Position numbers and translations under genes: made by a program. A stretch of DNA of 64,000 nt from Psococerastis gibbosa (Eukaryota > Arthropoda > Insecta > Psocodea > Psocidae), in the NCBI GenBank assembly GCA_963971405.1, contig OZ020486.1:29659419-29723418 (forward strand), in the 5' to 3' direction. Shown here piece after piece: positions 1 through 64,000 of this stretch. A model generated the notes under the pieces. It was not told the DNA's origin. It did no database searches and saw only the letters and a list, made by a program, of their open reading frames with translations. Each line of letters starts with the position of its first letter. The first letter of the stretch is position 1.

Positions 1-1269
1 AAGCCTCTAGATGGAAAACGCTATGTAGCACTTTATCGGTGGTATTTTCGCCCTTCCGCTTCCGCCCTTATAATTAGTTAATTCCATTGTACATTTTGCA
101 CAATTCTATTGGATGCCGCAATCCTTGTCAGGTTATGCGGGGTGTGCGTGGTATAAAGACTACAAAATTTTGTTTAAATTTACATAAAAGCAATCTTGCA
201 GGATACGAGAACAATGGGATTTTAAGCCCCTGTTCCTCACATGTTTTATCAAGGATTCCTCTGTTTTTGAAGCTCGATCACTTTAGTTAAAAATTATGAA
301 GGACAGTAGGTAACTTTTACAGCTATAGCTAGACGAGTTACAATCAGACTATACGCGCCCATTGTAAATAAAATGGCGAATGGAAATGTGCGTGCATAGC
401 ATGAACGTACTTGTTTACTAAAATAGTAATATTTATAAATGGGTTTATTCCTTTGGATGGGTATAGAATATATACACCTAGTCAAATGACAAAATACAAT
501 GTTGCTTATATATAATGGTCTCTTTATTAACTTTGAAAAACTCACAGTCACTCATGGTAAAAATTAAAATTCTTAGTTTTACGTTATACCGTAAAGATAT
601 AAAAAATGAAATATGAGAGAAAAGTAGAAGTACATTACTCATTATATCACGATTGCTTCGGATATGTCCGATATACGTATAGCCTATTTGGTTGTATAAT
701 TTCCACAGTATTACAAATCACCTATTTTGAGACTCCAGACCTATATGATTCATGTGACAGGAGTCATGAATCCAATAGAAATTGGTTTAATTGGATTTCA
801 ATTCCACAATATGACGGACAGGGTTCATTATTGGAAACCTAGAACGTCTTGGAAATCCGACCATTAAACCCTAATAACCCATCAATAAACAATCAATTAC
901 GATATATGATGAAGCTCATCTATAGTTTGTAGTTTGTAGATTCCCCAGGGGATTAGCACACATGATTCTTATCTTATTAGGCTACGTCTATTTAAAGGAG
1001 AATTTAATACCGCCTCAAAATTTGATCATGGACTGAAGTCAACTTTAATGAATTGGAAAATCGCTTACTCAGGGACTTGACTTGTTTGCATTGCCGGACG
1101 AACCTGAGTACAATCAGTTTAAAAAAATAGAGTACGGGCCTATATACCTATTCGTACTCGTAAGACGTATTTAGTGCCGCACAACACTCAACTAAAATAT
1201 TTCATTATTGCTTTCCTATTTATTTAAATTACAATGCACCAATTAAATATAGGCTACCGGCCGAAGATA
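1..1269. other. AT-rich DNA, no recognised feature
   Basis: I see no open frame with recognisable protein similarity, no clear inverted repeat and no member of the repeat families found elsewhere in the window. It is probably intergenic or intronic. Confidence 0.5.
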
Positions 1270-1640
1270 GAATTCATGGATCAACTTAAGAAGGACCCAG
1301 GAGCTCGAACGTACCAAGACTTGAAGAGGAAGGCGTCAGAGAGCTGGAAGATGATATGCAGGGAGTTGCTTCCAACCAATCGTTGAGATTGTGACCTCAG
1401 AAGACTTCGGATGAACATTGTTTTACTTCAAAATCGGGAAGCTACACATGAGGTCTAACTTCAAAATTCTAGTAACCCCTTAGGATATTATTCCCCGAAA
1501 ACGCTGGAAGGATGAGTTTGAAACTGACCTTCACGAGTTGGGCGTGTACAAGACCAAGATGGCTGGAGGAGTGTTGTCGAGCAGACCAAAGTTCGTCAAG
1601 GGCTGTACAGCCAGAAGAAGAAGAAGAAGACTTAGGATAT
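1270..1640 (+). pseudogene. Probable 3' end of a degraded LINE
   Basis: Two short open stretches in different frames flank stop codons. The second (about 1552-1635) reads DQDGWRSVVEQTKV followed by a lysine-rich end made by an AAG run. This resembles the C-terminal end of RTE/Jockey-like reverse transcriptase ORFs, where an 'R/D-x-W-R' block is followed by a simple-repeat 3' tail. The first (about 1274-1385) is lysine/arginine-rich and may belong to the same relic. There is no RT catalytic motif, so the assignment rests on the tail alone. Confidence 0.4.
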
Positions 1641-3093
1641 TATGGCCTTGGGTAGCATGTGCTTTCTAGCGCAGTCTTTAGTTCTTGATATATAGTGTCA
1701 GCCTAGGCTAATGTATTGTTGAGTCTCCCAAAATACTTTACCAGAAAAAAAGTTTTAAATTTACAAGAACACCTGCTGAGTACATTATTTTATTTCTCAT
1801 GGGGCGCTTGATGGTATGGCTGGGAGCCAAGTGCGAGTGTTGCTAAAATAACCGATCTTATATATTTGATGTCTATTGTTTTGTGATGTCACGTTGTTAC
1901 ATGGGCGCTCTCATTTTCATGTCGGACTTGCCTAGCAAACTAGCAATGTTCGAAAGTCCGAGTAGCTTAGTTCCATACAAGTTGCAACGCTTCAGTGAAG
2001 TTGTTCTGAAGACTGAAATTAAGTAGTTATATAGCATTGTAGAATTTACTTGAGAACAACGAAAGTAACAGGAACTTGTACTCACCCCAAATTGAGATAA
2101 GTTACTAATAGCAACCGAAATTAGAGGATATAGAAAAACTGGGCTAGGCGGGATTCGGGGACCACAAGCCCCGGCAACAACAGTCACTAATAGCATGTAA
2201 TCTACCTATACAGCCCTTAGACATAACAATAATAAATTTGAGATTTGTTGTTGCAATTGATTATAGGGCAAATTCCGAGAGATCTGCCGCTCATTGATTA
2301 AAGAATATTGTTTTTGCAGTTAATGCAAACGTAGCAAATTATAAATGCATTATAGATTCTGCCGATGCGGGGCTATAGGGGGGGGGGGAAGCCTGAACGT
2401 TTACAGAATCGCCGATCCCCTGCCTTATAAGTTGTATAAAGTTATTATTGTTGCATAAGTTATATTTTCATTGAAAGGGCGGGGGGGTACGGGGAGACGA
2501 CACAGCGTTGCCTTACACTGAAGAGAGACTAGACACTGTATCAACCACCTAATTCGCAAAGAGGGTGATAAATTTACAGCAGCGTCAGCGGTAACGCTGG
2601 AAATCCAAGTTGACGCAGAGGAAAGATCTGACTGAATTTGGATGGAAGGGGGAAGCAGAATTAGAAGAAACGCTGCGGGGGAAATCTATTACAAGGGAAA
2701 AGGGAGTAAATGGGGGTTGGCGGGGGGGGGGGGCGGGGGTGTTAGCACAGAAGGAAACTGGACTTGTGAGCTCCCAATAAAAACTCAAGTGATAGCTGTC
2801 AGGCGCCCCAGTCTTATACTGCCCTATGTTCGCTCATCTAATTACAGGTCCGTGCCGGAACATTTCCCCACACTTTTCTTGCAATTTTTTTCTATCCACT
2901 TTTCACGCCCTTCGTGTTTTGATGCGCGTTTTGTATGATCTGATAACGTTAATTTATGTCTCTGCTGGCGTTTATGCTGTCAGTCTGTACAACAACATGC
3001 AAGATTTACCTTCCTTAATATTTACAATTTATTTGAAATTTTGCTTATTGAGTAATTGACACTTAGGCTATTCAATTGTTTTTTAATAATGTC
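1641..3093. other. Intergenic DNA with poly-G runs
   Basis: Contains homopolymeric G runs near 2376-2388, 2478-2488 and 2722-2735 within otherwise AT-rich DNA. Open frames across 2585-2938 depend on these runs and show no recognisable domain. Nothing else is supported. Confidence 0.4.
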
Positions 3094-3271
3094 CTGCAGC
3101 CTGATCGAGGCGATTATAATACCGGGGTTAAATAAATACCCTAGGATTATAACTGTAAACAAACAAAATTTGAATAGCATGCACTTTCCATTATAAAATT
3201 ATCTTGTTTACATTTTTAATACCAGGGGATTAAATAAATACCGGTATTATAATCGCCTCGATCAGGCTGCT
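3094..3271. mobile_element. Small inverted-repeat element (MITE)
   Basis: The two ends are inverted copies: the left begins CAGCCTGATCGAGGCG and continues through ATTATAATACCG, and the right ends with the reverse complement. The arms are about 45 bp and the interior is AT-rich and non-coding. A diverged fragment of the same tip occurs near 8096-8145. Confidence 0.7.
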
Positions 3272-3275
3272 GAAG

Positions 3276-3515
3276 GACGTTTTTATGAACCTTTATGAAA
3301 CTTTGGCCCATCGGTCCCATGTTCAATGCCAACGACCCCATGGATTTCGATCATGATTTATATTATTTCCGTAAGAATTGTGGGTCACTGGCAAACTGGT
3401 GCTTACGTTCTCGATCTCAACCTACACCGGCTACAAGCGATAATGGACAAGCTGTGCCAAGCTTACAATTGGCGCAATGCAACAGGTGGAAGCATGACTT
3501 AACCAAGTACAGATA
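3276..3515 (+). repeat. Dispersed repeat R (GAAGGAC...TAACCAAGTAC)
   Basis: About 240 bp sharing blocks such as CAATGCCAACGACCCC, TACACCGGCTACAAGCGATAA, GCTTACAATTG and GCATGACTTAACCAAGTAC with copies at about 6661-6835, 21050-21268, 26258-26498, 56365-56625 and 63130-63385. It is non-coding. In the 62.9-63.4 kb copy the same sequence forms both arms of a long inverted repeat, so single copies like this one may be half-elements. Confidence 0.65.
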
Positions 3516-3613
3516 CTAGTCTTGATACTTATAATAATTAAATTATAAAGAAAGAAGAAAAGAAGAAGTATGTATTTCCAAAATTTACAGTATGAGTTAA
3601 ACGTTACAATACA

Positions 3614-3755
3614 AAGAACCGGTACGAGTGAACCCGTGCATGCTTTCCTATTAATAAATTAGTATAGGTACCGAGATAGATTCCTTGGTAAATAATTGTC
3701 CTAGTGTTATATTTCGGTTGCCTCGACAGAACCAATCTATCAAGGGGCAGGTGAA
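3614..3755 (-). repeat. Truncated Helentron-like (HINE) relic
   Basis: Carries the diverged 3' terminus of the family described at 50708-51560. On the minus strand there is a GCATG motif, a CGGGTTCACTCG hairpin relic and an ACCGGTTCTTTG end. Part of the TATCAAGGGGCA block follows closely, implying a large internal deletion. Confidence 0.5.
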
Positions 3756-3983
3756 AATATTTTCATTATGAAGGCTGTATTCATAATTTAAAGCTTTTCA
3801 TTGCGTAACCTACGTTCCTCGATTTTTTGCTCCTTGTCCGGAAGCAAAAGCTAATAAGTTAAGTGAATGGTTATGAACATGTAAAAGAACACCTCCTACT
3901 TCCGCCGTTTACGCTGGAAGTAAATTCTTCTTTTTATATAATCGGGTGAATCAACCCGTAAAAAATTTAATTCACTGTAGGTA

Positions 3984-4014
3984 CTAATAAATAATAATAA
4001 TAATAATAATAATA
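3984..4014. repeat. (AAT)n microsatellite
   Basis: About ten consecutive AAT units. Confidence 0.85.
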
Positions 4015-4267
4015 ACAGTTTTGGGTGGGACGGGAGCCGAAGGATGAGGTTAGTGATAAAAAGTGGAGGGACAGAAAAAAAGTAGAGGAGGCTCACATAA
4101 CACACCCGTACGACTGGAGCTGATTACAGATGATAGTGCTTTTATTCTATTTGTAAAGGTTAATGGCAATGGTGTTATACTATTTAACAAAGGGTTAGTT
4201 TAACTTACATTGCCTGTTGTGTAGTGCTTTTAGTTCAGTGCAGAAAGTGTAGACATTGTATTGGCTT

Positions 4268-4450
4268 TTTTGATTCAATTACCAAGCCAACCTAGCAGAG
4301 TTAGGGCTAAAAAGCCCTCTCTTACACTCAACTAGGAAGACCCGGGACCGACTGCTTTACACGCCCGAAGCATGGCTAGAAAATGTAGCAAGTGTGTGAC
4401 TCGAACCAGAAAGTCGGAGTCCGTACCACTACTCTACATGCCCTGAGGCA
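4268..4450 (-). mobile_element. tRNA-derived SINE
   Basis: Minus-strand copy of the SINE best preserved at 35582-35790. It has the tRNA-like head with GTAGAGTAGTGGTACGG (box A region) and GGTTCGAGTC (box B), then CATTTTCTAGCCATGCTTCG and the body ending GCTAGGTTGGCTTGGTAAT. The head and the body are both retained. Confidence 0.8.
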
Positions 4451-4952
4451 AATGCGAAATAAAGATGTAGGGTTTTAAGGCTAGCCTAGTTAGAAACTTG
4501 GCACTGAGGTACAAAAAATGGAAAATAAAATACGGTATGGTATTAAGTTAACGGTTAAAGTTATTTTTCAAGGAAAGCGGAAAAGGAAAATGTCGATGGA
4601 GAAAATGAGGGAAAGTTTGAAGAAATGATGGCAACACATGTGTAACTACGTGACTTAACTCAGTAGCTGCTAACTCATCTTTCCTGACTTTTCGAAAATA
4701 AATTGGAAACTGGACAGCATAAATTGCAAAAACCTATAGACTGGTATAGTAGAAGTCTGAAAAATACAGTACTTTAGGTCTATTCTGCGAATACATCTAA
4801 ACAATATTGGCCCAAACAACAATTTCAATCCCAATCTAGTAGTCAGAATTCTGCGACTCACAAAAACAAACACAACCTCAAACTTATTTACCCCAGGACA
4901 CCATAAGCCCAGACACCAATAAATCATATTTTAGGATCCAATACATAGAAAA

Positions 4953-5818
4953 GAACCGGTCCGAGTTTACTCGAACATGCTTTCCAATTTATCAAGTAGT
5001 AGCTAGAGAAAATGCGAGTAATTTCATGGTAAATAATTTTCCTATAGTTAAATTTCGGGCATTTCGGGGGGGGGGGGGTTGTCTACCTGACGTCACTGGA
5101 GGTGAGGTAAATTCTACATAGGTCAGACCAACAAATTACCACACAGTCCACACAGCAATAATGGCAGGGCACGCAATGCATTTGACCGTGAATTTTCTAT
5201 CATTTTTTCAAAAACATTTTTTTGCACAAAACCAAATAGATTTTTGGGAAAGCAATCTGCCCAGTTTCGTCACTCAATTTAACACCTAAAACATGCCTGA
5301 AGGTATAAATCATCGATAGAAAGGTTTCACAGAAAAATTATTTTTTAGTCATTTTTCATTAAAATTTAGTTATTTTTATTTTTTTACCCCCAAAAGCAAA
5401 CTATCAAGGGGCAAGCGACGCCCCGCATTTTGTCAACATTAATAACGACTACAATATATGTGAATTTAAAAGAAATCGTTGGAGCCGTTTTGGATAAATA
5501 ATTTGTTTAGAAGTTTTTTTGAAGTTTTTTGAAAATAAAACCCCTCCAAATTGAGATAGCCCAAAATAAAAAAAATGGTCCCGAGGTATGATTTTTGTGA
5601 ACCTACATGCCGAATTTCATCAAAATCAACCTAGTAGTTTGCCCGGAAATCGACGCACAGACAGACAGGGCGACTGAGCGACAGATAGATAGACATTTCG
5701 TAAAAACCACTTTTTTTTAGTTCCTGGGACCTCAAAACGTGTAAATCCGTTGAAATCTCGGAATCGAAAATTTCGACCATCACAAAGCTTTCCTTATACT
5801 ACGTATAAATTGGAAAGC
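4953..5818 (-). mobile_element. Helentron-like non-autonomous element (HINE), full length
   Basis: Minus-strand copy, 866 bp. Its 5' end GCTTTCCAATTTATACG is at 5818 and its 3' end is at 4953. It carries both 14-bp subterminal inverted repeats (GCTTTCCAATTTAT at the 5' end and ATAAATTGGAAAGC near the 3' end), a perfect CGAGT-AA-ACTCG hairpin just before the terminal GGACCGGTTC, and a degenerate CTGT microsatellite near 5655-5695. It encodes no protein. Confidence 0.75.
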
Positions 5819-6660
5819 AACAATTACAGAGCCGATAAGTAACCTTACACTAGTACCTATTGTGGATAACCAACAAGCTGAGCTTGTTCACCTCGCATAT
5901 GTTTGGCACGAACGTAGTAGGCCTACTGTAACTTCACTTCCAATCAAAGTAACTTAACCTACACAACGAAGCTTGCGAGAGCAAGGAAATCACGTTTTCG
6001 ATTAAATTGAGCAAAGATCACAATTCAAAATAAAACCTTTCGAAATTGGTGAGATGGGAGAGGTGTACTAGTAACTTCAGAGTTTGATAAAAAACCGATT
6101 CGTCTTCAAGGAAAATAGTGCCTTTATTAATACAATGAATTATCCTCATTTTAAAGATGATCCAGAAGGGAGCGAGTTAAATTTTCAAATATTTTAATCT
6201 TCAGTTTTAGATTCCTATTACTTTCTCGACGTTGAAAGAACCAATCTTCTTTTTCTCTCTTGGAATAACGTATATTTATCTCCGAATATGCTGGTGGAAG
6301 CTGATGAGGCACTTCAATAAGAAATTGAAAAGTTTCATTTATTTCGTCTTTTTCACATTTTCTTCTAATGAAACATTGAGGAGGCAAAATGCAAACTTAG
6401 ATATCTACTGTAGATATCTTGAAACCCAGGGACAACTACCGTCAAGCCGGTTTTTCTTACGTCTTTACAGCTTATGTCTTATTAATTAAGGCCGGCGGCA
6501 TGCGCTAGCACCTCACATGTCTAGTTAATAGGGAATAGGGGTATATTATCTTATTACATACAGGCAACCCTTATAAGCTTTAATTTAGAAATAGAAATTT
6601 CAAATCGTACAGAACACTCTGCAAATGGTTGCAAGGGCGTTATATATTAATAAATAATAG
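5819..6660. other. No recognised feature
   Basis: AT-rich non-repetitive DNA. Overlapping frames on both strands at 6151-6489 show no recognisable domain. Confidence 0.4.
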
Positions 6661-6835
6661 GGGCTCTGAAGGGCCTTTTATGGACTTTCTCTCTCTTTCA
6701 CCAATGCCAACGACCCCTACTGATTTTCGGATATTATTGATGTTGTTTCCGTATGAATTTTATACCGGCTACAAGCGATAAGCTTACCATTGACATAATG
6801 TAACAGGCGTAAGAATGACTTCATCAAGCACGGGC
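6661..6835 (+). repeat. Dispersed repeat R, internally deleted
   Basis: Shares the GGACTTTC..CAATGCCAACGACCCC, ACCGGCTACAAGCGATAAG and AACAGGCGTAAGAATGACTT blocks with the copy at 3276-3515 but is about 60 bp shorter. Confidence 0.55.
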
Positions 6836-6930
6836 TTTCCTAGTTGAGTGTAAGAGAGGGATTTATAGCCCTAACTCCGCTAGGTTGGCTTAGTAATAGA
6901 ACATAAAAGTCCTTATTTATTTATTTAATA
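6836..6930 (+). mobile_element. SINE body fragment (3' half)
   Basis: Starts inside the SINE body at TTCCTAGTTGAGTGTAAGAG and runs through GCTAGGTTGGCTTAGTAATAG to the AAAAGTCCTTATTTATTTA tail. The tRNA-like head is missing, consistent with 5' truncation. Confidence 0.7.
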
Positions 6931-8261
6931 TTGGGGATACTCAAGGCAAGCTGTGCTGACATATACCGCATATACATATGCGAATTTGCTTGTAATTCGG
7001 CATTTTAGCCAATGCTTCGCAGCGCTGTATCTATTCCACAGTGAAAAATGGCGCCTATAAACTCGTCTGAAAATATAGGCTTTTTATAAAGCTCATCAAT
7101 GACGGATGTGCTACATGGTTTTCTAGGTGACGGTAATTTCGATGCAACTTAGAACTTAGAAAACGCAGTACAAGCAATAAATAATTAAAATTGGTAAATG
7201 CGCGGCTTCGAAAATATCCGTCTAAAGTACCAATCGATTTTCCGACTCGGAGCAGAGAAAATAATCTTCTCATGCATAAAAGTCTCCCCCAGTCCTCATA
7301 TATGAAAAGTACGACAACATACAATTTACAATAGAATTCACATTCACTAGCGCCACTTTCATGACACAATTAAAGTTTACTACATTCAGCGTAAATTGTA
7401 GGTAAAAATACATTCTTCTAGGTTAACCTAGACGGGATATTTTTTTTTATTAAACTGAAGCGAGGGCATAGGAATTACATCCCACCCCCCTCAATCAAAC
7501 CTGCGTGACTGGGAAGGTTTTCAAATCCCCAACTAAGCTTCAACGTCTCCCAAAACCTTGCGATGAATTCCGTTTTAAGTTTCTCCTGGGAAGATGGAAA
7601 GTTTCTTGCAGAGTTTCCGTTCCCACTGCTCCCACTACTCGTAAGCTAAGCATAAATGTCTGAGTTTTCAAAAGCGAAACCAGCACACGCGATGCAAGGA
7701 AATCAATCCTTTCCCCCACCACTACTCCCCGTGGATAGAACCTGGAACCCTCCCAAGCCTTTGGGGTTTCTAGCCAGAAGTAAGTAGTTAATATCGAAAA
7801 TCATCACGCTCTTTAAAACCAACTAGAATTTACAAGTTTCTAAGTAGATAGTTTTCTTGTGCGTTTATTCAATGGGGAGGGTTGAACTGGAATGTTGTCT
7901 TTGAGACATATTTCAAAAGTTGGTGGGCTATTTGGAGAATAGCGGCGTTATAGGAAAATTCTTCGGACAGAGTTGTTCTTTTGGGCAATTTTTTTGATTC
8001 AGTAGTGTCATCTCAAATTTTTTGGTAAAAAAATCATATTTATTGCGAGCTCACATTGAAAACTGAGTAGACGCCACTTCAACATTTAAATTGCTGTAGC
8101 CCGATCATAGCGATTTGGGATTATTATAATACCGCGGTTTATTCAATTGTTTTAAAAATTAGGGCAGAATGCGCGGGAAATTCAAATTGATAAATGTATA
8201 TAGTATAGCCTATAGGTAGCTCTAAGATTTCAAAATATTAAATATTGACTCTTTGTTCTGT
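6931..8261. other. No recognised feature
   Basis: Contains a short fragment of the 3094-3271 MITE tip near 8096-8145 and a GC-richer patch near 7490-7770 whose frames lack recognisable similarity. Nothing else is supported. Confidence 0.4.
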
Positions 8262-8408
8262 TACTAAGCCAACCTACCGGAGTTAGGGCTATGGAGCCCT
8301 CTGTTACACTCAAGCCCTTTAGATGCTCTCAGAATAATGGCCAGAAAATGTAGCAAGTGTGGGACTCGAACCACCAATCTGTCTGTACCAGTACTCTACA
8401 TGTCATGA
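8262..8408 (-). mobile_element. tRNA-derived SINE, internally deleted
   Basis: Minus-strand SINE copy with box B (GGTTCGAGTCCCACACTTG), the GCTACATTTTCTGGCCAT junction and the body through GTAGGTTGGCTTAGTAA. Part of the segment between the head and the GAGTGTAA block is altered. Confidence 0.75.
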
Positions 8409-9399
8409 CTGGTCGGTTTTGTAATGAATAGGCTGTTGATGCTTGCTAAACAATAGGATCATAAAAATATGGCCGAACCTTAAGCCTTAAGACCCAGGTT
8501 CTTTGGGAGGGGGGGGGGGTCCAAAAAATTATTTAAAAAAAAATCTTATTTTATTATTGAAAGTCCATTCTATATTCAATCCAGTGCAAAGCCTTTCTAT
8601 TACGGAGGGGGTCCGGACCCCTTGGACCCCCCCCCCCCCGGCACGGTCTTGCTTAATCCCATAAAATCGATTTTGAAGCGTCTCAAAATTCTGCTTGAAA
8701 TTTGCGAAGCTGCCATTGTGATGGTGAAGGTAAATTGTAGATGAGAGTCACGTCCGGTCGCTTCACCAACTTCTTTCAAGAGCCTTCGTTGTATATTACT
8801 TCCACCGTGCATCAAATATTCAACACTATGGCGGCCTCCCCCTCATAAGGAGCTATCTCTACATCCCGCCCCGCCACTTTCATACCCGCGCATTTCATTT
8901 CCGTTCCCGGTTATGAACTCAAAACATTTCGCTTTGAGTTGTTTCCAGTCTAATTCAATCAATGATACTGAATAAACTACAGTTTTGTGAACTTGAGGTT
9001 ACTCAAGAATGGTCCAATGGATTAATATTTCCGGGCCCTCAAAGTGTTAAACAAAGCAAACACAGCGCAGTAGCTAGTAGGAACAGTTTGAGAAACAGCT
9101 TGTCTAGTTCAGATATGACACCAGAGAGAATATAGTCCGGGAGCCAGGGGGGGTCTCACTTGACGAAGTTCCGGAGAAGGTTTGAGCTCATAAGGCGCTT
9201 AGGATGTGTCTCTAGTCTGTAAAAAACCTTTTCTTACGAGCCGGCTCTGGGGCTTTTGGGTGCTACAAATTTTTTAAAGTGCCTAATTTTTGGAAAAACT
9301 TGACGAACTGGTGGGTCAAAAATTTTCAAAGAAAACTACGCTGAACTATGTACAGTAGACGAAATTTTGAAATCAGAGGATTCCCAGGGGACTTTCACC

Positions 9400-11080
9400 T
9401 CAAAAGAAGCAATCCAAAAAGGGTGGGAACGGGAAAAATTTGACAAAGAGGTGGGCTTATAATTTCCTTATATATGATTCCCATCGTTCTCCTGAGCACA
9501 AAAACAAAAAATAAGAAGTTTCTGTTGGGACATTCATCCCTTAAGAAGGGGACAAATTTTCGTCAAATTAAACTTGACAAACGAGATTTTGAGAAATCTC
9601 AATTTGGAACAGTGCATAGTAGTTTCTAGTATGTCAAAACGTAATTATAAGAAAATTCCGTTAGGGCTTTCAACCCTTAAGAAGCAATCCAAAAAAGGAG
9701 GGAACGGGAAAAATTTGTCGAAGAGGAGGGCTTATAATTTCCCCCTATCTGAAAACAATGTTTTACCCAAGTCTGAAAACTGAAAATAAGAATTTTTCGT
9801 TGGGGCTTTCATCCCTAAAGAGTGGTTCAAATTTTCGTCAAATTTTTCTTGTCGAACGAGATAATGACATTTCTCAATTTTAAATAATACCTAGTAGTTT
9901 TTAGTATGTGAAAACGTAATTATCAGAAAATTCCGTTGGGGCTTTCACCCCTTAAGAAGCAATCCAAAAGGGGTGGGATCGGGAAAAATTTGACAAAGAG
10001 GTGGGCTTATAATTTCCCTATGTATGATTCCCACCGTTCTCCTGAGCACGAAAACGAAAAATAAGAAGTTTCTGTTGGGACATTCACCCCTTAAGAGGGG
10101 GATAAATTTTCGTCAAATTAAACTTGACGAACGAGATTTTGAGAAATCTGAATTTGGAACATTGCATAGTAGTTTCTAGTATGTCAAAACGTAATTATAA
10201 GAAAATTCCGTTGGGGCTTTCACCCCTTAAGAAGCAATCCAAAAAGGGAGGGAACGGGAAAAATTTGTCGAAGAGGAGGGTTTATAATTTCCCCTTATCT
10301 GAAAACCATAGTGCACCCAAATCTGAAAACTAAAATAAGAATTTTTCGTTGGGGCTTTCATCCCTTAAGAGTGGTTCAAATTTTCGTCAAATTTTTCTTG
10401 ACGAACGAGATAATGACATTTCTCAATTTTAAATAATACCTAGTAGTTTTTAGTATGTGAAAACGTAATTATCAGAAAATTCCGTTGGGGCTTTCACCCC
10501 TTAAGAATCAATCCAAAAGGGGTGGGACCGGGAAAAATTTGACGAAGAGGTGGGCTTATAATTTCCCTATATATGATTCCCACCGTTCTCCTGAGCTCGA
10601 AAAAGAAAAATAAGAAGTTTCTGCTGGGACATTCATCCCTTAAGAAGGGGACAAATTTTCGTCAAATTAAACTTGACGAACGAGATGTTGACAAATCTCA
10701 ATTTTTAACAATTCATAGTAGTTTCTAGTATGACAAAACGTAATTATAAGAAAATTCCATTGGGGCTTTCACCCCTTAAGAAGCAATCCAAAAAAGGAGG
10801 GAACGGGAAAAATTTGTCGAAGAGGTGGGCTAATAATTTCCCCTTATCTGAAAACCATGGTTCACCCAAGTCTGAAAACTGAAAATAAGAATTTTTCGTT
10901 GGAGCTTTCATCCCTCAAGACTGGTTCAAATTTTTGTATAATTTTACTTGACGAATGAGAGGATGACAAATATCAAATTGAAACTATGCGTAATAGTGTC
11001 TAGTATGTGTAAACTTAAATATAAGAAAATTCCGTCGGGGCTTTCACGCTTTAAGACGCTATTCATAAGGGATGTCATGG
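9400..11080 (+). repeat. Tandem array of ~275-bp units (550-bp higher-order period)
   Basis: Repeated blocks include AAACGTAATTATAAGAAAAT, GGGGCTTTCACCCCTTAAGAA, AATCCAAAAAGGG and AATTTTCGTCAAATT. Two sub-types alternate, giving a 550-bp spacing. For example, the nearly identical 69-codon frames at 9574 and 10124 lie exactly 550 bp apart. Those frames are products of the repeat, not genes. Confidence 0.8.
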
Positions 11081-11147
11081 TGTGGTACCGGCCAAGAGTA
11101 TCGGTGATGAAGTAAAGGAAAGCACATGTGGGCGGGGCTATATGTCA

Positions 11148-11495
11148 GCAATATAACCCAAGAACAAAATAACACATAGGACATTGATTTTGGGACGGCT
11201 GTCCATATACGAACTATTAAGCAATTTCATCTGAGACTTGCTCTCCTGAGCCTATAGCAATAATTGAGGACTTGAACTCTCTATTTTACGGTATGATTGA
11301 AAAAGACCGCATTTTCCCTTTGCCTCGAAAACACGATATGAAGTTATTGCTTTAAAAGCATGCATTCCAATCATGGCTTTAGAGACATCGGGTCCCATTC
11401 TCTTAGCCAAGAGGGTGGCGTCAATAGCTCGCCTAATGAACACTCGTCCCAAAATCAATGTAGTAGGTGTTATTTTGTTCTTGGGTTATATTGCT
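11148..11495 (-). mobile_element. Small TIR element inside left arm (copy 1)
   Basis: About 348 bp bounded by inverted repeats TCAGCAATATAACCCAAGAA and its complement, extending about 50 bp inward with ACATTGATTTTGGGACG. The interior holds a 68-codon open frame (11252-11458, minus) with the same translation as the one in the right arm (19170-19376). I recognise no protein family in it. Confidence 0.7.
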
Positions 11496-12082
11496 GACAA
11501 AAAAAAAAAAAAAAATTGGTTGTCTGTAAGTCGGTTGTAAAGTCGGTTTACGGACGATAGTTTTACGTGACAACCCCTGAATCAACTTAAACATAATTAA
11601 CTAACTTAAACAATATATGGCTGGAAAGAGTACCGTAGTTTGCATTTTTTAAATAGATAATAATGGGGCCGAAAGAGTCCTATTTCGGTTGAAAATCGTG
11701 TGCACCCCCTGACGTTTCACACCCCCAAAGCGAAACCCCTTGCTTGATCACCACAAGTATAGCATGGCCTGAAAGAGGAGAAATAGACGAAGACATGGGT
11801 ATAATTTAAATTAAGGTAGGCCTTCCTCGTCAGCCTAAAAAAATTGCTTTAAACCCCCCATGCAATTCAAATGGGATTGCTGCTAATGCGTCATTTTGTG
11901 TTCCACTCGTGTTGAAGGGGTGACTGGGTGAATTTGAAAATATTTATTTATACTCGTTTGAAACCATAATTTGTACTGCTCCTAATGAAATTTAAAAATT
12001 AAAAATTAATTTCGGTTGAAAATTGCAGGCTATGGATTTTTTTTGCTCAATAGATGCATATGAATTGAAAAGTACCTGGCGG

Positions 12083-12627
12083 GGGGCTAAGCCCGGGGTT
12101 TTTGGTGACAAAGACGTTATGGAGGCGAAAGGCATAGCATCTACAATAACGAAAGGGAAAGTAATTCTTGGTATGCCTAATTTGCATGCATCATAAAAAA
12201 ATCGACATATTGATCAAGTACTTTCACAAAAACTTGTTACTCAAAATGCTTAAAATTCCAATATTTCAGACTTATTTTCTCAAACTTTTCTAAGTAGGAG
12301 ACCCCCGGGCCCCCCTCCGTGGTAGTTTTATTGGTCGGTAAAAACTCAACTTTACTGCTTGGAAAATGCGAAAAACCTTACTAATTTGGGCCTGTTTGTC
12401 AATTTTTTTTTTCCGGGGGAGAGCCCCGGTGCCCCCTTTTCTAGGGTATAACATGCGCAAAACCTCACTAATTTGGGCCTATTTATCAATTGTTTTTCTT
12501 TTTTTCTCCAGGGGAGACCCCCGGGCCCCCCTTTCTTCTTTCTCACTTCAGAAGTGAATGAGTAATGATTCCCGGTTTTGGGGTCCTAAATCCCCCCCCC
12601 CCAGAAATGTTGGGAATTTACGCCAAT
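12083..12627 (-). repeat. CATTGGCGTAAAT / CCCGGGGGAG repeat element
   Basis: Ends in AATTTACGCCAATG at 12627 and contains repeated CCCGGGGGAGACCCCCGGGC-like G/C palindromes (near 12298, 12418, 12510), GTAAAACC-type blocks and the GACAAAGACGTTATGGAGGC motif. The same motifs occur in opposite orientation at 21573-22434. A further partial unit with a G/C palindrome lies at about 12655-12690. Confidence 0.6.
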
Positions 12628-12984
12628 GACTATATTACACTTATATTATCAATTTTTTTCCCCGGGGGAGACTCCCGGGCCCCCCTCTTTGGATTACGTG
12701 CAATATTGTTTCTATAAGATCTAGTCCGCATATCAACGAAATGTTGTCTGGCTGTGTCCCCACTAATTTAGCTTTTTATATGTACCTATGGTAACATAAA
12801 TAGCCTACGAGTAACACCATAACCTGCATAACCTGGGATAGGATCACAGCCACCCCCGAAGAAAATCGTGGCTAAGGCTTGCATTCCACTAATGACAATC
12901 ACTCATAACAAAGATGAAATAATAAGACAAGGTAGGGCGCACCAAAGGTCTTGCGGGGGGAGGGGGGGCAGCAAAAGTTATTTA

Positions 12985-13058
12985 CGCTACTGCTCAAAAC
13001 GTGTAAATCCGGTGAAATCTTGGGGCTCCTTATGGTACTGCGTATAAATTGGAAAGCA
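12985..13058 (-). repeat. Helentron-like element 5' fragment
   Basis: Minus-strand fragment retaining GCTTTCCAATTTATACGCAG at its 5' end and the adjacent ATTTACACGTTTTGAG block. The remainder is absent. Confidence 0.5.
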
Positions 13059-13064
13059 AAAATT

Positions 13065-13450
13065 TCTACAATTTATGCTTCATAGGACTGTTATTGGCCG
13101 GAAAACTGGCCAAGGGCCGAGAAATTACCCAACATTAAAATTTTTGGTTTTCTCTAATTTCGCCCCTAATTATACAATTCGAAAATTTTCTTCAATTTAT
13201 GCTTCAGAGTCCTGTCATTGGTCGGAAAAATTGCCCAAGGACCAAGAAATAGCCCAAAGTTAAATTTTTGGTTTTCTCTAACATAGCCCCTAATTACACA
13301 ATTCGTAAACATTTCTTCAATTTATGCTTCAAAGATCTCTTATTGGTCGGAAAAGTGGCCAAGGGCCGAGAAATTACCCAAAGTTAAACTATTCGGTTTT
13401 CTTTAACTTCCCCCCTAATTCGAAAAATTTCTTCAATTTATGCTAAGCAG
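13065..13450 (+). repeat. Three-copy tandem repeat (~120 bp)
   Basis: ATTTATGCTTC recurs near 13072, 13194 and 13320, with a last partial unit at about 13436. Each unit carries TTATTGGTCGGAAAA-like, GGCCAAGGGCCGAGAAAT-like and TTTTTGGTTTTCTCTAA blocks. An inverted diverged array lies at about 14440-14760. Confidence 0.75.
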
Positions 13451-14177
13451 TAATAATTTATTTTCTGACTCCGTTTTCATCATTCGTTCTTATATATGTA
13501 TGTTATGTTTTGGCACAGTTGCATAACTTGATTTACGAAAAACAGCTCAAAAATGGTTATTTTCTGTAAAATTTGATTTTGTCACATAAAATGGCCATTG
13601 GGGATGTCCGAGTTGCTCTCCATGCATGCTCATTCTGCGGGAACTACACATTCCTGGTACGATACATTGTATCATTATTCACTTACATCTAATCTTACCT
13701 TTCAAGTATGGAGTGAGGGCACAACCTTCACAATTACAATTTTTTGAATAATAGGCCCGATCAGGTGGGTTTACATATTGTGATAGCATTAACACTGAGA
13801 ACTTACCGACGATGATTTCATTTTTCCTACATGGCTACATGTCACCTGGAGATTTCATGTGTGAAAAATAGGACTGAAATAATGAGGGTTTTAATACGCA
13901 TTTTTATAGCATTAAAGTTTTGAATTTACAGACGAGCTCGAGTTGGGCTAGCTGTGACTAATTATTTAAGTAACTATATATTAATTGAATTCAATAATAT
14001 TGGCAAACAAAATACAGGCAAAACTGTTGTAACAAATAGTGAAGTGTGAAAAAAATCATGATGATTAGCCTACGAAGGTATTTGAATTGAAAAAAAATGC
14101 ATTAACAGAATACATAATATGCTAGGCCTATAATGAATGCGAAAATTGAAATAAATAAATAATGACTTTATTGTGTT

Positions 14178-14305
14178 ATTATGCCAACCTAGTGGAGTTA
14201 GGGCTATAAAGCCTTCTCTCATACTCAACTAGAAAAGCCCAGGCCTGCCTGCTTTACATGCCCTCCGAAGCATGATCAGAAAATTTATCATATGTAGGGC
14301 TCAAA
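14178..14305 (-). mobile_element. Degraded tRNA-derived SINE
   Basis: Minus-strand copy. The body (reverse complement of GCCAACCTAGTGGAGTTAGG) and TCTGATCATGCTTCGGAGGG are clear. The head is eroded, with box B changed to GGTTTGAGCCC. Confidence 0.65.
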
Positions 14306-14439
14306 CCAACAACAGACATGAATCAGCAAGGAAGGAAAAAAAATGAGGGTTTTTAACGAAACTACGATGCATAGGTGCCGCTCTTGGTGTTGAATGGGGC
14401 TAATCTGCTTGCACTAGAAAATTAAAAAATATTCAAATA

Positions 14440-14760
14440 CTGTAATTAAGCCCAAAATTATCTCGTTCTTGGCAACTTTTCTAACCAATAACAGCGATAT
14501 CGATTATGATATTAAATTATTTAATTTGTCGAATTGTGCATTTAGGGGTGAAATTATTAAAATAAAAATTAAACTTGAAATTTGGCAATTGTTCCGCTCT
14601 TGCCATATTTTTTCATCCATAACAGTATTCTGAACCAGAAATTTAAGAAAATTTTCGAATAATGTAATTTTGAGCGAAGTTAGTGAAAACCAAAATTTTG
14701 GGTAATCTCTTTACTCTTGGCCACTTTTCCGACTAATAGCTCAATTCTTAAGAATAAATT
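14440..14760 (-). repeat. Inverted, diverged counterpart of the 13065-13450 array
   Basis: Shows complements of the array units: CCAAAATTTTGGGTAATCTC, CTTGGCCACTTTTCCGAC and TAATAGC near 14690-14740, and earlier CTTGGCAACTTTTCTAACCA near 14470. With 13065-13450 it forms a second, internal inverted pair inside the fold-back spacer. Confidence 0.55.
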
Positions 14761-15285
14761 CAAAATTTATGTTAGAAAAAGGAGGCGTCAGCTCGACTTA
14801 AGTGACTTAACCAAGTTCGGTAGTCCTGATTTCGTGCAATTATTTGATTATTCCCAAACATCATTTCTAAATTTTTTAAAAACCGCGCTAAAATTGAGTT
14901 TGCTCTATTGTGGCCAGCAATACAGCCTATTTGTTGTTAATAATTGAAGCACAGGCCGGCCACGCCGGTCGCTCACGCGGGTCGCTACCACGGGTCAGTA
15001 ACGCTGGTTTAAAGGCTGGTTTAATCATTTTAATTGAAATTATACCCATGTGTTCGTCTATTCTTGCTCTTTCAGGCCATGCTATATCTGTTGTGATAGC
15101 GCAAGGGGTTCGACATTGGGGGGTGGAAACGTGAGGAGGTACGCCAAAATTTGCCGATTTTAATGGAAAATATGTCCTTTCGGGGGTGTTAATATCAATT
15201 TGAAAACTTCAAACTACGTTAGTTCTTTTCCACCTTTCTTACTCTTTCCAGGCATATATTACATATTATTATTATTATACATATT

Positions 15286-15926
15286 CTCCTCTTTCAGGCC
15301 ATGCTATATTTGTGGTGATCAAGTAAGGGGTTTCGCTTTGGGGGTGTGAAACGTCAGGGGGTGCACACGATTTTCAACCGAAATAGGACTCTTTCGGCCC
15401 CATTATTATCTATTTAAAAAATGCAAACTACGGTCCTCTTTCCAGCCATGTATTGTTTAAGTTAGTTAATTATGTTTAAGTTGATTCAGGGGTTGTCACG
15501 TAAAACTATCGTCCGTAAACCGACTTTACAACCGACTTACAGACAACCAATTTTTTTTTTTTTTTTTTGGTCGGCAATATAACCCAAGAACAAAATAACA
15601 CCTACTACATTGATTTTGGGACGAGTGTTCATTAGGCGAGCTATTGACGCCACCCTCTTGGCTAAGAGAATGGGACCCGATGTCTCTAAAGCCATGATTG
15701 GAATGCATGCTTTTAAAGCAATAACTTCATATCTTGTTTTCGAGGCAAAGGGAAAATGCGGTCTTTTTCAATAATACCGTAAAATAGAGAGTTCATGTCC
15801 TCAATTATTGCCATAGGCTCAGGAGAGCAAGTCTCAGATGAAATTGCTTAATAGTTCGTATATGGACAGCCGTCCCAAAATCAATGTCCTATGTGTTATT
15901 TTGTTCTTGGGTTATATTGCTGGCAA
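15286..15926 (+). repeat. Third copy of the inner arm segment, including the TIR element
   Basis: Parallels 18846-19488 of the right arm in the same orientation with few differences: CTTTCAGGCCATGCTATA, the GTGTGAAACGTCAGGGGGTG block, poly-T near 15551 and the small TIR element at about 15577-15924. Its version of the 68-codon frame is interrupted. An additional diverged copy of the first ~240 bp lies just upstream (about 15040-15285), so this segment was also duplicated in tandem. Confidence 0.75.
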
Positions 15927-16689
15927 AAATAGGAAGCACAACAGTGTCATTGATTTTAATTCAAAACCAATCGTTTATTTGGGGCATGAATCAATATATT
16001 TTTACAGTGGAAATACATTCTCGTGTCGGATTCCTCCTGATGACATACCATAGGCTATCTGTGGCTTCTTCAGCTGTTCCTCCGAGTCTTGAGATAAATA
16101 AACAATTGTTTCTTTCAGTGAAATTGAAATCTTTCCCTCTGGTTACAGCAGTATAAGATTTTGTTCCATTATTCGGCTAAAAGTTCTGGAAATGCACCTT
16201 TAAATTTTCAATTCCAATGTGCTCATGTCACAGGGCAGCTCCTATGAATCAAAGAGGGGGGGGGCGTGCCTAAATGTACATGGGAGCTGCAGCTCCTATG
16301 AACCAGAAGTTAGCTCTTGTGCTCATGTAACTTTCTGCTTAGGGCCAAAAATACGGATGTCAATTAGCCCCCCTTCTTTCCCTTTCACATTGCTTCATTG
16401 ATGGTGTGACATAGATTTCTATTATAACGTCTACACGGAATGCTTCAAATGAACTAACAAACATTCTTTAACGAAAACTTCAAAATTCTCCTGTGTTCAA
16501 GTGAGCATAAGCAGATATTTAATGTTGATTAAAATTGCCAAATTCCAGCTTTAGCCTTGAAATTACGCCCATTTTAAGTGCGCTTCCAAGCGTTTTAAGT
16601 AATTTGCTACTAATGTAACAGTTTCTTTTAACGACAAACTCAACCCTCCCACTCAGGCAAGGCAAGGGTACAAAACTGACTAAGGAATC

Positions 16690-17225
16690 CTTATTCATAT
16701 TGCAGCAAACAGGGGGGCACGGGGGTCTCCCCCGGAGGTTTTTTTAAAAAAAATAGGCCCGAAATAGTGGGGTTTTACGATTATAACAGCCGCAAAGCTT
16801 ATAATTTACAGAGGAAGACATATTCACGTTACTTATGTTATTTATGGGGAGGGGGGAGGCTGCAACCCAATATGCCCCCTTGCTTAAGGTCTTGGTGGAA
16901 TGGGAAGAAAAAGTTTGTAGAATAAATAATAAAATAGTAGGTCTAATGGAAAACGTCCCAGTCCCTGTCTGGTTTTTCCGGTACCCAGTGCATTCTGCTG
17001 CCCCTGGTGTACCGCAGTACTGACGAAAAATATAATTTTTAGTTTTAAATGAGATGAAGTTCCTAACTTCATAATAATTATAGTCAACTTCGAAAACAAA
17101 TTGATATTTAATATTTTTATTAATTACATAGATTATCTTATTATTTTTGGGAATCGAAGTGCGCCCCCACAATGCTGTGCCCCCCCCCCCGCCGCGGGGG
17201 TTGCGGGGTCTTATTTACGCCACTG
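16690..17225 (+). repeat. G/C-run repeat fragments
   Basis: Contains GGGGGTCTCCCCCGGAGG near 16723 and a ...ATTTACGCCACTGG end near 17214, both hallmarks of the CATTGGCG repeat family, plus poly-C near 17178-17190. Overlapping frames up to 142 codons (16744-17172) have no recognisable domain and are treated as spurious. Confidence 0.5.
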
Positions 17226-17969
17226 GTTGTGAGGTCCCAGGAGCCCAAAAAAGTGTTTTTTACGAAAAGTCTGTCGCTCTGTCACTCAATCTGTCTGTCT
17301 GTTCATCGTATTCCAGACAAACTACTCAGTCGATTTAGATGAAATTTGGCATGTAGATTCATAAAAATCATACCTCGCGTTAATTTATTTTGGGCTATCT
17401 CAATTTGGGGGGTTTTATTCTCAAAAAACTCCAAAAACGTCTAAAAAATTTATTTATCAAATACGGCTCCAACGATTTCTTTTAAATTCACATATATTGT
17501 AGTCGTTATTAACGTTAACAAAATGCGGTGGGGCACTTGCCCCTTGATAGTTTGCTTCTGAGAGTAAAAAATAAAAATACCTAAATTTTCATTAAAAATG
17601 GTTAAAAAATAATTTATCTGCGAAACCTTTCTATCGATGATTTGTACCTTCAGGCATGTTTTAGGTGTTAAATTGAGTAACGAAACCGGACAGGTTTCTT
17701 TACCAAGAAACTATTTTGTTTTGTGCAAAAACATTTCTCTTTCAAAAATTTTGAAATTTCACGCTCAAATCCAATGCGTGCCCTGCCATTATTACTGTGA
17801 GGTATCTAGAATTTACCTCACCTCCAGTGACGCCAGGTGGACAACCCCTCCGCCCCCTGATATATCCAAAATTTAAACATAGGAAAATTATTTACCTTGA
17901 AATTACTCATTTTCTCTGTCTACTACTTGATAAATTGGAAAACATGTTTGAGTAAACTCGGACCAATTC
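17226..17969 (+). mobile_element. Helentron-like element, 5'-truncated
   Basis: Begins in the GAGGTCCCAGGAGCCC block (the first ~95 bp and the 5' subterminal repeat are lost). It keeps the CTGT microsatellite (about 17268-17305), the CCCTTGATAGTTTGCTTCTG block, a 3' subterminal ATAAATTGGAAA and a hairpin TGAGTAAACTCG with one G-T wobble before the end. Confidence 0.7.
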
Positions 17970-18547
17970 TTTGATTGTTGATTGCTTTCTTCAATATACA
18001 ATATATACCATATGAATTTATGTAGTATCACATCTCGTTCCAATTTTTCTTGTGTCCATATTTATTGAAACAATATTATAGAGTGTGTACTCAAGGGAGT
18101 TGTAATTCCTTAATTTGTTGTTAAATATTTGTTTATCTAGTGGCGGTAGGCTACTTTTTTTAGTTAGTTGTTAATTTTTCATTTCGCGAGAGGGGCTGCA
18201 GCCCAGTAAGCCTCTCATGGCTAGGGTCGTACAGTAGCTATGAGTTAGTCATTAGACATGGCAACCATTAGGAGGTTTACTTCGTAGTAAGAGTATTGAG
18301 AATTGATTCAGTATGCAAAATATTCAATTCAGCACACTATTGGCTGTTCAGTTAAATGCGGCCGAACCGAGATGTGAAAAAAACACTTAAAAACGCCGGG
18401 GCGAGAGGGCCGGTCTAGACCAGTGGTTCCCAAATGGTTGGGATGTTTTGCCCTTTCTTAAATGGGTTTAATAGGTGATGTCCAGCTACTCTTTCCAGAC
18501 ATATATTTAGGGTAAGCCACCACTGTATCGGCGGAAAACTGTTTTAA

Positions 18548-20808
18548 AGGGTATTTTACAATTTATATGCATCTATTGAGCAAAAAAAATACACAGCCTG
18601 CAATTTTCAACCGAAATTAATTTTTAATTTTTAAATTTCATTAGGAGCAGTACAAATTATGGTTTCAAACGAGTATAAATAAATATTTTCAAATTCACCC
18701 CGTCACCCCTTCAACACGAGTGGAACACAAAATGACGCATTAGCAGCAATCCCATTTGAATTGCATGGGGGGTTTAAAGCAATTTTTTTAGGCTGACGAG
18801 GAAGGCCTACCTTAATTTAAATTATACCCATGTCTTCGTCTATTTCTCCTCTTTCAGGCCATGCTATACTTGTGGTGATCAAGCAAGGGGTTTCGCTTTG
18901 GGGGTGTGAAACGTCAGGGGGTGCACACGATTTTCAACCGAAATAGGACTCTTTCGGCCCCATTATTATCTATTTAAAAAATGCAAACTACGGTACTCTT
19001 TCCAGCCATGTATTGTTTAAGTTAGTTAATTATGTTTAAGTTGATTCAGGGGTTGTCACGTAAAACTATCATCCGTAAACCGACTTTACAACCGACTTAC
19101 CGACAACCAATTTTTTTTTTTTTTTTTTGGTCGGCAATATAACCCAAGAACAAAATAACACCTACTACATTGATTTTGGGACGAGTGTTCATTAGGCGAG
19201 CTATTGACGCCACCCTCTTGGCTAAGAGAATGGGACCCGATGTCTCTAAAGCCATGATTGGAATGCATGCTTTTAAAGCAATAACTTCATATCGTGTTTT
19301 CGAGGCAAAGGGAAAATGCGGTCTTTTTCAATCATACCGTAAAATAGAGAGTTCAAGTCCTCAATTATTGCTATAGGCTCAGGAGAGCAAGTCTCAGATG
19401 AAATTGCTTAATAGTTCGTATATTGACAGCCGTCCCAAAATCAATGTCCTATGTGTTATTTTGTTCTTGGGTTATATTGCTGACATATAGCCCCGCCCAC
19501 ATGTGCTTTCCTTTACTTCATCACCGATACTCTTGGCCGGTACCACACCATGACATCCCTTATGAATAGCGTCTTAAAGCGTGAAAGCCCCGACGGAATT
19601 TTCTTATATTTAAGTTTACACATACTAGACACTATTACGCATAGTTTCAATTTGATATTTGTCATCCTCTCATACGTCAAGTAAAATTATACAAAAATTT
19701 GAACCAGTCTTCAGGGATGAAAGCCCCAACGAAAAATTCTTATTTTCAGTTTTCAGACTTGGGTGAACCATGGTTTTCAGATAAGGGGAAATTATTAGCC
19801 CACCTCTTCGACAAATTTTTCCCGTTCCCTCCTTTTTTGGATTGCTTCTTAAGGGGTGAAAGCCCCAATGGAATTTTCTTATAATTACGTTTTGTCATAC
19901 TAGAAACTACTATGAATTGTTAAAAATTGAGATTTGTCAACATCTCGTTCGTCAAGTTTAATTTGACGAAAATTTGTCCCCTTCTTAAGGGATGAATGTC
20001 CCAGCAGAAACTTCTTATTTTTCTTTTTCGAGCTCAGGAGAACGGTGGGAATCATATATAGGGAAATTATAAGCCCACCCCTTCGTCAAATTTTTCCCGG
20101 TCCCACCCCTTTTGGATTGATTCTTAAGGGGTGAAAGCCCCAACGGAATTTTCTGATAATTACGTTTTCACATACTAAAAACTACTAGGTATTATTTAAA
20201 ATTGAGAAATGTCATTATCTCGTTCGTCAAGAAAAATTTGACGAAAATTTGAACCACTCTTAAGGGATGAAAGCCCCAACGAAAAATTCTTATTTTCAGT
20301 TTTCAGATTTGGGTGAACTATGGTTTTCAGATAAGGGGAAATTATAAACCCTCCTCTTCGACAAATTTTTCCCGTTCCCTCCCTTTTGTCCCCTTCTTAG
20401 GGGATGAATGTCCCAACAGAAACTTCTTATTTTTTGTTTTTGTGCTCAGGAGAACGATGGGAATCATATATAAGGAAATTATAAGCCCACCTCTTTGTCA
20501 AATTTTTCCCGTTCCCACCCTTTTTGGATTGCTTCTTTTGAGGTGAAAGTCCCCTGGGAATCCTCTGATTTCAAAATTTCGTCTACTGTACATAGTTCAG
20601 CGTAGTTTTCTTTGAAAATTTTTGACCCACCAGTTCGTCAAGTTTTTCCAAAAATTAGGCACTTTAAAAAATTTGTAGCACCCAAAAGCCCCAGAGCCGG
20701 CTCGTAAGAAAAGGTTTTTTACAGACTAGAGACACATCCTAAGCGCCTTATGAGCTCAAACCTTCTCCGGAACTTCGTCAAGTGAGACCCCCCCTGGCTC
20801 CCGGACTA
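18548..20808 (-). repeat. Right inverted arm of the fold-back structure
   Basis: About 2.26 kb, complementary to 9133-12082. It contains the inner segment (18548-19133), the small TIR element (19134-19486), a shorter tandem array (about 19560-20545) and the unique terminal segment ending GGCTCCCGGACTA at 20808. Identity to the left arm is visibly high, and the 68-codon frame in the TIR element gives the same translation in both arms. Confidence 0.75.
19134..19486 (+). mobile_element. Small TIR element inside right arm (copy 3)
   Basis: Inverted ends CGGCAATATAACCCAAGAAC and GTTCTTGGGTTATATTGCTG with about 50 bp of inverted similarity. The 68-codon frame 19170-19376 matches copy 1 residue for residue. 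The function of that frame is unknown. Confidence 0.7.
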
Positions 20809-21049
20809 ATACGAAAGGAATCCTTGGTAATATCGCTGGATTTCGTTGAAAAAATCCGAAAAATTCGCGCAAAAACCGTTTCTGCAATAGGTACTCATTT
20901 CTGCACACAGTCATTGCGACCACTGACGACAGAAACAGGTTAAGATTTAGATTTAGATCACACATCCAGCTGCATATGATATGTCTCAACATAAGGAGAA
21001 TCTGCGTTTCCCAAGCTAAGACCAATGTTTTTTTTTGAAGGACTTTTTT

Positions 21050-21268
21050 AAGGGGCCAGGCCCATAGGTCCCTTGTCCCATGCCAACGACGCCATGGATT
21101 TCGGATATTATTTTTATTGTTTACGCATGCATTTTTGGCCATTAGCAAACTGGTATACGTTCTCGATGTCTACCTACACCGGCTACAAGCGATAATGAAC
21201 AAGTTGAGACAAGCTTACCATTAACGCCATGAAACAGGCGAAAGCATGACTTAACCAAGTACTCCTAA
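21050..21268 (+). repeat. Dispersed repeat R
   Basis: Shows GGTCCCTTGTCCCATGCCAA, TACACCGGCTACAAGCGATAA, AGACAAGCTTACCATT and GCATGACTTAACCAAGTACT blocks of the family. Non-coding. Confidence 0.6.
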
Positions 21269-21572
21269 TTATGCACTTGCTTCTAATTTTGGCATAAACC
21301 TGGTACCGGGTTTATGTCGTCTCACTTTTGACAATATTAAGCATCATGTCCAAGGTTCAATTCAACCTGTGCAATTATCGTAGCAACCTGATTGCGTGTT
21401 GGGTTCCGAGTTGCGCCCGAGGTTGCCGAACCAACTATGTATATGTAGGCCTATAGATACCGTATTATTATATTATTACTCACTTTAGAAGTTGTCTAGA
21501 CCACTTGGAATGCCATAAAATTATTCCTATAGGAGTCCCCTTTATTCACCCATATCTTAGAGAGAAAAGATC

Positions 21573-22434
21573 ATTGGCGTAAATTCCCAAAATTTCTGGG
21601 GGGAGCTTTAGGACCCTAAGACTTTGATCCCCCGGAGAAAAAAAAATCGATAAATGGGCTCAAATTAGTGAGGTTTTACGCATATAATACCTTGGAGAAA
21701 GGGGGGCCCGGGCGTCTCCCCCGAAGAAAAAATTGATGAATAGACCCAAATTCTGGAGCTTTTACGCATTTTGCAAGCAGTACAGTTGAGATTTATCAGA
21801 CGAATTCATTTACCACTTAGGGGGGCTCCGGGGGTCTCCCCCAAAGAAAATTTTTGAAAAATTGGTCTGAAATATTGGGGTTTTAAGCATTTTGAGATAT
21901 ATTTTTTTGTGAAAGTACTTGGTCAATATGTTGATTTTTTTCGTGATGTCTTTCTTATGAAATAAGCATCATACCAAGAATTAATTTCCCTTTCGTTATT
22001 GTGGATTGTATTGGCCTTTTGCCTCCATAACGTCTTTGTTACCAGAAACCCTGGGGGGGGGGGGGGCTACGGGTGCTTCTGGGGGGGGGGGGGGTTAGCC
22101 CAGGACCCGCCTATTAACGCCAATGTTTGCAAGCAGTACAATGGAGATATTATAACGGCGAATTAACCTACCATTGAAGGGGGCCCGGGGGTCTCCCCCG
22201 GAGAAAAAATTGGAAAAAATAGTTCTGAAAATTGGGGTTTTCAGCATTTTTAGTAATATATTTTGATTTTTTTCATGTAAAATAATCATGCTAAGAATTA
22301 ATTTCCCTTTCATTATTGTGGATACTATGCCTTTAGCCTCCATAACGTCTTTGTCACCAGAAATCCTGGGGGGGGGGGCTACGGGTGGACCTGGGGGGGC
22401 TAAGCCCCCCAGGACCCCCCTATTTACGCCAATG
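21573..22434 (+). repeat. Composite of CATTGGCGTAAAT-ended elements
   Basis: Starts CATTGGCGTAAATTCCC. ...ACGCCAATG ends occur near 22124 and 22434, consistent with one complete element and a partial duplicate. It includes several G/C palindromes (GGGGGTCTCCCCCAAAG, GGGGGTCTCCCCCGGAG), repeated CATAACGTCTTTGT motifs and poly-G runs. A 121-codon frame across it (22095-22460, minus) is glycine/proline-rich only because of the G runs and is not a gene. Confidence 0.6.
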
Positions 22435-22912
22435 GAAACGATAGAAATCAAATGACGCAATTTTAAGAAAATCCACGAAAGATAAATGCGAGAATATTGA
22501 ACGTTTATTAATACTGTATAAAGCTGTTTTCACTGTGTCAGCTGCAGCGACCGAGGTCTATGCTCGAACTCCTGGTACTACCTACAGCTACGGTAGGTAG
22601 GTAGGTAACCAACCCAATTACAGTATGTATACCAGTCCCATTTATGAAAAAAGTGAATGCGAGCGGCAAGTCATGCAAATGGGGCAATATCGTTTTTAGA
22701 ATAATTCTACCCCGCTGAAAACGAGTCTACCTGCTGCCAAGCTGGATTCTGCATCCTGCAAAAGCCTGTAATCCAAGATGGCGGCCAAAACCAGTTTCTC
22801 CGTATCAGACTAACGATTTACGTGGGAAGACATACTCATTGAAATCAGAAAAATACATGTCACCAAATTTCAATGCTTAGATTCCAAGATGGCGCCCAAA
22901 ATTAGGATAGAG

Positions 22913-23295
22913 TTAAGAGCCGCCTATATTCCATTTTCTGTTCAAACTTCAATTTCTAATGAAATATGGAACGCAGAAGAATAAAAAAATGCTGAATGGC
23001 AAGAAGAATTTTTCCTCCTAATTTTGATGCATAGTATGTGGCCTTAACTAACCCCAATTCGCCACAGTTGATGAACTCCTTCAGCTTGAACTCCTAAGTG
23101 CGTACTCCTTTTGCGTATCAAGTTCACTAACTATAGCCGATCGGTATTGATGATTGCAACATAATATGCATCAAAATTAGGAGAAAAAATTCTTCTTTCC
23201 ATTCAGCATTTTTTCATTGTTCTGCGTTCCATAATTCATGAGAAATTAAAGTTTGCACAGAAATGGAATATCGGCGACTCCGGTTTGCCCTTAAT
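22913..23295. mobile_element. MITE with ~120-bp inverted arms
   Basis: Left arm about 22917-23041, right arm about 23159-23280. Both contain TATTCCATTT, TATGGAACGCAGAA, AAATGCTGAATGG and CCTAATTTTGATGCATA in opposite orientation. Outer ends read TTAAG...CTTAA. The loop is about 120 bp and non-coding. Confidence 0.8.
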
Positions 23296-25980
23296 GGTTG
23301 TTGTAGTAATGGGGCCTGGTAATTAATTTTTCTTTTCCTTCGGGTTTGCTGGGAAGAAGACTCTGAAGTACAGTATTGCACTAACTTGTTAGTACCTTAT
23401 AGTATCTCTGTGTAATGTGGCGAATTAAATATTTTCCATACATTTTAAATTGCATGTTACAGGGAGAGTGCGAAATCTTGTTGAATATTTGAGGAGGTTG
23501 AAAATTGCTATGGGGGCAACAATAACAATATCCCTATTATTCTGCAAAAATACACACTTTTGCGAAACAGGCTGTTTTTATTCGAATTAAAGATAATGTC
23601 TGAGTCGGGGTAGCTATTTTAACTCGCGGTGTCAGTTTTCACAATCCTTCCATTGTAGTCCAGACTCCTTTGTACTGATAAAAACAGTTTTGTCTGTGGA
23701 TTTTCATTCTGTTATTTCTGTAGTATCGATTTACTAATATTTTCCCTTATTGGAGCATAGTGAAACGTATTTCGTTTACGGTTTGTTATAGAGTGTTGGC
23801 CGATAACTTACAAAACTACAGTGAGGCGAACTCTAAAACCAATATTTTTTATGGCGGCCGTCTGTCCCATGTCACCCTGTTAAAAACAATTTTAGCCATT
23901 AGCTATTTAGCCTACTCTAAGCCCCAACCGCACCTGGAAAATGTCGCTAGGAATAAGGGACGTCTATTTATTGGGGCAGGGGGGGGGGGTGCCGTCCTCA
24001 TCCTTAGCAATGGCTCGAAAAATAATTTTTGGACGGCACTCCCATTTTTCAATGCATAGCTGTGCCGTCCAGTGTTCCTTACAAAACCTTTCCAATCTTA
24101 GGCAGGACCGCGACATTATCGGGCAAGATGATGATCAAAGCAAAGCCGTAGCCAGGGGGGGGGGTTCATGAGTGAGGGTTCAACTCCTCCTCCTCCCCCC
24201 CCCCCTTAATACTACATAGAATCGGATCTTGAGACGAAAAATAAAAACTACTATGTAATATCCAATTAAATTTCTGAAACCCCCCCCCCCCCCGAAAAAA
24301 ATCCTGGCTAATTAGCGTTGCAGACTAAATGAAATAACTTGCCAATGATTGAAAAATTACCGAAAACAATATATATATATTTTTTTTAAAGCAAAATAAA
24401 GATCTTAATTTTTAATGTTTCACATGCCATAGTAATGTATTTATTTTATACCAAGCCTATGATTAGGTTATAGGTTGTGAGGCGGAGCAACTACAATTAA
24501 TAAAAATGTAAGGACATTTTCTGAATTATAGTAGCTGTTGGTTATGGGCTCGGAATCCCATGAGGTGGAACTACCATTTCCTGCTTTATAGCATCCAGGG
24601 CTTCATAAAATTACCTCAATCACTGTAATCCTTGCACAGTTTCCCCTTTTACAGTCAGCTTTTTATATTGGGCTTCATTGTTACTTTCTTTCAGGAGTCA
24701 CTACCCCAGTTAATCGTAGTCTACACTGACACAATTTTGCTTTTAAAAATGTTAGACCAAATCGTGACGCTGCTGCAGAAGTTACGTATTTATTTGAGAA
24801 AAAACTTGAATAGCCAGGAATATCTAATATACAAACAATAGGCTAATTCAAATTTAAATAATGACAATTAATAATAAAAATCCTTTTTACTAGTTTCGCG
24901 CTGGACTATGACAGAATTAGCTTCTGGGTAGATTTCGACCAGAAGAATCCATCAGCGCAAAAACCTCTATTTCAGAATTTTGTAGACTTGGGCCAGTTTG
25001 CTTCTATACTACTATATGTTGAGTTCCGACAAGTCTCAAAGATTACATGGTGTGTTAAGGCAAGCACAAGTACAAGCACACTACTACCTTGCCACCGAAC
25101 CCAGTTTACAGTATGAGTTTAAAAAAAGACCACAACGCCCAATTTCTACAGATAATCGCATGTACTCGTAATTAAAACATGGGATATTCCACGCGTCGAT
25201 TATACACCACATTTAGCCTAGCCTATGCTTTTTCGTAATCGAAAACGTTTACGAAAAAATAAATCAAAGAAAAACTCCACTTCAATAAATTACTTTCCCC
25301 TCAAGACCTATACTGGAGCTATTCAAATTATACACATAAAACCTGAAGGGTAGAGTAAAGGCGCACCTACAGCAGTAAGTGATGGCCTAAGCTTCATCGC
25401 ATGGCGCATAAGTCTTAGATAACTCCAATGAAACCCGAGCAAATTAAATATTTAAGCAGGGTTTTCAAGATTCAACTGTATGTTCAAGCTGTAAAGTGCC
25501 TCCAGGGTATTTGTTCTTGTCCGTGGAGAACTTTACCTCTTATCAGGTAGGTAAATGATATAGGTTCCTTACCCACAGAGATAACATTGAAAGATCTTTT
25601 TAGAGTTCAATCGATTTTTAGAGTCTGAAATGCTCCAAAATTGCTCAGATAATTGTCTTTTTCGACTGAGTAGGTCTATCTTCTAACTTCAAATGTGAAC
25701 GCATGATAACTGTTTTTCCCATCTCTTTGAAAGGGCTATGGCGCCAGAGAGGGCTATATAACTCCATAATGAGGTTCTAGACTGATTACCAATAAAGGCA
25801 GCCTGGATTGTAATAGCCTTCCCAGCATCAAACGGGTACCAGACGTGGTTTATTTTATTAACGGTTACATGCGATACTATACAACATTTTAATTTTTCGG
25901 TGGGAGGGATTGTGGAGATATGTCATATACGATTTCATTAAAAGTTTTACAAAGTCAGCAATCTTAAACAATGATTTTGC
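23296..25980. other. No gene recognised; poly-G/poly-C patches
   Basis: AT-rich DNA with G runs near 23978 and 24157 and C runs near 24200 and 24282 in a GTAGCCAGGGGGGGGG...CCCCCCGAAAAAAATCCTGGCTA inverted setting (about 24150-24310) that looks like another small repeat. No coding or RNA gene is supported. Confidence 0.4.
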
Positions 25981-26240
25981 AACGCCTCATAGTAGTAGTA
26001 TGGTTGGACACAGTCCCAGGCCACGGTGTGGGCCCATAGGACAGTGGACCTCCTGATTATAGTGGATTCCGAACCACTTGGGAAACACAGTGAAGTCACA
26101 CGATTAGTTCGGAGGTGACCAGGACAAGTCCTACCATGTTTCCCTACCGGCACTGTGCACACGACCAAGTTATCTGCATCTTTGAACCTGCTCTGGTCCG
26201 CTGGATTCAACTTGGCGGACGGCTGTAACGCCTCATAGTA
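25981..26240 (-). mobile_element. Retroposed SINE-like element with 14-bp target duplications
   Basis: A 232-bp body (25995-26226) is flanked by the perfect direct repeat AACGCCTCATAGTA (25981-25994 and 26227-26240). On the minus strand the element ends in a short (TAC)n tail, as expected for LINE-mobilised retroposons. A second copy in plus orientation lies at 49983-50225. An 87-codon frame crossing it is non-genic. Pol III boxes are not obvious. GGTTCAAAG could be a weak box B. Confidence 0.75.
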
Positions 26241-26257
26241 TGTAATTTAATAATAAT

Positions 26258-26498
26258 GTCCCGAAGGACCTTTTATGGCTCTACTAAAGTGACCATTGGT
26301 CCCTTATCCAATGCCAACGACCCTATGGATTTCAGAAACTATTTATATTGTTTCCGTATACATTTTTGCCAATAACAAATACTATACGTCCTGGATGTGA
26401 GCCTACACCGGTTACTAGCGATATTGGACAAGCTGAGACAAGCTTACCGTTGCCGGAATGTAATAGGCAAAAGCATGACTCAACCATGCACAGATCCG
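26258..26498 (+). repeat. Dispersed repeat R
   Basis: Contains AAGGACCTTTTATGG, CAATGCCAACGACCC, CCTACACCGGTTACTAGCGA and AGCATGACTCAACCA. It lies immediately after the 14-bp-duplication SINE. Confidence 0.6.
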
Positions 26499-26610
26499 AG
26501 TCCACCTAATAGTAACAAATGACAATAAACAATAAGATTGGTGGAATGACTGGTTAAAATATACCCAGATCCTGCAAAATGTGGGTTATGCATTTATTTC
26601 GCAAGACATT

Positions 26611-27346
26611 GCTTTCCTTATTTATTCGAAGCTAAGCAAGAGGTTTGTGATTGTCGAAATTTTCGATTTCAAGATTTCAGCGGATTTACAAATTAATGGG
26701 GTTCTACTAAAGGAATCCAAAACAGTGTTTTTTGCGAATGGTCTGTCTGTTCATCGATTTCGGGGAAAAAACAACTCGGTGGATTATAATGAAATTTGGC
26801 ATTTAGGTTAACAAAAATCATACCTCGGGATTGTCTTATTTTTATTTAGGGTTAACTCAATTTTTGGGGGATTTACCTTACAAAATCGGCTGCAACAATT
26901 TTATTTACATTCACATGCAGAGTTATTGTAGTCATGACTGTATTAATTTTAACAAAACCCTTGATAGGCCTAGTTTGGTTCTGGGGGCAAAAAATTAAAA
27001 AAAAAATGAATTGAAAATGGCTAGAAAATAATTTTTCTGCGGAACCTTTCCAACTTTAGGTATATTTTAGGTGTTAAATAGAGAAACCAAACCGTACAGG
27101 TTGCTTTCCTAAGCAAATTTTAGTTTTGAAGAAATTAAGTTATGGATAATTCATGCCCCAATACCATTATGCCATTTTTACTGTGTTGTCACACATTGGT
27201 CTGCCCGTTCTAGACCATAGTTCCATCGATCAATTCAGCTCTTGGGGATAGGAAAAGTCGAGGCAGCCAAAATTAAACCTAGAAGAATTGTTTACCATAT
27301 TTATTGATAAATAGGTAAGCATGAACGGCTACACTCGTACCGGTTC
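26611..27346 (+). mobile_element. Helentron-like element, diverged
   Basis: Begins GCTTTCC at 26611, carries TTTGTGATTGTCGAAATTTTCG, a shrunken GTCTGTCTG tract near 26744 and the CCCTTGATAGG and AACCTTTCCAA blocks, and ends ACCGGTTC at 27346. The 3' hairpin has decayed (CGGCTACACTCG) and internal deletions shorten it to 736 bp, suggesting an older copy. Confidence 0.65.
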
Positions 27347-27548
27347 TTTTTATATGGCATTGCACAAGTCCTATATAAAACGCTAGAGTGGAGTGCCTTA
27401 AAATACTCCCATCACAATTTAAGCATGAATACGCATAAGAACTGAAATGTGTTAAATTATGAGGCTGACTTTGGCCTAAATGCCTGGCCAGCTCTAAAGA
27501 TCAGAAAGGGTACGGCGAAATAAATTGTACTCAAATCAGAGAAAAAAA

Positions 27549-30500
27549 TTATTTAATGTTGACTAGCTGGTATTCGAAATTGCTTACCTCAACAGGAACG
27601 TTGTCTAAATCATTGTAGTCGCACCAATCTCCTTCAGTAAAATCCACATCAACAAATTTCTTGTGTCCACTTTCAGAAGCCCAGCCATCTCGAGGTTCAA
27701 ATCCAGTCACCTCTAAACCCCGACATTCAAATGCGACGACACTCCTGAACTGACCATCGTCTTCACTTGTGTACTCATAGTTTGTCACGTCAGCACTGCG
27801 CTTGGCCTTTTGTTGCTTCGGGTTTGCCTGTAAATTTCCAGTATCTATTGAACATTTAAGTTAAAATCAAATGTTCAGTTCAGTTCAAATCAAACCGTGC
27901 AAGGAACTAATAACAATATGAGTGTACAGCCCGAAGGAAATTGGCAGCCCGAAATTTAGTATTTTTTTTTTTTATTTAATTAACTAAGCATGCTATTAAA
28001 GATTTGGCTCATTAAAGTTGTAGAAGACTACTTCATGCATCAGATAATAAGGTATTTTTAGTTATCGAAATTGTAGTTTTTTTATAAAATCGATTATATG
28101 TCAGAAGTTATTGTTTATAAAATATTATCATGTTTATGAAAAAACTACAATTTCGAAAATTAAAAATATCTTATAAGATGCATGAAGCAGTCTTCTACGA
28201 CTTTAATGACCCAAATCTTTAATAACAAGCTTAGTTAATTTAATAAAAAATAAAAAGTACTAAATTTTGGGCTGCCAATTTCCTAGGGGCTGTACACCCT
28301 TAAAGCATCATAAATGAACGGGGAGGAGAAATAGAAATCAACTTATGCAGTGTGGCTGCAAGGCTGTTTCCACAAAGTAACAGTTTTAAGATGTATTGAA
28401 TAGTATTGCAGTTTATTAATTTATTATGAACAAATTGGAGTGCCCCCACTGCACATTTTCTGTACAGTCGATTTTCACATGAAATGTCGATCATAAAATG
28501 GCCGATATTTCAATGTATGACATGTGGCCTTCACTATCGCCAGTTGGCCACACTTCTTTAACTCCTTCCTCCGGACACCTATCGTTTTTTGTACATAACA
28601 GATTCAATAATTGTGGCCAATCTGAGGCACACATCGAAAGATAGAAAGATTACAAATCATAAATCAGAAAAATGCCTTCTGATTGTCTTGATATTTTTGA
28701 CAGCTCTACGATTGTTGTTGTTTTTGTTGCTGTGTTGTTGCTTGGTAGCCAAAGGCTAATTTGAACAACCTCTTGGTCCTAACGTCTCGAATAAATGTCT
28801 GCTCCCGCAGTACTACAGCTGAAGTTGTACACTCGATTTTCTTCGCCTATCTTCTTTCTAAAAGACGACACTGTTTGACACGCACGAATAGCTTGACTCA
28901 GTCGATTGTATTGCGCTACACCATTTGTAAAAAGTGACTTATTTCATGAGATATTTAGTTTGCATTTCCCCTCTCCGATTGTCTCTTAAAGCATGAGGCT
29001 GAGCGGCTCGACTCAAATTCAAATCATGAGAAGAAATTAGGATTAAAATTTCCTCCATGCATTTCAAAAATTTGTAACACTGTATAACATATAAGAATAT
29101 AATACTATATATAGCCTTGCTTACCTTAGCTTGAGGTAATATGTTGAGTGAATTTTCCCGGTTGCAAAATTTGCATTTACATAAGAAGTGGACTTGAGAT
29201 TGCCCATGGCTCAGATCAAATTGTTCATCCAGAGAAACAGTATGCCAATTAGGATTCTCTTCGCCACATCCCGAACATTTTATCTGCAACATAAAAAACT
29301 ACTTATTGAAATGCAGAATTTAATGGCACAACACTGTACAAGCACTTAACAGTCACTGGCCGTCTCAGAAAAAGTACAGTTTCTCAGGAAGGGAGGTGGG
29401 CACGCTACTCAAAACGGTCATGAGATTGTCCAATACGCGCGCAACCATCCTACTACATTATTTGTTATTCAATGACAAACTTGGTGACTGTCAACTAGAA
29501 CCTAGCCTAGTTTGCATTTTTTTAAGACCGCAGCTGTTTTTATTTTTGAAATTGCTGGGGGTTTTCTGGAGATTATATCCGAAATAGGGAATCAAAGTAA
29601 AACTGAATCCGGCTAAACCGACATCTGCCGTTGTCTTGCGCTTCCTAGCCGCAAAGTAGGTACATATGCTGCATATGTATGCTGCTTCTGAAGGTAGAAG
29701 CATGGCAAAAGCCCTTGGACACTTAACCCACAGGCAGCGAACCTCAACTGAAGTGAAGAGACAGTTTCATTAGGCACCCATTCCATTGACCGGCTAGGGC
29801 TATTTCTAACAACGGTGACGTGGTAGCAGACATTCAAGACTTAGGTAGCGTTTCCACCGATCTCGCATTGCAGAATGCAAATGACATTGACGGAAATTAG
29901 AATTTTTCTTTTTATAGAAATCTATTAAAATGTTTGTACTTAACATATCCCATGACGCCATTTTTTAATATTAGTTTATTTGTTTGTGATTTTACTGTAT
30001 GATCATTGATCAATTTTAACTATGGCATAGAGGAAAATAAACATTTCCGTCAATTCTGCAATGCGAGGTCGGTGGAAACGCCACCTAAGTCTTGAATGTC
30101 TGCTACCACGTCACCGTTGTTGGAAATAGCCCTAGCCGGTCAATGGAATGGGCACCTTAGGAGGACGAAGACCCTCGATGAAACTACGAATAGGCTACAA
30201 GCACATGTGACATGTCAAGCCCGCATTCAGTCGTTGACTCGATTTCTTGGTACCGCAATCAATTCAAGGGAAAAGATGGTACCGGATAAAGAGCTACATA
30301 ATATAAAGTAATAATACAGGCTTATGGTTGGAATGAAATGCTGCGGGCCTGACCTCCCCGCTAAGGCTTCAGTGACGAACTATTCTGCTAAGTGCAAATG
30401 AGGTGACATTCAGGCTGAAAAGTCTCAGTCAAAGTTAAAGTGGCCATCATAAGGGAGTAATGTTCCAGTTCAACTTACCTTCAGCCACCATTGAAACTTT

Positions 30501-30571
30501 TCCGGGTTATTGGGGTAAAACTTTTCTATATTTGATAAATTTGCCTTAATCTGCAAAGCTATTTTGCCCAT
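27549..30571 (-). CDS. czib: CXXC-motif zinc-binding protein (CZIB / C1orf123, DUF866), 3 exons
   Basis: Exons on the minus strand: 30479-30571 (ATG at 30571, 31 codons), 29125-29283 (53 codons) and 27549-27827 (92 codons plus TAA). All introns have GT-AG ends and fall between codons. The 176-aa product begins MGKIALQIKANLSNIEKF. Exon 2 encodes CSGCGEE and CKCKFCNREN, the two CxxC pairs expected to bind one zinc ion. Exon 3 carries FECRGLEVTGFEPRDGW and DFTEGDWCDYND, the conserved beta-sheet region. Order, motifs and length (human about 160 aa) fit the family. The biochemical role is poorly defined in general. A possible GTAAGC donor in exon 3 is ignored because read-through matches the family C-terminus. 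Introns hold MITEs at 27920-28300 and 29773-30157. The start lies 370 bp from the divergent synaptojanin start. Confidence 0.94.
27920..28300. mobile_element. MITE in CZIB intron 2
   Basis: About 380 bp with roughly 150-bp inverted arms. The left end has GTGTACAGCCCGAAGGAAAT and the right end GCTGTACACCC. Arms share GAAATTGGCAGCCC, AAAGATTTGGC and GTAGAAGACT in opposite orientation. A related tip pair flanks the nested locus 39862-42935. Confidence 0.8.
29773..30157. mobile_element. MITE in CZIB intron 1 (uninterrupted family A copy)
   Basis: 385 bp, flanked by TA, with tips GGCACCCATTCCATTGACC and its complement and inverted arms exceeding 100 bp (ACGGTGACGTGGTAGCAGAC, TCGCATTGCAGAATGCAAA). 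The centre reads ACGCCATTTTTTAATATTAG. This is the empty-site counterpart of the interrupted copy at 50514-51753. Confidence 0.85.
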
Positions 30572-30941
30572 TATTACTAGTATTATACTGTGTTATATTA
30601 GTTATACTCCTCTCAGTCAGTTCAAGATCATTTGTATATTATCAGACGCAGCTATCAACATACACATAACAGCTGTTTAAAAATTATTAGTAAACAAACT
30701 GAGACCTTGACCACTGGGCGCCCAAAAAGGAGGGGTTGAAAACATTTATTATGTGTGAAAATAGTCATTATTTTTATTTTAAAAGTGAATGAAAATATGA
30801 ATATTTTTATTTATTTTCTTGATTTAAAATTATTGAACCAAATAAATTGAATTTATAATAAGTTTACTATTTCTTACTCATTGGTAATATATTGATTTGT
30901 TTAGAAAGTTGCGGAGGGTTTGTTTTTTCGAGCGCTACAAA
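30572..30941. promoter_or_regulatory. Candidate bidirectional promoter between CZIB and synaptojanin
   Basis: The 370 bp between two divergent start codons must hold both 5' leaders unless upstream non-coding exons exist. It is AT-rich with no obvious TATA box placement. A pyrimidine/T-rich tract ending TTGATTTGTTTAG at about 30903 resembles a 3' splice site, so the synaptojanin transcript may have a 5' non-coding exon further upstream. Confidence 0.5.
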
Positions 30942-33900
30942 ATGGCGATGGGCAAAGGATTTCGTATTTTTGAAAAAGTTAATCCTCCAAATCCCTATAG
31001 TATTTTAATGGAACAGAGACACAAAGATGAGACACTTTTATTTGAATCACAGGCAGTGGCAGCTCTTTCCGCCCAAGAAACGGATTCAATGAAAAAGCAA
31101 TATACTAAACTTTTGGATGCATACGGATGTCTTGGAGTTCTTCAATTAAATGCAGGTGATAACACAGTATTATACTTAGTCTTAGTCACTGGATGTATAT
31201 CAGTAGGAAAACTAAAAGACTCTGAAGTTTTTCGCATAACACAAACTACTTTTGTGTCTTTGAGAAACCAATCGCAAGATGAAGATAGGATTAGTGAAGT
31301 ACGTCGCCTACTCAATTCAGGAACATTCTATTTTTCGTGGACCAGTGTTGGTGAGTCGTTGGATTTGACATTGTGTGCGCAGCGCCGGCATCTAACACTA
31401 GAGACTGATAATCGTTTCTTCTGGAATAGAATGCTTATGATCCACCTATTACGGTTCAATGTTGATTGCAAGCAATGGGTTCTTAAAGCTATGTGTGGGA
31501 GCGTTGAAATTAGAACAGTTTACGTAGGTCACCGTCAGGCCAGGGCTTGTATGATATCTCGTCTTAGCTGTGAGCGAGCTGGGACCCGTTTTAATGTGCG
31601 TGGTTCAAATGATGACGGTCATGTTGCGAATTTTGTTGAGACGGAGCAGATGATAGTCATGGACGATGAAGTCACATCTCATGTTCAAGTCAGGGGATCT
31701 GTTCCATTTTTCTGGGAGCAGCCCGGGGTTCAGGTTGGATCACATCGCGTTAAAATGTCGAGAGGGTTTGAAGCAAGCCAGCCTGTATTTGATCGCCACA
31801 TGTCCATGATAAGACACAGATACCGTCACCAAGCTATTATAAACCTTCTTGGTTCGTCTATGATTGGAAGTAAGGAGGGAGAAGCATCTCTTAGCAACTT
31901 ATTTCAAGCTCATCATAAGGCTTCCAATGAAAATGATGTGCCCCATATTCTTTTTGATTATCACCAGGAATGCCGTGGTGGCAATACGAAAAATTTATCC
32001 AAACTTAAAGCAAAAATTGAAAAATATTTCAAAGCATTTTCTTTGTTTTATTCAAAAGCTGAGGACGTAATTTTAGAGCAGAAAGGGGTATTTCGAACAA
32101 ATTGTCTAGACTGTTTGGATAGGACAAATTGTGTTCAAACTTTCATTGGATTGGAGACCCTTGCTGCTCAATTACACCTCCTCCGGCTTATGGAAAAACA
32201 GCAAATGGTCTCTAGATTTGAGGAGGTATTTCGGCAGCTTTGGATCAATAATGGAAATGAGGTCAGCAAAATTTATGCTGGAACCGGGGCAATACAAGGA
32301 AGTTCAAAATTAATGGACGGGGCTCGATCAGCTGCAAGAACAATCCAAAATAATTTACTGGATAATAGTAAACAGGAAGCAATTGATATATTGCTGCTGG
32401 GCAGTACCCTCAACAGTGAACTTGCTGATCGAGCTAGGATACTGCTACCTCAACACATGCAGCATGCACCGACAGGAGTACTACTTGAATTATGCAAAAG
32501 ATACAGCGAATTTGTGTACTCCTCTCCCATTAGAGTGGCAATCGGTACTTACAATGTAAATGGAGGGAAACATTTTCGTTCGGTCGCTCACAAGGACATT
32601 TCTCTCGCCGATTGGTTATTGGACGCACCGAGAATGACCAAATCTCGTTCTTTAGTTGATGTAACCAAAGGCGAGTCAGCCCCTGTTGACATATTTGCTA
32701 TTGGCTTCGAGGAAATAGTGGATTTAAATGCTGGAAATATAGTGGCAGCTAGTACTGACAATGCGAAACAATGGGCTGATGAACTTGAGAAAGTACTCTC
32801 CCGTGATCTTAAATATGCACTCATTACCTATATGCAGTTAGTTGGAGTTTGCATTTATGTTTTTGTTAGGAAGGAACACGCTCCGTATATAAGAGATGTT
32901 GCGCTGGATTCGGTTAAGACGGGTCTTGGAGGGGCTACTGGCAACAAGGGCGCATGCGCTATACGTTTTGTCTTCTATAACACATCCTTGTGTTTCGTGT
33001 GCGCCCATTTTGCTGCTGGTCAGAGTCAAGTCACGGAAAGAAATGCCGATTATGCTGAAATAACCCGTAAAATTGTTTTTCCGATGGGTCGCACACTAAA
33101 CTCTCACGACTATGTATTCTGGTGTGGGGATTTTAATTACCGCATTGACATGGACAAAGAAATTTTGAAAGAAGCTCTAAAAAACAATGAAATCGAGCGA
33201 GTTCTGCAATATGACCAACTGCGCACCCAACAAGCTCAAGGTAATGTGTTCAAAAATTTCATCGAGGGGGATATTCATTTCCCACCCACCTACAAATATG
33301 ACGTCTTTTCGGATGACTACGATACCAGTGAAAAACAGAGAGCCCCGGCTTGGACGGACAGAGTGCTATGGAGACGACGTAAACAACTGGGAGATGACGT
33401 AGCCGCTAGTGGATGGAGGCCGGGTGATTTGGTTTTTTATGGCCGAGCTGAATTGAAGCAAAGTGATCACCGACCCGTTATTGGCATTATAGATGTTGAT
33501 GTTTTCCGCACGCAAGAGCAACTACTATCAAACGTATGGAAAGAAGTACTATTAGACAGAGGTCCTCCAGACGCAACTATTGTAATTCACGTTGAAGGAG
33601 AGGATCCTTATTCAGTTTTTGACGATAACTTTATTATGCTTCTCCTTCAAGACTTGTCACAAATTGGTGAAGTTATCCTAGTTAGGTTCGTCGACGACAC
33701 AATGTGGGTGACTTTTCGTGATGGACAATGTGCTTTAGCTGCAGCCAAAAAAGGATCAACCCAACTTTGTGGCCAGACACTCAATCTTGCATTAAAAACT
33801 AAAGACTGGATTAGCCTTGCTGACTTAGAATTGCAACTTTGCTCTGATAACACAGTACCGCTGTCAAAAGAGGATATTGAACTGAAAATTTCCCCAAGTG

Positions 33901-34328
33901 ATGTTCCTCCGGATGATGTTTTGGAGTTAATTAAGACTCCTCAAGTAGACGTTGGCCGATGGAGTCCGATTCCGCCTGAAGAAGGAGACGCAGGGGCTAA
34001 AGTGCCACCACGACCAGGGCAACCCCCGACCCGACCTCCGCAGCCGATGAGCCCAGTGAAAGCTGTGCGTCCTCGAGCAGGTGTCATTAGCATACCTGTG
34101 CGAACAGAGGTGGCGCCTACGCAAAACCCATATGAGTCACCCAATATTTACGAAGAGATTCCTGATGATGAGAGCCGACCTGAACCAAAGGGACTTCCAC
34201 CACCCCCTCCTCTCCCTCAACGACCTCGTACCGCTCCAGCTTTGCCCGACCGACCTGCACCTCCGGTCCCAGCCCGCACTGGTGGACCGCCTCCCATCCC
34301 AGCTAGATCAGGTGTACCCCCTTCCTAA
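30942..34328 (+). CDS. synj: Synaptojanin, phosphoinositide phosphatase (intronless coding region)
   Basis: A complete 1128-aa protein from ATG at 30942 (context AAAATGGCGATGG; the open frame extends upstream without another ATG). Synaptojanins remove phosphates from PI4P and PI(4,5)P2 and uncoat endocytic vesicles, notably at synapses. Domains: Sac1 phosphatase about 55-480 with the catalytic CX5R motif CLDCLDRT at 388-395; type-II inositol 5-phosphatase about 533-855 with GTYNVNG, WCGDFNYR (727-734), PAWTDR (802-807) and SDHRP (841-845); RRM-like DUF1866 domain about 880-965; proline-rich tail about 1020-1128 with several PxxP SH3-ligand motifs. All catalytic motifs look intact. Animal synaptojanins are usually about 1,100-1,570 aa and multi-exonic, so a 3.4-kb uninterrupted frame is unusual beside the intron-rich neighbours and could indicate a functional retrocopy. 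The stop is TAA at 34326. Confidence 0.96.
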   Translation: MAMGKGFRIFEKVNPPNPYSILMEQRHKDETLLFESQAVAALSAQETDSMKKQYTKLLDAYGCLGVLQLNAGDNTVLYLVLVTGCISVGKLKDSEVFRITQTTFVSLRNQSQDEDRISEVRRLLNSGTFYFSWTSVGESLDLTLCAQRRHLTLETDNRFFWNRMLMIHLLRFNVDCKQWVLKAMCGSVEIRTVYVGHRQARACMISRLSCERAGTRFNVRGSNDDGHVANFVETEQMIVMDDEVTSHVQVRGSVPFFWEQPGVQVGSHRVKMSRGFEASQPVFDRHMSMIRHRYRHQAIINLLGSSMIGSKEGEASLSNLFQAHHKASNENDVPHILFDYHQECRGGNTKNLSKLKAKIEKYFKAFSLFYSKAEDVILEQKGVFRTNCLDCLDRTNCVQTFIGLETLAAQLHLLRLMEKQQMVSRFEEVFRQLWINNGNEVSKIYAGTGAIQGSSKLMDGARSAARTIQNNLLDNSKQEAIDILLLGSTLNSELADRARILLPQHMQHAPTGVLLELCKRYSEFVYSSPIRVAIGTYNVNGGKHFRSVAHKDISLADWLLDAPRMTKSRSLVDVTKGESAPVDIFAIGFEEIVDLNAGNIVAASTDNAKQWADELEKVLSRDLKYALITYMQLVGVCIYVFVRKEHAPYIRDVALDSVKTGLGGATGNKGACAIRFVFYNTSLCFVCAHFAAGQSQVTERNADYAEITRKIVFPMGRTLNSHDYVFWCGDFNYRIDMDKEILKEALKNNEIERVLQYDQLRTQQAQGNVFKNFIEGDIHFPPTYKYDVFSDDYDTSEKQRAPAWTDRVLWRRRKQLGDDVAASGWRPGDLVFYGRAELKQSDHRPVIGIIDVDVFRTQEQLLSNVWKEVLLDRGPPDATIVIHVEGEDPYSVFDDNFIMLLLQDLSQIGEVILVRFVDDTMWVTFRDGQCALAAAKKGSTQLCGQTLNLALKTKDWISLADLELQLCSDNTVPLSKEDIELKISPSDVPPDDVLELIKTPQVDVGRWSPIPPEEGDAGAKVPPRPGQPPTRPPQPMSPVKAVRPRAGVISIPVRTEVAPTQNPYESPNIYEEIPDDESRPEPKGLPPPPPLPQRPRTAPALPDRPAPPVPARTGGPPPIPARSGVPPS

Positions 34329-34419
34329 ATTGCGTACATGTTAATTACATAAAAATTGGTCAAAAATTAGAAGAAAAAAAACGGCTAGTAGGCAGTGGTC
34401 CTTGGTTGATGCAGAGCAC

Positions 34420-34688
34420 AGTTTCGTCTATTCCACCGGCTTCATTTGTGATACTGTCACTGACGTTTGGTTTGTTTTAAGGAGACTATTATGTAGATAC
34501 TTAACTATCTATCTTATCTATTATAAATTAAGTTATAATGTGGTAGAGACTTATTAATGATGCCTGCTACCATATTATAACTTAATTTATAATAGCTAAG
34601 TTAAGTATATACATAATAGTCTCCTTAAAACAAACATCAGTGACAGTATTGCAAATGAAGCAAATTGGCTGGTGGAGTAGCCGCCTTA
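34420..34688. mobile_element. MITE just downstream of synaptojanin (family B)
   Basis: Ends read TCTATTCCACCGGC and the complement of GGCGGCTACTCCACCAGCC. The inner arms GTTTTAAGGAGACTATTATG and AAATTAAGTTATAAT recur inverted. It lies about 90 bp past the stop codon, so it may be in the 3' UTR. Relatives occur at 36266-36446 and 54609-54872. Confidence 0.75.
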
Positions 34689-35581
34689 CTCTGTGACTGG
34701 CACCTTTAGTGGACGCACAACGCGAAGTTGGCTGCGAAGGGTCACTAGTAAATATGAAGGAGTTGTGCAGTAATTTTCTACTGAGCCTCCGAGGCTTCGT
34801 AGCGTTGTCTCAGCCACTGGTGGTGATGAAATGTGTCGTAGAGCTCGAAACTTCTGGGCACTTTATTTGACATCGACCACAGACCACCAGTCTAGTTTTC
34901 CCCTCATTATTAGAAATCAAAAGCAGTTATGCTCCCGCAAATTGCTTTATCGTAGATAGCTAAATAGTGCCCAAAGCGGTTATTTCTGGCACTAGGCAAA
35001 CTTATACGTCCCAAAATCGGGTGTCTTTATTTTTGTATAATTAAGTAGCAAAAATTATTTGTTACTTATTTGTTAGAAATTTAGTTCGACAGAATACCCT
35101 CGGGAGAACTAAAGCCATTTTCAACTGCTGTGTGCGTCTTTCTGTATTGTTGGGCTACAATATTTTGTTACAAAATAATCGTTTATAAAATCGCTGAATT
35201 GGTTGTTTATTTATATTGGATTATATGGTACATAATGCAGTCATTAAATTAAATTGAATGGGCAACCTCATCGTTATTTATAACCGAAATTAGAGAATCA
35301 AGAAAAATTTGGGATTGGTGTGATTCGGATCGGTTAAAGATTCTGTTAAACATGCAATGTCACCTTTTCTTCGTTAAACAGATCAGCGTTGCAACCAATG
35401 AACAGACTTCGTTTTGACTTTACATACCTAACTTATGTCGCATGTTTAATCATGTCGCTTTCTGTTGTAACATAATATATCCTTCATTGAGCCTAAAATT
35501 ACCGTTCTTTAACGCAAAATGACAGTAAACACTGCAAAAAAGCAAACGCGGATTTTACATTATCTTTCATTTCTATCAAGA

Positions 35582-35790
35582 CATGTAGCGTAGTGGTACG
35601 GACTCTGACATTCACCCGAAAGGTTGTTGGTTCGAGTCCCACACTGGCTACATTTTCTGGCCATGCTTCGGAGGGCATGTAAAGCAGGCGGTCCTTCCTA
35701 GTTGAGTGTAAGAGTAGGCTTTATAGCCCTAACTACGCTAGGTTGGCTTAGTAATAGAAACAATAAAAAGTCCTTATTTATTTATCTTTT
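35582..35790 (+). mobile_element. tRNA-derived SINE, best-preserved copy
   Basis: The head (about 35583-35654) looks like a whole tRNA. ATGTAGC and GCTACAT can pair as a 7-bp acceptor stem, TAGCGTAGTGG resembles box A, and GGTTCGAGTCC (35629-35639) is a near-consensus box B. A body follows (CATTTTCTGGCCATGCTTCG, GAGTGTAAGAG, GCTAGGTTGGCTTAGTAATAG) with an AAAAAGTCCTTATTTATTTA tail. Other copies: 4268-4450, 6836-6930, 8262-8408, 14178-14305 and 43868-44003. It is classed as a SINE rather than a tRNA gene because the unit is dispersed together with the body. Confidence 0.85.
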
Positions 35791-36265
35791 GTGAGTTTGC
35801 TCATTTTTAAATTTATCCTTGTGTAACCTATAACTTGTCACTTTTCTCGAGGCTATGCCTACAGGACAGTGTTTTATGAACTGAATGTCTAATTAGTTGA
35901 GAATAATATTTATTCTAATTCTCTCTAGCAACGATCAATGTTAAGTGTTCCTATATTTATGAAGCGATAGTTATGATGTACCTTCTGTACTAGCAAATGA
36001 TATGTCACACATTATTCCTACTGCACATTCCATTATTGTCAATTTTTGTTTCTATTACATATTTATGCTGTAGAAAAATTTGTTGTAATCGTCATGTTAC
36101 CATATATGTGAATTACTTGTACTGTATTGAATTTGCATGAATATATGTGATATGAAAAGTATGATTTAAATGTAAAGGGTAATCGTAAGAAAAAATCCAG
36201 GGGTAAGCAAATTTGTTTCTTTTGAAGATTGTGCAGGTTTCAGCTCCTTTTTGAAGGATTGTTTA

Positions 36266-36446
36266 AGGCGTGTATTCCACTGGTCAATTTTCCCGTCATT
36301 TGTGATTAATAAAAAAGTTGAGATTTTTGTATTAAGGAGACTATTGTGTAGATACTTAACTTATCTATTGTAAATTAAGTTATAATATGGTAGCTGACTT
36401 TTTTAATCACAAGTGATGGGAAAATTGAACAGTGAAATACACGCCT
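36266..36446. mobile_element. MITE (family B/C)
   Basis: 181 bp with inverted tips GGCGTGTATTCCACTGGTC and ...GTGAAATACACGCC, then GTCATTTGTGATT and its complement. It encloses one copy of the GGAGACTATTGTGTAGATAC...TTATAATATGGTAG block. The right half of that inner palindrome is missing, so this looks like a deletion derivative. Confidence 0.7.
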
Positions 36447-38125
36447 GAGCAACATAATAATTGTTTACAATGACTTATTCCTCCGAAGTGCAATTGTAAA
36501 TGGGATTTCACTAATGAGGTTCATTTGTGACGTCATTTTGTAGATGGCAGCACCAGTTGCACTGATATCAAAGCGGTAATTTTTCCATAAGCCTCAATAC
36601 TATTTTAAAATGATTTTATTTATGTATTATTTTAAAGTGATATTTTTCTATAAATCATGGAGAATATATACATTAAATTATATGTAGCGAAATAAGGTCC
36701 AGGCATAGTAAAAATATTATTAAAAATATTAAAAAAAATAATTAGATGCTAAGAGCTTAGCTTTCACATGCAAACGGCGGCCATTTTTTATAATAATATG
36801 GATATCGGTTTGTCGTCAGTGAACCTAGTGACCAAAACTTTCCCTACAGAACCTCATTAGTTACAGCGCAATTCTTATACCATGATATAATTTTATTGGG
36901 ATGATTTTCAGCTGCAAATTTACAGTTTCCAATATAAAGAGCAGTCTTCAAATTAAACTATGTTTGAAAATCACCGGATTATTGATTATTCTTATGCTGA
37001 TTTATAGAAGATATAAATTGCCGTAATATAGACTTAATTCGTACAATACTGCATAACTTTAGAAACAGGGCTTATTGATGATTTGCCATTAGCTTGCCAG
37101 GCGTTGTAGGTAAATTTATTATTATGGAAATGTTGTCTTTACAACTATTTATGAGCTCTTTGTGACCTTGTGAAGTACGGTAACTTTAGATAATCATTCT
37201 AGTTTAGAAAAATGTACCTACTATGCTACTTGCATTTTGTTTTTGCCTCTTTGTAGATTATATTACGGATCAGTCGAACTCTATCACTAAGACGAGTTTG
37301 TGCATTCAATAGACAACGAGCCATAAAATACCAAATTACCTTGCTTCATTAATTTATGTGCAAATTGTCAAATGAGATAATGTATTGTAGGTAATGTCGT
37401 TGTCAATTGAGCAAGTTATTGAACTATTTATAAAGATGACTGCTTCCCGTCAGGAAGGTTTGTTTGCGGCCTTGTGTGGGGGATCGTCACTATTTACGCC
37501 TCAATTAAGGAAAAATGGAGCCACCCACTTTCAATTTTTGGCACTAAGTCAAATTTCTCGTAAAATACTGATCTTAGAGCCATTAATGCGGTGTCAGAAA
37601 CTAGAAAAAATATTCCTATGCGCTTTGAAGCACATTTCGTAGCCGTCACTGACACCAATGTCATTGAACTTGATTTGTAAAAAATAACGGTCACTGAGGT
37701 TGTCAGGTCGAAGGAGGTCCAGAAATGTGGCCAATTGCAGTTAGCCACAGCCACATACGATGAACCAAATAAGAGGAACATTTCTTCTACTTTATGACAC
37801 CTCATTTATGACTCTACGATTGAAACATGATGAGCACTTTGACTTTGTGCAAAATCTGGGGTCTATTTGCTCTTAATGACCGCAAGGGCATGGCAGTTTT
37901 TTTTTTTTTTTTTGCATGTAGACACACATGTGATTCCTCAGCTGCGATTTATTTCGAAAATAAAAGCCGCAAAGTATTGTAGATTTGTGATCACGAACTA
38001 TTCAGTCTTCCACATCCATACATACCCGTCTTGTCCACTTTTTTGCTGACATTGGCCCTCTTCAGTCTTATATTGACTAGAAACATTTTCCGATTGAGGC
38101 TAGTGCCCGCGTTCGCTTGAAATGT
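36447..38125. other. No gene recognised
   Basis: AT-rich DNA. The frames at 37394-37805 on both strands have no recognisable domain. A poly-T run lies at about 37896-37912. It may hold synaptojanin 3' UTR, but no convincing polyadenylation site can be assigned. Confidence 0.4.
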
Positions 38126-38197
38126 CTTGGTAAGAAATACCGGGAGGCACCGCCATGCATTGGAATATGGCGGTGTCATTCGGTATTCCTTACCGAG
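38126..38197 (+). ncRNA. Pre-miRNA-like hairpin
   Basis: A 72-nt stem-loop: a 31-position stem with two internal mismatches (A-C and A-A) and a few G-U pairs, closed by a 10-nt loop (GCATTGGAAT). The 5' arm starts CTTGGTAAGAAATACCGG and the 3' arm ends GGTATTCCTTACCGAG. Size, loop and near-complete pairing match miRNA precursors, and no second copy is visible here, which argues against a MITE. I do not recognise either arm as a known miRNA, and transcription is unproven. Confidence 0.4.
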
Positions 38198-39861
38198 ATA
38201 GAGGCACCCTCTTACAATTTGACAATTATGATTTATTGTGGAATTAATGTTGATATTCTTTATGAAAAGTAATACCTGCCAACCTTCTATTTTATTATCT
38301 TATTGTGTTGCCTACGTACAGATAAGCACGTAAATAAACTGCATGTTATATTACTCTGTAGCTTGCTAAATCGCCATTTTAATTGTGTGGAAACTGATTG
38401 TGATCGGGGTATTGCGGTTTTTCCTTATCCTCTGTTAATTTTCTCACGTTATTGCTTTCCAATTTATTTTAGCAGCGCTCAATAGATACTAGGTATGTAG
38501 GTCAGGTATGTAGCTCACATATCAGTGGCAGACTAGTGTGTTATCTTGATACTAACATCTTGATGTTAGAGTTTGGTTAACAAGTTCGGCAGTAAGAAAC
38601 TAAAGTATACTAAGTCTTATTCTATTGTGTTGATGTCTATTTTTCGCTGTTACGGAATGATAGGGCTGCGCACCTACACACCTAAGATGTTTTTGCACTT
38701 ATGCATGTAATCGAATAGCTGTTGTTACTCCGTAGTACTATATGTGTCAATGTATGTATTCGTTTGTTTGAGGGGTAGTCGAACACCTCACTATCCGTTT
38801 TATGCACGAAGTAAAATCTCATTAATACTATACGATGAATATTTGATGATAAATTGATAGTAGGATGACCGATTCCCCCTTAATTGTATGTTGTTTTATG
38901 ATACATCACACAATGGAATTATTTGTGTCCTTGGTCTTCTTTATTTTATAATTTGTCATTATAAGAAAAAACTGCTTAACTCCTTGAATCAAAATTGTTT
39001 AATATTTAAGTAGTCGTCTGAGCAACAGTCATTGACTGTACTGTTGTCTGACCTACAATAACAACCATGTAATATTGTGTTTATTCCAAAACCGACATAT
39101 ACCTGAAATTGAAGAAACAATGCGTTTCATTGTATCGATTTAGCTTGAATTTCTAGACTGGTATGAGCAGGCCAGAGTTTCTAATGTGGTTTCATTTGGA
39201 CGTTAAAGAAATTTAAAAAATACCAGAGAAATTTGTATGAGGTAGATTGTTTGTACCTACTTATGACTGCAGTTTATGATATCATTGAAAATCAGGTTCC
39301 GGGCTTTATGTAGATGCACGAATGGTCGCCTGACGTTGACATATATATTTTTGTTAATCAGTTACTTTGAGGATATTATCAAATACAGGTTTCTCTGGAT
39401 GATCAATACTTTGTTGTTCGAAATTATTTATAAACCAATGAAATCATGAAATTAATATGATAGTAAATTATTATTATAACCTTAAACTGTGTCGGTTACC
39501 TAGATGTTATAAATACTTGGATTCAATACTCCCCACGCTTGTTAATTGTTTGCAATAAATCGACCACGGATGTAAGGTGGCCATTAACTTAAGTTAATAA
39601 AAATTATTATGTTGAGAATTGAACGTGCGGCTGCATTCACGGACTCTTGACTTCACTATAATATCTTGGTTAAATTACTAGGATATTATTTTTCAAGTAT
39701 ACTGAATAGGTTCAAATGTACCTAGGGTAAAAAATCTCTTTTTTTTGGAGCTCAAGTTTTCGTTTGCATGCCTTTCGGTATATTTCTTAACAATTCCTAT
39801 AATAGTAGCCCGAGTAATTTGGTGGCTTAGCGAATTGTCTACAACTCGACTGCGTAACTTA
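38198..39861. other. No recognised feature
   Basis: AT-rich sequence without repeats shared with the rest of the window or any convincing coding exon. Confidence 0.4.
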
Positions 39862-40592
39862 GGGGTGTACGGCCCGTAGGAAATTGGCAGCCCGGTCCAC
39901 CTCAATGTATTAAAAACCTCCTTAAAACTCAATTGCATATTCTGGAATGAACAGACCAATACATTGTAACAGTAGTAACAATGGCAGGGCACCCAATGTA
40001 TTGGAGCGTGAAGTATCTATAATTTCTTCAAGGAAAATTTTCCACAGAAAATAAACCAAATATTTTTTTGGGAAAGCAACCTGTTCGGTTTTGTTACTCT
40101 ATTCAACACCTAAATTTAACATACCTGAACGTAAAAATCATCGCTAGAACGGTTCCGCAGAAAACTTATTTTTTAGTCATTTTGTATGAAAATTGACTTA
40201 TTTTTATTGTTCTACCCCCAGAAGCAAACTATCAAGGGGCAAGTGACCCCCACATTTTGTCAACATTAATAACGACTACAATAATGTGAATTTAAAAAAA
40301 AAAAAATCGTTGGAGCTGTTTTTGAGGAATAATGTTTTTAGACGTTTTTTTGGAGTTTTTTTTTTAAAATAAAACCCCCCAAATTGAGTTAGCTCAAAAT
40401 AAAAAATAAAATGTCCCGAGGTATGATTTTTGTAAACCTACATGCTAAATTTCATCAAAATCAACCGAGTAGTTTGCCTGGAAATCGATGAACAGACAGA
40501 CATTTTGTAAAAACCACTTTTTTGGGTTCCTGGGACCACAAAACGTGTTAATCCGTTGAAATGTTGGAATCGAAAATTTTGACCATCACAAA

Positions 40593-42837
40593 TCTGCCAA
40601 AATGATAGTTTAATTCAAATATAAATAAATTTTATATTTAGATTGTCCTTTCGTACTTACCTAAACAAACACAGGCTTCTTGTCGCAGATTTGCAGTTTA
40701 AAGGAAGAAGGAAAAGACAAGTAGAACTGCAGCCGAAAATAAAGTGGTACTTGCTCCAGAGCGACCAAGACAAGAGAGAGGTGTTTAAGCAGCGAATTGA
40801 AGAGCATTTACAAGGCCTAGATGCACAATGGCAAAACCTTACAGCAAATGATGTTTGGGTCTCATTCCAAAGAAACGTAATATGTGAGGCCGAAGAAGTA
40901 CTTGGCAAGTCGAAGGGGGGCAAGAAGATAGAGCGGGATGCCTGGTGGTGGAACGAAGAGGTACAGAAAGCCCTGAAGGAAAAGAAATGCGCTTTTAGAG
41001 CATGGCAAGGTGATAGAGTGCCTGAGAAGCATGAAGAATATAAAAATTGCAAGAGACTGGCGAAGAGAACGATAAGGGCAGCAAGGGACCAGGCTACACA
41101 GAGGTGGTACGAAGAATTGAGCACGAGAGAGGGGGAGCAGAAGATCTACAAAATAGCTAAAAATAAAGCAAAGCTGCAGCAGGACATGGGAGCTATAAAA
41201 TGTATCAAGGATGAGGCAGGACGAGTACTAACAAAAAGCGATGATATTACGAAAAGATGGAGAGACTATTTTGACACGATTATGAACACTGGGGGAACAA
41301 GAGAGGAGTGGCAGGAAGACGTGTGCGAGGGACCCGTGCAGGAGTTTGACGAAGAAGAAGTCAAGAAGGCACTCGACAAAATGAAAAGAGGAAAAGCAGT
41401 GGGACCAGACAATATACCAATTGATGTCTTCAAGGCACTGGGGAGCAGTGGGGTGAACTTCATGACAAAATTGGTTAATAAAGTTTTAAATGGGGGAGAA
41501 ATCCCAGAGCAGTGGAGGGCAAGTACAACCGTGCCCATCTACAAACAGAAAGGAGATGCCCAATCGTGCAATAACTATAGACCTATCAAACTAATGTGCC
41601 ATTGTGTGAAGTGGTACGAGAGGGTAATTGACACCAGATTGAGAAGCCAGATAGAGTGCAACATTTCAGAAAACCAGCTTGGATTCATGAAAGGCAGAGG
41701 CACTACAGACGGTATATATGTTGTGCGAACAATGCTGGAACGGCATAGAGATCATCAAAGACAACTGCATTACGTTTTTATCGACTTAGAGAAAGCCTAC
41801 GACAGGATCCCGCGGGACCTAATATGGGACTGCCTGAAGAAGCACGGAGTGTTGGCGGAGTATATAAGGGTAATCCAGGATATGTACCGGGGGTGCACCA
41901 CGAAAGTAAGAAGCGCAGCAGGATTGAGCGAAAGCTTCTCTGTCAGTTTTGGGCTACACCAGGGCTCTGCACTAAGCCCTTTCCTCTTCTTGATAGTAAT
42001 GGATGCGGTGACGGAACAAATCCAGGGCGAAGCTCCGAAGAGTATCCTATTTGCAGATGATGTCGTCCTCACAGCAGACAGTCGCCAAGATGCTGAAGCT
42101 AACCTGAATACATGGGTAAAAACGCTGGAGAAGGAGGGACTGAAAGTGAACAAAGATAAGACGGAGTACATGGAGTGCGTTAGACAGGAGCCGGGATCCA
42201 TCAGCATAGGCACTCACACAATAAACAAGACTAACAAATTTAAGTACCTGGGCAGTACTATTGAACAGAATGGCGGATGTGAAGATGATGTCAAATGTCG
42301 AATTAAGGCCGGGTGGATGAAATACAGGGATATGGCACCTATATTGACGGACCGCAAGATGCCGATGAAACTCAAAGGCCGAGTGTATAAACAAATGGTA
42401 CGTCCGAGCATGCTATACGGGTCGGAATGCTGGCCACTCAAAAGGGACGAGGAGAATATGCTACATGTAGCCGAAATGCGTATGTTAAGAAGAGCATGTG
42501 GCTTTTCTCTGATTGACAGAGTGAGAAACACCGACATAAGATGCCAAATGAGAACAAGAGACATCCACGAAAAGCTGCGAGAAAGACGACTAAGCTGGTG
42601 GGGGCACGTCGAGAGGAGGGGGGACAACGAGTTGATAAAAAGAGTGTGATCAACACCCGTACCAGGAACCAGAGCACGTGGACGACCAAAAATCTCACTG
42701 GCGAGTAAAACACGGAAGGACCTACTAATTGCCAATCTCTCGAGGGAACAGGCCCAAGACCGGGTGACCTGGAAGCGTTGCTGTCGTGCCGCCGACCCCC
42801 CGTGAAGGGAAATGGCGCTGAAAAAGTAAAAGTAAGT
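40593..42837 (+). mobile_element. 5'-truncated RTE-like LINE retrotransposon
   Basis: 2245 bp flanked by ACAAA (40588-40592 and 42838-42842), a 5-bp candidate target duplication created in the host repeat. It ends in a short AAAAGTAAAAGTAAGTA tail rather than a long poly(A), as in RTE-type elements. Only the last residues of an APE-type endonuclease remain before the reverse transcriptase, so it was truncated at the 5' end and cannot move by itself. Confidence 0.85.
40643..42805 (+). pseudogene. LINE reverse transcriptase ORF with one premature stop
   Basis: Open for 668 codons (40643-42649), then TGA, then a further 51 codons in the same frame to TGA at 42803. These include GRPKISLA and DRVTWKRCCRAADPP, the usual end of RTE-type ORFs. 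Motifs: endonuclease remnant LLVADLQF (about 12-19); GKAVGPDNIPIDVFKAL; RT motif A FIDLEKAYDRIP (379-390); motif B GLHQGSALSPFLFLIVMDAV; catalytic FADD (470-473); KYLGSTI and LLYGSECW-like C-terminal blocks. Clean apart from one stop, it looks like a recent insertion. Antisense frames across it are shadows. RTE clade is my best guess; CR1/Jockey is less likely. Confidence 0.9.
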
Positions 42838-42935
42838 ACAAAGCTTTCCTTATACTACGTATAAATTGGAAAGCAATAAGAAGTCTGTAAAATCAACGGA
42901 TTTTGGGGTATCTATTTCCTAAGGGACGTACACTC

Positions 42936-43385
42936 TTATGTTGTGGTGACAATATTTGCTAAGAATTTTGAAAATAGGCCTACGGTAAATTAGATTAAGT
43001 CATTAATATTAAGTATGTTGAAAAGTAAAAAATTAGTAAGTCAGTAATATAAATTGCGTTAAAAGTAGTCTTGGCGAAATGTCACCTCAGCAAAATACAA
43101 TATGTTCAAAGGCAAAAAGTAGTAAACCTCGAGATTTATAGCAGTAGCACTAGCAGTTGAATTTAAAATTAGGCACTTCGTTCGAGTTAAAAGGTAAGAT
43201 TTTACCCTAGCAGCCGAGCCTACATATATGCAGATCTGCATTTAATGTTGCTCTGTGGACCCAACAATTTCCAGTTGAAGACTACCAGGGAAAAGTTCAA
43301 GCTAAGAACTAACTCCACGTTTGAATAAAGGACGATAAAAAGTCAACTAGTGTGAATCATATTACCTTGACATTCGTTGGGTGTG
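42936..43385. other. No recognised feature
   Basis: AT-rich flank between the nested locus and the next G/C-rich repeat. No coding similarity. Confidence 0.35.
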
Positions 43386-43682
43386 ACCAGGTGCGGATCA
43401 ACGGGGGGGGGGACTATATATAGCCCCCATAGTCCCCCCCCCATTAGGTTCTTCAAAATGCGTAAAACCCCACTATTTCAGTCTTATTTTTCACGATTTT
43501 TCTCCCGGGGGAGACCCCGGGCTCCCCTTGTGCTCGATTGTATTAATAAGGAACCTATAATATAGAACCGTTATTATTGCTCTGAAAATGCGTAAACCCC
43601 CAATATTCCAGCCCTATTTAAAAAAAAAAAAAATCGTATTTGATCTTAGCCCCCTCCTTGGTCTTATTCTAGATCCGCGCCC
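43386..43682. repeat. GTGCGGATC-ended G/C palindrome repeat
   Basis: Begins GTGCGGATC and closes with GATCCGCGCC in inverted orientation. Inside are poly-G/poly-C runs, CTCCCGGGGGAGACCCCGGG and two GCGTAAACCCC-like blocks (near 43459 and 43590), related to the CATTGGCG family. Confidence 0.55.
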
Positions 43683-43867
43683 GGGTGGACAACATAGAAA
43701 CTAGGCCTACTAGTTAGGTTTATCGGACTATATTCAGTATTCGAATTATCCAGAACTAATAAGTAGTTAATGCGAAACACTCATAATGGCGGGTCAATCC
43801 ACAAAGTTAGATTTACAAAGACTGCACCTGGGTTCTTATTTCAAATAAATAAATAATTTTTGTTTTA

Positions 43868-44003
43868 TTGAACTGAGCCAACCTACATGACCTCCAATGC
43901 TCCAAAGCATGGCCAGAAAATGTAGCATGTGTGGGAATCGAACCAACAACCCTGCGGGTGAAAGTCGTCAGGGTCCCTACCACTAATCTACATGTCCTGA
44001 CTT
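43868..44003 (-). mobile_element. tRNA-derived SINE, internally deleted
   Basis: Minus-strand copy with ATGTAGATTAGTGGTAGGG, GGTTCGATTCCCACACATGC and TTTTCTGGCCATGCTTTGGAG. The middle of the body is missing before the reverse complement of GAGCCAACCTA. Confidence 0.7.
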
Positions 44004-44693
44004 ATTTTGAAGGGTTAGAACCTTAGAAATCAATTAGTGTTTTTACATTGCGCAGCCCCTTTATAAGAACATGGAGTCATTTAAATATATAATGTTGCTA
44101 CCGTAAACTGGGGTCATGACTCGATGTGAAGCAAAGTGGTTATACTGGAGCCGGGAAATGGGAATTAGTGCCACAGCTTCTAGCACCTAAACTTTTATCC
44201 TTTTAAAGGCATGATTAACCCACAGTAAAAATTAAATGTCATAAAAGCCATGTACGGTATGTTTTCCCTACTGAAGTAAGAATTGAGAAAGAACCATTCA
44301 CAAGTTAATGAAGTAATATATTGCACCAGAAACTGGTATTACCAATACAATATGTTAGGTTTCGAATAAGATTTAAGTGCCACCTAAAGGTAACTTTTCA
44401 AAATTAAGAGCCACACAAATTTTTACAATAGGTAGCCTAATTCGCCCGGGCCTCACTACGTAAAAAAGATAATAAACTCTTGCCATCTTACGTGAATTGA
44501 CTCGGCTTCTCACCAAAATCGTGACTAATATCGGGGCAATTTCTATATCCTATTTTAAGTCTTGGCGCGAGTCCAGATTTTAAACAGACATGAACAATAC
44601 AAGTACCTAGCCTAGCTTATGCAAAAGAGGCTACCCCTAAATTTAATGCGGTACCGTAACCAGTAACGCGGCCCGGGCTGAAGTCTTCCATCA

Positions 44694-44966
44694 TTACAGT
44701 GGCAATGAGGGAACGAAATGTTTAAACGTTTTAATGGCATAGAGAAACCTAGTGTCACTTAAATTACTTAACACATTTGTTTGGACATTTTTACATTCTA
44801 TATGAACTTTTCCATACACCTCGATCTCTTGAGCAGAGTAACGAAGGAAACATTCACTTACAGCCGTAGTGTGATGAGAAAACGAATGCTTCATAGAGAA
44901 TACGTTACCATACACCAAGACAATTAACAAGCTGACATGAATAACATTTTGAAATGTACAGGCCAT
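44694..44966 (-). CDS. Weak candidate: signal-peptide first exon
   Basis: A 90-codon frame starting MACTFQNVIHVSLLIVLVYG, an ATGG context and a hydrophobic N-terminus that looks like a secretory signal. A GTAAGTG donor-like site follows codon 35, so only the signal-peptide part might be an exon. No downstream partner exon or family match was found. It may well be chance. Confidence 0.15.
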   Translation of the reverse strand: MACTFQNVIHVSLLIVLVYGNVFSMKHSFSHHTTAVSECFLRYSAQEIEVYGKVHIECKNVQTNVLSNLSDTRFLYAIKTFKHFVPSLPL

Positions 44967-47900
44967 GAATGGACATAAAGGGTGTTTTCAATATAATGAC
45001 AAACATGAATTCTCCAACGTGTACAAAAATTAACTGGAACGAAATAGTGTGTCACATCTATCTTCTATTTAATTTTTAAAAAAATGAAGCCATACGAATT
45101 TCTTAAGTAAACTGAGACATTTATAGCTCTACCCGAATTTCTAACTACCATTACAAGATCACTGGGTTGGGGTCTAGGCTACAACATGAGCAAGCAAACA
45201 CCTAGAGCTAGACTAACGAGAAGCGATAAAAATGGATGAATTTGAAATACATTTGAATTGTGTAAAGTATGGTACACTTAGCCTAAAATACCAGTAGGAT
45301 TATGTTATGTTTCCCACGTGTATATAAAAAACAACTTTAATTGCGGTTACATTCAAAACATGCCTACGGTACTACAGTAAATTACACTAGGCCTAAACGC
45401 CCATTGAAAGTAGGCAAACGTCGCGTCGAAGATAAGTTTGTAATAGTACAAATTAAAGTATTAGTCCTAGGGCCGACATACCGTAAGAAATGGGGTTAAT
45501 TGGAAAAATGGGATTTAGATATTAGCGATGGAATAAACTCGGATTATAATAAAAAAGGTGAAATCCTAAAATATTCATGTAGGCCTAGGTTCATAATTTT
45601 AAAACTCATAGTCGGATAATGAGGATCAGCTCTTACTAGGTATGCACCATGGAAAGCATCATATCATCAAACATGGTTTTATCTAACAAAAAACTCGGTG
45701 GGTTACACCGCGCATTTCTTAAAAGCTTACCTATTTGTTGACTGGTTTGCCAAATTATTGGACCCATTCCAAAAGACTGTTAAGGTAGGTTAGATGCGGT
45801 ACCAGTTATCTGACCTTGTTCAAACGCTCCCTATAATAGGCTAAACTTCTTAGCTTAATAGCAGTTCCGCAGATTATACAAGCTTAAATTTGACATTTAC
45901 AGAATTAATTGTGGAGTAAGCCTATGTTCCAAAATAATTGCCCATTGGTTTAAATATGAGACCAATATTGCAAGCATTAAAAAACAAGAGTTCCAAAGGT
46001 GATGAGATTTCTAAAATAGAAATAGGTACGGTACACACACAGTCTCGAACGATTCCTCGTGTCTACATCATTTTAAACTGGGGATGTAAATGAAGTAGCC
46101 TAGCCCTAAAAGTCCTCAAATCTACATTGTAATGTATTTTAATCGTGTTTTCAGATGAATTAGTGTTTTTCATTAATTTAATCTTACCGCAGAAAAGTTG
46201 CAGTTGGCTATGAATTTTTTCTTCTTTTTTTTTGAAAGGAAAGTGTAAATTTTGAGATACACTGACGGCGACTTACAGTGCGCGTTTAATACAATATTGC
46301 CAATTAATGTGAATAAAAAAATTTATAACATTATAACATCAATCCATTTACGACTCAATTTTCCATCTAAGTTATTGAGGTGGGCATATTGTGTAATCCT
46401 AAGTGTCGCATAAGAAAATGAAATTCAACCAAATAATAAGATTATTAGTTATAACCTGCGGAACTTTACAAATAATACCTAGGTCTAGGCTTAGGCTAAA
46501 AGCTATTACCTTAATAACTTACTTTTACTATTTCCGCGCCTTATCCTTAATAACTTATAGCTCTAAAAATAAGTTACACTTACAGTATCAAAACAGACTA
46601 GTCGGTGAAATGATGCCTACCCAAGTCTAATTAAAATGTTTGGATGAGAATCCATGTAGGTATAGACTCGTATACGCCTAAACTTGGTTATTTTGGCCAA
46701 TTTCTGTAGGTATCGTATAGAAAACATTAAAAAAACTATTAATTGTGTCTTGTCATATAAATTTATTTAAATTAAATAAATTTTTTAAATGTGTTAAATA
46801 AATATAGTATAATGTAATATTATACAATATAATCATTGCATATTATTAGCATAATAATAATAATGAATAGTTTATCTAGGCGGTACCTGCATATATACAG
46901 TATATAATGAGTAGGTAGGCAAAATTTACCGCATAGTAAGCAGGCTTTATTTAACACGTAGTGCCGGTCAATTTACTATATATTACAAAATACTGATACA
47001 TATTTCGCTAACTTAGCATTCTACTCCAATGTAATTAAGTAATAAGAACTACACTTCCTAATAACTTAGAATATAAGGTAACCTAAAGCTTACAATTAAG
47101 CCATAGAAAGCACAAGATTTAATGACCATTTACATTGAAATAAAAAAAAATTAATTTCCGACTCAGTTTCCGAATAACATAGGCTACATTTTAACAGTTG
47201 TAAAGAAAACGTGGCCTAATAAGGCTCAAATAATATTGTAGGTTATAGGCAACTTATACAAGGTACGATATTATGCGATAGTGCAGATGATATGGGGTAG
47301 TAGAGAGGGTTGATAGAGTGTATATTAGGTTCGAGATATAGATATGTTAGGTTCCAGATGTACTGTAGCATTAGAAAAATATCAGCAAATAGTCACCAAA
47401 TATTGTGACTCTATATTCATATGTATTTCCGATATTCGTGATTATTGTCAATTCACTTATCAGCTAGAATTCTCATAATTAAAGTATTTAAAAATATGAA
47501 CTAGGCTAGACCTACTTAACAAACTTAAATAGGCTTTTTAGGGATCGTTTCTGAGGCATCATATTATTGTCCACAAATGAGTGTTGGCTAGAATACCCAG
47601 GTAAGTATAGGGCTACATGGTCGGTTTAAGTTTATGTTGGTTTAAAGAAACAGGTTTACAATTTATTTTATGCGGTACTTCATTATGCTTGAGACAAGCA
47701 TAGAAACAGTTAGTGTAAGCTTTTAACGGGTTTCTACTAGCAAACAGATTCAAAGTCTCAATACAATACAATGCAATTAACCACTAAATAAACATCATTT
47801 TTAAGAATAATTCAAACATGTCACTGAGGATGGGTTCGAAGGACCACCACAAGGCCCCGTGAAAAAGTCATCACGAAGAATAGTTAGTTCTTGCCACCGG

Positions 47901-49896
47901 GCAGAATTAAAATTTGAAAACTGAATTCACTAGATACAACACACTCACATCGAACTCAACCTGAATCACCAAAAACAAAAATACAGTCGCTAACCTTATC
48001 TTAACAATAGATTTACCTTTAAATTATTAAATGCATCAAAAGAGGAAAATATTTAGGCAAGTAGCCTTTATGGACGCAACGTCATATAGTAGGTAATCTA
48101 ACGAATTTCATTAACAACTACCCACAGATTATTGTCTGCCACATGAAACACTACCAAAATAACGCAAATTGCATACTTATCTGTTAGACCTTATATTATG
48201 GCATGCGGTACAATGTAATATTCTTGACAGGGCAGGCGGAATCCGGTACAAAAGATAAATCGGTTTTATTGAAGGTATTTCTTTAACTGTATCCTCCAGC
48301 TTCCTGAGCGGGGTTTAAAAGGGAGGTTTTGTAATTCACATTGCACTAGTTTAAAAGCTGCTGAGTATAAAGTCGTTTCTAAATTTAACCATACATTATT
48401 TCATTAATCTGATGTTAAAGTAAAGTCAGAACAGTAAGATTATATCCTCCTTTACTTTTTACATAATTTGGTGTACAATTCCAAGGGTTTAGTCATTAGC
48501 AAAACATGTGTTTACTATTCCGCCTGTCCTGCCTTCCCCGTATACGGATAAAATTGCAACCAATCGTATTGCTATTAAATTAGCAAGGTGTGAACTATAG
48601 TATATTTTTATGCAATCATACTGCATACAAATTTATCATGAGGATTTAAGAAAATTAAGCACCAAGACTATCAACTAAACAATAAATTTTCAGTAATGTA
48701 GGTACCTGAGGACATTTAACATGATTTTCCAAACAATTGGTCTATTTTTAACTACAAACAATGGTTAGGTTGTATTGTCACGAATGCACTGCTTCAGAGT
48801 ACACTGATACCGGACCGTACTTAATGAACTTAAAAGATAATGGTGCAGAGGAATGCAACAATGCCATCAGGCACTTAGGCTATCCAAAGGCTGGGTAGCA
48901 TAAAGTTAAGTATTTACAAGTTAACTCATGAATGATCAATTTTTTCAATAACTATCAGAAATTTACTAATGGGTGTAAATAGGTGAAAATTACATAAAAC
49001 GAAGTTAGATTTACAAAATTGCAATATTCTATATTGCTATATTCATTAGCCTATTGATAAGAAGTGTATGATATCGCAAAACATGCTATCATTACAACCT
49101 AATGAAATGTAGTAGGGTATGGGATAATAATACATAGTTGTGACATACAGTATGATTAGCGCAGTTATTAAGCACTTCCAGCTTATTTTTTTTTTTTTAA
49201 ATAAGAAATTCACTTAGAGGGTGTGGAACAACTCCAATAAGTCGTGCATATTCTGCTTAAGGCTGGGTTTCCAACTTGAGCGCAAGGACCCCTCTATATC
49301 GATATTTCTCATGATCTATTTATGATATCGGTCCCAATATCTTTTCAAGTGATACACAATGAAATGGAACACAGTCTGTATTACAAAATAAACTTAGATG
49401 CACACGCGTTTGGTCACAAAAAAATAAAATCTAACGAACTCGAGTGCTCACTTCTTACGTTTCAGTGAATTAGTTGAATTTCATTGCCATCAAAAGGACT
49501 ATATATTTAATGCTCTAAGTAGCTTTCCCAATTAGCTAGAGCGCACCGCGACCTATTTCAATTTATTTATACTCCTGAATTGTACAATATATATCTCTCA
49601 ATCTTTATTACAGTACATCAGGTACTCAATAAAGTTCTACACAATATGTTTTAACAGGAAAAGATGTAGATGTATGAGTTTGGTTACCAATAATTGGAAA
49701 CTTATGAAGTAGTGGCGTAAAATATAGCCGTTGTTGATGCAATGTGAATTTCTGAGTTTCATTGCAAAAAATAAAGCGGCCGAAATAGAAACAGCTTGAT
49801 TAATAATATTGACATAACGTTCCAAGCATGGACAGCATATCTAGTGCCGCCCGAGAATTCACGAGGGCTGCGGCGAATGCAAATGATGATAGAATG
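44967..49896. other. Five-kilobase stretch with no recognised gene or repeat
   Basis: Low-GC sequence without long frames, shared repeats or clear inverted repeats. It contains scattered TAGGCCTA-like and GTACCGTA words also common elsewhere in the window. It may be a long intron or intergenic. Confidence 0.45.
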
Positions 49897-49950
49897 TTAA
49901 GGCGCCCATTCCATGGACCGGCTATTTACAAAAACGGTGACGTAGATACG
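49897..49950 (+). repeat. Family A MITE tip fragment
   Basis: GGCGCCCATTCCATGGACCG followed by CTATTTACAAAAACGGTGAC matches one terminus of the 50514-51753 element. The remainder is absent. Confidence 0.6.
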
Positions 49951-49982
49951 GGATAAACTTTATTATTAGTTAATTAAAACTT

Positions 49983-50225
49983 AGCCGGCCGCCATACCAA
50001 GTTGAATCCAGCGGACCAGAGCAGGTTCAAAGCTGCAGATAAATTGGTCGTGTGCACAGTGCCGGCAGGGAAACATGGTAGGACTTGTCCTGGTCACCTC
50101 CGAACTAATCGTGTGACTTCACTGGGTTTCCCAAGTGGTTCGGAATCCACTATAATCAGGAGGTCCACTGGAGTCCTATGGCCCACACCGTGGCCTGGGA
50201 CTGTGTCAAACCATACTACTACTAA
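49983..50225 (+). mobile_element. SINE-like element, second copy
   Basis: Plus-strand homologue of 25995-26226 with only scattered differences, including GTGCACAGTGCCGGCAGGG and CAAGTGGTTCGGAATCCACT, and ending in a TACTACTACTA tail. No clear target duplication is visible around this copy. Confidence 0.7.
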
Positions 50226-50513
50226 TTAAAACTACTATGGTCCAGGTCTGTCGTTATTTAGAATATTAAGGGTGTAAACAGTAATTTGTACAATATACAT
50301 ACTGTATTAATAGTTTGCTCGCCTTATTAATCAACTCTCGAATTAGGCACGTTACACTACAACAAAATTTAGAGGAGCATTTCTTCTAAGAGCTTTGATG
50401 TCTTTAAATTGCTCTATGATCTATATTTCTGGTGAAATCTCAATTTTTACACCAGTAAGGTTTTTCCCCTCCAGTTTTCCTTTAAGGCTTAACTGGACCC
50501 GAAACAGTTGCTA

Positions 50514-51753
50514 AGGCGCCCATTCCACCGACCGGCTAGGGCTATTTACAAAAACGGTGACGTGGTAGCAGACATTCAAGACTTAGGTGGGGTTTCCACC
50601 GACCTCGCATTGCAGAATGCAAATGACATTGACGGAAATTAGAATTTTTCTTTTTATAGAACTCTATTAAAATGTTTGTACTTAACATATCCCATGACGC
50701 CATTTTTGCTTTCCAATTTATACGTAGCATAAGGAAAGCTTTGTGATGGTTGAAATTTTCGATTCCGAGATTTCAACGGATTTACACGTTTTGAGGTCCC
50801 AGGAACCCAAAAAAGTGGTTTTTACGAAATGTCTGTCTGTCGCTCTGTCTGTCTGTATGTCTGTCTGTGCGTCGATTTCCGGGCAAACTACTTGGTCGAT
50901 TTCGATGAAATTTGGCAAGTAGGCTCACAAAAATCATACCTTTATTTTGGGCTAACTCAATTTGGGGGGTTTTTATTCACAAAAAACTCCAAAAAAAAAA
51001 GTCTAAAAAAATCATTTCTCAAAAACGGCTCCAACGATTTCTTTTAAATTCACATATATTGTGTTAATGTTATTAATGTTAACGAAATGCGGGGGGTCGC
51101 TTGCCCCTTGATAGGTTGCTTCTGGGGGTAAAAAAATAAAAATAACTAAATTTTCATGAAAAATTACTCAAAAATAATTTTTCTGCGAAACCTTTCTATC
51201 AATGATTTTTACCTTCAGGCATGTTTTAGGTGTAAATTGAGTAACGAAACCGGACAGGTTGCTTTCCCAAAAAACTATTTGGTTCTCTGTAAAAAAAAAT
51301 GTTTTTGAAAAAATCAAAATCCACGCTTAAATGCATTGCGTGCCCTGCCATTGTTGCTGTGTGGTAATGTAATGTAATGTCTGACCTATCTAGAATTTAC
51401 CTCACCTCCAGTGACGTCAGGTGGACAACCCCCCCCCCCCCTCCCCCCGAGATGTCCAAATTTTAACTATAGGAATATTATTTACGATGAAAGTACTCAT
51501 TTTCTCTAGCTACTACTTGATAAATTGGAAAGCATGTTCGAGTAAACTCGGACCGGTTCTTTAATTTTAGTTTGTTTGTTTGTGATTTTACTGTGTGATC
51601 ATTCATCAATTTTAACTATGGCATAGAGGAAACTAAACATTTCCGTCAATTCTGCAATGCGAGGTCGGTGGAAACCCCGCCTAAGTCTTGAATGTCTGCT
51701 ACCACGTCACCGTTTTTGTAAATAGCCCTAGCCGGTCGGTGGAATGGGCGCCT
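50514..51753. mobile_element. Family A MITE interrupted by a Helentron-like element
   Basis: Tips GGCGCCCATTCCACCGACC and its complement, flanked by TA (50512-50513 and 51754-51755). The arms match 29773-30157 closely up to CATGACGCCATTTTT and resume at AATTTTAGTTTGTTTGTTTG. The intervening 50708-51560 is the inserted element. Confidence 0.85.
50708..51560 (+). mobile_element. Helentron-like non-autonomous element (HINE), reference copy
   Basis: About 853 bp with boundaries set by comparison with the empty site at 29773-30157. It starts GCTTTCCAATTTATACG and ends ATAAATTGGAAAGC, ATGTT, CGAGTAAACTCG, GACCGGTTC. The 14-bp subterminal inverted repeats, the hairpin near the 3' end, the CTGT/GTCT microsatellite at 50829-50872 and insertion into an oligo-T tract match non-autonomous Helentrons such as DINE-1. 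There is no coding capacity: the 66- and 72-codon frames here are products of the microsatellite. Confidence 0.75.
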
Positions 51754-52751
51754 TAACACAACCAAATTATTTAAGTGAGAATTTATGACATTTTCTGGAC
51801 ATTTCAGACAAATTCCTGGAAGGCTACATAATAAAATGTTACTTCAGAAAAGTGATTTCCCATTTAGCTCGTTCCCCCTTCTCTTTCAGCGTATGGGTCG
51901 ATACTGGGTGATAACCCCTATCACTCCTTCAAGTGAATTTGTTTAGTCAAAAAATGCAAGCTGAAGCCACATTTGGTCACCTAATGACTGTACTAAGTAT
52001 GGACAACACAATTTGGGTTCGAATTAGGAGGTTACCAAGAAGGTCATAGCTTTGAAAATACAAAATATTAGTAACAACTATACAGTAATAATTAATATTA
52101 AAAGGGTACCAATACTAAATTGCATTATTTTTCTTCGAAAGAGTAAGAAAATGATCGCAGATAGTTCATTCTGAAGATTATAGCCTATACATTCAGAGTA
52201 TGCCAACAATACTCTATTAATTGATAATTATTGTCGATGTATTTTAAAAGAATCGCCTACTCGTACATTACCGTAATAATTTGTGCCTTTTTAAAAAACA
52301 GTAAAGAGTCAAAAAACAAACTTTAAGCATTAGGTCTACCTTAATATTTAAATCATGACTGTCGTCATGTATTTAGAGCAAAAAATGCAAACAACTAGTG
52401 CACAGATTAGTAAAATTAGGCAAGAGGCCAAAATTATATGGCCTTTATATGATGACTTACAATATTATACTGTATATCTACCTACAATCAGTGACTTTAT
52501 TGTCTTCCACTAAGTCTTAAATGTAACTTTTGAAAATTATTGTCAACGTTACAAGTGTAGGCCCCTATCATAAAATACTTAAAAATAGGACCTGCTTTCG
52601 TTACGACTCCACATTAAATCCCATAGGATAATTGATTTTTGCTCTAAGTCCTTCCTTAGAACAATGACAATATCAAAAAGCAGGGCGTGACCACATTCCA
52701 ATATAAGACCTTAACACTGTAGCCTATAATTGATCCGAAACGGGGCAGCAT
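51754..52751. other. Downstream flank / possible 3' UTR of the Skeletor-like gene
   Basis: AT-rich. The segment next to 52752 is expected to hold the Skeletor-like 3' UTR. No definite polyadenylation site is assigned and no repeat or gene is recognised. Confidence 0.4.
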
Positions 52752-55700
52752 TCACCGCTCCAAAAAATGTATCATTAGCAGCGGCAGAAATAGCAATACA
52801 TTGGCGAGTACCATTGAAGATGCCTTGCCTTTGACGGGAGCGTGGAATCCCGGGTTCACTACGTTTATTTTCCACCCCAAGTTTCTGTGAGTGTAGCACT
52901 GCAAGAGATATGCAACATTAGTCAATTCAATGATCCCTAATTATGGATTTGTGACCTATATTTCGCAGGTTGTGCTTACGGTACCGTAAAAATGGGCGAA
53001 TAGGGACGCATGGGGGAGCCGGGACAAAACTTCGCTGAGGCCAAAATGGAGATTTTCATAGAAGCGCAATCTAAACGAAGGAAACTAAAACAAAGAAATA
53101 TAGAAAATCGTCAGCAAACCTGATAGTATAGCAGATTAGGCGCGTCCTGCGGAACTGTCCATTGTAAAATTGCTGGTTCGCCGCTTTCACACTCTAATTT
53201 CAATGTCTTCACGTAATCTTCAAATTTCTCAGACTCTCTAGACCTGTCGACTGTTTTGTGCTCATATTCGCAGTATCTTCCAACTGTAAACGGAAATTTA
53301 ATTTAAAATATTAAAGCGGGTATTTTGATGTGTTAGGAATTACGCTTGCTTTACAATCTATTATACAACGGGAATAATGTGCCATTAGCCTACCTATAAT
53401 ACATTATATTTTGAATATGGAAAAACAGTTTTTTCTACAATACCATCCATACACGTATCTCAAGAAATGGTACTAAAGTACTGAAGTAAATACAATAAGG
53501 ATTCATTTTCGATTAAATCATTGGACAGTTCGATGGAGCGATTGAATTGTCCCGAATAGGCAGAATGCGTGCAATGCACTAATGCTATACGGCATGGCAT
53601 GAAATGTATTATTATAAAAAAATTTATTTTCTCTTCTAAAACTGAAACTTGCTTATGAGATAATCGGAAGGGAAATGCCTTATAAGAGTAAAAATCAAAT
53701 ATTTAATGATATATCAATCGTAGAGCTGTCAAATATATCACGATATACAATATATCACAGAAGAAATATTATTGAGCATCCCAATACATGGTACATGTAC
53801 CTACCCTTTTCTAACACAATATTATTGAATTTGACTTGTAAAAAAAACGATTGTTGTGGTAGTCCTGAGGAAGACATTCAAGAGCTGTGGCCAATAAGTG
53901 TTAGTAAAGGCCAGATGCCATAGGGTACATGGAAATGAGGAGGGGCATTTCTGCTAATTTAGCGACTATTTTTGACGTCTCCACGATCGATGTTTCCTGT
54001 GAAAATCTACTTTGAAAAGAAAAGCAGTGGAAGTACTTCGATTTGCTCTTATGAAAGCCAAATATTTATCAAGTTATAAGAAAGCAACGTTAGGTTTCGT
54101 TTCTCTACTACCTAAGAGGAAACTGTTGACGTTGACGGTGGCCACCCCAAACTAATTTGGTTTATATTTTTTACTTAATTTAAATTATAGCGGTCTGATC
54201 TGGTCAATTGGTAGAGGACTATTTTATACATAGTAATTTCATACGAGGAATGTGTAAGTTTTGGTGCAAGGGATTATCCATGAAATTGATAGACGACAGA
54301 AATTTACCGAATAATCAACTTCATGGGAAAATTGTAGCAACAAAAATGAAAAATACCTTATAATATGGTGTATGAAATAGTCCTCTATCAATTTACGAGA
54401 CCAATTAATCGCCATAACTTAATATAATAATATTAAATTAAATAAAAAATATAAACCAACCTGTTGTATCTTTCGTGGGTTATATTCTTAATTATTATGG
54501 GTTGAAAATCAGGACACAGATTGAATTGCACTCTGTGTTATGATAATAAATAATCATTATTTTCTAAAAGTATAACCATGGTAAGCGAATAGAATGGACC
54601 ATTTGATAAGGCGGCAATTCCACGCGAATTTACTTTATTTGTGATTTTTTGTTTGTTTTGTTTTAAGGAGACTATTATGTAGACACTTAACTTATCTATT
54701 ATAAATTAAGTTATAATATGGTGGAAACTTATTAATGATGTCTGCTACCATTTTATAACTTAATTTATAATAGATAAGTTAGGTAAGTATCTACATAATA
54801 GTCTCCTTAAAACAAAACAAACAGAAAATCTCAAATCACAAATGAAGTAAATTCGCCGGTGGAATTGCCGCCTACAATAGCATCAATGAAAAAATAAAAA
54901 ATAAAATTCCTGGACGTAATTTTTTGTTAACAAGTAGCCTACTGACCCAAAATCATGTGACTTCTTCCCTGCTGTGAGTACCATTACAAAATAAGTGAGC
55001 TGACCTGCAGTAGGGTAAGGATATCCTTCTTCGTCCGTGGCCACACCTGCATATAATTTTTGTTCGGGGTCTTCTTCTTGCCTTTGCCCGTAACCGCCTT
55101 CCTTACTGTCGGTAATGTAGAATGGATGGTAGTGCGCTGGATTGGTGCGGTCGTCACCTCCCTCAACGATGAATGTATATGTCTGCCCACGCTCCAAATA
55201 CAACTCTGGTATTAGCTTCTCATTAATCCACCAAGCAATGCCCCATGATGGATGTCCTGCGAACGGCAACCACTCAAACATTAAGACATGCTTACACATA
55301 AGTCACGCGTAGGATAGGTGCACTCACGATCGAACAAAGAGATATATTATATATATATATATATATTTCTTTCTATTTTAATTTTTGTAATTTTAGAAGT
55401 TAAGCTAGTATTATTTTAACAGAATAAGTTATTAATACACATTTTGACATCCGTGCACAGTTCTGTAAGTTGCCCCTTGCTCTTCTCATGTTAGGTATCC
55501 GATAAGAGGCAGTGCAGCCTACAACTAAGTTACAAATTAAGTGCTAAATTAGGGAGATACGACAATCAACACTACAGGAAGGCTCCATTAGAGGGGACGG
55601 GGTTATTGTACCCACCTGTGTCATTTGGCTCCTCATAAATACCTGATAGTACAGAAATAAAATAAAACATTAATAAAGAGCCTGCACATATAGGTAATGG

Positions 55701-58700
55701 ATATAGTGTAAATTAGGTAAGGGGCTGTCTATTAATCATGTGATGTTTCTTTAAACATTTTTTAACCCCTCCCTCCCCCTTGGTGATACGTGGTGAGGTT
55801 TAAGACTAGTTTAGTAACTACAAATCTTCAAATGTGTATAATATTTTTTTAATACAGATATTATTCTAGAAAATTAAGGACCATGATAAAAATGTATGCG
55901 CGCGAGGACTTCGTTCGTTGCCTGGCACCTGCGAGTCAAGGTCACACTGCACACCGCTTTTCGGTTTAGAAATCACGCGTTTGACGAAAAAATAAATACA
56001 CGTGATATCTTACTATACCCCCCTCCCCCTTGTGATATTTCGTGATTTTTGTAGAACACCCCCCCCCCCTTTCGAACCTCACATGATTAATGGACAGCCC
56101 CTAAGTGAAGCTATACCCAGAAGACTCCCTATTAACCGTGAATTGTTAATTATTTTAAGCGTGAAGTCTAGTTTATAAAGCATAACCTGTTCTTAATATA
56201 GCAGGGCTCTATTGTACTTGTAGGTTCTCAGATTACTAAATGTAATGCACCCAACGATATGGTAAACAAGGCGAAATTGTGAACATATTATTATCAATTG
56301 CAGAAATAATAGATAGTAGGTTGGCACAGTACCTATTTATTGTACATTATTATTATCATTATTGAAGGGCTTATTATGGACGCATATGATGACATTTGGA
56401 AAACTTTTTTGTAGAGGCCCATTGAACCATGCCCTGCCAACGACCCACTGGATTATTAGTATTGTTTCCAAATAAATTTATAGTTATTGGCACACTGGTT
56501 CCCTCCTCGATGTCAACCCATACCGACTGCAAGTGCCAATGGGCAAACGCAGACATGCTCACTATTGACACCAACAGGCGACAGCTCGAATTTACCAAAT
56601 ACGGGAACGAGTCACACAGTATTTACATACGGGTACTGATTCTATATTTTGAGCTGAAAGACAACACCAAGTAAAATGTTGACTGTATCGTATATATTTA
56701 AGGCCCTATACTATAGCAACAGTATTTAAATAAGAAGCGTAAACAAGCATTATGCGTTGTTGCTTCGCAATCATTTTCTGGCCTTCAATAATGGAACTGC
56801 CAAAGCCGCGTAGCCTAGGTTAGCTAAATTAAAATTTTTAACTAATAGCAACTGACCGGTAATGGCAGTGTAACCCCTCTTGCCTCCAGTTGGCCCGATT
56901 TTGACAGTGAAATTTCTTTGCCCAACAATAATTTGGGTTGGCCAAGGTTCCAAATGCTCTTCTTGCAGGGGCGTGTAAAGTGACGTACGACATCTGTTAT
57001 CGCTCTTGCTGCTAAAGTCGATTCGGTACTCCTCTAAAAAATCAAAGATGTGTAAGATGTAATAAGATGGTGCTAGCTGCTGAGGTAAATTTGAGTTGAA
57101 TTTAATTTCATTTGGTTCCCAATTATCGTTATCGAACCCAACGTAACTAAAGACCAGCTAATAAATTCTCAAAAATAAAACTTTGTCAAATCACCAAAAC
57201 AATCATAGAAAGTGGCAAGAAATATAAGGCCACTGTCAGACAACTATGATCAAGTTAAGTTATTAAGTTAAGTTATGAAGAATTACCTGACGTCTTATCG
57301 GGAGCTCCATGGGCGTTGGCTTCTTTAAGACTATTAAGAGGTCCAATGGCAGCGATGATACTGGCGTACCCTTGAGTAGGAATGGCGCGATCTTTAATTG
57401 GCTCGTTGGTTTGTAACGGTCGGCGATAGACAATGGTCGTCACTCCATCGCGACGACTTCCAGTCAGTAATGTCACGTCGTTCCTTCCCCCTATCCTTTC
57501 ATCTGGACAAACGCCATTCGTGCCGTCACACTGAATAAACAACAATTCAATACAGATTAATAATTTTTAACTTACATAGGTACACTTAACGCTACCAAAG
57601 CTAATGGAAACATAGGGTAAAGTTACCATACTACTGGAACTACATGTACATCTGAACAAATCAGGGGCACGAGATTCCGTACAAACGGCGGGGGTGTGAC
57701 CGCTACAACGACTGATGCATCTTCATTTTCTTGACCCTCCACTGTGGTTGGGACATTATAGACCTTTATTTTCCCTGGTTACGGTTAACGTCCGGCACCA
57801 GTGGAAAAAACCAATAAACTTGGCGAAGGCTGCGGTACTACAAAAATCGTAAAACCAGATGTTCTTAAAAGGTAGCCTTAATAAATGGGTAATAATTCAT
57901 TACCTACACATAGACATGTATGTTTACTACCGTGCCCACATTAATTATTAACACACTATTTTCATAAGCAGTTGATTGTCTTTACCTATGGCCTTAGTAT
58001 TTGCTGCGAACATTGTTATGTTTTTTTTTCCATTAAAGGCGATGTAATTATAATAATTATTATTATTTATACCTGCGCCGTCGCTGACATGTAATAGTCT
58101 TCTGCATGAAATGATTTGTCATCAGGATCGTAATAGGCGACGACGATGTCTCCTCCCACCATCGAACTGCGTCCATCTTCACCGGAAAGTCCAAAAGACA
58201 TGTACTGGTCATCTCGAATCCTCGCTGACAGTTGAATCTATCACAGAGGCATAAGAATTAGAAATGTTATTTTTGAACGAGGGGTGCTTCATTGAGTTAG
58301 AGTAATTAATTCAGACTACCTAGTCAAATTTAAGCGGTATGTTAATCTACAGGGTCGACTGATTCGAAATTTTATATTTACCATTTTATTAGGCTAGAGA
58401 CAAGTCCAGCAGGGGCTGGGCAAAATCTGTTTTTGCAATTTAAATGATTTTAATTCAGAAACAACATAAAAAGCCATAATTTCTTTATAAATTGTTCCAA
58501 CAAAACTTGACAAAAATTTAATTTACCAAAAAAAATGCTTTAAGAACAAAATCGAGAAATTGGGAAAACGGCATTATGGGATAAATTAAGTGGATATCTT
58601 TGATGGTATTGATTCACACAATAAATTAGGCTGCTGGGAATAGGCCTAAGCATATAAAATGTATCGAGGAAAGCAGGTAGGCATACCTGAACTTCTTCAT

Positions 58701-60772
58701 CCTTGAGCATCATCCACTGGACCTGCAGCCGCTCGTCGAGTAACTCCTGGCAGTTGGTGTAGCTGAAGTCGTAGGCCTCCGTGGTGGTCGACGTTGTCTG
58801 GGAGCACAAGGACGGGTATTCATTCACTGACAACAGCTTCATACAACAATAACAACATTTCTTTAACCTCTAACTCTATGTCACTACCATGGAACCACAA
58901 AAAGCATAAAAAGACAACTTACCGGGTTGTACCACCATGGCGGCTGTGACAGAAAAATAAATGGAGTACTTTTTAAAGGTTGTGGTTCAGAAGTAACTTA
59001 AGTCGAAGAACATTAAAGGGAGCAAGCCCAACGACGGTATTAAAGTAGTCTTGTTACTATAGGCCTTAAGGCTGAGTGTTCAAAATGTTGTGTGAACAAG
59101 AAATCGTCGTACTTTTTGGACGAAATTAATTAATTGCTCGTTCCACAGCCACAGAGATATAAAAGGGAACAGATGAAAAAATCTTAAAAAATACGAGCTT
59201 TCTGCGAAAGCTGTCTATTTCCCTTTCAGATCAACAACTGTGCTACAAAATGGGTTTAAGGCTCTTTACCCAATTTTTTTAAGGTAATAATATTTCAGTT
59301 CAGAAAATATAAACTTCCTGCGATAACTTGGATTTTTTATGAGTTTTTTATCTGTTCACTTTGTTATCTATGTATCTGTGGAATGAGCAATAAATTATTT
59401 TCGTCAAAAAATCAGTAAAATTTCTTGTTTACAAAACATTTTGAACACTCAGCCTTAATCGTTCAGTGAATATAGTATAGTATAAAATTAACGGCATTTA
59501 ATAATTTTAACTCGTAATAATTTTCTACTCGTATACAAATTTATATTACCGTACCGGTACTGTAAAATAATCACTATGCTATAGACCTAAAACATACTTA
59601 CTGTGATCTTAGTCTGGCCCAGTGCCGGAGGAACGTCCAAATCCTTGGGTATAAATACATGTCCGAAGTTGTGGCGGTATTCCACGCACCACACTGCCAG
59701 CCAGTCGATATCGTAAACGGTCATATTGCCCGGAAGCTGGATCTCGATGTCCTCACCCTGGTACCCCCGCAGAGGCGACAAGCTGCAACAAACGGCACCA
59801 TTACCATCAAACGACACAGGACCAATTAGCTAGCTATAGCCCACCCTTCCTCCGCCCAATGCCCGTTAAGAGAGGTGTGCTTCTAATGAAAGACTACCGT
59901 CAACATTCTCGAAAGGGAAAAACAGACCCAATGCGTGCAATATGTACTATAGCTTGCACCTTGAATCACAATGCGCCCTGGCCTATTCGTAATAAAGAGG
60001 TATTTCAAGAATTAGAAGATTAGGTCTAATTTATTGCTTAAACTTCTAAAAAAAAACCATCAATGGAAAATGAGAGGAGAGCGACCAGAAAGCCTGTAAA
60101 AACCAGCAACTCACGCTGCACCAGTGACATACCATATAATATAGGGGCGTGGGGGTTGAGATTGGCATGCATGCATAGTCACACATGTCTGGATTTAATA
60201 ACGCACAGCGGTGGAGCCAATATAAACTAATTGAAATTGGATTATTACAGTCCAAATTAAATTCCGCATTTCATTTCACATCACGGTTTCTTGCTTATTT
60301 CTTTTTAAAATCAAAAATTAAGTTAATCCATTTTATACTAACGAGTAGGCTATGTACCGTATATCTTTCTGACTTCAAATACTTCCAACGACTAATCAGG
60401 CGATAAGGTACACTTATTTTCAGTATTTAAAAATTTGAAGTTTATAATAGAGCTTTTTAACCGTTTTACACAATGGAACAAATTGTAGCCTACTAAAATA
60501 GCTTACTATACTATGGCCTTATTGCTCGTTTACCTGCCCATTTCGTTCGGCACTTTTATTCCAAATGGGGTCGGTTCGGTTCCGTTTCCAACCCAAAAGT
60601 ATGCATCGGGACCAGCTCCATCATAGTGTAGGTTGGGAATGTAGAAAGTTTTTGAGTCGAGGATAGTGATGTTTCCACTGCGCAGCCCATGTGCAAGTCG
60701 TCGAAATTCAGGCAGAGTTCGCGCCTTCGGCACATCTAAGTCGGTTGGGATGAACACTTCTCCAAAGTTCAC
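52752..60772 (-). CDS. Skeletor-like DM13/DOMON protein, 3' ten coding exons (5' partial)
   Basis: Coding exons in transcript order: 60534-60772, 59602-59782, 58923-58943, 58687-58797, 58073-58237, 57287-57530, 56857-57033, 55005-55256, 53120-53283, 52752-52898. All have AG/GT borders and compatible phases, giving 1701 bp (566 aa plus TGA). Residues 1-14 (VNFGEVFIPTDLDVP) close one DM13 domain. About 17-130 form another, with YDGAGPDAYFWVGNG and WLAVWCVEYRHNFGHVFIP. DOMON spans about 148-320 (SFGLSGEDGRSSMVGGD, HAEDYYMSATAQ). The cupredoxin-like C-terminal domain (about 340-535) has GPTGGKRGYTAITG, HPSWGIAWWIN, NPAHYHPFYITD and CYTHRNLGWKINV. The last ~22 residues are hydrophobic (MVLANVLLFLPLLMIHFLER), a GPI-signal-like end. 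Family members are extracellular or membrane proteins, and Drosophila Skeletor was also described as a spindle-matrix component. The signal peptide and first DM13 half must lie beyond 60772 or outside the window. Confidence 0.92.
54157..54461. mobile_element. MITE in Skeletor-like intron
   Basis: Inverted arms about 54157-54235 and 54375-54461. Both contain TTGGTTTATATTTTTTA, ATAGCG/ATGGCG and TAGAGGACTATTT in opposite orientation. Confidence 0.7.
54609..54872. mobile_element. MITE in Skeletor-like intron (family B, best copy)
   Basis: 264 bp flanked by TA (54607-54608 and 54873-54874). Tips AGGCGGCAATTCCACGCG and complement of GGCGGCAATTCCACCGGCG, then AATTTACTTTATTTGTGATT, TTTTAAGGAGACTATTATG and AAATTAAGTTATAATATGG, all recurring inverted. 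Nearly the whole element is one long palindrome. Confidence 0.85.
55349..55368. repeat. (AT)n microsatellite
   Basis: Short AT dinucleotide run just upstream of the 55005-55256 exon acceptor, in the intron. Confidence 0.75.
55721..56101. mobile_element. Harbinger-like MITE in Skeletor-like intron
   Basis: 381 bp, tips GGGGCTGTCTATTAATCATG and CATGATTAATGGACAGCCCC, directly flanked by TAA on both sides (55718-55720 and 56102-56104). A 3-bp TWA duplication with GG-starting tips is typical of PIF/Harbinger MITEs. The C-rich and T-rich subterminal tracts are inverted too. Confidence 0.75.
56365..56625 (+). repeat. Dispersed repeat R, diverged
   Basis: GGCTTATTATGGACG, GCCAACGACCCACTGGATT, TCGATGTCAACCCATACCG and ACCAACAGGCGACAG correspond to family blocks with many changes, suggesting an old copy within the intron. 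Confidence 0.45.
58923..58943 (-). CDS. 21-bp microexon of the Skeletor-like gene
   Basis: Acceptor TTCTGTCACAG, exon coding PPWWYNP, donor GTAAGTTG. Flanking exons both break between codons, so including or skipping this exon keeps frame. Its position, just after the DM13 block and before the DOMON exon, fits the Pro/Trp/Tyr-rich linker of the family. It is part of the gene entry at 52752-60772. Confidence 0.75.
59067..59457. mobile_element. MITE in Skeletor-like intron
   Basis: Tips AAGGCTGAGTGTTCAAAATG and CATTTTGAACACTCAGCCTT, TA-flanked, with inverted AACAAGAAA, ATTGCTCGTTCCACAG-like and AGATA blocks further in. About 390 bp. Confidence 0.8.
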
Positions 60773-60817
60773 CTGGAAATTGATTCGGATTGTAGATCAC
60801 GACTAGAGTTCTATGTA

Positions 60818-60960
60818 GGAGAGATGGGACATTCGAACGCGCCAAAAATAGTGTTTTGAATCGTGGGGCGGTGGTACGTTTTTTCAATAGCTGGTCATAG
60901 GAGATGTGGCATCAGGATTCAAAAAATATTTTTGGCGCACCCGAATGTCCTATCTCTCTT
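60818..60960. mobile_element. Short MITE 45 bp upstream of a Skeletor-like exon
   Basis: 143 bp, TA-flanked. Inverted arms of about 47 bp with GGGACATTCG, GCGCCAAAAATA and TTTTGAATC. The nearest 3' splice site is at 60773. Confidence 0.75.
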
Positions 60961-61029
60961 ATATATGACTCACGACAACGAATGTAAAAGCGGGAAGGAA
61001 ATTAGGAAGATGTTAAAATTTCAGGAACA

Positions 61030-61080
61030 TTAGAGGCGAGCATTTTTTCATTAAATGAAAAAATAAATGCTCGCCTCTAA
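61030..61080. repeat. Near-perfect 51-bp palindrome
   Basis: TTAGAGGCGAGCATTTTTTC at the left faces TAAATGCTCGCCTCTAA at the right with almost no loop. It is probably a micro-MITE (TA at both outer ends) in the intron. Confidence 0.75.
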
Positions 61081-61321
61081 AAATAAATTTTATGTTTCTT
61101 TGGAGTAGAAATAACTTCCGGAAATGGTTCGGGGCGATCCCGCCACGCTGTGCACGTGGCATTAAGCGGGAAGAAGAAGAAATAACTTAGCCTAATTTTA
61201 ATCGTTAGGGTAAGGAAAAAGGAAATCAACTGTCGTATGGCGAAAATACGGAACCGCCTTTGTCTACCCGGCCCGGTAAACATGGCTGTGTCTGTATAAT
61301 CACAAGTTGCTGACGTTTTTT

Positions 61322-62165
61322 GCTTTCCAATTTATATGTAGGATAGGAAAGCTTTGTGACGGTCAAAATTTTCGACTCCGAGATTTCAACGGATTTACAC
61401 GTTTTGAGTCCCTGGAACCCAAAAAAGTGGTTTTTACGAAATGTCTGTCTCTCTGTCTGTCGCTGTTAGTTCGTCGATTTCCGGGCAAACTACTCAGGCG
61501 ATTTTGATGAAATTTGGCATGTAGGTATAAAAAAATCATACCTCGGGACCATTTTTTTTGGGGCTAACTTAATTTGGGGGGGGGGGGTTAATTCTAAAAA
61601 AACTCCAAAAAAACGTCTGAAAAAATTATTTCTCAAAAACGGCTCCAACGATTTATTTTAAATTCACATATATTGTAGTTATCATTAATCTTAACAAAAT
61701 GCGGTGGATCGTTTGCCCCTTGATAGGTTGCTTCTGGGGGTAAAAAAATAAAAATAAGTCAATTTTCATGAAAAATGACTAAAAAATAAATTTTCTGCGG
61801 AACCTTCCTATCGATGATTTCTACATTCAGGTATGTTTTAGGTGCTCAATTGAGTAACAAAACCAAACAGGTTGGTTTCCCAAAAAAGTATTCGGTGCTG
61901 AGCAAAAAATTATTTTTTGAATAAATTATGGAAAATTCACGCTCCAATACATTGCGTGCCCTGACATTGTTACTACTGTTACAATGCATTGGTCTGTTCG
62001 TTCCAGAATAGGCAATTAAGTTTTAAGGGGATTTTAAGATATTGAGGTGGACCCCCTAAGGGATCCGATATTTAACCATAGGGAAATTATTTACTATGAA
62101 TTACACAATATGTCTATCTACTAATTTATAAATGGATAAGCATGTTCGATTAAACTCGGACCGGT
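61322..62165 (+). mobile_element. Helentron-like element, near full length
   Basis: 844 bp, starting GCTTTCCAATTTATATG after an oligo-T run (61315-61321) and ending ACCGG before a T run. It has the CTGT tract (61442-61462), the TGCCCCTTGATAGG block and a hairpin with one mismatch (CGATTAAACTCG). The 3' subterminal repeat is eroded. It lies in the region upstream of the first visible Skeletor-like exon. Confidence 0.7.
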
Positions 62166-62920
62166 TTTTTTTCATTGCAGCCATAGGACTTGGTGAATGG
62201 TGGGTGCAAAACCACACCTAAACCGTGCACCGTGCTTCGCGTTGGCATTATGCCAGCTGCAGAAATTGACAAGAAATCTTCTTCTAGTCCACAATGAAAA
62301 AAAAACTCGCGACTGCACTCATCTGTGTGTACTGGACCTAAAAGAAAATAAAATCATCTCGGCGACAAAAGAGCTTACGCTCCAAAGCAGAGCCTTATTT
62401 CAATGTTAAAGTGCAACGCAAGCAAAGTTAAACTAGCCTACTATGTTGAGCTAAAATAATTCATTAGCAATTATTGCTACTGTAGTTGCGGGCAAAACCA
62501 GTCGTATGTGGTTTGGGAATAAGTCGAAAACAGGGGCGACAATGAAGTCCAGAACAAGGGAGGGAAAGATTGCAGAGAAATGAAGTCGAGTGAGGATTGA
62601 TAAAGCGCGCTCCCGTGCATTCAGCTGGAACTAACCGAAAAGGGGTGCCCACACCCACCCCTATGTCACACGGGTCAATCGACCGAAGAAAATGAATCAT
62701 GGAAACCACTTATACAACTGTGAGCAAGGGATGGACAGAGATGGATGGAATGAAAAAAGAATGGCGATTAAAGGTTTTTTTGGAAAGTTTCAAGAGACAG
62801 TGGCAGTGCGGTTTGTGAGGGAAAACATTTCTCCTCAAAAAGTCATTGAAAATGAAAGTTCTTCATTTGAGAAATTAAAATGTATAACAATATTCAACAG
62901 GGTTCAACCTTCATGGTGAA

Positions 62921-63434
62921 CTAGATTGCAACTCGAGAAGACTGTACACGGTATAAAATAAGGGACACTCCATAGTTCCCCATGGACTTGGTTAAGTCAT
63001 GCTTTCGCCTGTTTCATTGCTTCAATGGTAAGCTTGTCTCAGCTTATCCATTATCGCTTGTAGCCGGTGTAGGTTGACATCAAGGACTTATACCAGTTTG
63101 CCAAATTTATGCGGAAACAATACAAACTAGTAGTAATAATGTCTTGAAGGACTTTTTATGGACCTATTTATAGTGGCTCATAGGTCCCTTGTCCAATTGG
63201 CGACCCCCTGGATTTCGGACATTACGATTGTTTCCGCATAAATTTGGCTATTGGCAAACTGGTATAAGTCCTTGATGTCAACCTACACCGGCTACAAGCG
63301 ATAATGGATAAGCTGAGACAAGCTTACCATTGAAGCAATGAAACAGGCGAAAGCATGACTTAACCAAGTCCATGGGGAACAATGGAGTGTCCCTTATTTC
63401 ATACCGTGTACAGTCTTCTCGAGTTGCAATCTAG
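62921..63434. mobile_element. Inverted-repeat element with ~200-bp arms (family R)
   Basis: Tips CTAGATTGCAACTCGAGAAG and complement. Arms about 62921-63125 and 63228-63434 with ACTGTACACGGTAT, GGGACACTCC, GGTTAAGTCATGCTTTCGCC and GTAGCCGGTGTAGGTTGACA inverted nearly perfectly. The arm sequence is the repeat R seen singly elsewhere, so this is likely its complete form. Confidence 0.85.
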
Positions 63435-63960
63435 GGATTGATTTGCAGCGAATGTTGTGTTCTTCTCCTCCACTCTTGTCTGTTTTGTGCGGTCCTTTTC
63501 AGTCCTTTATAGGTGTCGCACCCTAGGTCCATCATGACATCCTCTAGGTACTCCTTCCTCTGTCGTCCTCTTGAGTTGGTGCCTTCAACCATACCCTCAA
63601 TGATGTTCTTGAGAAGCCCTTCGTGTCTCAGAATATGCTCCATCCATTTGCCTCGTCTTGTTGAAATGGTAGCCATAATAGCTCTTTTTTCGTTTATTCT
63701 ATCGAGCACTTCTCCATTGGTTATGTGGTTTCTCCATAGGATTTTCAAGATTCTTCTGTAGCACCACAACTCAAAGGCTTCCAGTTTTTTTTTTTTTTTG
63801 TCATGTTCGTAAATGCACCATGTTTCACTTCCGTACAAGAGCAAACTCCACACTAGAGTTATGAGAAGCCTTTTCCTTATATCCAAGTCGATGTTGTTGG
63901 ATTCGAATATCTTGACTTTATGTTAAAAGCTAGTCTGGCTAAGTGTATTCGGCTGGATGT
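63431..63960 (-). pseudogene. 3' end of a second LINE reverse transcriptase ORF
   Basis: On the minus strand the frame from about 63921 to 63431 reads SNNIDLDIRKRLL, LLYGSETWCIYE, LEAFELWCYRRILKI, VLDRINEKRA, GKWMEHILRHEGLL, SRGRQRKEYLEDV and DRQ/NRQEWRR-like blocks. This is the C-terminal region after the RT catalytic core in LINE ORFs. Upstream (about 63910-63935) AFN continues only after a frameshift. The stop codon overlaps the tip of the adjacent inverted-repeat element. It differs from the LINE at 40593, so it is a separate family or subfamily. Confidence 0.8.
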
Positions 63961-64000
63961 ATTCGGCTATATACCGTGTACAGTATGCGGAGGAAATCTA

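Follow-up and report, generated by a model that had tools for sequence, protein, structure and literature searches.

A repeat of about 850 bp at position 50708 of the window, by which we mean the whole 64-kb stretch of DNA that was analysed, raises the question of what kind of mobile element it is and which protein moves it. Its structure, its insertion target and its abundance make it very likely that the repeat belongs to a family of non-coding elements of the HINE (DINE-1) type, with the Rep (HUH) protein presumably supplied in trans.

Anatomy, copies and abundance of the element

The headline copy runs from the 5' repeat through GGAAAGC, the CTGT microsatellite, an A/T-rich body and a C run to the 3' repeat, the hairpin and the terminal ACCGGTTC, and it is flanked by oligo-T at both ends (Table 1). 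A preliminary description made from the sequence alone had listed GCTTTCCAATTTAT, its complement, the CGAGT-AA-ACTCG hairpin, the CTGT microsatellite and oligo-T as the structural signature, and all of these parts were located in the element; the 5' inverted repeat GGAAAGC is an additional part absent from that description. The start given there was retained, and the end was moved from 51560 to 51559, because 51560 is a flank T. The subterminal inverted repeats are 14 bp long, exact and near both ends, and the extreme ends are not inverted copies of one another. The CGAGT-AA-ACTCG palindrome stops 9 nt short of the 3' terminus, within the range of about 8 to 35 bp expected of a HINE. No open reading frame (ORF) of at least 150 amino acids was present in the headline copy, and the only ORFs of that length overlapping any listed copy were those of the insert in the split copy.

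Table 1. Coordinates of the headline element, its empty site and related copies in the window
Feature	Position	Strand	Remarks
Headline HINE copy	50708..51559	+	Complete, GCTTTCC to ACCGGTTC; ends set by paralogous empty sites
5' subterminal inverted repeat GCTTTCCAATTTAT	50708..50721	+	Seen in sequence
5' inverted repeat GGAAAGC	50733..50739	+	Forms hairpin 50708-50739 with the GCTTTCC of the 5' repeat
CTGT-type microsatellite	about 50830..50869	+	Length varies among copies
3' subterminal inverted repeat ATAAATTGGAAAGC	51520..51533	+	Complement of GCTTTCCAATTTAT, 26 nt before end 51559
3' hairpin, 7-bp stem, core CGAGT-AA-ACTCG	51536..51553	+	Core at 51539-51550
Paralogous empty site of headline insertion	29850..30079	+	96% to joined flanks
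Second complete copy	4952-5818	-	87% identity, BLAST
Complete copy	61322-62166	+	79% identity, BLAST
Complete copy, older diverged subfamily	26611-27347	+	Two BLAST pieces, 65% and 82%
Copy without first 80 nt	17226-17970	+	82%; adjoins end of another transposon-like repeat
Split copy	39974..42874	-	Main piece 78%; interrupted by insert 40596-42837
5' fragment, element positions 1-88	12993..13057	-	BLAST
3' end fragment	3615..3664	-	80% identity, BLAST

The 5' hairpin had a folding energy of -5.6 kcal/mol (z -3.5), which none of 200 shuffled sequences equalled. A 20-nt piece chosen around the 3' hairpin also folded better than its shuffles (z -2.77), but the 44-nt 3' end as a whole did not (z -0.61; 50 of 200 shuffles as good). 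The 14-mer GCTTTCCAATTTAT has 15 matches in the window at two or fewer mismatches against 1.41 expected, and no shuffle among 100 reached this number, the largest value being 5. The matches with one mismatch at 1210 and with none at 38454 were rejected as copies because no HINE sequence follows them.

With the headline copy as the BLAST query, all of the six substantial copies (whole or as large pieces) and two fragments reported for the 64 kb were recovered, their main pieces being 65 to 87% identical, and nothing was found when three copies were searched against the reversed window. Two of the reported copies needed correction. The copy at 17226 is present and substantial but truncated at its 5' end, and the copy reported at 39894-42874 is indeed split but its 3' end was not found, since BLAST saw HINE sequence only down to the lower limit given in Table 1. 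HINE sequences make up 7.6% of the window; in 200 kb around Rep genes their share is 2.3%, with loci R5-R7 representing a single block that enters the count three times. Several copies looked as if they lay within inverted repeats, and a flanking inverted repeat was detected at an E value of 0.01 for 4 of 13 tested HINE copies, two of them strong.

Several neighbouring features were observed in the window. The insert in the split copy contains an ORF of 668 amino acids for a reverse transcriptase, and the HINE pieces on its two sides overlap by 8 nt (positions 30-37). Two separate HINE copies, at 12978-13057 and 17211-17240, break off at an identical point against the repeat end CAGTRGCGTAAATAA, their pieces overlapping by 8 nt (positions 81-88); this arrangement looks like a hAT-type insertion. 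At 30897-34325 (+), an uninterrupted ORF of 1143 amino acids matches synaptojanin (Sac domain, 5-phosphatase and DUF1866) and may represent a retrogene or a gene with few introns.

The abundance proposed from the window alone holds for the genome. Searching the 409-Mb genome for exact matches to the 23-nt 3' end gave 8,003 occurrences (4,037 forward and 3,966 reverse), and the reversed 23-nt control sequence does not occur at all. Among the 40 places scored out of 10,896 candidates, 39, the query included, span at least 835 of the 853 positions, and the places other than the query are 85 to 92% identical to the headline copy. Because none of these relatives exceeds 92%, the lineage of the headline copy does not look recently active, as far as one copy can indicate. 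The 20-nt 5' end was not found exactly in any contig of the viral collection. Four HINE 5' ends on contig C12 (12503653, 12511471, 12519290 and 12527109) each have a C before them, are evenly spaced 7,818 to 7,819 bp apart and are probably part of a tandem array containing a HINE.

Rep-helicase genes and the HINE ends

HINEs are described as having arisen by deletion from Helentrons, which encode a protein with an endonuclease at its end, and the Rep motif is given as G-S-P-H for Helentrons versus G-L-P-H for Helitrons (both in the portion of PMC4067079 drawn on here). Genome searches returned 20 Rep matches from 26 candidates and 15 PIF1 matches from 20. Eleven Rep places were examined with wide flanks, and four ORFs were scanned for domains, namely one each of families A, B and C and one ORF on contig C15. 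The preliminary description had proposed looking for a Rep/helicase element sharing the HINE ends; Rep-helicase ORFs do exist in the genome, but no autonomous element with both HINE ends was found among the 20 Rep and 15 PIF1 matches, including the 11 places with wide flanks. The open ORFs, one per family, are 1441, 1619 and 1671 amino acids long and have Helitron_like_N and PIF1 domains, and no endonuclease domain was matched in these three. At the 20 loci, families B and C have GLPH, the Helitron type, family A has GMVH, one locus has GSPH and four have no motif.

The GSPH motif belongs to the sole long Helentron-type Rep ORF, which is 1135 amino acids long (L047:6274-9678, minus strand; genome C15:2836273-2839677). 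In this ORF, the scan found DUF6570 and no helicase, and there was no PIF1 match beside it; HxH and YxxxY were seen by eye. Elsewhere in the genome, the ORF is represented by 11 short pieces of 28 to 67% identity, several with stops, and it is perhaps truncated or domesticated. A full HINE and a HINE 5' end near it lie outside the ORF or point away from it. Two further loci contain both kinds of sequence. At C3:44448866-44450371, a HINE 5' end (44449948, minus strand) lies in the gap between Helentron-type Rep fragments, which suggests a HINE nested in a Helentron remnant. At R3/R4, a HINE-like remnant in reversed orientation is present past the B-family ORF and was read as a nested insertion.

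In family C (contigs C1, C14 and C15), the open 1671-amino-acid Rep-PIF1 ORF is preceded, at a distance of about 790 bp and on the same strand, by a HINE 5' end. This end is 93% identical over 91 nt, is preceded by T5 and is present in three copies, an arrangement that favors the reading that this endonuclease-less family moves the HINEs, which would be its deletion derivatives. We consider this reading unlikely. The three copies count once because they are one near-identical block of 13 to 15 kb (L037-L042) that carries the ORF on three contigs and is bordered by diverged repeats of about 1 kb. No HINE 3' end was found downstream of the ORF within 7.2 to 9.5 kb, either by BLAST or with the 3' repeat at two or fewer mismatches, and what does occur there is limited to scattered imperfect matches to the hairpin or the last decamer. 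In addition, the homology to HINEs breaks off abruptly inside the element after about 330 nt. Among 40 scored places, block copies aside, the matches were to HINE copies or to a neighbouring foldback repeat, and a single weak match lay clearly past the break (C12, query 745-820, adjoining a foldback-repeat match). A degenerate family C copy (R11/L048) lacks a HINE 5' end over the 6.9 kb that precede it, although this point is weak because the copy's own 5' part is missing. The interpretation of the 5' end as the partner's own was dropped because it counts once, stops abruptly and has no 3' counterpart, and the piece looks, although without certainty, like a truncated insertion.

More broadly, mobilisation of the HINE family, now or formerly, by Helitron-type Rep-helicases without endonuclease is improbable. 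Such a helper is conceivable because Helitron2 is described as having asymmetric repeats and a Rep-helicase without endonuclease (in the parts of PMC4067079 and PMC5148889 consulted). If true, it would break the published link of DINE-like ends to endonuclease-bearing Helentrons.

Insertion between Ts

Termini were counted in 327,164 bases, in which some stretches overlap and seven loci were chosen for holding a HINE. A 5' end was counted when its alignment started within the first three bases and a 3' end when it reached within five bases of the end, and termini outside these limits were left out. TT precedes all 23 counted 5' ends (19 distinct) and follows all 16 counted 3' ends (14 distinct), that is, it stands at 39 of 39 termini, of which 33 are distinct once the common flanks of L002-L004 and the single block R5-R7 are allowed for. 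The proposed insertion between Ts was thus borne out; TT accounts for 0.109 of the dinucleotides in the window. Across the genome, TT comes next in 8,003 cases of the exact 21-nt 3' end and a base other than T in 286, with T plus non-T outside the count, and the exact 20-nt 5' end stands after a non-T base 143 times, an absolute number and not a share.

The flanks of 11 copies were used to look for empty sites in the stretches of sequence analysed, and spanning relatives were obtained for two. The headline copy is nested in another repeat with 110-nt inverted arms, and four uninterrupted paralogues of its site were found: the one in Table 1, two in L032 and a shorter one in L007. All four have T6 at the empty site, compared with T5 and T3 around the element, a gain of two Ts. 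For the second insertion (L047:1176), the empty relative at window positions 27963-28174 has T7, compared with T5 and T8, a gain of six Ts. No non-T base is duplicated at either site. The preliminary description had held that target duplications longer than 2 bp would speak against its reading; none was present at the headline site, but the six Ts gained inside a T run at the second site mean that a longer T-only duplication may have occurred there.

The gain of two Ts at the headline site can also be read as a TT target duplication, as would be left by a MITE that arose by deletion from a cut-and-paste DNA transposon, and DINE-1-like elements were formerly placed under that name (as stated in PMC4067079, seen in part). 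A MITE should have terminal inverted repeats and a duplication of fixed length. However, the ends here differ, with the 3' repeat lying 26 nt inside and followed by the hairpin, and the two empty sites differ in their gain, so that a MITE is very unlikely. A SINE or other retroposon, with which the high copy number and the lack of a long ORF would agree, is scarcely credible given that the window yielded neither a tRNA gene nor an Rfam match at the gathering score and that the elements have a fixed 3' end, no terminal A tail and no non-T duplication.

The reading as a non-autonomous DINE-1-type family, already put forward in the preliminary description, is therefore supported by the structure, the TT at all counted termini, the T-only gains at empty sites and the thousands of exact 3' ends. 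Its proposed assignment to the Helentron type agrees with the DINE-1/HINE anatomy and target, but the search turned up no Rep-helicase-endonuclease element with these ends. Other observations also weigh against the HINE reading: the 3' repeat is nearer to the end than the 38 to 60 bp reported for mite HINEs (PMC4067079, in the section drawn on), only the piece around the hairpin beats its shuffles in folding, the second site gained six Ts and not two, a base other than T precedes 143 exact 5' ends, and empty sites come from 2 of 11 copies.

By analogy with its family, the HINE probably spreads by rolling-circle copying with the proteins of other elements. A Rep (HUH) protein acting in trans would recognise the subterminal repeats and the hairpins and nick at the T-flanked 5' end, and one strand would be displaced. 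The hairpin before ACCGGTTC would serve as the stop signal for copying, and the displaced single strand would be joined into a T run. The DINE-1/HINE group thereby gains a family with well-defined ends, at least 8,003 of its 3' ends matching exactly, and for one of its insertions the empty site is clean, with a gain of two Ts. As the searches showed no complete Helentron, the family raises the question of which Rep moves such elements.

Comparison with known families

A canonical Helitron (Helitron1) has 5' TC, 3' CTRR and an A/T target, and the elements here differ from it in both ends and in the target. Hel-2 elements (BmHel-2/OnHel-2) of Lepidoptera and other insects, as presented in the part of PMC4344730 drawn on, resemble them in having (CTGT)n downstream of the 5' repeat, a 5' inverted repeat and a 3' hairpin. 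In contrast, Hel-2 has 5'-TC and 3'-CTRR and inserts between A and T, whereas the elements here have GCTTTCC and ACCGGTTC and insert between Ts. Cg_HINE of the Pacific oyster shares a 5' repeat with an inverted repeat, a 4-nt microsatellite in the left module (GTCY in several), a palindrome in the right module and a T-rich target, and the portion of PMC7492417 consulted links no autonomous partner to it; unlike Cg_HINE, the headline copy is without a satellite-like central array.

The overall design also agrees with that of HINE/DINE-1 elements as outlined by Thomas et al. (2014, PMC4067079, in the passages drawn on). Both have subterminal inverted repeats, a 5' inverted repeat, a 3' palindrome and a microsatellite, and both insert at TT with variable numbers of Ts, with no other change to the target and with a very high copy number. 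The points of difference are the position of the 3' repeat, in a comparison made by description and not by sequence, and the endonuclease-bearing partner, which the Rep and PIF1 searches did not find here. Altogether, set against published families by description, this is a very abundant and apparently new family of the known DINE-1/HINE kind.
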